The position numbers were made by a program, and so were the translations under genes. The notes below the pieces were generated by a model. The model was not told the DNA's origin. It searched no databases and worked only from the letters and a program-made list of their open reading frames with translations. Of a stretch of 49,556 bases of DNA, positions 1 through 49,556 are shown one piece after another (the stretch's first letter is position 1; every line of letters starts with the position of its first letter). The stretch comes from Candidatus Synechococcus spongiarum. GTDB taxonomy: Bacteria > Cyanobacteriota > Cyanobacteriia > PCC-6307 > Cyanobiaceae. Location of the stretch: positions 1 through 49,556 of the forward strand of contig NZ_FITM01000092.1 in NCBI RefSeq assembly GCF_900047545.1. The letters are read 5' to 3'.

Positions 1-181
1 CCCAGCCCCGTACCCAACCTCACAACCCTCTCCTGACCTTATCCAGAATTGGGGTTGGAAGTGGTACCCACACCATGGCATCGGTCTTGCCGGTGAGGGT
101 GAGGCAGATACTGAGCTGCACAACCCGGGTTGGGGCCGCTGCACGGGGAGAGGTGTTCTCGCCCTTGGACCTCTACGATCC
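1..181 (+). other. Open leader upstream of pyrD, no supported gene
   Basis: The frame of pyrD stays open back to the left edge of the window. The upstream translation contains a stretch reading [13 protein letters not shown], which faintly resembles the C-terminal His-Gly...Asn-Glu...Ala-Asp region of RNase HI. I recall rnhA as a neighbour of pyrD in marine Synechococcus, but the match is too weak to call a gene. It may be a remnant of rnhA or simply non-coding DNA. The DNA to the left of the window is needed to decide. Confidence 0.2.
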
Positions 182-1387
182 GTGAAACCGGTCCTGGTCA
201 CTCCCGTGATTGGCGGTCATCATCCCCATCCCTACCAACGGTTCATCGGACCCCTGTTGGCCAGGGACGATGGGCCGGATCCCGAACTCATGAGTCAACT
301 GAGCCTGCAGGTCCTGGCCTGGGCGGCGCGGGGACGGCGGTGGCCCCCATGGCGGGGGCTGCTGGCCAGCACCACAGCCGTGCTGCAGCGGCGGGATCCG
401 CGGCTGCAACAGCACTGTCTGGGGCTCACCTTCCCCAATCTCCTGGGACTGGCGGCAGGGTTTGACAAGAACGGGGTGGCGGCCGCCATCTGGCACTGTT
501 TCGGTTTTGGATTTGCCGAGCTGGGCACCATGACGGCCTTGCCCCAACGGGGCAATCCGCGCCCGCGCCTCTTTCGTCTGGCGGCGGAACAGGCCGCCCT
601 CAACCGCATGGGGTTCAATAACCAGGGTTCACTGCGGGCCGCCACTGGGTTGAGGGAGCAGCAGTTGCCGCCGCCGGGCCAGAGGCCGGCCTTGCTGGGG
701 CTCAACATCGGCAAATCCCGGGCCACACCCATGGCGGCGGCAGTGGAGGACTACGCCGTCAGCTACGGCCGCCTGGCGCCCCTTGCCGACTACGTGGTGA
801 TCAACGTGTCTTCCCCCAACACCCCTGGCCTGCGAGAGTTGCAAAGTGTGGAGGCCTTGCGCCAGTTGATCGGCCGCCTCCAGGCCACGCCGCTGCCTAC
901 ACCGCGCCCACCCCTGTTGGTGAAACTTGCCCCCGACTTGACCGACGACCAGTTGCTGGAGTTGGCGGAGTTGGCCCTGGACCTGCATCGGCAGGGTTGG
1001 TTGGCGGGGATAATAGCCAACAACACCAGCCTGGATCGCCATGGCCTGGGGGCGCGGCGGCTGATGACGGGCCGCACCCTGGCGGAGGAGGCCGGTGGCC
1101 TCAGCGGAGCGCCGATTCGCGCCCGTTCCCTGGCGGTGCTGCGCCAGCTTTGGCGCCGTGTTGGCGGCCGTGTGCCCCTGGTGGGGGTGGGGGGCATCGA
1201 CTCTCCCCAGGCCGCCTGGGAGCGGCTGGCCGCGGGCGCCAGCCTGCTGCAGCTCTACACCGGCTGGATCTACCAGGGTCCCCAGTTGGTGCCGGTGGTG
1301 CTGGAGGGGTTGCTCAAACAACTGGATGCCCACGGCCTCAACTCCGTGGCGGACGGGGTGGGCACGGAACTGCCCTGGTTGTCGTAA
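182..1387 (+). CDS. pyrD: Dihydroorotate dehydrogenase (quinone), class 2
   Basis: This enzyme oxidises dihydroorotate to orotate in pyrimidine synthesis and passes electrons to membrane quinone. The 401-residue product has the FMN-barrel signature AAGFDKNG near residue 91, followed by the class 2 pattern [20 protein letters not shown], the substrate-loop motif NRMGFNN, and [11 protein letters not shown] carrying the catalytic serine expected of class 2 enzymes. The C-terminal half has GVGGI and [11 protein letters not shown], which bind the FMN phosphate. The GTG at 182 is the first start after the upstream frame; family similarity begins at about residue 20, so a later start is possible. 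The next gene, pilM, begins 36 bases downstream on the same strand. Confidence 0.95.
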
Positions 1388-1423
1388 CGAGGGAACCCTT
1401 GTGGTAACCCCGATCGGGCAGCC

Positions 1424-2476
1424 ATGGTTTTGGATCACCTTGCCGACAGGTTTCAGCGGACCCGCCGTTGGTTGACGGCCACCACCGTGGCCATGGAGGC
1501 CAATGACCAGGGGGTGATTGCGCTACGCATGGTCCCTTCCGGGACGGGACAGGCTCCCCAGATCACGGACTGCGCCGTCGCTGCCCTGCCGGAGGGGTTC
1601 ATCACGGCAGGGGTTCCCCAGGAGCCCCAAGCCCTGGGCCATTTCATCCGTGACCTATTGGATGAAGGCGACATTCCAGTGCGGGATGTGGCTTTGGATC
1701 TACCGCCCCCCTGTTGCCAGGCCCGGCTCCTGCGGCTGCCGGAGACCATCCCGGCTACGGCGCTGCCCCAACTGGTGCGCAAGCTGGGCACGGAGGAGGG
1801 ATTACCCACAGCCTTGCGCCAAGCGCAAATTGCCACCCTGCCCTTTTCCCCACAGGCTGCCACTGGGGAACAATCCGTGCTGCTGATTGGCTGTGAGCGC
1901 GCCACGGTGGCGGCCTGGATCCAGACCATGGCGGCGGCTGGGCTGAGCCTGCGGCGACTGGGCTGGGCCCAGACCACGCTGCTGCGGGCCTTGCAAGGGC
2001 TCCAATCCCTGTTTGGCAAACTGGAACTGGTGGGGCTGCTAGATCTTCAGCCCGGGACCAGTTGGCTCACCCTGGTGCTGGATGGGGTGCCCTACACCAT
2101 GACCTCCCTGCCCGGCCTGCCGGATGGCGGGTTTCATGGGCGCCTCCAACAACACCTGGAAGGAGAGGAGCCTGACCCGGAGGAGACCTTGCTCCCCCTC
2201 AACCTGCAAGCCTCCCACACCTTGGTGTGGGCCTTGATCGATGCGGTAGAGACGGCGCAACAGCGCCATGGCCAGGCCCACATGGCGCAGCTTTACCTGG
2301 TGGGGCCCGGCAGCGCCTATCCCCGCATTGCCCAGCAGATTGCGGAGCAGTCGGGTTGGCCCACAGCCCTACTGGATCCCATGGCGCTGCTAAACGTCCA
2401 CCACCCTCTCCCCCCGGAGGTGGTGGTGGGCTCCGCCATGGCCCGGCTGGTGACCACCGCCATGGAGGACCTCTAA
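1424..2476 (+). CDS. pilM: Type IV pilus assembly protein PilM
   Basis: PilM is a cytoplasmic actin-like ATPase that binds the N-terminus of PilN and anchors the inner-membrane alignment platform of the type IV pilus. The 350-residue product is soluble, with no membrane segment, and looks like the divergent PilM of marine picocyanobacteria. The assignment rests partly on order: it is followed at once by a PilN-like and then a PilO-like protein. The conserved segment DVALDLPPPCCQARLLRLPE lies near residues 87-106, and a GSAMARL stretch closes the actin-like fold. Cyanobacterial pili serve motility and DNA uptake. The stop is three bases before the pilN start, so the genes are probably co-translated. 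Confidence 0.8.
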   Translation: MVLDHLADRFQRTRRWLTATTVAMEANDQGVIALRMVPSGTGQAPQITDCAVAALPEGFITAGVPQEPQALGHFIRDLLDEGDIPVRDVALDLPPPCCQARLLRLPETIPATALPQLVRKLGTEEGLPTALRQAQIATLPFSPQAATGEQSVLLIGCERATVAAWIQTMAAAGLSLRRLGWAQTTLLRALQGLQSLFGKLELVGLLDLQPGTSWLTLVLDGVPYTMTSLPGLPDGGFHGRLQQHLEGEEPDPEETLLPLNLQASHTLVWALIDAVETAQQRHGQAHMAQLYLVGPGSAYPRIAQQIAEQSGWPTALLDPMALLNVHHPLPPEVVVGSAMARLVTTAMEDL

Positions 2477-2479
2477 GCC

Positions 2480-3205
2480 ATGGCCAAGGCATCAACAACC
2501 CGCTGGCCTGCGGTGGACCTACTGGCGGAACAGCGTCGGGCATTGGGGCTCAAGCCGCCCCGACGGCTGGCTGCCACGCTGGTGTTGTGGCGGGGCGCAG
2601 CAGCCGGGCTGGCCCTGCTGGCGGTGGTGGCGGCGCTGGGGATGGCCGCCACCCGGGAGCGGCTGGCCTGGACCCGGCGGGTGGAGGCCCTGGCACCGGA
2701 GGCAGGCAAGCATGAGCAGTTGCATGAGCAGTTGCAGCAGAGCCACCATCACCTGACCCGGTTGCGGCAGAGCAACGGGGCGCTGGTGCAGGCCCTGAGC
2801 GCTCAACGTCCCCACTCCCTGCTGTTGATGGAGCTGGCGGCCCAAACCCCGCCTGGTGTCCAGTTGCTGGAACTCAGCGGCGCACCGGACGGCATCACCC
2901 TCAAGGGGCAAGCGGAGAACTGGCCTCTGGTGAACCTATTACAACTGCACTTACAGGCATCCCCCCTGTTCCAGCCGGGGGACGGGGTACAGGTGAAGGG
3001 GCTCAGTCCAACGGCGACCCCAGGGACACCCAACTGGGTGACTTTCCAACTCACGGCCCGCTTCCAGCCGCAACCCTTGCACGAGCCGGGATCCCGTCTT
3101 CAGCAGCGGGGGACCCGTGGCCTGGCGCAGCGGCTCCAGCTTTTGGAGGCCCATGGGCTGTTATCCCCTGTGCAATCTCACCCCACCAATGACCAACTTC
3201 AGTGA
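2480..3205 (+). CDS. pilN: Type IV pilus assembly protein PilN
   Basis: PilN is a bitopic inner-membrane protein that pairs with PilO and binds PilM on the cytoplasmic side. The 241-residue product has the expected layout: a cytoplasmic N-terminus containing the PilM-binding-like stretch VDLLAEQRRALGL, one membrane helix at about residues 34-54, a heptad-like helical region with repeated HEQL, and a periplasmic ferredoxin-like domain including QTPPGVQLLELSG and ITLKGQAEN. The ATG at 2480 directly follows the pilM stop. Its 3' end overlaps the pilO start by 17 bases, which supports translational coupling. Confidence 0.82.
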   Translation: MAKASTTRWPAVDLLAEQRRALGLKPPRRLAATLVLWRGAAAGLALLAVVAALGMAATRERLAWTRRVEALAPEAGKHEQLHEQLQQSHHHLTRLRQSNGALVQALSAQRPHSLLLMELAAQTPPGVQLLELSGAPDGITLKGQAENWPLVNLLQLHLQASPLFQPGDGVQVKGLSPTATPGTPNWVTFQLTARFQPQPLHEPGSRLQQRGTRGLAQRLQLLEAHGLLSPVQSHPTNDQLQ

Positions 3206-3890
3206 CCCCTCGCCCGCAAAGCGGCAGTTGACCCAGGAACAGGTTTTGCTGGCCTTCCCCCTGGCAGTGGCAGCGCTGGCGGCCATGACGCTGCTCCTGG
3301 TGTGGGTGTGGCCCCAATGGCAGCAGCGCCAAGCTCTCATCCAGCGTCGGGATGCTGTTCTGCAACAACAGCAGCAGTTGGGCCAGCAGCGCCACGCCCT
3401 TGCCGAGGCACGGCAGCAGGTGCAGCAGGCGGTGAACCATCAGGCCCAGATCCTGGCGCTCATCGCCCCGACCCGGCAACTGGACACCCTGCTCACCACC
3501 GTGGCCGAAGCCGCCCAGGCCCGGCAGGTGCAGCTTGTGCGCTACGAACCCCGCCAGAGCGTTGGGGGCACCCCATCCACCCCTGCTGCTGCCACCGGGG
3601 AGGACACACCAGCTAACAGCGACGCAGAGCAGGAGCCCACGGCATCCCCAGGAGATCCTCTGCTGGCCCCAGGCCTACAGAAACAGGAGATTTTGCTCAC
3701 CTTCGAAGGGGACTACGGCAACATCCTGGCGGTCCTGCAAAGCCTGGAGTCGTTGCAGCCCCTGGTGGTGGCCCACGACTTAAAACTGGAAGGACGCCCC
3801 CCTTCAGCGGACCAGCCCCCATCAACCCAGGCCGCGACCACCCGCATGAACCTGAGGCTGACGGTTTATGCCCAGGCGCAAGACACGTGA
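3189..3890 (+). CDS. pilO: Type IV pilus assembly protein PilO
   Basis: PilO is the partner of PilN in the inner-membrane pilus platform. The 233-residue product, starting from the ATG at 3189, has a short cytoplasmic tail, one membrane helix at about residues 19-40, and a long Gln-rich coiled coil at residues 42-90. A Pro/Thr/Ser/Glu-rich linker of about 40 residues follows, and then the globular C-terminal domain with ILLTFEGDYGNILAVLQSLE, typical of PilO. The linker is longer and more acidic than usual. An in-frame start further upstream would lie deep inside pilN, so the ATG at 3189 is preferred. No pilQ secretin follows; the next gene is on the opposite strand. Confidence 0.82.
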   Translation: MTNFSDPSPAKRQLTQEQVLLAFPLAVAALAAMTLLLVWVWPQWQQRQALIQRRDAVLQQQQQLGQQRHALAEARQQVQQAVNHQAQILALIAPTRQLDTLLTTVAEAAQARQVQLVRYEPRQSVGGTPSTPAAATGEDTPANSDAEQEPTASPGDPLLAPGLQKQEILLTFEGDYGNILAVLQSLESLQPLVVAHDLKLEGRPPSADQPPSTQAATTRMNLRLTVYAQAQDT

Positions 3891-3966
3891 CACTTGACCA
3901 AGGAGGGGGAACCGCCCCAGCCGCGAGCGTCACCATTGCCGCTCACCCAGGCGAACCTGTCACCTG

Positions 3967-4446
3967 CTACATCAAGGCCGCGGGGGTGAGTTGCTCGTAG
4001 CGCTCGAAAGGTTGGAGGATCCAGGGGCTGGCCGGTAACTCCATGGCCCAGAGATGGGGGCGCACAGCGCTGTGGCCTTTCAGCCAAAGCACGGCGGTGG
4101 AGAGGGAGTCCGGGTTGATGGACTGGCGCAGCCACGTGGTTGCGGCCCTCAGGGTGGCACCCGAATCAGTCAGGTCGTCCACCAGCAGCAGGTGAGACCC
4201 AAGACGGGGACAGGTGTGGGCCAGGCTCTGCCCCACCCGCACACTGCCCTGCTCCCGACCGTTGGCGCCCCCATAGCTGCTGATGGCCATCACCACCAGG
4301 GGTCGGTTAAAGATTCGCGAGAGGGTGTCCCCCACCCGCAGACCCCCTCGGGACAGGGCCACCACCTGGTCGAAGGGGCAGCCGTGGTGGTGAACCAGCA
4401 GGGCCAGATGCTCAATCAATGCATGGTACTGGTCCCAACTCACCAC
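3967..4446 (-). CDS. Phosphoribosyltransferase family protein
   Basis: This is a type I phosphoribosyltransferase fold protein of about 159 residues, of the small purine/xanthine type. The PRPP-binding motif reads LLLVDDLTDSGATL, with the two acidic residues and the Asp-Ser-Gly loop. An N-terminal substrate-side segment VVALSRGGLRVGDTLSR matches the hypoxanthine/xanthine branch. The substrate cannot be read from sequence, but purine base salvage is most likely. Two adjacent GTG codons (4446 and 4443) fit the family's start just before SWDQYHALIE, 20 bases after the glycosylase stop. The nearest upstream ATG would lie inside the glycosylase gene. The two genes probably form one transcript. Confidence 0.82.
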   Translation of the reverse strand: MVSWDQYHALIEHLALLVHHHGCPFDQVVALSRGGLRVGDTLSRIFNRPLVVMAISSYGGANGREQGSVRVGQSLAHTCPRLGSHLLLVDDLTDSGATLRAATTWLRQSINPDSLSTAVLWLKGHSAVRPHLWAMELPASPWILQPFERYEQLTPAALM

Positions 4447-4465
4447 CAGTTGCCCGGCGGTGGGA

Positions 4466-5158
4466 TCAACGAGGGGTTTCACGGTTCCGAGCACTTGACG
4501 CCAGCTTATCCAGGCGGGCGCGGACGGCTTTGAAATCTTCCCAGGTGAGCCATTTGGGTTGCCCCTTTTGCCGCGATGCATTGCGCAGCAGAAACGACGG
4601 ATGGAAGACGGGCATATAAGCTCTACCGTCCCGTTCAATCCACTGTCCCCGCATCCTGGTGATGCCGGTTTTGATGCCCAGCACCCCCGTCATGGCGGTA
4701 GATCCCGCCAGCAGCACCACGGCCGGATTCACCAGTTGAATCTGCCGTTGAAGCCATGGGCGACAGTGGGCCGTTTCTTCAGGCGTGGGTTTGCGGTTGC
4801 CGGGGGGGCGGCACTTGACCACGTTGCAGATGTAGATGTCCTGCTCCTGATCAAGGCCCACGCTGGCCAGGATTTGATCCAGCAACCGACCCGCCCGCCC
4901 CACGAAGGGGAGGCCGGTTTCGTCTTCATGCTGGCCGGGGCCCTCCCCGATGAGCATGAGCTGCGCCAGGGGATTGCCCCGACTGATGACCACGTGGGTG
5001 CGGGTGGCAGCCAGAGCGCAACGCTGGCAGCCCACACACTCCCTGGTCAAGGCCTCCAGGCTGTCTTCCTGCTCCGGTGCCGGGGTGGTGGCTACCGCGG
5101 CAGGGGGTGCATCCTCCTCCCCCGAGAACAGATCAAGCTGGCTGCGCTGGGTGCCCAT
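4466..5158 (-). CDS. Uracil-DNA glycosylase, family 4 (Fe-S type)
   Basis: The enzyme removes uracil from DNA at the start of base-excision repair. The 230-residue product has the family 4 motifs in order: paired cysteines ECVGCQRCALA, the active-site segment GEGPGQHEDETGLPFVGRAG, CNVVKCRPPGNRKP, and the HPSFLLR motif that contacts DNA. The cysteines at CxxC, at CNVVKC and in EETAHC agree with the four-cysteine iron-sulphur ligand set of this family. An acidic, Pro/Ala-rich tail of about 30 residues precedes the domain. The gene lies 9 bases after the glyoxalase-like gene on the same strand. Confidence 0.92.
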   Translation of the reverse strand: MGTQRSQLDLFSGEEDAPPAAVATTPAPEQEDSLEALTRECVGCQRCALAATRTHVVISRGNPLAQLMLIGEGPGQHEDETGLPFVGRAGRLLDQILASVGLDQEQDIYICNVVKCRPPGNRKPTPEETAHCRPWLQRQIQLVNPAVVLLAGSTAMTGVLGIKTGITRMRGQWIERDGRAYMPVFHPSFLLRNASRQKGQPKWLTWEDFKAVRARLDKLASSARNRETPR

Positions 5159-5167
5159 GGACCCAGT

Positions 5168-5575
5168 TTAGGCTGGGCGGTCCGTGGGCGCTTCCCACAA
5201 CAGCACGGGGTTGCCCTCGAGATCCAGCAGCCATTGCTCCCGACCGAAGGACGCCTCACGGATGGGCTCCAGCACCTGGCCCCCCAGGGCCGTGGCCCGT
5301 TGGCGTATGGACTCCAAATCGGCGCAACGCAGACAGAGGGCCAGGCCACCGTTCTGCCGGGGTTGGGGGCGCCGGCGTGAAGGGCGATACAACACCATGT
5401 CCATCCCTGTGGGGAGACGGACGGTGACGGCGCCTCCCGGAACAAACGGGACGACAGCGGCGGATTCGCCACCCATAAGGTCCGCGTAAAAGCCGGCCAG
5501 GCGCCGGGGATTCCGGCTGCCCAGCACCAGGCAGCAGTGTGGCGCTACGCCGTCGGGACGGGCTGGCTCAACCAT
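5168..5575 (-). CDS. Glyoxalase/VOC-fold protein
   Basis: This 135-residue protein belongs to the vicinal oxygen chelate superfamily. It has the two half-barrel repeats: an N-terminal CCLVLGSRNPRRLAGFYADLMG and a C-terminal ALCLRCADLESIRQRATALGG leading into WLLDLEGNPVLLWEAP. That ending, with aspartate and glutamate preceding the final strand, is typical of the glyoxalase/bleomycin-resistance family. The substrate is unknown; a metal-dependent lyase or dioxygenase, or a binding protein, are all possible. The ATG at 5575 gives a standard family length. It is divergent from the decayed aminotransferase. Confidence 0.8.
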   Translation of the reverse strand: MVEPARPDGVAPHCCLVLGSRNPRRLAGFYADLMGGESAAVVPFVPGGAVTVRLPTGMDMVLYRPSRRRPQPRQNGGLALCLRCADLESIRQRATALGGQVLEPIREASFGREQWLLDLEGNPVLLWEAPTDRPA

Positions 5576-5682
5576 GGGGGAGTTCCGTAGCGGTGGGGAA
5601 TCTGGATTACACTCGCAAAGGGTGTCACGAGATGCGGTCGCGAAAACACATGAAGCTTGCTGAGAGGGGCCCAGCGACCCCA

Positions 5683-6624
5683 GCCTTCCCTCACTCTGGC
5701 CATCAGCGCCAGGCCCGTGACTGACAGCAGTAGGGGAAGACGCTTGTAGCCTCAGCACCGGTGAGCCGGATTTTGCGACGCCGCCCTTCCTCTGCAGGGC
5801 CGCTGAAGGGGCCACGAAGGCTGGCCACACCCGCTACGGCCCAGCAGCGGGGGAACCTGCCCTGAGGGAGGCCATCGCCAACAAGCTTCAACAGGACAAC
5901 AAGCTGACCTGCGGCCCTGATAAAATCATGGTCAGCAATGGGGCCAAGCAGACGCTGTACACCCTGTTCCAGGTGCTGCTGGATACCGGTGACAAGGTGA
6001 TTCTTCCGGCGCCCTACTGGCTCAGCTATCCCCCATGGTTCACCTGGCCGGGTGGCCGCAGCGTGATTGTTCCCACCCGTCAGGACGAGAACCACCAACT
6101 CGACGTGAGTTTTGGCGCTGTGGCCCTGGACCTAGCGGAGCGCACCTTTGTGGTCAAAGGCTTTTCCAAGAATTGGGCCATGACGGGCTGGCGGCTGGGT
6201 TATCTGGCGGGTCCTGAGTCATCTTGGGCAAAGCCGTGGCGCTCCAGAGCCAAAGCACCAGCAACGTGTGCAGCTTTGTGCAATATGGGGGCCTGGCGGT
6301 GCTGAACGGCTCACGGGAGTGCATCCACACCATGGTGGCGGCCTTTGCCCAGCGGCGGCGCCTGGATGCTCCAGGCCCTGGAATCCATGGAGCACGTCCA
6401 TGGCCTGGCGCCACAGGGCGCCTTCTACGCCTTGCTCAACATTGCCGACACCAACCTGGGTTCCGTGGTGTTTTGCGAGCGGCTTCTGGCGGCGGCCGGC
6501 ATGGCCATCGTGCCCGGCGCCACTTTTGGAGACGACCACACCCGTCCGCCTCTCTTTCGCAACGGACATCACCACCTTGCAACACGGGCTGGAACGGTTG
6601 CAGACGTTTCTGGCTGGGCTCTAG
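5683..6624 (+). pseudogene. aspC: Aspartate aminotransferase remnant (frameshifted, internally deleted)
   Basis: The segments of a class I PLP-dependent aspartate aminotransferase can be followed through all three forward frames. They begin with SLTLAISAR near the N-terminus, then CSLSTGEPDFATPPF, TRYGPAAGEPALREAIA, MVSNGAKQTLYTLFQVLL and ILPAPYWLSYP. The PLP-lysine segment KGFSKNWAMTGWRLGYLAGP is still present, followed by VALQSQSTSNVCSFVQYGGL and the tail RLSFATDITTLQ ending at the TAG at 6622-6624. Frame changes are needed near 5715-5735, 6213-6225, 6350-6365 and 6535-6545. Between HQLD and VSFGAV (about 6100-6108) some 70 residues of the large domain are missing, including the Asn-Pro-Thr-Gly and Asp-Glu-Ile-Tyr regions. 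It cannot encode a working enzyme. Confidence 0.92.
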
Positions 6625-6734
6625 GGAGAACATCCAAGGTTGGGAATCCACCTTTTGGAGGACGAATTTTCAGTACTTAGGAGGATGCTGTTGATCTTGA
6701 ATTCGTAGAGCGTAAATGGGCTTGCACAATTTTA

Positions 6735-7613
6735 ATGCCATTCCACGAGATGTCTGACATTGTCACGGAAACGCGTCAACTGTTTACCGCATTAATTCAA
6801 AGCCGTCGCCAGGATTATGATACATCTGATCTAACTGCTCTACGCAACCGCATTGTTGAAATGAATAGCCCCCTGGTCCGTCAGGTGGCTAGTCGCATGG
6901 TGCATCGTTGCAGTCTGGACTTTGATGAGTTGGTCCAGATTGGCCATCTGGGGTTAATCAAAGCCGTGGAGCGCTTTGATCCCGGCACTGGCTATGCCTT
7001 CAGTTCCTTTGCCATTCCACTGATCCGTGGCGAGATTCTTCATCACCTCAGGGATCACGTGAGTCTCGTTCGCGTCTCCCGCCGCTTGCTGGAACTCCAT
7101 GCCCGGGGCGTCAAACTCCAGAGTGCCATGGCCAATGCCTCGGGCCGGTATCCCACGGAGTCGGAGCTTTGTGCAGCGCTGGAGACCACCCCCAGGCGAT
7201 GGCAGCAGGCCTGTCAGGCGAAGCGCAGTCTGCGGATCTACAGCCTGGATCAACAGGTGGGCACACTGGAGGACGAGCGGGAAGCCCTGCGGCTGGTGGA
7301 GACGCTGTCTGCACCGTCCCAGGAGGAAGACGCCGCTGAACTCTATGCCCATCTGCACGACTTCGTTGCCCGCCTGGGGGCTGATGCACAACGGCTCCTC
7401 AGATGGCGTGTTTTTGACGGGCTCAGCCATCGGGAACTGGCCCATCGGGAAGGGGTCAGCATACGGGTGATCAGCCGACGGCTCCACACCACCCTGCAGC
7501 AGCTTCACCATCAACTCAAGCCCATGGTGGTTGAACCTGCCTACCCGCCACCACCGCAGCAGCACTGCTCTTCAACGCCAGCCCATCCCCAGCGCCGCGC
7601 CCATGGCCAGTAG
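6735..7613 (+). CDS. sigF: Group 3 RNA polymerase sigma factor (SigF-like)
   Basis: This alternative sigma-70-family factor directs RNA polymerase to special promoters. The 292-residue protein has region 2 with DFDELVQIGHLGLIKAVERFDPGTGYAFSSFAIPLIRGEI (residues about 62-100, promoter -10 recognition), region 3 (LLELHARGV to LCAALETTP), and region 4 with the helix-turn-helix LSHRELAHREGVSIRVISRRL (about residues 226-246). In Synechocystis, SigF controls pilus and motility genes, which makes its placement 3 kb from pilMNO suggestive; that link is inference. A second in-frame ATG at 6750 is possible. The His/Pro/Gln-rich tail overlaps the convergent DUF92 gene by 42 bases and may be a stop-loss extension. 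Confidence 0.9.
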   Translation: MPFHEMSDIVTETRQLFTALIQSRRQDYDTSDLTALRNRIVEMNSPLVRQVASRMVHRCSLDFDELVQIGHLGLIKAVERFDPGTGYAFSSFAIPLIRGEILHHLRDHVSLVRVSRRLLELHARGVKLQSAMANASGRYPTESELCAALETTPRRWQQACQAKRSLRIYSLDQQVGTLEDEREALRLVETLSAPSQEEDAAELYAHLHDFVARLGADAQRLLRWRVFDGLSHRELAHREGVSIRVISRRLHTTLQQLHHQLKPMVVEPAYPPPPQQHCSSTPAHPQRRAHGQ

Positions 7614-8330
7614 GGCCGCCACCACGGTGAGGGCAGCGTTGACCAGCTCATTGGTGAGCCAGCCCACGCGCCCCTGCCATGTGGCCCCAATCCAGCTTTC
7701 CGCCATGGTGGCCATGGTGGCCGTAGCAGCCAGGAGCACAAACTGCGCCAGGGGACCGGGGCCAATGGACGGCTTCAGCAGGGCCATGGCCAGGGCCGTA
7801 TACAGGCTAATGGCCACCACGCCGGCAACCGTACCGGTGACGCTGACGGCCCCCTCCGTCCCTGCCGGCACCGGCCGGAGGTTGGTGATCAGCAGGGTGC
7901 GTCCCCCCCAGCGCTTGCCAATTTCACTGCTGCATGTATCCCCCAGCTTGGCGGCAAAACTGGCCACAAAGCCCAGAATCAGCAGGGGGCTTGCCCCCGG
8001 CGCCAGGGCCGTGAGCACGGCCAGGCCCAAGCCTGTTGCCGCGGATCCCCAAAGATTGCCGGGCCCACGACGCCCCCCACGGGCCTCGGCAAGCTGGAGA
8101 GCCTGCTTGCGCTTGAGGCCGAGGCGGGTCACCGCTGAACCCAATGCCAGATAAAGAACAACGCTGAGCCAGCCGGGCCAGCCCATGGTTCCCCAGAGCA
8201 TGGTGCCCAACACTCCCCCATGGATCCAGCCCCGGGCGGTGAGAACCGGCAGACGGTGAACCAGAAGGATGAGCACCCCGTTCACCAGCAGCCCCACCCA
8301 CCAGGGATTGAGAGATGCAACCCAGACCAT
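7572..8330 (-). CDS. DUF92 membrane protein, VTE6-like (probable phytyl-phosphate kinase)
   Basis: This polytopic membrane protein of 252 residues has about six hydrophobic segments. It carries the DUF92 hallmark [22 protein letters not shown] (polar residues in a membrane helix), followed by [25 protein letters not shown]. Plant VTE6, a homologue of Synechocystis sll0875, phosphorylates phytyl phosphate to the diphosphate, which recycles the phytol released from chlorophyll into tocopherol and chlorophyll. That function is transferred from the family and not shown here. The 5' end lies opposite the region upstream of dnaE. Confidence 0.78.
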
Positions 8331-8469
8331 GGGGTCAATGTACAGGAACCCGTGGGGTGAACTGACGCCCCGTCAGCCCATGGCATTGGGGACAGTTTTA
8401 CGGCTGGCAGCCCATGGCGCCCGCCCCTGTGATTGGCCCTACGATTCCTGGACCTATGCAGCGCCTGGT

Positions 8470-11400
8470 GTGAGTTTCGTTGCACTGCACAACCACAGTG
8501 ACTACAGCCTCCTGGATGGAGCCTCCCAACTGCCCCAGTTGGTGGCCCGTGCCAAGGCGTTGCAGATGCCCGCCCTGGCCCTCACCGACCATGGGGTGAT
8601 GTATGGCGCCATTGAGTTGCTCAAACTTTGCCGCCAAGAGGGCATCAAACCGATTATCGGCAACGAGATGTATATTATGAACGGCTCTATTACAGCACCA
8701 CAGCAGAAACGAGAGCGACGTTACCATCTGGTAGTTTTGGCAAAGAATGATCAAGGCTATCGTAATTTAGTAAAATTAACCAGTATCAGTCATTTACAAG
8801 GAATGCGTGGTAGAGGAATTTTTAGCCGACCTTGCATTGATAAAGATCTGTTGAGAAAGCATAAGGAAGGACTGATCATTGCTACGGCATGTCTTGGTGG
8901 TGAAATTCCGCAGGCGATCTTGCGGGGGCGACTGGACGTGGCCCGCCAAGTGGCCACCTGGTACCGGGATTGCTTTGGCAAGGATTTCTACTTGGAAATC
9001 CAGGACCATGGTTCCCACGAAGATCGAACCGTAAACACACAGATTGTCAAAATTGCCCAGGAGCTTGGCGTTGAAATCATTGCCACAAACGATGCCCATT
9101 ATCTCAGTAATCAACACGTGGAAGCCCATGACACCTTACTCTGCATTCTCACCGGCAAGATGGTGACAGATGAGAAACGGCTCCGTTATACAGGAACAGA
9201 ATATCTCAAATCGCCGCAGGAGATGGCGTGCCTGTTTCAGGATCACCTGGAACCGGAGGTGATTGAACGGGCTCTGGCCAACACCCTGGCTGTGGCCGAC
9301 AAGGTGGAAGATTACGATATTCTTGGCAAATGCCGGATGCCTGATTTTCCGGGTTTACCGGAACAGACCACCCCCATTGACCATCTGCGCCAAGTGAGCC
9401 GTGATGGGCTTCAAAAGCGGCTTCAGCAGCCCAACTGGGATGCCGTTGTCTCCCAGCACAGCACCTACGCGGAGCGGCTGGGGCGTGAGCTGGACATCAT
9501 TGAACGCATGGGATTTCCCACCTACTTCCTGGTGGTGTGGGACTACGTTCGCTTCGCACGCCTTCGGGGAATTTCCGTGGGTCCTGGCCGAGGCTCGGCA
9601 GCTGGATCCCTCGTGGCTTTTGCCCTGGGAATCACCAACATTGATCCAGTGCATCACGGCCTTCTCTTTGAACGCTTTCTGAATCCTGAACGTAAATCCA
9701 TGCCTGATATTGATACGGATTTCTGTATTGAACGCCGCAGCGAGGTGATTGACTACGTCACCAGGCTGTACGGAAATGATCGTGTGGCGCAAATCATCAC
9801 GTTCAACCGCATGACGTCCAAAGCCGTCCTCAAGGATGTGGCCCGGGTTCTGGACATACCCTACGGGGAAGCAGACCGACTCGCGAAGTTGATCCCTGTG
9901 GTTCGCGGAAAACCCGCAAAGCTTAAAGCCATGATCGGCGCTGAGAGTCCGGCGCCGGAGTTTCGGGAGAAATATAAGAGAGATGAAAAAATTCGCCGTT
10001 GGATTGATCTGGCTCTCCGCATTGAGGGCACCAACAAAACCTATGGCGTCCATGCCGCTGGCGTGGTGATTGGTGCGGATCCCCTTGATGAACTTGTGCC
10101 CCTGCAGCGCAGCAACGAAGGTCAGGTGATTACCCAATACCCCATGGATGACGTGGAATCCATGGGACTTCTCAAGATGGATTTTCTGGGCCTGAAAACC
10201 CTCACCATGATCGACAAAGCTTTGGAATTAATTCAACAAACCCAAGGCGACAAATTGGATCTCTATAATCTTCCCCAGAAAGACAAGACCACCTATGATT
10301 TGTTGTCCAAAGGGGACCTGGAAGGCATTTTCCAACTGGAATCCGGCGGCATGCGCCAGGTTGTGCGTGATCTACACCCCTCCTCGCTGGAGGATGTCTC
10401 CTCCATCCTGGCCCTCTATCGACCTGGCCCGTTGGATGCGGGGCTGATTCCCAAATTCATCAACCGCAAGCATGGGCGCGAAGGCGTCCATGTTGCCCAT
10501 GGCAAGCTTCAGCCCATCCTGGAGGAGACCTATGGCATCATGGTCTATCAGGAGCAGATCATGCGCATTGCCCAGGACCTGGCGGGGTACTCCCTGGGAC
10601 AGGCGGACCTGCTGCGCCGGGCCATGGGCAAAAAGAAAATCGCCGAGATGGAAAAACACCGCACCATCTTCATCAGTGGCGCCAAAGATCATGGCGTGGA
10701 CAAACGAATTGCCAGTGAATTATTTGATCAAATGGTTCTATTCGCTGAGTATTGCTTTAACAAGAGTCATTCGGCCGCCTATGGTGCCGTTACCTATCAG
10801 ACAGCATATCTTAAGGCTAACTATCCTGTTGCCTACATGGCAGCCCTGCTGACAGTTAATTCCGGAAGTAGTGACAAGGTACAGCGTTACATTGCCAACT
10901 GTACTGCAATGGCCATTGAAGTCTTGCGGCCTGACATCAATGAATCGGGCCTGGACTTCACGCCTGTGGGGCGACGCATCCGCTTTGGCCTGGGGGCCGT
11001 GAAAAACCTGGGAGAAGGGGCCATCAAGCAAATCCTGAACAGCCGTGGCCAGGATGGCCCCTTCCATTCCCTGGCGGACCTTTGTGACCGGTTGCCCATG
11101 GGTTTACTCAACAAGCGGGCCCTGGAAGCCCTGATCCACAGTGGCGCCCTTGACAACCTTGAGCCCCAGGGCAATCGGGCCCAGTTGGCGGCCGACATGG
11201 AGTTGGTGGTCAGTTGGGCCAGTGATCGGGCCAAGGATCGGGCTAGAGGCCAGGGCAGCATCTTTGATCTTGCTTCCAGCACCAGTTCTCCTGCCGCCAA
11301 CTCTTCCACCGCCCACCTGGAGAGCGCACCCAAAGCCGCGGCTACCGACGAATACGACCTGCGTCGGAAACTGCGGCTGGAAAAGGAGATTGTGGGCTTC

Positions 11401-12012
11401 TACCTCTCGGATCATCCCCTGAAGCCACTGCTGGAGCCCGCCCGCCTGCTGGCCCCCATCAGCCTTGCCGAGTTGGACCAGTTGCCGGACAAGCGCAAGG
11501 TGAGCGCCATTGTCATGGTGTCTGCACTCAAGGTGGTCACCACCCGCAAAGGAGACCCCATGGGGGTGTTGACAGTGGAGGATCTAAGCGGAAGCTGCGA
11601 GGCGGTGGTGTTCCCCAAAACCTACGCCCAGCTTAGCCAACACCTGAACGAGGACACCCGCTTGTTGCTGTGGGCCACCGTGGACCGCCGTGACGAGCAG
11701 GTACAACTCATTATTGACGACTGCTCCGTTGTGGAGGACCTCAACCTGGTTTTGGTGACGTTGGAGGCCCAACAGGCCGGTGATCTTGCCTACCAGACCA
11801 AGCTGCGCACATGCCTGCAAAGCCAGAACAGCCAAGGCAAAGTTCCGGCCAAAAGCCCGGTGGTTCTTGAACTGTGTGACAAGAGTTCTCGACGCCGCTA
11901 TGTGCGTGTTGGCCAGCAGTTTCGTGTCTGTGATTCCGAGGCAACGGTCAAGGCATTGAACCAGGCCCACTTTGCGGCCCGCCACCGCCCCCTCATGAAG
12001 TCCTTGACCTAG
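8470..12012 (+). CDS. dnaE: DNA polymerase III subunit alpha
   Basis: This is the replicative polymerase. The product is about 1180 residues from the GTG at 8470, where conserved sequence begins ([20 protein letters not shown]); the frame is open further upstream but that part is not conserved. Domains in order are PHP ([26 protein letters not shown]), polymerase core with [13 protein letters not shown] and the catalytic aspartates in [13 protein letters not shown] near residue 412, helix-hairpin-helix, and an OB fold near the C-terminus. Many cyanobacteria carry a split intein before CFNKSHS; here [16 protein letters not shown] is continuous, so the gene is intact and single. Base composition is patchy, with AT-rich stretches at about 8660-8900 and 10690-10830. 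Confidence 0.97.
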
Positions 12013-12016
12013 GGGG

Positions 12017-12035
12017 AGAGTCGCCAGCGGACTCT
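12017..12035 (+). terminator. Possible hairpin after dnaE
   Basis: A six-base stem, AGAGTC with GACTCT, and a seven-base loop begin five bases after the dnaE stop codon. There is no U-run, so it could be a weak or factor-assisted end signal, or merely stabilise the 3' end. Confidence 0.3.
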
Positions 12036-12131
12036 GAAACGATGAATCAAGAAAGCTACTAAGGGTTGCTCCGGCCCTTTGATCAGGCCAGGACAAGGCA
12101 AAATGGGAACGAACCTGCATAACCATTTCCC

Positions 12132-12266
12132 ATGTATACAGACTTCACCGCAGCCATCCTGCTCCTGCTCACCGCAGTTCCCTTGGCGGCCGTGGTCGTT
12201 GCCGCTGGCTACTGGGCCTACCGGCAGAGGAAGCTGGGCAACGAGCAAGTCTCGGAGCAGCGCTGA
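12132..12266 (+). CDS. Small single-span membrane protein
   Basis: A 44-residue reading frame beginning MYTDFTAAILLLLTAVPL. One strongly hydrophobic helix covers residues 6-28, and a short charged tail follows (YRQRKLGNEQVSEQR), consistent with an outside N-terminus and a cytoplasmic C-terminus. Small proteins of this shape are common subunits or assembly factors of photosynthetic complexes, and the end loosely recalls PetG. The match is not good enough to name it. It sits between dnaE and the PSII assembly factor PAM68, with a convergent hairpin after it. No clear Shine-Dalgarno sequence is seen. Confidence 0.5.
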   Translation: MYTDFTAAILLLLTAVPLAAVVVAAGYWAYRQRKLGNEQVSEQR

Positions 12267-12276
12267 GGGGGTCTTT

Positions 12277-12295
12277 TGGCGCCAGAATGGCGCCA
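12277..12295. terminator. Convergent hairpin between small membrane gene and PAM68 gene
   Basis: Two copies of the self-complementary octamer TGGCGCCA flank a three-base loop GAA, which gives an eight-base perfect stem readable from both strands. It lies between two convergent stop codons (12266 and 12301). There is no long U-run, so strength is uncertain. Confidence 0.45.
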
Positions 12296-12300
12296 GGCCG

Positions 12301-12741
12301 TTAGCGATCTCCTTTCATGGTGCGCAGCGAGGCACGCAACCGTTGAAGGTTTTTGCCGAAATGCTCCAACCCCAAGAGGGAGCCTGGCCCATCGTCCCAA
12401 CTGGCGGATAGCATCCCGTAGCTGAGGCCCAACAGACCCAGCACAAAAAACACGCCCGACACCCCAACGGTGACAATGGGCTCAATCCGCATGGTGCCCT
12501 GGCTCATCAGCAAGTAGCTGAGCACGAACACTCCCATGGCCAACAGGGTGGGCGCCCCGCTCAGCAGCAGAACACGCCGCACCATCCGTCTGGAGACATG
12601 GTCGGGAATGGCAGAACGACGGGGCGTTGCCTTGCGCGCCGAGTTCTGCGGGGGGTGTGTCTTCTCAACCTTCCTCTTGCGAGCTTGCCCCCCAGCATCC
12701 TCCGATCCGCCAAATCCCTTGGCTGGTTCAGCCGTTGCCAT
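12301..12741 (-). CDS. PAM68-family photosystem II assembly protein (DUF3464)
   Basis: PAM68 proteins (Synechocystis sll0933) help early steps of photosystem II assembly in the thylakoid membrane. The 146-residue product has a basic, disordered N-terminus of about 50 residues, two membrane helices at about residues 56-80 and 88-110, and the family's C-terminal signature SASWDDGPGSLLGLEHFGKNLQR. The spacing of helices and that tail make the assignment good. The gene lies 4 bases downstream of rpsO on the same strand, so it is probably transcribed with it. Confidence 0.85.
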   Translation of the reverse strand: MATAEPAKGFGGSEDAGGQARKRKVEKTHPPQNSARKATPRRSAIPDHVSRRMVRRVLLLSGAPTLLAMGVFVLSYLLMSQGTMRIEPIVTVGVSGVFFVLGLLGLSYGMLSASWDDGPGSLLGLEHFGKNLQRLRASLRTMKGDR

Positions 12742-12745
12742 GGCG

Positions 12746-13015
12746 CTAGCCCCTGAGCTTCAGGCGTTGGATCAACTCCCGATAGGTTCCATTATCCCGT
12801 TGCCGGATGTAGCTGAGCAGTCGTTTGCGGCGCCCAATCATCTTGAGCAGACCTCGGCGGGAGGCGTAATCCTGGTTGTTGCGCTGCAGGTGTCGGCTCA
12901 ACTGGCTGATGCGCTCGCTCAGCATGGCCACCTGTACCGGCGCTGAGCCGGTGTCCGTGCCATGGATCTGGTAGTCGTTAATCAGGGCCTGCTTCGTGGC
13001 CACCGTGAGGGCCAT
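12746..13015 (-). CDS. rpsO: 30S ribosomal protein S15
   Basis: S15 binds the central domain of 16S rRNA early in 30S assembly. The 89-residue product has the usual length and motifs: YQIHGTDTGSAPVQVAMLSERISQLSRHL, then the RNA-contacting basic segment SRRGLLKMIGRRKRLLSYIRQ and the ending YRELIQRLKLRG. The ATG at 13015 gives the typical N-terminus MALTVATKQALI. It lies 47 bases after ruvA and 4 bases before the PAM68 gene. Confidence 0.97.
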   Translation of the reverse strand: MALTVATKQALINDYQIHGTDTGSAPVQVAMLSERISQLSRHLQRNNQDYASRRGLLKMIGRRKRLLSYIRQRDNGTYRELIQRLKLRG

Positions 13016-13062
13016 GGAAATCCTTGTGTGAAACGAGGTTGAGGCAAAATCATAGCTCACCC

Positions 13063-13731
13063 TCACCCATGGCCTTGCTGGCGGCAGGCCAGCCAGCGCA
13101 AACAGCCACGGATCCAGTCCTCCGGTCTGGCCTCCGGGCTCTCGGCATCCTGGTCTACCGCCACAGCTGCCAGTGCCTGATGCACCTCTCCAGGTTCATA
13201 GCCCAAAGCCGTCAGGGTCAATTCCACGTCCTGCCGCAGCGCCCCTGTGGGCAAGGGGGCGGCATCCATCAGCGCCACCTCCTCCACTGAGCCAAAGCGC
13301 TCCGCCAGCTTGCGACGCAACTCCACCGCCAACCGTTCCGCGCTGCGGCGCCCCACCCCCGGCGCCTGGCTCAGGCGTTTCAAGTCAGCCTGCACCAGGG
13401 CCTGCACCAGTTCAGGCAAGGGGAAAAACCCCAGCAACCCCAGTGCCAGTTGGGGGCCAATACCACTGACACTGATCAGTTCCCGAAACAACTCCCGCTC
13501 CGCATCGGTCTCAAAGCCAAAGAGCAGCCAGCCATCCTCCCGCACCTGCAAGTGGGTGAACAGGGCCAGTTGCCGGGGGCCATCCGACCGCTGCGGCAAC
13601 CCTCTCACATGGCCGTGCAAGCGCTGGTGCAGCACCACCTCGTAGCCAACGCCATGGCACACCAGCAGCACGCCCTGGCGGGCACCCCGCTGCCAAAGCT
13701 GGCGCACCTCCCCTTCCAGCCAGCCAATCAT
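13063..13731 (-). CDS. ruvA: Holliday junction branch migration protein RuvA
   Basis: RuvA binds four-way DNA junctions and loads the RuvB helicase in recombination repair. The 222-residue product starts MIGWLEGEV at 13731; an in-frame ATG four codons upstream gives a less typical start. It shows the OB fold (VLLVCHGVGYEVVL), then tandem helix-hairpin-helix motifs (LISVSGIGPQLALGLLG and LSQAPGVGRRSAERLAVEL), an acidic linker, and the C-terminal RuvB-binding domain (LTALGYEPGEVHQALAAV). The protein is complete. Confidence 0.95.
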   Translation of the reverse strand: MIGWLEGEVRQLWQRGARQGVLLVCHGVGYEVVLHQRLHGHVRGLPQRSDGPRQLALFTHLQVREDGWLLFGFETDAERELFRELISVSGIGPQLALGLLGFFPLPELVQALVQADLKRLSQAPGVGRRSAERLAVELRRKLAERFGSVEEVALMDAAPLPTGALRQDVELTLTALGYEPGEVHQALAAVAVDQDAESPEARPEDWIRGCLRWLACRQQGHG

Positions 13732-13755
13732 GGCAGATTTCAACCTGGGCTCAGC

Positions 13756-14799
13756 CTACCTTGACGGATCGCAAACAGGGACCGGTTCGAGCCACCCTTT
13801 CAGTTGTCGAATAGCGTCCTTCTCCTGTTGCGTTGGATTGTTGACCACTGATGTGATCAGGCGAATCCCCAGGCCTGCCGCTCCGATCATTCCCAATGCC
13901 CCCATCACCACCGTCAAGGACGGGATTAGCATCAAGGCAATGGCCAGAAATATTGAGATGGGAAGGGCGCCAGCAGCCGATAGACCACTGGTCTTCACAA
14001 TGCCCAGCAAGGTTGCTTTACGTTGCTCATGGCTCCCGTTCACCAGGTCGTCACGGTGGATCAAGAGTTGGTCCACAGCAGAGATTGCCGCAGCATACAC
14101 ACTGGCTTCAAGGGCGTTACCAAATGTCCGTTGCCAGAATTCGGGTGTCTGGGCAGCAGCAAACAGTCCATCAACGTGATTGTCAAAACTAGCATGGGCG
14201 CGCTCCTGCCAGGTCATGTCCTGGGCTCCGCGGCTCATGTTCGTTGATCCGTCCTCCCAGATGGCGTTTGCAGCCTTGTCCGCCAGTTCTGGATGATGTT
14301 TCTGGCTTTGAATGTGGGACCAATGCTTTCCAGAGGCATCTCTATGCCCCTTGTTCAGAAAGTTGTTGACGGCATCTGTTCCATAGCGTTCAAGTTCCCC
14401 GGGCAGCTTGTTAATGAGATCAGCAACTGCAACGCCATGGTGATGGTGAGCCGAGGTGATCCGGGTGACAAGGTGAGGGTCGAGCGCAAGATCATTGAAC
14501 TTACTCAACGAGGCCGCAATCGCCCCACTCACCGTTGCCCATGCCTGAGAGGCTGGAATCGCTCCACCCGCTGCTGCCACTACCCCACTGGCTGTCTTCA
14601 TGGCATGACCGGCAGCCGTTGCAGCACCTTTCCCGGCTGATGTCACTGCGCCACCCACAGCACCACTAGCCGTTGCCATGGTCTCACCGGCCGTCTTCAT
14701 GGCATGACCGGCAGCCTTGATTTTGGCTTTGAGATCAAGGTTGGCGAGATTCCGAGAAGCCATGGAAAACAGTCCAATGAGAGCAAAAGATAGGCCCAT
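13756..14799 (-). CDS. Unassigned protein with alanine-rich repeats, HNH-like centre and C-terminal membrane helices
   Basis: I do not recognise this 347-residue protein. The N-terminus is weakly hydrophobic (residues 3-13). Residues about 25-100 form an Ala/Gly/Thr-rich region in which AAGHAMKTA occurs twice. The middle (about 120-210) is rich in His, Trp and Asn: HHHHGVAVADLINKLPGE, GHRDASGKHWSHIQSQKHH and AIWEDGSTNMSRGAQDMTW. The His...Ser-His...Asn...Arg-Gly pattern recalls HNH-type nuclease domains, but no standard family is certain. Residues about 275-325 hold two predicted membrane helices. A membrane-linked nuclease or toxin is one reading, inferred only from layout. It has lower GC than its neighbours, and no immunity-like partner is adjacent. 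Confidence 0.75.
   Translation of the reverse strand: MGLSFALIGLFSMASRNLANLDLKAKIKAAGHAMKTAGETMATASGAVGGAVTSAGKGAATAAGHAMKTASGVVAAAGGAIPASQAWATVSGAIAASLSKFNDLALDPHLVTRITSAHHHHGVAVADLINKLPGELERYGTDAVNNFLNKGHRDASGKHWSHIQSQKHHPELADKAANAIWEDGSTNMSRGAQDMTWQERAHASFDNHVDGLFAAAQTPEFWQRTFGNALEASVYAAAISAVDQLLIHRDDLVNGSHEQRKATLLGIVKTSGLSAAGALPISIFLAIALMLIPSLTVVMGALGMIGAAGLGIRLITSVVNNPTQQEKDAIRQLKGWLEPVPVCDPSR
14594..14716. repeat. 24-base direct repeat inside the unassigned gene
   Basis: The 24 bases at 14594-14617 recur exactly at 14693-14716, 99 bases (33 codons) apart. They encode the repeated peptide AAGHAMKTA in the alanine-rich N-terminal region. The exact DNA identity indicates recent duplication or continuing repeat-driven length change. 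Confidence 0.85.
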
Positions 14800-14896
14800 A
14801 GATGCACCGGAGCCTTACCCATAAAGATGGAACACCTTACAAAAACGACGGACTGCTCAGCCAACGGACCAGCAATCCGGGCCAGGCCTGAAGGAA

Positions 14897-14968
14897 TGGG
14901 CGATACTGGATTTGAACCAGTGACTCCACCGATGTCAACGGTGTGCTCTACCCCTGAGCTAATCGCCC
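14897..14968 (-). tRNA. tRNA-Val (GAC)
   Basis: Read on the minus strand, the sequence folds as a standard cloverleaf. The acceptor stem is GGGCGAT with ATCGCCC, the D-arm GCTC...GAGC, the anticodon stem CACCG/CGGTG with loop TTGACAT giving anticodon GAC, and the T-arm ACTGG/CCAGT with loop TTCAAAT. The 3' CCA is not encoded. It lies between the unassigned gene and the S4-domain gene. Confidence 0.96.
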
Positions 14969-15054
14969 CTTGAATCGGCAACAGGAGGGAGTGTAGCAGT
15001 TCCCGGCCGGGGCGTTGACTGAACCAAGTGGCTCTCAGCCCTCAACCTCGGTTC

Positions 15055-15801
15055 TCAGCGGCGCAGAAGTTGCAGGCGCCAGCGCTGGCGGCGGGTAAGT
15101 ACACGGCTTTGCAGGTGCAGTTCGCCCCGCCCCCTCAACACCACCACGTCCCCTACCTGCAGCTCGGTGTGGGGACGCAATACGGTGCGGCCATTGAGGC
15201 GCACCCGGCCGGCGCTGATAGCTGCCGCCATGCGGGCTCGGGACAGGCCCAGACCTGCCGAAGCAACGGCATCCAGGCGACAGGAGGCTTCCACGGTGGT
15301 GACGGTGCGGGGCTGGCGCGGTTGATGACGCAGGTGGTCCCAGGGCACGGCGGTGGCCTCCACCACCACTGTGCGCACCTGCAGGGAACGGCCGCCCAGG
15401 GCCGCGGCGCAGGCTGGTGTGGTGATGAGCTGGGCACCGTTGTCTCCCAGGAGAATCACGTCCCCCCAACCCCGTGGATCAACGTCTGTTGTCAGCAGGG
15501 CCGCCTCAAAGTCCTCCAGCTCAGCGGGGTCAAACAGGAAGTTGCCCTGCAACGCCACCAGAGCAAAGTCCAGGGGCACGTCCATGAGGGGCAACTCCTC
15601 CCGGGCCAGGAGCAGCCGCTGCCGCTCGGCGGGGATGATGCCGCCAAAGCAACGCCAGTGCAGGCCACTGCGCCGCTGAAGCACCGGCTCCACGGCGAGG
15701 CGCTCCCCCGGATCGAGAAACCCTGTTGGCTCCGGCTGCCAACTGCGCAGGGTCACCTCGGCCACCGCCAGCACGTGGTCCAGGGCCTCGACTGGGGTCA
15801 T
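15055..15801 (-). CDS. Photosystem II S4-domain protein (YlmH-like)
   Basis: A cyanobacterial RNA-binding protein of the 'photosystem II S4 domain' family, related to YlmH. The 248-residue product has an N-terminal YlmH-like domain with GLHWRCFGGIIPAERQRLLL and VALQGNFLFDPAELEDFEAALL. The C-terminal S4 fold (about 175-235) reads LDAVASAGLGLSRARMAAAISAGRVRLNGRTVLRPHTELQVGDVVVLRGRG. The name comes from conservation in phototrophs; a role in PSII biogenesis is not shown by the sequence. Its ATG at 15801 overlaps the stop of the upstream gene in an ATGA, so translation is likely coupled. Confidence 0.85.
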   Translation of the reverse strand: MTPVEALDHVLAVAEVTLRSWQPEPTGFLDPGERLAVEPVLQRRSGLHWRCFGGIIPAERQRLLLAREELPLMDVPLDFALVALQGNFLFDPAELEDFEAALLTTDVDPRGWGDVILLGDNGAQLITTPACAAALGGRSLQVRTVVVEATAVPWDHLRHQPRQPRTVTTVEASCRLDAVASAGLGLSRARMAAAISAGRVRLNGRTVLRPHTELQVGDVVVLRGRGELHLQSRVLTRRQRWRLQLLRR

Positions 15802-16292
15802 GACAGGGCCACCACGGCCTGGGGGCGCACCCGCTGCAGTTCCTTCCACGGCATGTCCTGTCCCGAGGCGGATTCCACCACCAGCAGCCAGAAGCCCTCC
15901 TCGCTGCGGTTGCGCAGTTGGCGCAGACGGTCTTCATTGCTGCTGTCCACGTCGGAGCGAGCGGCAAAACTGCCCAGCAGACCGGCCACCAGCCCCAGCA
16001 GACCACCGATCAGGCGATTACCCCAGGCTCCAGCAAAGGCAAACGTGTCCAAATTGGTCATGACGGTGAACGTCACCCCGGCAAAGAAACCGAAGGGCGC
16101 CAACCAGAAGGCCATGGTCCGCTGCAACCGTTGTTGGCGCAGTTGAGGGTTGAGCACCTCCACCTGGTCAAACGGAATCTCCCCCGGTCCCACCGACTGA
16201 AGGCGGGCCAGGGGCGTGGAGCGTTGCGCCAGATGGTGGCGGAGGGTACACAGGTCCTGATGGTGGTCAAGCACCACAACAGCAACGGCCAT
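15798..16292 (-). CDS. Conserved cyanobacterial membrane protein, function unknown
   Basis: The 164-residue protein has a soluble N-terminal domain of about 60 residues (ARLQSVGPGEIPFDQVEVL), two closely spaced membrane helices at about residues 62-80 and 88-110 with a Gly-rich second helix (GNRLIGGLLGLVAGLLG), and a soluble C-terminal domain. I recognise no enzyme motif. It is translationally coupled to the S4 gene through an ATGA overlap and divergent from serA, with 57 bases between the starts. I recall a similar arrangement in marine Synechococcus. Confidence 0.7.
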   Translation of the reverse strand: MAVAVVVLDHHQDLCTLRHHLAQRSTPLARLQSVGPGEIPFDQVEVLNPQLRQQRLQRTMAFWLAPFGFFAGVTFTVMTNLDTFAFAGAWGNRLIGGLLGLVAGLLGSFAARSDVDSSNEDRLRQLRNRSEEGFWLLVVESASGQDMPWKELQRVRPQAVVALS

Positions 16293-16349
16293 GGGTGGAG
16301 GAGGGGCAACCAGTCACTACACTGCACCAACGGCACTACCACAGGGCGC

Positions 16350-17936
16350 ATGACAAAAGTTTTGGTCTCCGATCCCATTGACCAAGCCGGAATTGACATC
16401 CTCTCCCAGGTGGCCCACGTGGACGTGTGCATAGGGCTGCCGGAGCAGGAGCTGGTGGGTGCCATGGCGGATTACGACGCCTTGATGGTCCGCTCCGGAA
16501 CCCAGGTGACCGCTGCGGTCATTGATGCTGCTCCCCAACTCAAAATTATTGGTCGGGCCGGCGTCGGTGTGGACAACGTTGACGTGACCGCCGCCACACG
16601 TCGCGGTGTGCTGGTGGTCAACTCTCCCGAGGGCAACACCATTGCCGCCGCTGAACATGCCCTGGCCATGATGTTGGCACTCACCCGCAACATTCCCCAG
16701 GCCCATACCAGCACCATGGCCGGCCGCTGGGACCGCAAACGGTACCTGGGCAACGAGTTGTACAAAAAGACCCTGGGGGTGGTGGGCCTGGGCAAAATTG
16801 GCGCCCACGTGGCCAAAATTGCCCAGGCCCTGGGCATGGTGGTGTTGGCCCACGACCCCTTTATCTCCAACGAGCGGGCACAAAAGCTGCAAGTGCGCCT
16901 GGTGGAATTGGCCGCTCTTTTTGAAGAGGCGGACTACATCACCCTGCACATCCCTCGCACCAACGAGACAGCGAACTTGGTGGGAGACAGGCTGTTGAAG
17001 CGCATGAAGCCCACGGCACGCCTCATCAACTGTGCCCGGGGCGGCGTTGTGAACGAGGAGGCCCTGGCGGATGCACTGCGCAACCACACCATTGCCGGGG
17101 CCGCCCTTGATGTTTATTCCAGTGAACCCCTCGCTGACGGGAGCCCCCTCCGTTCCCTGAGGGACAACGTCATTCTCACCCCCCATCTAGGCGCCTCCAC
17201 CGCCGAGGCCCAGGCCAACGTGGCCATTGACGTGGCCGAACAGATTCGTGATGTTCTGCTGGGACTTCCCGCCCGCAGTGCGGTCAACATTCCCGGTCTG
17301 AGTCCCGATCTGATGGAGGAGTTGCGGGCCCATCTGAGCCTGGCCGAGCACCTGGGCCATTGCGTCAGCCAACTGGCGGGAGGCAATGTGCAAGAACTGG
17401 AAGTGCGCATGCAGGGAGAATTGGCCGCTCAACCCAGCCAGCCTTTGGTCACGGCTTCCCTCAAAGGGTTGTTGAGTTCAGCCTTGGGGGAGCGGATCAA
17501 TTACGTCAACGCCGGCCTGGAGGCCAAAAGTCGCGGCATCAAGGTGCTGGAGGTGAAGGATGAAGCCTCCCGGGACTACAGCGGGGGCTCTCTTCAGCTC
17601 ACCTGTCGCAGCAGTTCGGGCCTCCACACGCTCACCGGGGCCGTATTTTCAGGGGATGAGCTGCGGATCACTAGCGTGGATTCCTTCCCCATCAGCGTGC
17701 CCCCCAGCAACCACATGCTCTTTACCCGTCACCGGGATATGCCCGGCATCATTGGCAGGCTGGGTTCCCTGTTAGGACAGCACAACGTGAACATTGCCAG
17801 CATGCAGGTGGGGCGGCGCATCATGCGGGGGGATGCGGTGATGGTGTTGAGCGTGGACGATCCAATCCCGGAGAGCCTGTTGGAGGACATCACCAGCATT
17901 GACGGCATTCGCGAAGCCCATACCGTCAGCCTCTGA
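16350..17936 (+). CDS. serA: D-3-phosphoglycerate dehydrogenase
   Basis: SerA oxidises 3-phosphoglycerate in the first committed step of serine synthesis. The 528-residue product is the long form. Residues 1-315 carry the substrate and NAD domains, with GRAGVGVDNVD, the nucleotide-binding GVVGLGKIGAHVAKIAQALGM, arginine in NCARGGVVNEEAL and the catalytic His in LTPHLGAST. An intervening ASB domain (about 320-450) and a C-terminal ACT domain follow (HRDMPGIIGRLGSLLGQHNVNIASMQVGR), which usually binds serine for feedback inhibition. The ATG at 16350 gives MTKVLVSDPID. Downstream are a short leader-like frame and petF rather than prmA. Confidence 0.96.
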   Translation: MTKVLVSDPIDQAGIDILSQVAHVDVCIGLPEQELVGAMADYDALMVRSGTQVTAAVIDAAPQLKIIGRAGVGVDNVDVTAATRRGVLVVNSPEGNTIAAAEHALAMMLALTRNIPQAHTSTMAGRWDRKRYLGNELYKKTLGVVGLGKIGAHVAKIAQALGMVVLAHDPFISNERAQKLQVRLVELAALFEEADYITLHIPRTNETANLVGDRLLKRMKPTARLINCARGGVVNEEALADALRNHTIAGAALDVYSSEPLADGSPLRSLRDNVILTPHLGASTAEAQANVAIDVAEQIRDVLLGLPARSAVNIPGLSPDLMEELRAHLSLAEHLGHCVSQLAGGNVQELEVRMQGELAAQPSQPLVTASLKGLLSSALGERINYVNAGLEAKSRGIKVLEVKDEASRDYSGGSLQLTCRSSSGLHTLTGAVFSGDELRITSVDSFPISVPPSNHMLFTRHRDMPGIIGRLGSLLGQHNVNIASMQVGRRIMRGDAVMVLSVDDPIPESLLEDITSIDGIREAHTVSL

Positions 17937-17969
17937 CCAGCCGGGGACAATAAGGAGGACTTATCAGCC

Positions 17970-18017
17970 ATGAATCCATCGATTGATCTTGTTGGAAATT
18001 TGCCCCTGAAGACGTGA
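17970..18017 (+). other. Possible 15-codon leader frame with strong ribosome binding site
   Basis: The sequence AAGGAGG ends nine bases before an ATG that opens a 15-residue frame, MNPSIDLVGNLPLKT, closed by TGA. It lies between serA and petF. The ribosome binding site is the best in this area, yet the frame is tiny. It could be a leader peptide, a short regulatory frame, or the remains of a gene once located here. Confidence 0.35.
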
Positions 18018-18096
18018 GATTGGTAACAGATGGGGGTAAAAGTGTGTCGTCCCGCAGGACCCGGTTCTGCCAGGCTCTGCTCTACAAGCTGAATTC

Positions 18097-18396
18097 ATGG
18101 CTTCCTACAAGGTCACCTTCATTAACGAAAGCGAAGGTCTGAACGAGACCATTGACGTCTCGGATGACCAATACATCCTTGATGCAGCAGAGGAAGCAGG
18201 ACTTGACCTGCCCTACTCCTGCCGGGCTGGCGCCTGCTCCACCTGTGCTGGCAAGCTCACCAGCGGCACCGTTGACCAATCCGACCAGAGCTTTCTGGAT
18301 GACGACCAGATTGAGGCAGGCTTTGTGCTCACCTGCGTGGCCTATCCAACGTCGGATTGCGTCATCACCACCCACGCTGAGGAAGACCTCTACTAA
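18097..18396 (+). CDS. petF: Plant-type [2Fe-2S] ferredoxin
   Basis: This soluble ferredoxin takes electrons from photosystem I and passes them to ferredoxin-NADP reductase and other enzymes. The 99-residue product has the four cluster cysteines in the photosynthetic pattern: [13 protein letters not shown] supplies three and LTCVAYP the fourth. Acidic surface patches ([11 protein letters not shown] and the ending HAEEDLY) suit docking to partners. It has the usual length. A conserved hypothetical gene follows 29 bases downstream. Confidence 0.95.
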
Positions 18397-18425
18397 GGGT
18401 CCCTTTGGTCAGGGCCGGGCGGTTC

Positions 18426-18857
18426 ATGGACACTGACCAACTGCTCGTTCTCCGAATCACTGCGATGGGACCAACTTGTGCCTTGCTACCCCACCGCAGC
18501 CAGCACCCCAGTCCTGGTGGCCAGTACAGCTTCCAGGTTCTGGGGCCTTGCTGTCGCTTGTTTGACCGGGAAGAACTGCCCTGGCCCTGCTGCCGACTGC
18601 AATGGCGCAGCAAAGAGCCCAGTTGGCGGCGCATTGGTCGCCGCTTTGTGCCGGATTTGGCCTGCAAGTGCAGCCCCAGCTATGCCGTTGAGCTGCTCCA
18701 GCCTGACCTGCGACCCACGGACACCGTTCTCACCCTGTTTGCGGAGCGGCTCAGCCCAGAGTTGCAGGAGTGGTGGTACAGCAGGCCATCCCTTCGTTGC
18801 CCTGGGGGGGGCTCTATACACCCCCCCCAGGGAAAGACCGGGAGAGGTCAGAAGTAG
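18426..18857 (+). CDS. Conserved hypothetical protein downstream of ferredoxin
   Basis: The frame encodes about 143 residues beginning MDTDQLLVLRITAMGPTC. It contains several cysteines (GPCCRLFD, WPCCRLQW, ACKCSPSYAVELLQP) and a segment RRIGRRFVPDLACKC. I recall similar proteins next to petF in marine Synechococcus, but no function is known to me. The last 20 residues are encoded by the C/G-rich hairpin at 18800-18832 and are probably not conserved. The tail also overlaps the convergent psbV gene by 10 bases, so the natural stop may have been lost. Confidence 0.55.
   Translation: MDTDQLLVLRITAMGPTCALLPHRSQHPSPGGQYSFQVLGPCCRLFDREELPWPCCRLQWRSKEPSWRRIGRRFVPDLACKCSPSYAVELLQPDLRPTDTVLTLFAERLSPELQEWWYSRPSLRCPGGGSIHPPQGKTGRGQK
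18800..18832. terminator. Strong convergent hairpin with a 12-base stem
   Basis: CCCT followed by eight G pairs perfectly with eight C followed by AGGG. The stem is 12 base pairs and the loop nine bases. It stands between the petF-side genes and the convergent psbV, so it can act from both strands. There is no U-run. The reading frame from 18426 runs through it. Confidence 0.65.
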
Positions 18858-19384
18858 ATCTTGCCGCCGCCCCAGGAATCTCCCTGGATCTTGGGGGCCA
18901 CCAGGATGTAGCCGGCAATCAAACGCAGGTCATCATCGGAGAGATCCCGCATCTTCGGGAAGATATCGCTGCTGCGAAGGCTGGGGTGCAGGTCGGCAAT
19001 GGAGTACTCCCCGTCGTAGGAAGTGGGGTCGTTGAGGTAGTCCACCAAACTCTCAATGGAGTTGCGTGGCGGTGTGGCAAGGGCAAGGGTCTCCGGATCC
19101 AGGCCGACGTTGTGGTTTGTCTTCGTGATTCCGCTGGCGTGGCAGCTTCCACAGCTTTGGTTGAACGTGGCCCTCCCCGACTTGACCTCGGCTTCTGTCA
19201 GAAGGGCGGTGGCGCCTTGGGCATTCTGAGGGACGGTCAACGTGTCCGTGTCCCAGTTGGCCCCATAGGCCGCAGAGGGATTGACCAGCATTGCCAGGGG
19301 CAGCAAGAACACCGCCAAGAGCGCACCGCAGCGCCTGGTCATGGAGCCCAGTCCAGTGATGAGGCGGTGCAAAAAGCTGTTCAT
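18848..19384 (-). CDS. psbV: Cytochrome c-550 of photosystem II
   Basis: PsbV is the extrinsic lumenal cytochrome that stabilises the manganese cluster of photosystem II. The product starts with a basic n-region and hydrophobic core (ALLAVFLLPLAMLVNPSAAYGA), a thylakoid-lumen signal with cleavage expected near SAAYGA. The mature part has one covalent haem site, CGSCH, followed by HASGITKTNHNVGLDPE, the conserved TPPRNSIESLVDYL, and the family ending KIQGDSWGGGKIYF. The ATG at 19384 is used; one at 19342 would give a shorter signal peptide. Confidence 0.95.
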   Translation of the reverse strand: MNSFLHRLITGLGSMTRRCGALLAVFLLPLAMLVNPSAAYGANWDTDTLTVPQNAQGATALLTEAEVKSGRATFNQSCGSCHASGITKTNHNVGLDPETLALATPPRNSIESLVDYLNDPTSYDGEYSIADLHPSLRSSDIFPKMRDLSDDDLRLIAGYILVAPKIQGDSWGGGKIYF

Positions 19385-19505
19385 CGGTGGGTGATGCTGA
19401 TAGACCACAATCTCTTGTATCACGCAATTCAGACTCCTTGTCGTCATCGGGTTCAACTCGTCAGAGAGTGTTTCAGAGAGGGGGCAGCGGGGATGGTTCA
19501 GGTCG

Positions 19506-20453
19506 TCACTCGTCCGGTTTGGAGGTGAGTTCCAGGGTGAGAAAGTCCCTGGCCATGATGGTGGCGGGGAAAATGGCCCGGGCCTCTGCCAGCAGGTCAT
19601 CGGGGCCAACGGCCCGTCCAGGCATATAACGGGGGCTGAAGTGGGTTAACGCCAACTTGCTCACCCCGGCGGCCAGGGCCACCTGCGCGGCCATGGTGGT
19701 GGTGGAATGGAGCCGTTGCAGGGCCATCTCCCCATCCCTGTGGGCAAACGTGGCCTCGTGAATCAATAGGTCTGCCCCACGGGCCAGGTCCACAGCCCCG
19801 TCACAGAACACCGTATCGGTGGCATACACCAGACTCACGCCCGGCCGGGGCGGGCCGCAAAGACTGGTGCCCTCGATGGTGCGCCCCCCCACGGCAATGG
19901 TTTCACCTGTCTTGAGGCGGCCATAGAGGGGACCGGGGGGAAGACCCAAGGACTTGGCCTTCTCCACGTCAAACCGCCCCGGCCGAGGCTTTTGCACAAT
20001 GCGGAACCCACTGGCCGGGATACGGTGCCAGAGGGGGCGAGACTCCACCATCAGATCGTCATCCTCAAAGAGCACGTGGCCTTCGCCGGGAGGGACGTTG
20101 GCATGAAAGTGCAGGGGATAGCTCAGGCGGGTGGAGGAGAACTGCAGGGCCGACTCCACAAAGCTTTGCAACGGGGGTGGACCGTACAGGTCCAGGCCCG
20201 CCGCCATGCCCGCCATGCCCAGGCTGGCCAGCAGCCCCGGCAAGCCAAAGACGTGATCCCCATGCATGTGGGTAATGAAGATGCGCCGCAGTTGGGACAC
20301 CCGCAGGGGACTGCACAGCAGTTGATGCTGGGTGGCCTCGCCACAATCCAGCAACCAGATCTCACTGCGCTGGGGAAGACGAACAGCCAGGGAGGACACG
20401 TTGCGCTGGCGGGTTGGAACGCCAGAACTGGTGCCCAGGAAGGTGACCTGCAA
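19506..20453 (-). CDS. rnz: Ribonuclease Z (tRNA 3' endonuclease)
   Basis: RNase Z cuts the 3' trailer of tRNA precursors, which matters here because the tRNA genes in this window lack an encoded CCA. It is a metallo-beta-lactamase-fold zinc enzyme. The metal motif reads THMHGDHVFGLPGLL, with further ligands in YATDT, IHEATF and THFSPRY. The conserved N-terminus VTFLGTSSGVPTRQRNVSSLA begins right after a TTG codon at 20453, which I take as the start; the nearest upstream ATG would lie inside the divergent rpoZ gene. The product is about 315 residues, the usual length. Confidence 0.92.
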   Translation of the reverse strand: MQVTFLGTSSGVPTRQRNVSSLAVRLPQRSEIWLLDCGEATQHQLLCSPLRVSQLRRIFITHMHGDHVFGLPGLLASLGMAGMAAGLDLYGPPPLQSFVESALQFSSTRLSYPLHFHANVPPGEGHVLFEDDDLMVESRPLWHRIPASGFRIVQKPRPGRFDVEKAKSLGLPPGPLYGRLKTGETIAVGGRTIEGTSLCGPPRPGVSLVYATDTVFCDGAVDLARGADLLIHEATFAHRDGEMALQRLHSTTTMAAQVALAAGVSKLALTHFSPRYMPGRAVGPDDLLAEARAIFPATIMARDFLTLELTSKPDE

Positions 20454-20506
20454 CGACGTGGAATGGGAGGCGAACCCATTGTGCGCTGGCCGGCTAAACT
20501 GGTTCC

Positions 20507-20728
20507 ATGACCAGACAGCCTTCGACCAAGGACCTCTCCCGGCGCATGGAGTCACTGATCTCCAACGCCCACAACCGCTACCTCACCACGGTGCGGATTG
20601 CCTTTCGTGCCAAGCAGCGCCACTTTGATGATTTTGAAGGCCTGCTGGAGGAGAGCAACATCAAACCCGTGCAGCGGGCCATCAATGAACTCTACGACGA
20701 GCAACACACCCCGGAGCTGTTGCCCTAG
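20507..20728 (+). CDS. rpoZ: DNA-directed RNA polymerase omega subunit
   Basis: Omega is the small subunit that helps assemble RNA polymerase. The 73-residue product matches the cyanobacterial omega pattern: [26 protein letters not shown] and then [21 protein letters not shown]. It is very short, as in marine Synechococcus, and lacks the C-terminal extension found elsewhere. It is divergent from rnz with 53 bases between the starts. A DUF1818 gene overlaps its end in another frame. Confidence 0.88.
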
Positions 20729-21113
20729 TCTCTCCCCCCTCCAACGGGAAGGGGACGGCTGGCGCCTGGCGGTGGATCCTGCCAAGCCCTTTGTAGCCAT
20801 GGTTGGTGGCGAGGGCTGGGCCTGCGAATTGCGGGCCGCCGAGCTCCGGGCGCTGTGCCAGGGCGTGGCTGTGGTGGTGTGTCAACACAGTGCCGTTGCC
20901 GGGCAGCTCATGGCAGAAGAGTCCATCACCATCAACCATGAATCCGGTGGTCTATGGCTGGAGTTGCAGGGGACCGCCACGTCCTGGTCCCTGCGCTTTC
21001 TCCTGGAGCCGGACACGGATCGTGGCTGTGAAGGGGTCTGGTCGGCCCAGGCCAGTCCCCAGTTGGCCATGGCGCTGCAGAAATTGGAGTGCTCCGGGAC
21101 ACTGCCTGTCTGA
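20685..21113 (+). CDS. DUF1818 family protein
   Basis: The protein begins its conserved part at [13 protein letters not shown] and continues with [44 protein letters not shown] and ECGVW-like segments of DUF1818, a family confined to cyanobacteria and of unknown role. No ATG, GTG or TTG stands just before the conserved part. The nearest in-frame ATG, at 20685, lies inside rpoZ, so the product would gain about 21 non-conserved residues, or initiation is unusual. The 142-residue call is therefore uncertain at its 5' end. Confidence 0.72.
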
Positions 21114-21196
21114 CCCACCCGCCACCTGGGACCACCAGTCCCCACGAAAACCGAACCCTCGCGGTGGGTCCGGTTCGGCAAGAAGATGGAGACTCT

Positions 21197-21907
21197 ATGC
21201 GTTGTGTCGCTGTGGACCTTCCCACCATCCGTGCCGCCCTTTGTAGCTATGACCACAGCCAGCGGTTACAAGCCCTGGTGGCGCTGCGGCATCACAGCAC
21301 GGCCGATGCAGAGCCCATCTTGCTGGCGGCGTTGGAGAGCGACGCGTTTATCATTCGCTCCTTTGCCTGCATGGGCCTGGGGCAAAAGCGGACGGAAGCC
21401 GGTTTTCAGGCCCTCCTGGAGCGGGCACGGCATGACAAGGATCCCAACGTGCGGGCGGAAGCCGCCAGTGCCCTAAGCTGGTTTGGCTTCGAGCGCTGTA
21501 CGTCCCTGTTGCTCAGGCTGTTTTCCCAGGACGATCACTGGCTGGTGCGCCAGAGCATCATTGCGGCATTGTCCGAATGCGGAAATCCCGGCTCCCAGTT
21601 GCAAGTGGCGCGTCAGGGTCTTGTGGGTGAGGACGACACGGTACGCTACAGCGCGTTGGAGTTATTGGGTGTGCTGGTGGGGTCCCACCTGGAGGGGGAG
21701 GCGGAAACCCTGCTGCTGGCCGCCAGCCATGATGAGAATCCCTGGATCCGCCGCATCGCGACCCGCACCATGGGCAACTTCCCTGGGGAGGCGGCACGCC
21801 AACGCTGCCTTGAGTTGCGCCGGGACCCCGACCATCGGGTTGTGGCTGCCAGCCTGGAGTCCACGCTCAAATTGGAGAGTGGCCCACGGTCAGAATTTTC
21901 CATCTAG
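21197..21907 (+). CDS. HEAT-repeat protein (PBS-lyase-type repeats)
   Basis: The 236-residue protein is built of HEAT-like repeats of about 30 residues (IRSFACMGLGQKRTEAG, NVRAEAASALSWFG, VRQSIIAALSECG, VRYSALELLGVL, IRRIATRTMGNFP). This is the repeat type of the phycobilin lyase subunits CpcE/CpcF and of NblB, but such repeats also occur in unrelated scaffolds. There are no phycobilisome genes nearby, so bilin attachment is not supported. The ATG at 21197 is preceded by a GGAG. The gene ends just before the thiC riboswitch. Confidence 0.8.
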   Translation: MRCVAVDLPTIRAALCSYDHSQRLQALVALRHHSTADAEPILLAALESDAFIIRSFACMGLGQKRTEAGFQALLERARHDKDPNVRAEAASALSWFGFERCTSLLLRLFSQDDHWLVRQSIIAALSECGNPGSQLQVARQGLVGEDDTVRYSALELLGVLVGSHLEGEAETLLLAASHDENPWIRRIATRTMGNFPGEAARQRCLELRRDPDHRVVAASLESTLKLESGPRSEFSI

Positions 21908-23413
<1,506 letters not shown>

Positions 23414-23423
23414 CCAAGGCAAC

Positions 23424-23448
23424 AAAAAAGCTCCCCTGTTGGGGAGCT
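23424..23448 (-). terminator. Intrinsic terminator
   Basis: AGCTCCCC and GGGGAGCT form an eight-base stem with a four-base loop. Read on the minus strand it is followed by six T, so it ends the small basic-protein gene. On the plus strand the same stem may also end the thiC transcript, without a U-run. Confidence 0.85.
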
Positions 23449-23483
23449 TCGGGCCATGGTCCATGGCGGAGGTCAACAGCGGA

Positions 23484-23603
23484 TCAGCGGAGGCAGACTG
23501 ACTTCTCGTGCAGATCAACCCGGCGACGGTAGGCCATTTCCTTGGCACGACGGGTGGCTTCTTGGCGATGCCGCTGCAGATAGTGAACGGTGATGATGGA
23601 CAT
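23484..23603 (-). CDS. Small basic protein of 39 residues
   Basis: A 39-residue frame, MSIITVHYLQRHRQEATRRA... ending SVCLR, rich in Arg and His and probably one helix. It is supported by a Shine-Dalgarno GGAGGTG just upstream of the ATG and a good intrinsic terminator 36 bases after the stop. I know no function. The charge suggests nucleic-acid or acidic-protein binding, but this is inference. It faces thiC convergently. Similar short arginine-rich proteins seem to occur in marine picocyanobacteria. Confidence 0.75.
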   Translation of the reverse strand: MSIITVHYLQRHRQEATRRAKEMAYRRRVDLHEKSVCLR

Positions 23604-23852
23604 GGGATGCACCTCCGGATTGTGTGGGACAGGGTGCGTTGCTTCGGGCCGAGGGGCCTTACTTCCACCTGAGCATCAGGTCAACGAGGAACAAATAATA
23701 GCAGTTGCTACCAAATTCCGGCAAGTGGGATGGCCTCTTCGTTAAGAAATGGGGCTTGTCTTGGGGTGATGGGCTGGTTTAGCGTTATGGCTTGCCTTTG
23801 CATCCCATGACTGGGCAGGCTGTAGGCAACAGTGACCGCCGTCTTCACCCTG

Positions 23853-24068
23853 ATGCACATTCCTCTAGCCTCTTCCAATCGCCGTTCTTCACACAACCTC
23901 GTTGCGCCTTCTCTGCGGGAACAAGGCTTGACCGTGGGGGAACTGGTGTTGATTGTGCTGGTCATTCTGGTTGCCGCGGGAGGCGCATGGCTCTTTCTGG
24001 GCAGCCAACAGCCAACCCCCTCCAACGAAACCACGGTCCAGCCCCCAGCTCTCAATCCCCAGCCCTAA
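23853..24068 (+). CDS. Small single-span membrane protein
   Basis: From the ATG at 23853 the frame codes for 71 residues; a GTG at 23832 would add seven. It has one hydrophobic helix (GELVLIVLVILVAAGGAWLFLG) near the middle and a Pro/Thr/Asn-rich tail. The N-terminal part looks soluble with basic residues. The layout recalls type IV pilin-like or small membrane anchors but lacks a pilin motif. It ends one base before the convergent recF stop. The upstream 249 bases (23604-23852) contain no gene I can support. Confidence 0.5.
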   Translation: MHIPLASSNRRSSHNLVAPSLREQGLTVGELVLIVLVILVAAGGAWLFLGSQQPTPSNETTVQPPALNPQP

Positions 24069-24069
24069 A

Positions 24070-25236
24070 TCAGGCCCCTGACAGGGGACTCAACACTGAG
24101 CCTTCCTCGTCCTGGCGGACGCTGATGCACTGGGCATCACGTCGCCACGGCCCAATACAACGTTCCAGGTGGGTTGTACTCAGCAGACATTGATGCTGCT
24201 GGCCAATGGCCTCCAAAAGCAGGAGTTGGCGGTCCGGGTCCAACTCCGCCAGCACGTCGTCCAGCAGCAGCACCGGCGCCTCGCCACTCACCTGGGTCAC
24301 CAGTTCCACCTCGGCCATCTTCAAGGCTAGCACCATGCAGCGCTGTTGACCGGCGGATCCATAGCGGCGGGCTGCCTGCCCATTGAGTTGCAGCGCTACT
24401 TCATCCCGCTGGGGTCCGACGCGGCAGCATCCCACCTGCAGTTCCACCTTCCGCTGGCGAGCCAACTGCTGCCGCAAAGCCCCTTGCCACACCACCAGCC
24501 CCTGGTTCCCCTGGTCCCCGTCAGAGATTGGGAGAAGCTCGGTGCCAGGGCGGTAGAGGAGGCCAAGGATTTCCTGCTCGCCACTCAGCGTCCTCTGCCA
24601 CTGCTGGGCCAAGGGATTGAGCCGCAGCAGCGCCCGTTGACGGCGACGGTGTAGCCGTGCCCCCAGGTTGGCCATCTGCTGGTCATAGGCATCCAAAAGC
24701 ACCGTCAGGTGATGATTGAGGGATTTTCCCCCATGGTGTCGCAGCAGGCTGGAGCGCTGCCGCAGCAGCTTGCCGTACCGGGAAAGCAACTCCCCGTAGA
24801 CGGGCTCCAATTGCAGCACCACCCGGTCGAGCCACTGACGCCGGACCATAGGCTCACCGCGAATCAGGGCCAGATCCAGGGAGCTGAAGCACACACAACG
24901 GAGGGAGCCCAGCAGGTCCACTTGGCGGGACAGAGGTTGTTGATTCCGCCACCCCTGCCGTCCCCCACCCCGGTGCAGATGCAGGCCAATGTGGTCCAGC
25001 CCGTCAGTCCCGATCCATCCATGGATCCAGCCACAGGCCTGTCCCAACTGGATCAGGTCCCCATCGCTGGTGGTCCGATGGGAGCGCAGGCTGGCCAGCA
25101 ACTCCACAGCTTCAAGAATGTTGGACTTGCCGGCTCCGTTGGGTCCCACAACAATGACCCGATTGGCCTTCACCTGCAGTGCCGCCGTCCGATAGCTGCG
25201 AAAATGCTGGAGTTCCAGCCTGGATAGGGAGGGCAT
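24070..25236 (-). CDS. recF: DNA replication and repair protein RecF
   Basis: RecF is an SMC-like ATPase that loads RecA at gaps in the RecFOR pathway. The 388-residue product has the Walker A GPNGAGKSNILEAVELLASLRSHRT near the N-terminus, the RecF hallmark LGSLRCVCFSSLDLALIRGEP, the ABC signature YGSAGQQRCMVLALKMAE, and Walker B PVLLLDDVLAELDPDRQ. These elements and its length are complete. The start at 25236 is 22 bases from the divergent tRNA-Arg gene. Confidence 0.95.
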   Translation of the reverse strand: MPSLSRLELQHFRSYRTAALQVKANRVIVVGPNGAGKSNILEAVELLASLRSHRTTSDGDLIQLGQACGWIHGWIGTDGLDHIGLHLHRGGGRQGWRNQQPLSRQVDLLGSLRCVCFSSLDLALIRGEPMVRRQWLDRVVLQLEPVYGELLSRYGKLLRQRSSLLRHHGGKSLNHHLTVLLDAYDQQMANLGARLHRRRQRALLRLNPLAQQWQRTLSGEQEILGLLYRPGTELLPISDGDQGNQGLVVWQGALRQQLARQRKVELQVGCCRVGPQRDEVALQLNGQAARRYGSAGQQRCMVLALKMAEVELVTQVSGEAPVLLLDDVLAELDPDRQLLLLEAIGQQHQCLLSTTHLERCIGPWRRDAQCISVRQDEEGSVLSPLSGA

Positions 25237-25258
25237 GGTGGACTAGGATGATGCCCAT

Positions 25259-25332
25259 GGGCATGTAGCTCAGTTGGATAGAGCGTCAGATTCCGGTTCT
25301 GAAAGCCGAGGGTTCGAATCCTTCCATGCCCG
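25259..25332 (+). tRNA. tRNA-Arg (CCG)
   Basis: The acceptor stem GGGCATG pairs with CATGCCC. The D-arm is GCTC...GAGC, the anticodon stem TCAGA/TCTGA holds loop TTCCGGT with anticodon CCG, and the T-arm has GTTCGAATC. The 3' CCA is not encoded. It stands alone between divergent recF and the GNAT gene. Confidence 0.96.
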
Positions 25333-25371
25333 CTTCCTCAGGCAGGTTTCCTGCACCCCCATGGCCTGAAC

Positions 25372-25851
25372 TCACAGCCTGAGTTGAAGCGCCATGGCGC
25401 GAATTCCGTTGGGGGATTCCAGGAAGCCAAAGCGCTCCAGTTCCGGCACGTCTTCCGCCGTGGTCATCATGGAAATGCTGCACCCGGCCAGATCACGGCG
25501 CAGCCTCAGCAGCATGGATTGCATGAGCAAGTGGATGTAGCGGGCCCTGGGCTGAACATCGTCGAGAACGCACAGGTCCCAAAGGTTCACGTTCAAGGAT
25601 CGGTCACTGGTGGCCCGCACCAGACCCACCAACTCGTGGCCCGCACCACCAGGTGCAGGGCGCCAAAGACTGACCAGAAGATCACTGCGCTGCAGTGCCA
25701 GGGCCACCCGCTCGATGCTGCGCTCCGGTTGACCACAGGACTGAAGCAACTGGTTGACGGCAGCAGCATCCGGTCGATCTGGATCCTCCAACATCAGCCA
25801 GCCTGTTGGCAGGGTCGCTGCCGTTCCGGGTGCTGGCTTGGGCATGGTCAT
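25372..25851 (-). CDS. GNAT-family acetyltransferase-like protein
   Basis: The 159-residue protein has the strand and helix pattern of a GNAT fold: ELVGLVRATSDRSLNVNLWDLCVLDDVQPRARYIHLLMQSML. The V(L)D(D)VQPRxR segment stands where acetyl-CoA is bound, although the usual Gln/Arg-x-x-Gly-x-Gly/Ala loop is altered. The end FGFLESPNGIRAMALQLRL is typical. Substrate unknown. The start is six bases after the ppc stop, so it is probably in the ppc transcript. Confidence 0.72.
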   Translation of the reverse strand: MTMPKPAPGTAATLPTGWLMLEDPDRPDAAAVNQLLQSCGQPERSIERVALALQRSDLLVSLWRPAPGGAGHELVGLVRATSDRSLNVNLWDLCVLDDVQPRARYIHLLMQSMLLRLRRDLAGCSISMMTTAEDVPELERFGFLESPNGIRAMALQLRL

Positions 25852-25857
25852 CTCTCC

Positions 25858-28842
25858 TCAGCCTGTGTTGCGCATCCCCGCAGCGATGCCGTTGATGGTG
25901 AGCAAGGCGCCCCGCAGCAATTCGCTGCGGCTGTAGGTGCGCTCTTCCTCCTCCTCCCGCAGGGGGGGGCGGCGCACCTGTTCCCGCAGCCGACGCAGGA
26001 GCGCCACCTGGATGAAGCCCAGCGGCACGATAGTGCAGTTTCTCAACTCCACCGACAGCTTAAGGCCCGGATCTTCCGCCAGCAGCTCCCGATGGCCGCT
26101 GATTTTCAGCACCAGGGAGCGGGTGAGTTCATACTCCTGGCGGATGCGGGCAAAAATGCTCCCAAAGGCTTCCCGATACTTGTCGCTGCTGAGGGAATTC
26201 ATATAGTGTTCCGCCAGTTGCAGGTCCACCTTGGCCAGGGTCATCTCCACGTTGGAGATGAGGGTGCGCAGGAAGGGCCAGCGGCCATAGAGCTCACGGA
26301 GCACCTCCAACTGCTCGGGGTGAGCTTGCAACTCCTGGTTCAAGGCAAAACCCACCCCGTACCAACTGGGCAGCAGGAAGCGGCTTTGGGTCCAGCCAAA
26401 CACCCAGGGAATCGCCCGCAGGCCGGAGAGATCCTTGGCGCCGCCACGGCGCCGAGCGGGACGGGAAGAAATCTGTAGCATGGAAATCTCTTCGATGGGC
26501 GTCACCTGCTGGAAAAAAAGCACCAAGTGGGGATCGTCATGGACCAGGGCCCGGTAGTGGCTGCGAGAGCGCTGGGCCAGACGGCTCATCAATTCACTCC
26601 ACTGGCGATGTTCCCCCAGACGGGACCCCAGCAGGCTGTTCTGGATGACGGCAGAGGTGACGGTTTCCAGGTTGTAGAGCGCCAACTCCGGCAAGGCGTA
26701 CTTGGACGCCAACACCTCCCCCTGCTCAGTGATCTTGATGCGTCCCTCCAGGGTGCCTCCAGGCTGGGCCAGAATGGCCTGGTAGGCCGGTCCGCCACCC
26801 CGTCCCACGGAACCGCCACGGCCGTGGAAGAGCCGCAGATGAATGCCCTGGCCTCGAGCCAGGGCCGCCAGAGCTTGCTGAGCGCGATAAATTTCCCAGT
26901 TGCTGGAAAGGAATCCGGAGTCTTTATTGCTATCGGAATAGCCCAGCATGATTTCCTGCAACAGGCCGTCTTTTTCTGCCCTTTGGCCACAGCAGGACAA
27001 CAATCCTCGGTAGGTGGCCATGCTGAAGAGATCCTCCATCACCCGTGGGGCTCGTTGCAGGTCTTCGACGGTCTCGAACAGGGGAATCACCAGGAGCGAC
27101 GCCTGATCATCCGGGGCGCTCACCAGCCCGGCCTCCTTGGCCAGCACCAGCACTTCCAGCACATCGGAGACGCTTTCGCACATGGAGATGATGTAGGTGC
27201 GACACGTGCGCTCACCAAACTCCAACTGAAGACGTTTAAGCATGCGGAACACGTCAAGGGTCTCGCGGGTGCTGTCCTTCCAGACCACTGCGGCAGGCAC
27301 CAAGGGGCGCCTGGTCTGCAACTCCGCTAGCAACCATTGCACCCGGGCCTCTTCATCCGTGGTTCCGTAGGCCGGCATTTGTAAAAAGCGCGTGATCTCG
27401 TCAAGGGCATCGCTGTGGCGACTACTCTCCTGCCGCAGATCCAGAGCCGCAAGGGAGAAGCCAAAACTGCTCACCTGGGTCAGCAGGGACTCCAGGCCCG
27501 TGTTGCTCAAGCCCGTGTGAAGAAGGCTGTTCTGCAGAAGTTCCAGGTCTTGGCGGAAATCCACATAGGATCCATAGTGAAGCGGGCCGGCCAGGTCCTG
27601 GCCCAGGGGGGCGATGCTGGAAATGTTTTTGGACCGTGGCTGGGGCAAGGGAGAGTCCCAACCCGCTTCATTCAGCGCCTTGTTGCGGGCATGGGTGCGG
27701 TGCAACCGCTCCAGGATGTAACTGAGTTTGAGCCGATAGGGCTCCAGACGGTACCGGGCTGCCAGCCGTTCATAGACGGAGGGGAAACACAGCCGGTCCA
27801 GTTCCAGGGACTCCAGCAGATCGGTGCCCACCTGGCTCCATTGCATGGAGAGGGACAGTTCCGTGCGCAGGGTCTCCACCACACCGATATAGCGCTCCAG
27901 CATGAGCTGGCGCTGGTAGCAGGCGGTTCTCCAGGTCACGTCCGGTGTGACGGAGGGGTTGCCGTCCCGATCAGCCCCCACCCAGGAGCCAAAGGTGATG
28001 ACAGCTTCGCTGTGCAGTTGCACATCCGGATAGCTGCGTTGTAAGACCCGCCGCAGGCGCCCGTTAAGCTGGGGCAGGACGTCAAAGAGAACCTCCTGAA
28101 AATAGAGGAGGGCATAGTCCACCTCGTCCAGCACGGACGGCTTGAACTGGTGGAGTTCATCGGTACACCACCACAGACGGATTTCCTGCTCCAACTGACG
28201 ACGGATCAACTCCTGATCCTCCCCATGACCGGCACTGTCCAGTTGCGCGTGTCGCGTCAGAAGATCCGCAACCCGACGCTGCTTATGGCGCACGGTGTGA
28301 CGCACGATTTCCGTGGGATGGGCTGTAAACACCAGACGGATATCCATCCTGTTGAGCAGGGTCTCCAATTGGCCCGGCGGCACGTTGAGGCAGCGGAGAC
28401 GGCCAAACAGCGTGCGCAGAGGGATGGGCGCCGAACTGAGAGACAAGGGTGGGGCAAAGGGATTCTCCACAATCGGACCCTTGGCGTAGGCGGCCTGGAT
28501 GGAGGAGCGATAGCGGTCTTCTTCAATTTGCTGCTCAATGATGTTGACCAACTGGAAATACAAGGAGAAGGCCCGGGCAGCAACGATGGCCTCCCTCAAG
28601 TCCATGGTGCGCACCAACTCAACGATGGCGTCTGCGCTGCCGGCCTTGAAGCACAGTTGCTTGAGGTGGGTCAGGCGGGATGCCACTGCCTGGTCACATT
28701 CATAGTTGAGCACGCTGTGCCACAGTTCCTCAATGAGGCCCAGCCGTTCCTGGAGCAACCGCGGTGCGTCAAGCCTCGCTGCCGCCGCTGGCTGATTTGC
28801 AGCGGGGAGGTCAACGCGAGATGTACGAGGCGCCAGGATCAT
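25858..28842 (-). CDS. ppc: Phosphoenolpyruvate carboxylase
   Basis: PEPC adds bicarbonate to phosphoenolpyruvate to make oxaloacetate, feeding aspartate and the TCA pathway. The 994-residue product has the catalytic motifs [27 protein letters not shown] with the substrate His region, [24 protein letters not shown], the arginine/glycine loop [29 protein letters not shown] and the C-terminal ending [10 protein letters not shown]. The ATG at 28842 overlaps the gshA stop in ATGA, so the frame further upstream is not used. Its aspartate/oxaloacetate role contrasts with the nearby aspartate aminotransferase being a pseudogene. Confidence 0.97.
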
Positions 28843-30026
28843 GGTGCGGCAAGGGAAGTGGTCGGCGCAACGCAGGCTGTTGTGGGCGTCTCCTCGCACA
28901 GATGCTGGCGTAGCTCACGCTCACGGCTCTCCAGGGACGCAGCCTCTCGCCTGAGAATGGCGCGGATGGGTTCTCCGTCTCCATGGAAGCGAAGCCAACG
29001 CATGGAGCGGTTCCCTTCCCTCAGGATACTGTGCAGCGGCTGGAGCCAGCTTTCCAGACCCAAGGATTTCGCCGTCTCCTGTACATGGTCGAGAGACTGG
29101 TGCAGCCACTGGGCGGCCGTCAGGGCATGGCCATCCCGCCAGTGGTGCAGGCGGGCCGCGAGGGATTGATGCGATGCAGCCTGGTCATTGCGGTCCGCCA
29201 AGACTGCGAGGGTATCGGCGTCCATGGTGCTGGCCCGGAGTGGATCCTGGCGCTCAGGGTCCGCCAACAACTGCAGCAGGCGCAACTCACAAAAGCTGGC
29301 AACAGCCAGCAACTCCAGAGGGTCGTCCAGCAAGTCGCAGATGCGTACCTCCACGCGATCAATCTCGTAGGGTCGACGCCTGCCGTTGGGACGCACTGAA
29401 CACCACAGGTGGCGCACGTTGTGCATGGTGCCAAGGCGCAATTGCTCCTCCATCCACTGGATGTAGTGGCTGTGGTGGTGGAAGAGGGGAACCCAGGCGG
29501 GCGTGATGGGGAACTGACGCCAGCGCTGGGAGTGGGCGCCTGTCACCCGACCGTCCAGAAAAGGGGAGCAGGCACTGAGGGCAAGCAGCAGGGCCCCCTC
29601 GCAACGCATGAGCCGACAGGCAGCCATGAGCTGTTCCGGGTCGGCAATGCCGAAGTTCAGATGAACGCTGGCCGTGGCCACGCGGGTGCCGTAGGTGCGC
29701 TCAATCAAGCCGTGGTAGGCATTGGTGGAGTCGGAGCGCTCAAAGCTGCGACTATCCCCCAGGCTGAGGCAACTGCCAGGCAGGAGGGTGAGATCCCGTT
29801 GCCGCAGCCAGGCACGCAAGACGCGTCGGGGTTTCAGCAAGTGGTGCAACTGCTGGCGGTAGTCCGCCTCAGGGGGCGTGGCGTATTCCAGGTTGCGGCG
29901 ATCAGGCTCCACCATGAAGCCAGGCAGCGCCCGGGCCACCTCATCGGCACACCCCATAACGGTGCCATCGGGGCGTCCCGTGAACATCTCCACCTCAAAG
30001 CCCTTCAGCAGCAGGGGGGTGGTCAC
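28839..30026 (-). CDS. gshA: Glutamate-cysteine ligase, cyanobacterial type
   Basis: GshA joins glutamate and cysteine, the first step of glutathione synthesis. The product of about 395 residues begins [20 protein letters not shown] after a GTG at 30026 that overlaps the trpE stop (GTGA). Conserved elements include [36 protein letters not shown] and the long arginine/histidine segment RFTG...[14 protein letters not shown]. It belongs to the cyanobacterial gshA family, distinct from the enterobacterial one. It is coupled to trpE upstream and ppc downstream. Confidence 0.9.
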
Positions 30027-31552
30027 GGATGGTCCACCTCCAGACAATTGATGGCCCGCAGCATGCCACGGGCCTTGTTCAGGGTCTCCTCGTATTCTAG
30101 AGCGGGCTGAGATTCATAGACAATCCCCGCGCCCGCTTGAACAGAGACGTGCCACTGACCTGGCGCCTGGGGCCTGGCCAGGATGGTGCGGATGGTGATG
30201 GCCAGATTGATGGTGCCTTGCAGATCCATGGAGCCATAGACACCGGAATAGGGTCCACGGCGGGCCGGCTCCAACTCGTGAATCAACTGCATGGCGCGAA
30301 CTTTTGGGGCGCCACTGACAGTTCCCGCAGGGAAGCAAGCCACCAGCACGTCCAGGGGATCACAGGTCTCCCGCAACTGGCCATGGACTTCCGAGACAAG
30401 GTGCATCACGTGGGAATAGCGTTCAATCACCATCAGGTCTTTGAGTTGCACGCTGCCCGGTTGGCAAACTCGACCCAAATCGTTGCGGGCCAAGTCCACC
30501 AGCATCACGTGTTCAGCCCGTTCCTTGGGGTCCGCCAGCAACTCCTCGGCCAGTGCCGCATCCGTTGCAGGATCCGGGCTACGGCGCCGGGTACCGGCAA
30601 TGGGCCGCAAGACGGCCAGTCGCTTCCCGTCATGGGTGCCATCTTCCTGGCGCTCCACCTTGACCATGACCTCGGGACTGGAGCCAATAAGCTGCCAGTT
30701 GCCGAAATTGAAATAGGCCATATAGGGGCTGGGATTCACCAGCCGGAGACTGCGGTAGATGGAAAAGGGCTCATGGGGAAGCTGGGCCTCCAGGCGCTGG
30801 CTGAGCACCAGTTGGAACACGTCTCCAGCCATGATGTGCTCTCGCGCCTGATCAACGGCTGCTTCAAAGTCGGCACGGCTGCGATTGGCTGTTGTGGGTG
30901 TCTGTCGAGGCGCTGTGGGCTGCCAGGCCAAGGATTGGTGGGCTTGGCTGGGCGTCAAGATGCAGTCCCGCAGCCGCTGGAGACGGAGTTGGGCGTCCGA
31001 GCGGGCCAACTGGGGATCCGGCTGATCCTGCAAGTTGATGTAGGAAACTGCCGTCAGCAGCCGACGGGCCTGGTCAAACAGGAGCAAGTGGTCACAGAGC
31101 ATCCACAGGCCATCGGGACAATCCCCCTCAGCTGCTGCATGGACAGGGACAGTGGGTTCAATCCAGCGGATCAGTTCATAGCTCCACATGCCGAAGAGTT
31201 GACCCAGGGCAGGGCAGCCGGGAACCGGGCTGGCGCGGTAGGGCTCCATCCGGCGCCGCAACTGCGCCAAAGGATTGCCGGAGTAGACGTCACAACGGCC
31301 GTCCCGCCAGCGCCGCACACTCTGGTCACCGCGGCTTTCAAACACCCATAGGGGATAGGTGGCCACCACACTCCAGCGGCCAACATGAACACCACCATCC
31401 ACGGACTCCAGGAGCACCCCATAGGGGCTGCCCGGGCTGATGCGCAGCCATGTGGAAACGGGAGTATCTAGATCAGCGGACCACGTGGTCCAGATGGGGA
31501 GAAAGGTTTCCCCCTGGCTGGCCCGCTGTCTGATGTCTTCAAGGCTAATCAC
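30023..31552 (-). CDS. trpE: Anthranilate synthase component I
   Basis: TrpE converts chorismate to anthranilate in tryptophan synthesis with glutamine amidotransferase TrpG, which is not in this window. The 509-residue product has the chorismate-binding motifs FQLVLSQRLEAQLP, GSSPEVMVKVE, RPIAGTRRRSPDP, LVDLARNDLGRVC, FPAGTVSGAPKVRAMQLIHELEP and the C-terminal QAGAGIVYESQPALEYEETLNKARGM. The Leu-Glu-Ser type inhibitor site near residue 50 (LLESVDGG) is present, as in tryptophan-sensitive enzymes. It is followed by psaD's transcript region only 35 bases away and overlaps gshA. Confidence 0.95.
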   Translation of the reverse strand: MISLEDIRQRASQGETFLPIWTTWSADLDTPVSTWLRISPGSPYGVLLESVDGGVHVGRWSVVATYPLWVFESRGDQSVRRWRDGRCDVYSGNPLAQLRRRMEPYRASPVPGCPALGQLFGMWSYELIRWIEPTVPVHAAAEGDCPDGLWMLCDHLLLFDQARRLLTAVSYINLQDQPDPQLARSDAQLRLQRLRDCILTPSQAHQSLAWQPTAPRQTPTTANRSRADFEAAVDQAREHIMAGDVFQLVLSQRLEAQLPHEPFSIYRSLRLVNPSPYMAYFNFGNWQLIGSSPEVMVKVERQEDGTHDGKRLAVLRPIAGTRRRSPDPATDAALAEELLADPKERAEHVMLVDLARNDLGRVCQPGSVQLKDLMVIERYSHVMHLVSEVHGQLRETCDPLDVLVACFPAGTVSGAPKVRAMQLIHELEPARRGPYSGVYGSMDLQGTINLAITIRTILARPQAPGQWHVSVQAGAGIVYESQPALEYEETLNKARGMLRAINCLEVDHP

Positions 31553-31587
31553 GCGCCCTGGACTCTCCGGAAGAGCCGGGCGGCAGT

Positions 31588-32010
31588 TCAGTCGTAGGAC
31601 TTCTGCCCAGTGAACTTGATGGTGGCAGGGTTGACATTGCTGCCGATGGAGCGAGCGTTGTGGTTGACCATAGGACGGCCTTCATTCACCTTCTCGGGGA
31701 AGACCCCATCCTTGGGATGAAGGTATTCCGTATCCCCGTCAGGGAAGATGCGGTAGATCTTGTAGTCGTTGATTCTGGGCTTGAAGGTGCGCAAGCTGGC
31801 GCCCAGGGCCAGACACTGCTCCTTGCGGGCAAAGTACATGATGTTCTCCCCATTGTGCATGAGGGCAGCGCCGCCAGTGGGCAACTCGAACGCCTGGTCC
31901 TTTTTACTGGTCCAGGTGATGGCGTACTTCTCTTCAGTTTCAGCGGCATCCAGCAGGCCGCCTGTGCTACCCACATAGGCCGGAAGCTGGCCTTTGAGCA
32001 CCTCTGACAT
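31588..32010 (-). CDS. psaD: Photosystem I reaction centre subunit II (PsaD)
   Basis: PsaD is a stromal photosystem I subunit that binds ferredoxin and stabilises PsaC. The 140-residue product has the family pattern: [95 protein letters not shown] and the short basic ending [11 protein letters not shown]. The start at 32010 gives [13 protein letters not shown]. It lies between the degenerate kinase and trpE; such a photosynthetic gene is usually strongly expressed. Confidence 0.97.
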
Positions 32011-32123
32011 GGGAATTGGGGAGAGACGTGAGGGAACCCTAGCAACAGCCCCTCCAGTGTTCCTTCCACTGTGAATGCCTCTTTACAGCTTGATGCCGTG
32101 GAAAGAAGGGCCGGGAACTCTGG

Positions 32124-33491
32124 TCACAGACCCTGGGCCAGGGGAAAAAACAGGGTCAACTGCTGGGGGCCACGCTCAGCCATGCGTCCCCCCAAACTGC
32201 TGAAGAGTTGCCGAATGGCTGAACGACTGAGGTGGAGGCGCCCTGTCTCCGGCTCCCAGGTGAGAACAGCACCGAGATGAGTCTCGCCAGGCTTGTCCCG
32301 ACCATGTTGGCTATCCCCCCGGAGTTGCAAGCGCAATTTCCCGCCGGCACGGCTCAGGATCACGTGAAGGGTGGTTCCCGAACGCAGGCCCTGACCAAAG
32401 CGCTCCACCACGCCAGCCAGCACGGGTGCCAACAGCAGGGGATCGCTCATGACGTCCGGGAGATTCTGCTCCAGCTCCAACTGAATCTGAAGACCATCGT
32501 GTTCAAGCTGTTGCTGCCACCGACTGTGTTGCTGCTCCACAAGACTGGCCAGGTCCGTGCGGGACAGCAACTGTTGCGCCTTGGGCTGCCGCTGCAATTC
32601 CGCGGTATGAAAAATGAGCCCGAAGCGATCAATCTGGGCAGTGCATTCGGCGTCAATTTGCGCCAGTTGACGTTGCACGTCCTCCCCCAGGTCGGCGCGG
32701 CGGCTCAAAACACGGCTCAAAACACGGATGGTGGCCAGGGGCGTGCGAATGCCGTGGGACAGAGCTTCCAGAAACTCCAACTCCGTGGTGGTTCCGTTGG
32801 GCTCCAGTGCATCCTGGTCCGCCCCCCCCGGGGAGGAGGCCACGGGGGATGCCGTCACCGTGAGGCTGGGGGGCATGGATGCGAGACGGCAGGCCAACGC
32901 GGACCAGAAGCGCCGCTCACTGACCAGGTTATCCGTCATGGTCACTGGACCCAGTCGCTCCAAAACCCCCCGCAGTCTCCGGCCATGACGGGGATTCTCC
33001 TGGAGCAGTCGCCGCCTTAACAGTTCCAGTGCCTGGAATACCACAGCCCCGTCAAAACAAACCAGAAGCGCCCATTGGTCAGCCACAGGCCGCAGGGAGA
33101 TGGCCAGTTGCAGATGACGGGTCACCAGCACAAGAAAGGGGTCACGGCCATCGTCCGGTTGCAGTGTCAGCGGGGACCAGGGGTCCGCTTCATCCGTGGC
33201 CTGTCCCGGCAGGAGGGGCAGGTTCAAGACCCATGGAGAGAAGCGCTCCGGCACCCACACCCATCCCTGGAGTGCTGGTAGCAGGTTGGGCTCATGGAGC
33301 GCTGGCAGGGGCGCCGCCAGCCAGACCCCTTCCTGTCCCGACGGGGCCTCCCCCAGTTGGGCAGACAAGTCCTCCTGGATCACCTGCAAGGCTGCCCACC
33401 ATTGACGACGGGCGCCATCCTCCGTCGTGGTCTCGCCGCTCCAGTGCCGCCAGAGCAGTTGATGGAGCGCTCTCAAGCCGGGCTGCGCCAT
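32124..33491 (-). CDS. Sensor histidine kinase with degenerate ATP-binding domain
   Basis: The 455-residue protein has an N-terminal sensory region (residues about 1-235) with no membrane helix, a dimerisation/phosphoacceptor domain with the H-box EALSHGIRTPLATIR (histidine near residue 246), and a C-terminal HATPase-like region. In that region the N-box asparagine is missing (SDPLLLAPVLAGVVER) and no Asp-x-Gly-x-Gly box is seen, so ATP binding may be poor. It may act as a non-catalytic or unusual partner. It is the cytoplasmic kinase next to psaD in related genomes, as I recall. Its ATG shares a base with the rodA stop (TGATG). Confidence 0.75.
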   Translation of the reverse strand: MAQPGLRALHQLLWRHWSGETTTEDGARRQWWAALQVIQEDLSAQLGEAPSGQEGVWLAAPLPALHEPNLLPALQGWVWVPERFSPWVLNLPLLPGQATDEADPWSPLTLQPDDGRDPFLVLVTRHLQLAISLRPVADQWALLVCFDGAVVFQALELLRRRLLQENPRHGRRLRGVLERLGPVTMTDNLVSERRFWSALACRLASMPPSLTVTASPVASSPGGADQDALEPNGTTTELEFLEALSHGIRTPLATIRVLSRVLSRRADLGEDVQRQLAQIDAECTAQIDRFGLIFHTAELQRQPKAQQLLSRTDLASLVEQQHSRWQQQLEHDGLQIQLELEQNLPDVMSDPLLLAPVLAGVVERFGQGLRSGTTLHVILSRAGGKLRLQLRGDSQHGRDKPGETHLGAVLTWEPETGRLHLSRSAIRQLFSSLGGRMAERGPQQLTLFFPLAQGL

Positions 33492-35113
33492 CAGGAGAAC
33501 GGCCGCGTCTGTCGGCCGCGTCGCTCCACTGCGGCCACCAAGCCGATCCCCAGACAGTTCATCAGTAGCGCAGAACGTCCATAGCTCATGAACGGCAACG
33601 GAATACCGGTCACGGGCCCCAACCCAGTTGTCATGAACACGTTCACCACCACTTGAAACATCACCATGGCCAGGATGCCAATGACCAGGAATGATTCAAA
33701 GTCTGTTTTGGCCACTGTGGCGATCTTGAGCAGTCGCCAACACCAGGCGGCAAACCCTGACACCACCAGAAAACACCCCACAAACCCCATTTCCTCTCCC
33801 AGGGCGCTGAAGATGAAATCCGTGTGCTGCTCCGGAATGAATTGAAGTCGGGTCAGTTGCCCCTGGAGCAGGCCGGTGCCTACAAAGCCGCCGGAACCAA
33901 TGCCGATGATGCTTTGAATGATGTGGTAGCCCCCCCCCAGCGGATCCATGGAGGGATTCAGAAACAGGGTCAGGCGATCCCGCTGATAGTCCTTCAGCCC
34001 ATGCTCCCAGAGCCAGGGTGTGGACAAGGATGTTGCCATCAACGTCACTGCCGTCAGCGCAGCACCGCTCCAACGCCAAGGCAGATGGCGCCAAGCCATG
34101 ATTCCCATGGCGGCAATCCAGATCACCTGAACCACGAGGATGCCCGGCAATCCCGTGTGTCGAAGACCACCCAGGAGCGCTGTGGGCAGGGGGGATAACA
34201 GCAACAGCAGCCATTGCCAAGGCATGGCGGACCAATACAGCATCCCCAACAACACGGCCCCGAACACCAGAGACGTGCCCAAATCCGGCTGGACCAGCAC
34301 CAGGGCCCACGGCACCAGAATCACGCCAAAAGGGAGGAGCAGGTCCATGGGTTTCTGGATGGGGAACCGATCCAGAATGGCGGCCACAAGAACAATGGTG
34401 GCAAGCTTGGCGAACTCCGATGGCTGCACCTGGAATGGACCCAGGGCCAGCCAACGCTGAGCGCCGAGGGCCTTGGTGCCCACCAGGTTGACCGCCAATA
34501 GCGCCGCAACAGTGCCCAGCAGCAGCAGTGCCAGCAGGGCGAGCGATACCCAACCGCCCCCCCTGGACCAGTCCCCCTGGGGACCAGAGCCGTGGGGGGC
34601 CTCCTGCCAGTGTCGAGATCTGCGCAATGACAACAGCTCAGGGGAAAGACGGGATATACACAACGCCAGCACAAGGCCCACAACCCCCGTAGTCCAGTGG
34701 TCCAGCCAGAGGCCATCCACACCCGTCAGCTTGCAGACAATGAGCGTGGCACTCACGACACTGAAGAACAGTGGGGGAAACGTGAGAAGGCTGGCCGCTC
34801 TGCTATTGAGCCGCGGGGCATGCAGTTGGAGGCCAAGCCAGTGGTTGCAGATGGCCAACAACGCAGTGTGGAGAACCGTGGTGCGGGAGACGACGAGAAA
34901 TAGGGCCACCAGCAGCGCCATGGCGGCGGCGCCATGGCTGAGCCAGGGCACGTCACCGCTCACCTGACGCTGGGTGCTGGCAATGAGCAGGCCGGAGACA
35001 CCGATCAAGGCCACGGGCACACCCCAAAGCACCAAGTCAAACTGGGGACCCAAGTCCCGCTCCTGATAACGGCTGGAAAACCGGCTGGATCTGTGGTGCG
35101 TGAACAGATCCAT
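33491..35113 (-). CDS. rodA: Rod-shape determining glycosyltransferase RodA/FtsW family
   Basis: RodA polymerises peptidoglycan glycan strands in the elongation machinery with a class B PBP. The 540-residue protein has about 11 membrane helices, the SEDS motifs LGAQRWLALGPFQVQPSEFAKLATIV, PDLGTSLVF, GGGYHIIQSIIGIGSGGFVGTG, HTDFIFSALGEEMGFVG and the end GIPLPFMSYGRSALLMN. It is about 100 residues longer than usual RodA. The extra material lies at residues about 52-137, between the first helix (LLIASTQRQ) and the next conserved one, and adds two hydrophobic spans. The gene overlaps the kinase start at TGATG. Confidence 0.88.
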   Translation of the reverse strand: MDLFTHHRSSRFSSRYQERDLGPQFDLVLWGVPVALIGVSGLLIASTQRQVSGDVPWLSHGAAAMALLVALFLVVSRTTVLHTALLAICNHWLGLQLHAPRLNSRAASLLTFPPLFFSVVSATLIVCKLTGVDGLWLDHWTTGVVGLVLALCISRLSPELLSLRRSRHWQEAPHGSGPQGDWSRGGGWVSLALLALLLLGTVAALLAVNLVGTKALGAQRWLALGPFQVQPSEFAKLATIVLVAAILDRFPIQKPMDLLLPFGVILVPWALVLVQPDLGTSLVFGAVLLGMLYWSAMPWQWLLLLLSPLPTALLGGLRHTGLPGILVVQVIWIAAMGIMAWRHLPWRWSGAALTAVTLMATSLSTPWLWEHGLKDYQRDRLTLFLNPSMDPLGGGYHIIQSIIGIGSGGFVGTGLLQGQLTRLQFIPEQHTDFIFSALGEEMGFVGCFLVVSGFAAWCWRLLKIATVAKTDFESFLVIGILAMVMFQVVVNVFMTTGLGPVTGIPLPFMSYGRSALLMNCLGIGLVAAVERRGRQTRPFS

Positions 35114-35117
35114 GGCG

Positions 35118-36161
35118 TCAGCAAGGAGTCACCAGGCGCCGGCGGAGTTGTTGCGCCAATCCCTGCAGGGCCACGCCAGCGGGAGAGTCCGGCTGGGACA
35201 GCACCAGGGGTTGGTCCTCCTCCGGCGGCAGTTGCAGGGGCAGTTGGGCCAGCAGGGGCACACGGGTCTCGGCCGCCAGTTGGGAGCCGCCCCCTTCACC
35301 AAACAGGGCATAGCGTTTCCCGGGTTGATCCGGCGGTGCAAACCAGCTCATGTTCTCCACCACCCCCAGGATGGGTACTCCCAACTGCTGAAACATGGCC
35401 AGGCCGCGGCGGGAATCAGCCAGGGCCACCTGCTGCGGCGTCGTGACGATCACCACCCCCTCCATGGGCACCGCCTGGGCTAGGGACAACTGGGCATCCC
35501 CTGTGCCCGGCGGCAGGTCCACCACCAGCACGTCACGCTCGCCCCATTTCACTTGATAGAGGAATTGGCGGATGACACCGTTGAGCATGGGACCCCGCCA
35601 GATCACCGGTTGCCCGGGATTGATCAACAACCCCATGGAGACCATGGCAATCCCGCAGCTCTCCAGGGGCACGAGCAGTTGCTGACCATCCTCTTCCACT
35701 GTCTCCGGGGCCACCTCGCCCAACCCCAGCATGATGGGGGTGTTGGGTCCGTAGAGATCCGCATCCAGCAGACCAACCCGCAGACCTGTGGCCGCCAGGG
35801 CACAGGCCAGATTCACGGCAACGGTGCTCTTCCCCACGCCCCCCTTGCCGCTGCTCACGGCCACCACCGTCTTGACGCCCGCAATGGGACGGGTCTGGGG
35901 GGCAGTGGTCGCTAGGTCCGGGGAAGCCGCCAGTTCAATCTGCACGTCCTCAACGCCGTCAAGACTCAACAGGGCGGCGCGCAGTTCCTTGGCGATACGG
36001 TCCCGCTGGGGATTGGCATGGGCCGGCAGGGCCAGTTCGATGACGGCCCGTGATCCCTGCAGCCGTGGATTGCGAATCCACTCCAGGTCCAGCAGGCTTT
36101 TCCCACTGCCCGCATCCGTCAGGGGGCGCAGACAGGCAAGAGCGTCACTAATGGTGGTCAT
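35118..36161 (-). CDS. mrp: Mrp/NBP35-type iron-sulphur carrier ATPase
   Basis: These P-loop ATPases assemble and pass on [4Fe-4S] clusters. The 347-residue product has an N-terminal DUF59 (MIP18-like) domain over residues 1-85, and a MinD-like domain with the deviant Walker [38 protein letters not shown], the Walker B-like [15 protein letters not shown], and VENMSWF. The Cys pair that would hold the cluster in many Mrp proteins is not obvious ([12 protein letters not shown] replaces the usual CxxC), so it may be a cluster-less variant. It lies 4 bases upstream of rodA. Confidence 0.88.
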
Positions 36162-36216
36162 GGAGTGGGAGAAGGTTGGGGAAGTGTCAAGATCTTGCCT
36201 GAACCACGCTCATCCC

Positions 36217-37290
36217 ATGGTGCAGCATTCTCTGCAAGAGACCCCGTGCCGTTCCCCGTCCTCGTCTGCAGAGCCCCCGGCCGATGCACGGGAGCGTTTC
36301 CGGACCTTTGCCTGCGGTCTGCAGGATCGGATCTGTGCAGCCCTGGAGAAGATAGATGGCGCCGGCAGCTTTGAGGAAGAACGCTGGCTGCGACCGGAAG
36401 GGGGTGGCGGCTGCTCACGGGTGCTGAGGAACGGCGCCCTGCTGGAGCAGGGGGGCGTCAACTTTTCCGAGGTGGAAGGCAGCCATCTGCCGCCTGCCAT
36501 TGTGAAGCAGCGTCCCGAGGCGGCAGGGCAGCGGTGGTTTGCCCTGGGCACCTCCATGGTGCTTCATCCCCGCAACCCCTACGTCCCCACCGTCCACCTC
36601 AACTACCGCTACTTCCAGGCGGGGCCCGTGTGGTGGTTTGGCGGTGGCGCCGATCTCACGCCCTACTACCCCTTTCTCCAGGACGCCCGCCACTTTCACC
36701 GCACCCTGCAAACGGCCTGTGATGGTGTGGACCCCTGCTACTTCCCCGTCTTCAAGCACTGGTGCGATGAGTACTTCTATCTCAAGCACCGCCAGGAAAC
36801 CCGCGGCGTGGGGGGCATTTTCTTCGACTATCAGGACCCCAGCGGTGTGCTCTACCGGGGTGAGAACAGGCAGGGGGAGGCAGCCCAGCGCAGTGGTGAC
36901 ACTGGCCCGATTCAGCACGACTGGGAGCAGTTGTTCCAACTGGCCCAGGCCTGTGGCCATGCCTTCCTGCCCAGCTATTTACCCATCGTGGAGGCGCGGC
37001 ACGCCATGAAGCACAGGGAGCGGGAGCGTCAATTCCAGCTTTACCGCCGCGGCCGCTATGTGGAGTTCAATCTGGTGTTTGACCGGGGCACCATCTTCGG
37101 CCTGCAAACCAGGGGGCGCACCGAATCCATCCTCATGTCTCTCCCCCCCCTAGTGCGTTGGGAGTATGGCTATCAACCGGAAGCCAACAGTTGGGAAGCA
37201 CTCCTGTACGAGGAATTTCTGCGGCCCCGTGATTGGCATGGGGATGGGGAACTAGAGGGGCGTTGCCGCGCCCGTGGCGCCCTGGGTTGA
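36217..37290 (+). CDS. hemF: Oxygen-dependent coproporphyrinogen III oxidase
   Basis: HemF decarboxylates coproporphyrinogen III to protoporphyrinogen IX in haem and chlorophyll synthesis, using oxygen. The 357-residue product has the family motifs [86 protein letters not shown] and [28 protein letters not shown]. The ATG at 36217 matches the family start MVQHSLQ, and the gene is divergent from mrp. The last 39 bases overlap the convergent amidase-like gene. Confidence 0.96.
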
Positions 37291-38217
37291 ACCCTGCCCC
37301 TGGGTGGACGGTGTTGAACGCTGGATGGGTGGTGGTGCTGACGCATGGGACGGGAGCAGTGACTGCTGCGTGGCCATGGTTGTGCCTGGGCTGGGGGGCA
37401 AGGCGGGCAGCGACGGTATCTGGAAAAAGGACTGGGGCACGCCAAGGGCCTTGGCCATGGTGGTCACCACTCGATCAGCAATGGTGTTGAGGGCAGCATC
37501 CCGGGTGTCGGGATTCCGCAGCTTGTTCTCCAGGTCTCCTTCCAGCTTGCCCACCTCCAATATGGTGATGCCCCGCTTGGGGGCACCCAGCACCCCACGA
37601 AAATCCCAGGGGAAGGAGCCAAATTCCCGCGCCAGGTGCTCATCAATGGTCGTTTGCCCCCCATACACCCGGGGGATGACACCGGAGCCAAGGCCGTCAC
37701 GGCCGTAGGCATCGTAATGAATCTCCAGTGCATAGCCCCCTGCCTGCGCATGGCGCTTGCCCTGGCTCCAATTGGTGCGGGGGTCGTCACCGTTGTGGAT
37801 AGTGCGGACGCCGGGGTCGTAGAAGCGGATATTGAGCCCCCGCTGCCTGCCCAGCTTGGCAATGCGCTGGGCTGTTTTCAAGTTCCAAAAGGTCTCGTCG
37901 GTCATGCCGGGCTGCATGGGGCGCGCACCGTTAACAGCCACCGCATAGCCTCTGGTGCCAGGGCTGATGCGTTGGGAGTCCGCATGGCCCGCCAGCACAA
38001 GGATGGGCACGGCTTGAGTTGGGCGCCGCTTGCCCAGCCAATTCTTCTTCACCGTGAGCCGTGAGCGTTCTCCGGTGTTCACTGCCACCTTGCGGAACTG
38101 CCCATAGGGTGCCTCGGGCAAGGCCTCCTGGGCCAGCAACGGCTGCGCCAGGGGCACCGGGCTGATCAGCAGCAGAATGAACGCCAGGAAGGAGTGGGGG
38201 GGCACGGGTGTCAGCAA
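37252..38217 (-). CDS. N-acetylmuramoyl-L-alanine amidase-like exported protein
   Basis: The 321-residue protein starts with a signal peptide ([21 protein letters not shown], cleavage near AQEALPEA). The mature part contains the Zn amidase fold elements [21 protein letters not shown] and [18 protein letters not shown], with His and Glu at the expected metal and catalytic places. It probably hydrolyses or binds peptidoglycan stem peptides in the periplasm. The C-terminal 60 residues are Pro/Ser/Gln-rich and may be disordered. It overlaps the hemF end convergently by 39 bases, so the tail may have been extended. Confidence 0.72.
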
Positions 38218-38232
38218 CGGGCCTGGGCTGAA

Positions 38233-38799
38233 TTATTCAAACGAGACTGCGGTTGTGCAAGGGGTGAGCTGCAACTGCAGGGTCTTGCCCAGCTCGGCTT
38301 CCATGGCCAGTAACTCATCGCGATGGACCCGCATCACCAAGCGACTGGGCACCACCTGATCGGGGGTGAGCAAGCGAAGATCCAGTTGCTCCTGCCGTTG
38401 AGCACGGCGCAAATAGACGGGTGCGGCCGTCACCCCCACTAAGCCCAGAGCAAGGGGCCACGACGGGCCACTGTTGGGCAACATCTGGACCATCACCAGT
38501 CCCAGCGCGGCACCACCGGAACAGCCCAGGAACGCCAGCAACAGGGCCAGGGGAACACTGGCGGCAACATGACCTTCATAGACTAGGTGACGTCGTTCCG
38601 GGTGGGTAAGCACCACATGCCAGCCCCGCGCCGCCAACCAGTGGTCCAAATCACGCAACACCTGTAACGAGGGGCGGTAGCTACTGACGACCATGGCCAT
38701 GGTCCGATCCTTGCTGGAGGCCCGCAAAAAGAACACCAACCCGGTGGCCAGCAACAGGGTCAGTAGCAGGGTGGAGGGCAGGACAACGGAAGGAGTCAT
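38233..38799 (-). CDS. Cofactor assembly of complex C subunit B-like (CCB2/CCB4)
   Basis: CCB proteins attach the unusual covalent haem ci to cytochrome b6 of the b6f complex. The 188-residue product has an N-terminal membrane helix followed by FFLRASSKDRTMAMVVSSYRP, a segment like the family's conserved core, a soluble stretch, and two helices (SVPLALLLAFLGCSGGAALGL and WPLALGLVGVTAAPVYL) before a soluble C-terminal region. The similarity is at pattern level, so I give moderate confidence. The frame continues upstream but without conserved sequence; ATG 38799 is the first suitable start. Confidence 0.62.
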   Translation of the reverse strand: MTPSVVLPSTLLLTLLLATGLVFFLRASSKDRTMAMVVSSYRPSLQVLRDLDHWLAARGWHVVLTHPERRHLVYEGHVAASVPLALLLAFLGCSGGAALGLVMVQMLPNSGPSWPLALGLVGVTAAPVYLRRAQRQEQLDLRLLTPDQVVPSRLVMRVHRDELLAMEAELGKTLQLQLTPCTTAVSFE

Positions 38800-38846
38800 G
38801 GGGCCAGGCTGTGGCATCAGTAGGCCATAGCCTGGCGGATTTTCCC

Positions 38847-39347
38847 CTAGGCAGAGGGTGCGGGATTCAACTGACCACGTTCCACTTGCAACTCGTCGGC
38901 CAGTCGCTGATCCTCTGTGGTGAGGCTCGTTGTCATATTGCTGCCGGCCATCAGCCCGGCTCCCGACAATGGATTCAGGGTAGGCTCCTTGAGCCAGCGT
39001 TGCCACGAGGTCACCAGAGACCGGGCCTCCTGATGGACAGCCTCCGACAAGTGCAACATGCGCCGTGGGCGTCCGCGGCTGGGGCAGCGTTTGGCATAGC
39101 TGGTGATGGCCCCTTGGCGATCCAAGAACTCGATGGCCTGCTGCAGTATGGTCTCGGAGATGCGCAGATGGGGGTGCAATTCCACCAGTTGGCTGGTCAG
39201 GGCCGTGGGGTAGTCGTCTTTCTGGAGGAGGCACTCCAGAATCCAGCAGACCGACAATTCAAGACCCAGGTATTGAACGGGTGGCTCGGCAAAAAAGCGC
39301 TGGATGTCAGGGAGGCCCATGGTGGCCAGTTGACGTCGGGAAGCCAT
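38847..39347 (-). CDS. Conserved winged-helix-like regulator of unknown role
   Basis: The 166-residue protein contains a predicted helix-turn-helix core (VELHPHLRISETILQQAIEFLDRQGAITSYAKRCPSRGRPRRMLHL) that looks like a winged helix with a basic wing. The N-terminal QRFFAEPPVQYLGLELSVCWILE is conserved in marine picocyanobacterial homologues, as I recall. It probably binds DNA, but the target is unknown. The C-terminal 30 residues are low-complexity. The gene lies divergent from the RNase D-like exonuclease. Confidence 0.65.
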   Translation of the reverse strand: MASRRQLATMGLPDIQRFFAEPPVQYLGLELSVCWILECLLQKDDYPTALTSQLVELHPHLRISETILQQAIEFLDRQGAITSYAKRCPSRGRPRRMLHLSEAVHQEARSLVTSWQRWLKEPTLNPLSGAGLMAGSNMTTSLTTEDQRLADELQVERGQLNPAPSA

Positions 39348-39444
39348 GTGGTCCTATACGGCTATCCATGGCCTAGTCCCGATCATTTTGATTTTCAAGG
39401 TGGATTTGTGAAGGAATTGGCAAGCTTGGGATAGCTTCTGCATC

Positions 39445-40107
39445 ATGCCCGCCTGTTCCATGCCCAGTCAAATGCCTAGCCAAGCTGCCCGGTTCGCTGT
39501 CTTTGACGGTGATCTCAGCCGGGAGTGGGCCTCCTTCTACAGCGACGGTGACGCCCTGGCCGTAGATACGGAAGCCATGGGACTCTGCCATGGTCGCGAC
39601 CGTCTCTGCCTAGTGCAGATCGCCGATCAGGAGGATCGGGTCTGCTGTGTGCGCATTGCCCGTGGCCAGACCCGGGCCCCGCACCTGCAGCAGGTGCTGG
39701 AGTCCGGCCATATCGTGAAGGTGTTTCACTACGCCCGCTTCGACGTGGCTGCTCTCCGCCAGGGCCTTGGCATTGCGGTGCAGCCCATTTTTTGCACCAA
39801 GATCGGCAGCCGTCTGGCCCGCACCTATTCCCCCCGCCACGGCCTCAAGGACATGGTCCAGGAGTTGTGCGGCGTGGAGCTGGACAAGCAGACCCAGAGC
39901 AGTGACTGGGGGCGGGCGGACCAACTCACTGAACAGCAGTTGGCCTATGCCGCCAACGACGTGCGCTTCCTCCTGGGCGCCATGGATCGCTTGCGGCAGA
40001 TGCTGGCCCGCGAGGAGCGTCTGGAGTTGGCCCAGCGATGCTTCACCTGTGTGCCCACGCTGGCGGAACTGGATCGCCAGCACTTTGGCAACATCTTTGA
40101 GCACTGA
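39445..40107 (+). CDS. RNase D-like 3'-5' exoribonuclease
   Basis: The 220-residue protein has the DEDDy exonuclease motifs: Exo I ALAVDTEAMGL, Exo II VFHYARFDVAAL, and Exo III YAANDVRFLL with the Tyr-x-x-x-Asp. A KTQSSDW-type motif at KQTQSSDWGRADQLTEQQLAYA is typical of cyanobacterial RNase D. It lacks the C-terminal HRDC domains of E. coli RNase D, so it is the short form. It probably trims the 3' ends of tRNA or other small RNAs. The ATG at 39445 and other in-frame ATGs nearby are all possible starts. It ends 25 bases before the CbiX gene. Confidence 0.85.
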   Translation: MPACSMPSQMPSQAARFAVFDGDLSREWASFYSDGDALAVDTEAMGLCHGRDRLCLVQIADQEDRVCCVRIARGQTRAPHLQQVLESGHIVKVFHYARFDVAALRQGLGIAVQPIFCTKIGSRLARTYSPRHGLKDMVQELCGVELDKQTQSSDWGRADQLTEQQLAYAANDVRFLLGAMDRLRQMLAREERLELAQRCFTCVPTLAELDRQHFGNIFEH

Positions 40108-40132
40108 ATTAACCATGGGGCAAGGAGAGGCG

Positions 40133-41131
40133 ATGCAGTTGCGTTGGGACGGGGGAAGCGACCCCGCCAAGCTGGGCATCATGGTGTGCGGTCATGGCAG
40201 TCGGAATCGCAAGGCCGTGGCGGAGTTTGCCCAACTCACCACGGGCTTGGCGCGTCTCCTGCCCTACCATCCCCTGGCCCACGGCTACCTGGAATTTGCC
40301 CATCCCGTCATTCCCGCTGGTCTGGATAGGCTGCGCTCAGCCGGTGTGGACCAGGTGGTGGCGGTGCCGGGAATGCTCTTCGCCGCAGGCCACGTCAAGA
40401 ACGACATTCCCACCCTACTGAACCGCTATAGCGCCGCCACCGGCCTGCCCATCCGCTATGGCCGTGAGTTGGGCATGGATGCCCGCATGGTCCGCGCCGC
40501 AGCAGCCCGCATTACCGTGGCCTTGCCGCTGGAGGCCAGGGGTGAGCAAGGGGGTGCCCTGCGCCAGGACACCCTGCTGCTGGTGGTGGGCCGTGGCTCA
40601 CGGGATCCCGATGCCAACGGCAACGTGGCCAAGATCACCCGCATGCTGGTGGAGGGCCTGGGCCTGGGCTGGGGAGAAACCTGCTACGCCGGCGTCACCT
40701 TCCCCCAGGTGGAGGACGGCCTGCGGCGGGTGGTGGGTCTGGGCTACCGCCGCATTGTGGTTTTTCCCTACTTCCTGTTTTCCGGGGTGCTGGTGAGCCG
40801 CATTCACCGGGCGGTGGACTGCGTGGTGGCCGACCATCCCCAACTGGACATCCGCAAAGCCACCTACCTCAGCGACCATCCCCTGGTGCTGGACACCTTC
40901 TGCACCCGCGCCCAGGAGGCTCTGGAGGGAGACAACGCCATGAACTGCGCCCTGTGCAAGTACCGCACCCAGGTGCTGGGTTTTGAGAGCGAGCATGGTG
41001 CTCCCCAGCAAAGCCATCACCACCACCATGAAGGATTGGGCGAGGCCTGTACCCTCTGTGATGGGGACTGCACCGGAGCCTGCGAGGAGGACGTGAAGGC
41101 CAAGGCCCATTACCATGTCCACCACCACTGA
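40133..41131 (+). CDS. CbiX/SirB-type chelatase with His/Cys-rich tail
   Basis: CbiX-type chelatases insert cobalt or iron into sirohydrochlorin. The 332-residue product is a long form with two CbiX domains: the first with GIMVCGHGSRNRKAVAEFAQ and FAHPVIPAGLDRLRSAG, the second with LLVVGRGSRDPDANGN and VFPYFLFSGVL. The C-terminal part carries CALCKYRTQVLGFE, typical of cyanobacterial members, then a His-rich stretch and the tail CTLCDGDCTGACEEDVKAKA. The metal is not certain. The start 40133 has AAGGAG seven bases ahead; an ATG at 40115 lacks such a site. A second, broken copy of the tail lies at 41908-42030. Confidence 0.88.
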   Translation: MQLRWDGGSDPAKLGIMVCGHGSRNRKAVAEFAQLTTGLARLLPYHPLAHGYLEFAHPVIPAGLDRLRSAGVDQVVAVPGMLFAAGHVKNDIPTLLNRYSAATGLPIRYGRELGMDARMVRAAAARITVALPLEARGEQGGALRQDTLLLVVGRGSRDPDANGNVAKITRMLVEGLGLGWGETCYAGVTFPQVEDGLRRVVGLGYRRIVVFPYFLFSGVLVSRIHRAVDCVVADHPQLDIRKATYLSDHPLVLDTFCTRAQEALEGDNAMNCALCKYRTQVLGFESEHGAPQQSHHHHHEGLGEACTLCDGDCTGACEEDVKAKAHYHVHHH

Positions 41132-41134
41132 GCC

Positions 41135-41497
41135 TTACTCCTCCTCCTCCGGCGCATAGAGGTCACGGATGATGGTGCGGAGTTTCCTTGCATCATCATC
41201 GGAAAGACTGTCAATGCGTCGCACAAAACGCTCCTTGTTGAGGGTACGGATCTGATCCACGACAACTTCGCTGGGCCTGCCTGCACAGTCAATCTGAAGA
41301 CGGCTGGGCCAAGTCCTATGAAGCTTTGACGTCAAGGGGCAGATGACAACCGTTTCCAGGTGCTGGTTCATGGAGTCTGGGCTCACGATGGCCACAGGCC
41401 GTGTTTTCTGCATTTCAGACCCTGCTGCCCCGCCCAGAGAGGCAACCCGTATCTCGTATCTCGTATTGGTTGAACATATGTCACGTCTACCAAACAA
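41135..41497 (-). CDS. MazF/PemK-type toxin-like protein with altered N-terminus
   Basis: The core GSEMQKTRPVAIVSPDSMNQHLETVVICPLTSKLHRTWPSRLQID, then VVDQIRTLNKERFVRRI, matches the MazF/PemK mRNA-cleaving fold. The usual first strand RGDIW...N...PTxG is disturbed: GRRDI is followed by an insert CSTNTRYEIRVASLGGAA that contains a tandem ACGAGAT duplication in the DNA. The best start is a TTG (41497), since an ATG at about 41484 is in another frame. The C-terminal EEEE comes from a repeat tract shared with the tail duplication. It may be inactive. The stop of an exported protein overlaps its start by 11 bases, where an antitoxin would be expected. Confidence 0.72.
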   Translation of the reverse strand: MFGRRDICSTNTRYEIRVASLGGAAGSEMQKTRPVAIVSPDSMNQHLETVVICPLTSKLHRTWPSRLQIDCAGRPSEVVVDQIRTLNKERFVRRIDSLSDDDARKLRTIIRDLYAPEEEE

Positions 41498-41798
41498 CTG
41501 CTGTTTCTAAGATCTCTTCTTCCGCAACAAGACCCGCAAATCCATCACACGTGGCCGCATCCAAGTCACTCCAATCTTCGAACTCAATAGCCATCTCCTT
41601 AAAAGAGTCTTCCCAGGAGAGGCAAGTAGGCCCTTTCGCAGTCTTGACGAGTGTGTCGTCTAGTGGCAGGGAACGAGAGGTATCAAGGCCGGCTAGAGCG
41701 GCTGGAGCCCCAAGGGAGAGGGCAAAGGCAGCACCCACACTGAGCATTGTCGTGTTCAATGCACTGAAACAGCCCGTGGTCAAGCTTGAATCTTTCAT
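41487..41798 (-). CDS. Small exported protein overlapping the toxin-like gene
   Basis: The 103-residue product has a signal peptide (MKDSSL... TTMLSVGAAFALSLGAPAALA, cleavage near ALAG). The mature part is acidic, with two cysteines (GPTCLSW and AATCDGF) that could form a disulphide bond. I do not recognise the family. Its position, overlapping the MazF-like start by 11 bases, is that of an antitoxin, and the piece SWEDSFKEMAIEFEDW is loosely like the C-terminal toxin-binding part of MazE-type antitoxins, but a signal peptide argues against a cytosolic antitoxin. A fusion of an antitoxin end to an exported protein is possible. Confidence 0.5.
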   Translation of the reverse strand: MKDSSLTTGCFSALNTTMLSVGAAFALSLGAPAALAGLDTSRSLPLDDTLVKTAKGPTCLSWEDSFKEMAIEFEDWSDLDAATCDGFAGLVAEEEILETAVVW

Positions 41799-41811
41799 TT
41801 TCAGAAGCCTG

Positions 41812-41829
41812 TGAGACAGGTGAGACAGG
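41812..41829. repeat. Tandem 9-base repeat upstream of the exported-protein gene
   Basis: GTGAGACAG occurs twice in tandem, next to a run of T. It lies just upstream of the exported-protein ATG and could alter spacing to its promoter or ribosome site by slippage. Confidence 0.6.
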
Positions 41830-41907
41830 ATTTTTTTGGCAGAGCCAAACCTGCGATAATCATTTTTCAACGGTTTGTCAATGTCCAGGCAGGACTTGAC
41901 CCTCCGT

Positions 41908-42030
41908 CACGAGGGCTTGGGCGAGTCCTGCACCCTGTGTGACGAGGAGTGAATCGGAGCCTGCGAGGAGGACGTGAAGGCCAAAGCCCACTACCACGTC
42001 CACCACCGTTGCGCCCTACTCCTCCTCCGG
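41908..42030 (+). pseudogene. Broken copy of the CbiX C-terminal tail
   Basis: This copy reads HEGLGESCTLCDEE, an in-frame TGA, then IGACEEDVKAKAHYHVHHR in the frame of the functional tail. It has no start codon or chelatase domain of its own; an ATG at 41881 lies just upstream but leads only into the stop. It is therefore a decayed 3' fragment left by the insertion or recombination event. Confidence 0.8.
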
Positions 42031-42282
42031 CAGGGGGCTGGGGTTGGCGACGGTCTCGTCCAGCAGTTGGGCCATGGGTGGCCGCTCGCCATGGTGGCCG
42101 TATCGCTCCTGCAACGTTGCCAACTGGGCCTGGGCAAACTCCAGCCGCTGCGCCACGGTGCGCACCCCTTCCTGGGCGGCCCGTCGATCCAGCCACTGGC
42201 GGGCAGCGCCGAGGGAGATGTGCAGAAGTGAGGCGATGCGGGCGCAGGTCACCGCGTATTCGCCTTGCTGGGAGAGGGCCAT
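42016..42282 (-). CDS. Conserved small hypothetical protein, helix-turn-helix-like
   Basis: The 88-residue protein has ARIASLLHISLGAARQWLDRRAAQEGVRTVAQRLEFAQAQLATLQERYG, a helical, HTH-like pattern with a basic face, followed by an acidic tail ending PLPEEE. It may bind DNA or a partner protein, but no family is clear to me. Its start overlaps the 3' end of the glycosyltransferase-like gene by 34 bases on the same strand, so they are probably in one transcript. Its end lies inside the duplicated CbiX tail. Confidence 0.6.
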   Translation of the reverse strand: MALSQQGEYAVTCARIASLLHISLGAARQWLDRRAAQEGVRTVAQRLEFAQAQLATLQERYGHHGERPPMAQLLDETVANPSPLPEEE

Positions 42283-43556
42283 GACAACGGGGCAGTGGGG
42301 TTGATGGTCCCATGGGGCAGGAGCAAACGCTGGCGCACCAGTTGGGCAATGGCCCCACTGCCGCCCCGCTGCCCCATGCGTCTCTGGCCACGGCGCCCCA
42401 GCATCCGGCCAGATTGGGAATCCGCCAGCAAGCGCGCCAACTCCTGCCGGAACTGTCGGGGGGACAAGCAGGGAATCACGGCCCCCCCCAACAGGCGGCT
42501 CTGGCGGCGGGCAAATCCTGGCGTGAACTGGGGACCCGGACCCGGCAACGACAGGGCCGGCGCACCACGGCCCACCAGTTGCTCCGTGGCGGTCCCCGCC
42601 GTGGCCAGGCCCAATTCTGCCCAGGGCAACCAGGCCTCGAAGCAGCCCGGTCCCCAGAGCAGCAGCAGGTGCTCCCGCTGCCAGGCCAGACGGCTCCCCG
42701 TATCCGCAGGGGGAGAACAGGGGGAGAAGCCCTGGCTCGTTGCCACAGTGCTGAGGGTCTGGGGGTCAAGCTGGTGTCCTGTGGCCAGCAGCAGCACGGC
42801 CGCCAGTTGATGGGGCAGCGCCGCCAACAGGCGTTTGAGGTTGATCAGACACTCGGGCAAGCGACTGCCCGGCAACACCAGCAACCGCCTCTGCCGGCCC
42901 AGGCAGGCAGGCAGGGGCATCTCCGCCACCGGTTCATCCACCATGGGATTCCCTGGAGCCAGGGCGTCAATGCCATGGCGCCGCAATCCCCGCGCCGTGA
43001 GGCCATCGCGCACCACCACAAGGCGACAGCGCCGGTGGCCCATCAGCCACCACTCCCACGGGTCCCATTCACTGCCCTTGCAGCGGTGCCAGGTATCCGC
43101 CACGGGTGTGGTTCCCCAGTTGGTCCACCAGGTCCAGTCGCTCTTGGGGGTGCCGATGAAGCCGTAGGGCAGACCACTGCCCCAGGCCAGTACCAGGGGG
43201 AACAGATCACCAACCGCCAAGACCACCCCCTGGGGATGGGCACCACGCCACTGCCGAATACAGCGCCACTGGCCCATGGCCAGACCTGCCAATCCCGCCC
43301 ACAGGTCCTGCAACAGCCCCGTAAGGCTTTGATTACTAAATCCACCGCTGGGAAGTTGTTGCTGTGGCCCAACGGCCCGGAACCCTGGCACGGACGCCAG
43401 CCCAGCCCCCAGCCCCACCAGGGCCATGCCTTCCATCAGACCGTCATACTCCTGCTGCCGCAGGGCGGTGAGCACCCGGGCGGCAATCAGGTCTTCCCCA
43501 TGACCATTGCTAAGCACCAACAGGGGAGGGGCAGGGAGCTTGCTAGAGTGCTGCAT
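42249..43556 (-). CDS. Lipid-A-disaccharide synthase-related protein (cyanobacterial TIGR03492-like)
   Basis: The 435-residue product belongs to the GT-B glycosyltransferase-like family near LpxB: the N-terminal LLVLSNGHGEDLIAARVLTAL, then the middle VLAVGDLFPLVLAW and FIGTPKSDWTWW, and the C-terminal LGLATAGTATEQLVGRGAPALSLPGPGPQFTPGFARRQSRLLGG. The Gly-Thr-Ala-Thr-Glu-Gln motif is where LpxB proteins bind the UDP-sugar. The sugar acceptor is unknown. The ATG at 43556 is chosen because the next upstream ATG would lie in the tRNA-Cys gene. Confidence 0.85.
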   Translation of the reverse strand: MQHSSKLPAPPLLVLSNGHGEDLIAARVLTALRQQEYDGLMEGMALVGLGAGLASVPGFRAVGPQQQLPSGGFSNQSLTGLLQDLWAGLAGLAMGQWRCIRQWRGAHPQGVVLAVGDLFPLVLAWGSGLPYGFIGTPKSDWTWWTNWGTTPVADTWHRCKGSEWDPWEWWLMGHRRCRLVVVRDGLTARGLRRHGIDALAPGNPMVDEPVAEMPLPACLGRQRRLLVLPGSRLPECLINLKRLLAALPHQLAAVLLLATGHQLDPQTLSTVATSQGFSPCSPPADTGSRLAWQREHLLLLWGPGCFEAWLPWAELGLATAGTATEQLVGRGAPALSLPGPGPQFTPGFARRQSRLLGGAVIPCLSPRQFRQELARLLADSQSGRMLGRRGQRRMGQRGGSGAIAQLVRQRLLLPHGTINPTAPLSWPSPSKANTR

Positions 43557-43578
43557 GGAGGGAGTACGGCTCCGTTCT

Positions 43579-43649
43579 GGCGGCATGGCCAAGTGGTAAG
43601 GCAGAGGATTGCAAATCCTTTATCCCCAGTTCGAATCTGGGTGCCGCCT
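43579..43649 (+). tRNA. tRNA-Cys (GCA)
   Basis: The acceptor stem GGCGGCA pairs with TGCCGCC. The D-arm, anticodon stem GAGGA/TCCTT with loop TTGCAAA (anticodon GCA) and T-arm CCCAG/CTGGG with loop TTCGAAT are complete. The 3' CCA is not encoded. It is divergent from the glycosyltransferase-like gene, 22 bases away. Confidence 0.96.
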
Positions 43650-43706
43650 TTGTCGATCCGGGGAGGGGAAGTGCAGAAACACCTTTCCTGACATGGGGAC
43701 GCTTCA

Positions 43707-44411
43707 TCAACTACAAACTTCATCAAAGCTCGCACCTGTCACGATCCCCGTTTTCACCGACCCTGTATCAATCAGCAACACAGGTCCTGTCGGCGTGTTC
43801 CGCAGGAAGGGCACACCCCCTGATTGGGGAGTGTGTCCATGGACACACAGGGTGTCACGGCGGTAGCCGGAAACCTCTCGCCGCCAGAGGAGGTCCTGCT
43901 CTTTTTGGTCCTCCAGGTTGTACTGGCGGTTCACACTGGCATGGGAGACAACCAGACGATGGGGTTTCCCTCGAAACAAGATGTCCTTGGGATGTTGATA
44001 CAGAAGGGGCAGGCTCGCCAACCAATCCCAGCCTTGATGCTCACAGAGCCAGCGCCAATCTTCGGTGCGTCCTCCGCTGGTTTGCCAGCACGCAAGCCAT
44101 TGGGAGCTATTGCGGGCGCGCAGGATCATGTCTTCATGGTTCCCACGCAGAGCGACCACCTGCCCATAACCGTGGGCAGACGGATTGGTGGTCAGGCCGT
44201 GAATACTGTGAAGAACCTGATCCCCATCGCAGCCACGATCAATGTAGTCCCCAACGAAAACAAGTGTGCAGCCGGTGAAACAGGTTTGATCGATGATGTC
44301 CTTCAGGGCTCCGGCCAGCCCGTGAAGATCACCGACCACCACCACAGAATGGTTGCTGGGTGGCGCGCCCCATAGCACACCCCGTTGGACGTTGACAGCA
44401 TGGGGATTCAC
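43707..44411 (-). CDS. PPP-family metallophosphatase
   Basis: The protein has the PPP-phosphatase metal motifs in order: VVVVGDLHGLAG, VFVGDYIDRGCDGDQV, ALRGNHEDMI, VSHASVN and CVHGHTPQSGG, ending DTGSVKTG. It resembles lambda-type and bacterial PrpA serine/threonine phosphatases or ApaH-like enzymes; the substrate is unknown. The GTG at 44411 gives a start just before the first motif, about 234 residues. An ATG at 44543 would add 44 non-conserved residues and overlap the divergent small gene, so I prefer the GTG. Confidence 0.85.
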   Translation of the reverse strand: MNPHAVNVQRGVLWGAPPSNHSVVVVGDLHGLAGALKDIIDQTCFTGCTLVFVGDYIDRGCDGDQVLHSIHGLTTNPSAHGYGQVVALRGNHEDMILRARNSSQWLACWQTSGGRTEDWRWLCEHQGWDWLASLPLLYQHPKDILFRGKPHRLVVSHASVNRQYNLEDQKEQDLLWRREVSGYRRDTLCVHGHTPQSGGVPFLRNTPTGPVLLIDTGSVKTGIVTGASFDEVCS

Positions 44412-44526
44412 GGATTGGCTGATGCTGCGCCAAGGCCAGGGTAGTGCTGTGTCCCTACAACCTTGAAGCCAGTGGGCACAAGAAGCCCTGCCACCCCCAT
44501 GGCACCATGGGCTACCTGTACAACCC

Positions 44527-44697
44527 ATGACAACCATGCCCATGAGACGCTGGACAATCCGCTACCGCATCGGCGCTTCCCAGTACTACTCCCGGATTGT
44601 TGAGGCCCCCTCCCAGGCGGATGCCAACAGGATCTTTGATGCCGAGATGCCCGGCGCCCAGCGCTGTGGTTCCGCCCAGCCCCTCAGGAACCGGTAG
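44527..44697 (+). CDS. Small conserved-looking protein of about 56 residues
   Basis: The frame encodes MTTMPMRRWTIRYRIGASQY... ending CGSAQPLRNR. The core RRWTIRYRIG with VEAPSQADANRIFDAEMPGA resembles short, single-domain proteins seen in marine picocyanobacteria and phages, as I recall; function unknown. Three in-frame ATGs (44527, 44536, 44542) are possible; the last gives the most compact protein. The divergent PPP phosphatase shares the upstream region. The groEL terminator lies 39 bases after its stop. Confidence 0.6.
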   Translation: MTTMPMRRWTIRYRIGASQYYSRIVEAPSQADANRIFDAEMPGAQRCGSAQPLRNR

Positions 44698-44735
44698 GTG
44701 GAGGCCAGGCTGTCACCACACGCTGGGGCAGGCAC

Positions 44736-44762
44736 AAAAAAGCGCCCCCCGCAGGAGGCGCC
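44736..44762 (-). terminator. Intrinsic terminator of groEL
   Basis: Read on the minus strand, GGCGCCTCC and GGGGGGCGC pair around a three-base loop (one U-G pair) and are followed by six T. It lies about 40 bases after the groEL stop. Confidence 0.85.
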
Positions 44763-44801
44763 GGTAGAGATCCCGGGACAGGACCCGAACCACTGGGGCA
44801 A

Positions 44802-46439
44802 TCAGTAGTCGAAGTCTCCACCCATGCCGCCACCGGGAGCAGCGGGAGCGGCTTCCTTCTTCTCGGGCAGATCCGCCACGATGCACTCGGTGGTGAGCAC
44901 CATGCCGGCGATGGAGGCGGCATTTTGCAAGGCTGAGCGGGTCACCTTGGCCGGGTCCACAATGCCGGCGGCCAGCAGATCCTCGTAGGCGTCCTTGGCG
45001 GCATTGTAGCCCTCGTTGAAGGGGCGACCCTTCACGTTTTCCGCCACCACGGCGCCGTTGATGCCGGCGTTGTCCGCAATGCGGCAGAGGGGAGCGGTCA
45101 AGGCCGAGGCCATGATCATGGCGCCGGTCTGCTCTTCACCGGAGAGGTTCTCCTCGGCCCAGGACTGAAGCTGGGGCATCAGATGCACCAGGGTGGTGCC
45201 GCCACCGGGAACAATGCCCTCTTCCACCGCAGCTTTAGTGGCGTTGATGGCGTCCTCCAGGCGCAGCTTCTTGTCCTTCATCTCGGTTTCCGTGGCGGCG
45301 CCCACCTTCACCACGGCCACGCCACCGGCCAGCTTGGCCAGGCGCTCTTGCAGCTTCTCCTTGTCGTAGGAGGACTCCGTCTCGTCGATCTGACGGCGAA
45401 TCTGCTCGCAGCGCTCCTTCACCTGGGCCTCATGGCCATCGGCCACGATGGTGGTGGTGTCCTTGTTGATGGTCACCCGACGGGCGGTGCCCATCATGTC
45501 CAGCTTGGCGTTGTCCAGCTTGAGGCCGGCGTCCTCGGTGATCATCTGACCACCGGTGAGCACAGCCATGTCCTCCAGCATGGCCTTGCGGCGGTCGCCG
45601 AAGCCCGGCGCCTTGACGGCGGCCACGTTCAGCACACCCCGCAGACGGTTGACCACCAGGGTGGCCAGGGCTTCTTTCTCGATGTCCTCGGCAATGATCA
45701 GCAGGGGCTTGCCGGTGCGAGCGATCTGCTCCAGCACGGGCACCAGATCCTGCACCAGGGTAATCTTCTTGTCGGTGAGCAGGATGTAGGGCTCCTCCAG
45801 CACCGCCTCCATGCGCTCGTTGTCGGTGGCGAAGTAGGGGGAGATGTAGCCCTTGTCAAAGCGCATGCCCTCGGTCACCTCTAGTTCGGTGCTCATGGAC
45901 TTGCCTTCTTCCAGGGAGATGACCCCCTCCTTGCCCACCTTGTCCATGGCGTCGGCAATTTTCTGACCCACGTCGGCATCGTTGCCGGCAGCAATGGCGC
46001 CCACCTGGGCAATGGCATTGTTGTCCGTTACGGGTACGGCGTGCTTCTCAATCTCGCTCACCAGGAAATCGGCAGCCTTATCGATGCCCCGTTTCAGGGA
46101 AATGGCGTTGGCGCCAGCGGCCACGTTGCGCAGGCCGGCCTTCACCATGGCGTGGGCCAGCACTGTGGCGGTGGTGGTGCCGTCACCAGCGGCATCATTG
46201 GTTTTGGAGGCCGCTTGGCGGATCAGGGCCACGCCGGTGTTTTCAATGTGATCTTCCAGTTCGATCTCTTTGGCGATGGTGATGCCGTCGTTGATGATCT
46301 GGGGTGCACCGAATTTCTTTTCCAGCACCACGTTGCGGCCCTTGGGACCCAGGGTCACGGCAACGGCTTCGTTAAGGGTGTCAATGCCTTTTTCCAGAGC
46401 GCGGCGGGCGCTTTCGCTGTAGATGATGCGCTTGGCCAT
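44802..46439 (-). CDS. groL: 60 kDa chaperonin GroEL
   Basis: GroEL forms the double-ring folding chamber with GroES and ATP. The 545-residue product has the standard signatures: [46 protein letters not shown] with the ATP-loop [64 protein letters not shown] and the C-terminal [10 protein letters not shown], a shorter Gly-Met tail than in E. coli. The gene follows groS by 48 bases, in the usual groES-groEL order. Marine cyanobacteria often have a second, less conserved groEL; this one is with groES. Confidence 0.97.
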
Positions 46440-46487
46440 GGGAAGTGTCGTTCGGAGAAGTTGAAAGGGAAAAAGAGATAGAAAAAA

Positions 46488-46799
46488 TCAGCCGACAATA
46501 GCGAGGATGTCCTTCTCGCTGAGCAGGACGTACTCATCGGCGCCCAGCTTGATGTCCGTACCTGCGTACTTGCTGTAGAGCACACGATCGCCAACGCTCA
46601 CTTCCGGAGTTTGTCGGGTGCCGTCGTCGTTGCGCTTGCCAGGCCCCACCTGGGCTATTTCGCCCACTTGGGGTTTCTCCTTGGCGGTATCGGGAAGGAG
46701 GATGCCACCGGCGGTCTTCTCCTCGGACTCAGAGACCTTCACGAAGACGCGGTCACCAAGAGGCTTGACGGTGGAAACGCTGAGATTGACTGCTGCCAT
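46488..46799 (-). CDS. groS: 10 kDa co-chaperonin GroES
   Basis: GroES caps the GroEL chamber. The 103-residue product has the family pattern [49 protein letters not shown], with the mobile loop [12 protein letters not shown] that binds GroEL, and the end [19 protein letters not shown]. It is the first gene of the operon, preceded by the degenerate CIRCE operator. Confidence 0.97.
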
Positions 46800-46865
46800 G
46801 GGGAAAGGAAATTAGAGACTTTCAGCATCTGAAGACCAAGGTGGTTGCCGGGTTGGGTTGACCTT

Positions 46866-46879
46866 GGGCTGGCCAGCCC
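46866..46879. repeat. Palindrome GGGCTGGCCAGCCC in the groS-atpD spacer
   Basis: A perfect 14-base palindrome lies in the region between divergent groS and atpD. A related half, AGGGCTGGCCAG, recurs at about 46964. It could be a protein-binding site or a transcript hairpin. Apart from it and the CIRCE-like site, the 278-base spacer has no gene. Confidence 0.5.
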
Positions 46880-46911
46880 TGACCAGGCAAGCCACGGGTT
46901 GACGCCACGAG

Positions 46912-46938
46912 TTAGCACTCTCGGCGCTTGACTGCCAA
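46912..46938 (-). promoter_or_regulatory. CIRCE-like operator upstream of groS-groL
   Basis: TTAGCACTC, then nine bases, then GACTGCCAA. CIRCE, the HrcA-binding site of chaperonin genes, is TTAGCACTC-N9-GAGTGCTAA; the left arm is exact and the right arm matches 7 of 9. Being an inverted repeat it reads the same on both strands; it lies 112 bases before the groS start. It implies heat-responsive HrcA repression, which could be weakened by the right-arm changes. Confidence 0.8.
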
Positions 46939-47035
46939 GCTAGGGCGTAGAGGCTGGCCCAACAAGGGCTGGCCAGTGCGGTTGACCGAACTCTCCCCAC
47001 AACCCGATCCACAACCCATATGAGTGCGGTGGTAA

Positions 47036-48541
<1,506 letters not shown>

Positions 48542-48616
48542 ATCCCGCCCATGCCCTTGGGGGCCAGGCCATGGTCAAGGGCTGACCCTCTTTTGTTCCT
48601 GCTGCTTTGTATTGCC

Positions 48617-49030
48617 ATGAGCCTCACCGTTCGGGTTCTTGCCCCAGACACCAAAATCTTTGATGGGACGGCTGACGAAGTCATCCTGCCCAGCACCACT
48701 GGTCAAATGGGGGTGCTCAAGGGCCATGTTTCCCTGCTCACCGCCCTGGATGTGGGTGTGCTGAGGCTACGGGAGGGGTACACGTGGAGTTCCATTGCCC
48801 TGATGGGGGGCTTTGCCGAGGTGATTGACGATGAAGTCACCGTGCTGGTCAATGGGGCCGAGTTGGGCGCCGATATTGATCGGGCCGAAGCCGAGCAGGC
48901 CTTGGCCGCCGCACGGAACGAATTGGCCCATGTTGCAGAACAAATCAACACTCCGGAAAAACTTCAGGCCCAGGAGAATGCCAGCCGGGCCCGGGCCCGG
49001 GCCCAGGCCGCTGGCGGCACTGTGGATTGA
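48617..49030 (+). CDS. atpC: ATP synthase F1 subunit epsilon
   Basis: Epsilon regulates the rotary ATP synthase and links the F1 stalk. The 137-residue product starts MSLTVRVLAPDTKIFDGTADEVILPSTTGQMGVLKGHVSLLTALDVGVL, a beta-sandwich domain, followed by the two-helix C-terminal domain EAEQALAAARNELAHVAEQ. The Ala/Arg-rich end is lower in conservation. It lies 75 bases after atpD. No tight terminator hairpin is seen; the following DNA is IS-derived. Confidence 0.95.
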   Translation: MSLTVRVLAPDTKIFDGTADEVILPSTTGQMGVLKGHVSLLTALDVGVLRLREGYTWSSIALMGGFAEVIDDEVTVLVNGAELGADIDRAEAEQALAAARNELAHVAEQINTPEKLQAQENASRARARAQAAGGTVD

Positions 49031-49067
49031 GCGGGTTCCCCGTGCCATCAACAAGTACGTACAGATG

Positions 49068-49113
49068 TGTTGACGTCCCCCCGCGCCCTGAGAGGGCAGG
49101 GATTCCTTCTCAG
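49068..49113. mobile_element. Possible IS200/IS605-type end hairpin remnant
   Basis: The bases CGCCCTGAGAGGGCAGGGATTCC form an imperfect hairpin (GCCCT with AGGGC, three-base loop) followed by GGGATTCC. This is similar to the subterminal palindrome found at ends of IS200/IS605-type elements or TnpB-associated RNAs in cyanobacteria, as I recall it. No transposase or TnpB gene is next to it here. The mutated G/C pairs below the stem suggest decay. Confidence 0.35.
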
Positions 49114-49187
49114 ATTCGGCATGTTGCCTCCTCCTTCAGGTGGGTTTCCACTTCGCGGGGGATGCTCGCCCGGCCCAGGGTCAGGAT

Positions 49188-49556
49188 TCATAACGAGAAG
49201 ATGAGTGTGGCGCCCAGGAGGACGGCAGAGGGCAAGAGATGGGCACAGCGGTCATGGCGGGTGGCAATGCGGCGGCAGTCCTTGGACTTGGCAAACAGGT
49301 TCTCAACCTCCAATCCATACGTTCGCTTCTGGAAGATTCCTCAGCAGGAGGTCAGCATCGGTCAAGCCTCTGCATTGCCCTTCCCTGAGCAGAAGGCGGA
49401 CAGGTCGTCCTTTCGCTCGCACACCACAGGTCGCTTGCTGGTGAGGACCCCTGTGGTACGACCAATCAAGCGAGGTTCGGCAACCCCTTTTTAAGTCTGA
49501 AGGCAGTGCGATGGGCTTTGACGCAGGTGGCATCGATCATCAGCACCCCTTCTGGC
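49188..49556 (-). pseudogene. IS5-family transposase remnant (3' part)
   Basis: On the minus strand the frame that enters at the right window edge reads MIDATCVKAHRTAFRLKKGLPN, the DDE-type core of IS5-like (IS427 group) transposases. Farther on, in another frame, comes IENLFAK-like ENLFAKSKDCRRIATRHDRCAHLLPSAVLLG, the typical C-terminus, ended by TGA at 49188-49190. Between them are a stop and frame changes with VVCERKDD and similar fragments. The element is broken and continues beyond the window. Confidence 0.85.

What the first reader, a model, noticed from the sequence alone, without database searches (positions are those of the whole stretch)
23484..23603. Small arginine-rich gene with clear expression signals
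A 39-residue basic protein has a strong ribosome site and a textbook terminator although it is far below usual gene-calling limits. Such strong signals for a tiny basic protein suggest a regulatory or ribosome/RNA-binding role.
Basis: partly seen in the sequence, partly recalled or inferred. Interest (0 to 1): 0.5.

Follow-up and report, generated by a model that had tools for sequence, protein, structure and literature searches.

The report
Glutamine-switched mini-protein gene in picocyanobacteria
A cyanobacterium from a group of sponge symbionts carries a tiny gene for a 39-residue basic protein that sits behind what looks like a glutamine-sensing RNA switch and a nitrogen-control promoter, so it may be a brake on nitrogen uptake that stands in for the glutamine synthetase inhibitors its lineage seems to lack.

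Summary
Between a promoter overlapped by an NtcA-type box (GTAN8TAC) and the start codon lies a type-1 glutamine riboswitch (RF01739, window 23688-23633). An iterated profile found 36 relatives of 37 aa in six other genera, making 46 of 400 family genomes. The box is exact in 45 of 46 upstream regions against 0.38 expected. A box-plus-aptamer model hits 33 of the 36, two of them training rows. In 39 of 43 leaders the Shine-Dalgarno site pairs with the aptamer's 3' end, 13.4 expected. So the protein should be made in nitrogen excess, as are the glutamine synthetase (GS) inactivating factors IF7/IF17. It shows no detectable homology to them, and no IF core was detected in the 46 carriers. Best reading: an unclassified mini-protein family acting as an IF-like brake, most likely on GS. 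The parts are shown; ligand binding, direction and target are not.

The parts
23719..23724 (-). -35-like hexamer TTGCCG (18-nt spacer to the -10)
   Evidence: counterpart with at least 4 of 6 matches in 10 of 10 genus loci but in only 1 of 35 others scored, L107 not scored
23695..23700 (-). -10-like hexamer TATTAT, overlapping the right arm of the NtcA-type box
   Evidence: TAN3T in the same place in 45 of 45 loci scored, and in L107 by eye
23698..23711 (-). NtcA-type box GTAGCAACTGCTAT (consensus GTAN8TAC; one base off here, exact in the other 45 loci)
   Evidence: sequence
23633..23688 (-). type-1 glutamine riboswitch aptamer (RF01739, 36.5 bits, cut-off 35)
   Evidence: box plus aptamer model R1 97.0 bits, but the window is in its training set
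23633..23637 (-). anti-Shine-Dalgarno GCACC at the 3' end of the aptamer, can pair with GGUGC at the ribosome site
23612..23616 (-). Shine-Dalgarno GGAGG
   Evidence: kept in 10 of 10 genus loci
23484..23603 (-). 39-aa basic protein gene, stop included
   Evidence: predicted single helix 3-38, mean pLDDT 81, pTM 0.43
23427..23450 (-). intrinsic terminator-like hairpin with T tail
   Evidence: 8 of 10 genus loci by eye

Best explanation
The locus is a monocistronic gene for a 37-39 aa Arg-rich, probably helical protein whose synthesis is gated twice by nitrogen status. (1) Transcription: NtcA with 2-oxoglutarate (nitrogen-poor cell) binds the GTAN8TAC box that overlaps the -10 and blocks the promoter. 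(2) Translation: without glutamine the 3' end of the aptamer pairs with the Shine-Dalgarno region; glutamine binding stabilises the aptamer, whose stem P1 abuts that pairing and shares 1-3 bases with it, and frees the ribosome site. The protein therefore appears when nitrogen is in excess. There it most likely binds and damps an enzyme of nitrogen assimilation, first of all glutamine synthetase, doing the job of IF7/IF17 without being their detectable homologue. Shown from sequence: the parts, their order and their conservation. Inferred: NtcA binding, repression, ligand response and its sign. Not shown: the target.
For: RF01739 at or above cut-off before the gene in 10 of 10 genus loci. Box-plus-aptamer model R1 found upstream in 33 of 36 relatives outside the genus, 31 of 34 without the two training rows. 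Over 400 family genomes R1 has 59 hits at E up to 0.001: all 44 hits that precede this gene score 35.4 bits or more (one, G185, is cut by the contig end after six codons); of the other 15 (26.9-35.0 bits), 13 precede DUF4278-like genes judged by eye and 2 neither. GTAN8TAC exact in 45 of 46 upstream regions, 0.38 expected. TAN3T overlaps it in 45 of 45 scored plus L107 by eye. SD paired with the aptamer 3' end in 39 of 43, 13.4 expected. Own terminator. Published parallel: gifA and gifB have NtcA sites at -30.5 and -7.5 that repress, and gifB has a glutamine riboswitch controlling IF17 (PMC6316151, passages and sections 9, 10). IF core not detected in the 46 carriers. DUF4278 also not detected in 17 of 19 g6 carriers. 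GlnA present in the own genome. The protein is small, Arg-rich and of high pI like the IF core.
Against: Profile comparison with the IF7/IF17 core finds no homology (probability 0.2%; a 37-column profile has little power). No expression, binding or enzyme data exist here. The window's own box departs by one base, and its aptamer is 1.5 bits above cut-off. RF01739 itself, run on 20 of the 36 outside loci, reaches its cut-off in 8, scores 28.8-34.4 bits in 8 and is not listed in 4. On the 12-row alignment stem P1 never varies, so covariation gives little independent support. The SD-blocking pairing shares only 1-3 bases with P1, so the switch mechanism is not settled; four related g6 leaders lack the pairing, and shuffled leaders also hide the SD fairly well (mean pairing 0.80 against 0.93). 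A -35-like hexamer is seen in the genus but in 1 of 35 others. Three relatives (L109, L123, L127) have no recognisable aptamer yet keep box and gene. Genus g1 also has a riboswitch-led DUF4278 gene, which could be the GS regulator there instead.
Confidence: 0.5

Rival explanations
1. Same regulation, different target: the protein binds PII, an enzyme of arginine or nitrogen storage, or a carbon enzyme under nitrogen excess, as PirA does with PII in Synechocystis.
For: Small proteins of nitrogen control with non-GS targets exist (PirA, PMC8092223, passages). In one locus read from each of six non-g1 genera the gene lies before class II fructose-bisphosphate aldolase, which leaves room for a carbon-side link. 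The review also notes glutamine aptamers before PII, GS and ammonium transporter genes in environmental sequences.
Against: The small proteins tied to a glutamine riboswitch in the review passages seen are IF17 and IF17-like DUF4278 proteins. In two loci read (L082, L090) a GC-rich hairpin with T-run separates the gene from fba (by eye). In g1 the gene is not next to fba.
Confidence: 0.3
2. The small ORF is a leader or decoy and the riboswitch transcript acts as a regulatory RNA.
For: Short transcript with hairpin terminator; conserved leader.
Against: pN/pS 0.22 in g1 and 0.42 in the 36 others, with third-position excess; ORF, start and stop kept in 46 genomes in two unrelated neighbourhoods; leader that can hide a ribosome site.
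Confidence: 0.05
3. One reading: a ribosome- or RNA-binding small basic protein.
For: High pI and Arg content.
Against: No convincing family match for any of the 46 in Pfam or NCBIfam; a glutamine riboswitch and NtcA-type site are not expected of a ribosomal protein; patchy distribution, 46 of 400 genomes of the family.
Confidence: 0.07
4. It is a truncated, fast-evolving true descendant of the IF7 core.
For: Same kind of regulation, Arg-rich sequence, MS start and an early AR/AK pair in non-g1 members.
Against: No profile similarity; the nearly invariant W, QGK, P and F of the second half of the IF core lie beyond the length of the new family.
Confidence: 0.08

Closest known systems
GS inactivating factors IF17/gifB and IF7/gifA of Synechocystis
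   Same: small, Arg-rich, basic; NtcA-type site inside the core promoter; [quoted passage not shown]
   Different: 37-39 aa instead of 65 and 149 (PMC7760959 passage); no detectable sequence homology; no DUF4278 part; binding to GS not tested
DUF4278 mini-proteins of picocyanobacteria such as PMM1846
   Same: riboswitch-controlled small proteins of picocyanobacteria with a suggested IF-like role; PMM1846 also has an NtcA motif (PMC6316151)
   Different: the new family has no DUF4278 match; the review ties the marine ones to type-2 aptamers; g1 genomes carry one gene of each sort
Type-1 glutamine riboswitch (glnA RNA, RF01739)
   Same: aptamer model met at or above cut-off in 10 of 10 genus loci
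   Different: coupled to an unclassified small-protein gene
PirA, PII-interacting small protein
   Same: small protein of nitrogen control
   Different: PirA is reported absent from marine picocyanobacteria (PMC8092223 passage); no similarity test was run here

Membership tests
Type-1 glutamine riboswitch RF01739 | covariance model score at or above the gathering cut-off | tested here: met
   36.5 bits against 35 for the window; 10 of 10 genus loci; 8 of 20 outside loci tested
Type-1 glutamine riboswitch RF01739 | binds L-glutamine and changes gene expression | not testable with these tools
   needs in-line probing and a reporter
IF7/IF17 GS inactivating factors | sequence similarity to the IF core | tested here: not met
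   hhalign probability 0.2%; IF profile best E 0.076 over 62 picocyanobacterial genomes
IF7/IF17 GS inactivating factors | three conserved Arg needed for GS binding | tested here: inconclusive
   the three invariant Arg of the first half of the IF core (spacing 13 and 7) have no conserved counterpart at that spacing by eye on the letters; the families do not align, so the test is weak
IF7/IF17 GS inactivating factors | NtcA site in the core promoter, repressing | tested here: inconclusive
   box form present, exact in 45 of 46, overlapping the -10; binding and sign not testable
IF7/IF17 GS inactivating factors | binds and inhibits GS | not testable with these tools
   no interaction assay available
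DUF4278 (PF14105) | Pfam match | tested here: not met
   no family at E up to 1 for the window protein; not among the matches of the 46 members
Ribosomal or RNA-binding small protein | match to a known ribosomal or RNA-binding family | tested here: not met
   Pfam and NCBIfam give no such match for the 46 members; PDB sequence search empty for the window protein

The most novel reading that the evidence does not exclude
Part of the picocyanobacterial lineage lost the IF7/IF17 inhibitors and replaced them with an unrelated 37-39 residue helical peptide, plugged into the same two-input control (NtcA-type site overlapping the -10, glutamine riboswitch hiding the ribosome site). It would be a protein brake on glutamine synthetase smaller than IF7 and a case of non-homologous replacement under conserved regulation.
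Probability: 0.42. Interest if true: 0.75.

Novelty: new variant of a known kind. Interest (0 to 1): 0.62.

Why it matters
A 2018 review heads a section with the statement that GS regulation in marine picocyanobacteria is unclear, and says that these lineages appear to lack full-length inactivating factors (PMC6316151). A conserved mini-gene behind a glutamine switch in 46 of 400 genomes of the family, among them 17 of 19 g6 carriers in which neither an IF core nor a DUF4278 gene was detected, gives a concrete candidate to test. It also shows that genes under 40 codons without a convincing Pfam or NCBIfam match can be found through their leader, and it supplies a profile (A5) and an RNA model (R1) for doing so.

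Tried and rejected
Homology with IF7/IF17 was tested by profile and not found. The first protein search over 60 relatives looked genus-specific; its four weak hits L012-L015 (E 0.09-0.54) were not taken further. The ten-protein profile gave E up to 1 in 246 of 400 genomes, nearly all at chance level; of nine weak hits read only L082 and L090 were taken as real, because box and riboswitch stood in front of them. Six of the 52 genomes have E of 0.008 or more and were left out of the 46. The better weak class hit, G487 (E 0.0016), has no start codon and is taken as chance; G473 (E 0.0076, inside a 788-aa frame) was not followed. Phage records and viral contigs gave no relative. PDB gave no sequence relative for the window protein or an IF7-like protein; for IF17 it gave one hit at E 0.045 that I take as chance. 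Single-member Pfam and NCBIfam matches at E 0.026-0.058 are taken as chance. The Rfam Phe_leader and sR7 matches are below cut-off. Covariation of the aptamer on 12 rows was uninformative. Among 30 IF loci one (L160, cut short and so read out of frame) was dropped and eight near-copies left out; 21 plus the IF7-like core of L064 made A6. The primary paper on the riboswitch (Klahn 2018) is not held; I used a review. Papers: passages and sections 9, 10 of PMC6316151; passages of PMC8092223 and PMC7760959; search listings only for the rest.

No description of this family appears in those listings (one search showed 40 of 58, one search showed 20 of 39). Since Klahn 2018 could not be read, an earlier mention cannot be excluded. 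Many genomes are incomplete, so absences are soft (47 of the 62 are at least 90% complete). No similarity test against PirA was run.

Full report
What was claimed and what is there. All three are present on the minus strand: ORF 23603-23484, GGAGG at 23616-23612 (sequence), and a 10-pair hairpin with T tail at 23450-23427. The terminator scan alone is not above chance in this region (3 found, 3.7 expected). What makes the gene certain is conservation. 10 of 10 genomes of the genus in the 60-genome search carry it. The ORF has no indel, identity to the window is 79-92%, pN/pS is 0.22 and median dN/dS 0.18 over 45 pairs. Nine records with names and the same gene were found; three are called Candidatus Synechococcus spongiarum, the others Synechococcus sp. 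(3), Prochlorococcaceae (2) and Cyanobacteria bacterium (1). The window's own record is unnamed; that it belongs to this sponge-symbiont group is inferred from the shared genus.

The leader. cmscan finds a type-1 glutamine riboswitch (RF01739) at 23688-23633 with 36.5 bits against a cut-off of 35, and at 36-50 bits in all 10 genus loci. Each of these 10 genomes has two RF01739 hits at E up to 0.01. The second (27.8-37.4 bits, above cut-off in 2 of 10) lies before a protein of about 68 aa; the window genome's copy matches DUF4278, and DUF4278 was found in all 10. So the genus has two riboswitch-led small genes.

The promoter. Just before the aptamer lies GTAGCAACTGCTAC, a palindrome of the NtcA form GTAN8TAC, whose last three bases begin a -10-like TAN3T. 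In the genus a -35-like hexamer stands 18 nt upstream of the -10. In the window the aptamer begins 7 nt after the -10, so transcription should start at about its 5' edge, and the box would be centred near -16.5 (inference). In Synechocystis the repressing NtcA sites of gifA and gifB also lie on the core promoter, at -30.5 and -7.5 (PMC6316151 section 10). The window's own copy ends in TAT instead of TAC and is the only one of 46 that is not exact.

Relatives outside the genus. A profile of the ten proteins gave, among many chance hits, two weak family hits (L082, L090) with box, riboswitch, SD and a 37-aa ORF. With those two added, the profile finds 46 of 400 family genomes at E of 1.3e-4 or better: g1 10, g6 19, g53 7, g70 4, g82 2, g9 2, g68 2. 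All 36 outside g1 read as 37 aa of the form M[ST]ITTA[RK]Q[LM].RQAE.ARR.A[KR]Q.....Q.LR[KR]Q.LID with some departures. Among 145 class genomes only the window's own and two weak hits appeared, of which the better is not a gene with a start codon. Phage records and viral contigs gave none.

Association of gene and leader. A model of box plus aptamer (R1, 12 training rows) hits directly upstream in 33 of the 36, 31 of 34 without the two training rows. The three without an aptamer (L109, L123, L127) still have the box 73-77 nt before the start codon's end. RF01739 itself, run on 20 of the 36, reaches its cut-off in 8, scores 28.8-34.4 bits in 8 more and is not listed in L107, L109, L123 and L126. 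Over 400 family genomes R1 has 59 hits. 44 precede this gene, all at 35.4 bits or more, one of them (G185) cut by the contig end after six codons; 13 (27.6-35.0 bits) precede DUF4278-like genes judged by eye; 2 (27.6 and 26.9 bits) precede neither. GTAN8TAC occurs in 45 of 46 upstream regions of 250 nt; shuffles predict 0.38. The neighbourhood differs: thiC converges on the gene in the window, while one locus read in each of g6, g53, g70, g82, g9 and g68 lies between a Gfo/Idh-type oxidoreductase and class II fructose-bisphosphate aldolase (names from reading the sequences, not from a family search). Gene and leader thus keep together although the place changed.

How it should switch. In the minimum-energy fold of the aptamer 3' part to the start codon, at least 4 of the SD bases pair with the first 16 nt (the P1 3' strand and tail) in 39 of 43 leaders, against 13.4 when the leader part is shuffled. 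In g1 the pair is GCACC with GGUGC; in most others it is GCC-A-UCC with GGAGGC. The four exceptions are related g6 leaders in which tail (CATT or CAAT) and SD region (GAGGTC) both differ. Mean SD pairing is 0.93 against 0.80 for shuffles, so part of the hiding comes from base composition. The full window leader folds with P1 open and the SD closed. P1 and the blocking helix share one base in g1 and one to three elsewhere (read), so competition is plausible but small, and the conserved aptamer tail may matter more. The direction, translation at high glutamine, is taken from the published gifB and type-2 cases (PMC6316151). Ligand binding is not shown.

What the protein does. AlphaFold2 gives one helix, residues 3-38, mean pLDDT 81, pTM 0.43, from ten close sequences. 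None of the 46 members has a convincing Pfam or NCBIfam match, and the window protein has no PDB sequence relative. It shares with IF7/IF17 the small size, Arg richness and basic charge and the regulatory layout, but profile comparison with 22 IF cores gives 0.2% probability. The IF core was found in 69 of 116 class genomes but not detected in any of 62 picocyanobacterial genomes, the 46 carriers included (12 matches at E up to 1, best 0.076). DUF4278 was not detected in 17 of 19 g6 carriers but is present in all 10 of g1. Glutamine synthetase is present in the window's genome. A protein made in nitrogen excess, in cells without IFs, is most simply a substitute brake on GS.

Limits. No transcript, peptide, ligand or interaction data are available here. 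The aptamer's P1 never varies in the 12-row alignment, so its identity rests on the Rfam model and not on covariation. The E-values of R1 are rough, and searches over more than 40 genomes use stricter filters. Genomes outside g1 are unnamed, and many are incomplete. The primary riboswitch paper (Klahn 2018) could not be read.

Noticed in passing
window 21913-22011, + strand: TPP riboswitch (66.6 bits) in front of thiC, which converges on the small gene.
   Followed up: no
L046 (G000:C168:600-2400), riboswitch at contig 1614-1688, minus: Second glutamine riboswitch of the same genome (33.9 bits, below cut-off), before a 68-aa DUF4278 protein.
   Followed up: partly
L056-L062, about 50 nt upstream of the aptamer: DUF4278-type leaders of seven other picocyanobacterial genomes share a palindrome GTTCAC(C/T)(A/C)TGAAC, read by eye; it is not of the form GTAN8TAC and its regulator is unknown.
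   Followed up: no
L109, L123, L127: Relatives that keep the GTAN8TAC box and the 37-aa gene but have no recognisable aptamer: natural tests of what the riboswitch adds.
   Followed up: partly
window 23832-24068, + strand: 78-aa ORF with one hydrophobic stretch, no family at its cut-off.
   Followed up: no
L065 (G046): Riboswitch-led DUF4278 protein of about 94 aa whose C-terminus is a short Arg- and Gln-rich stretch instead of a full IF core.
   Followed up: no
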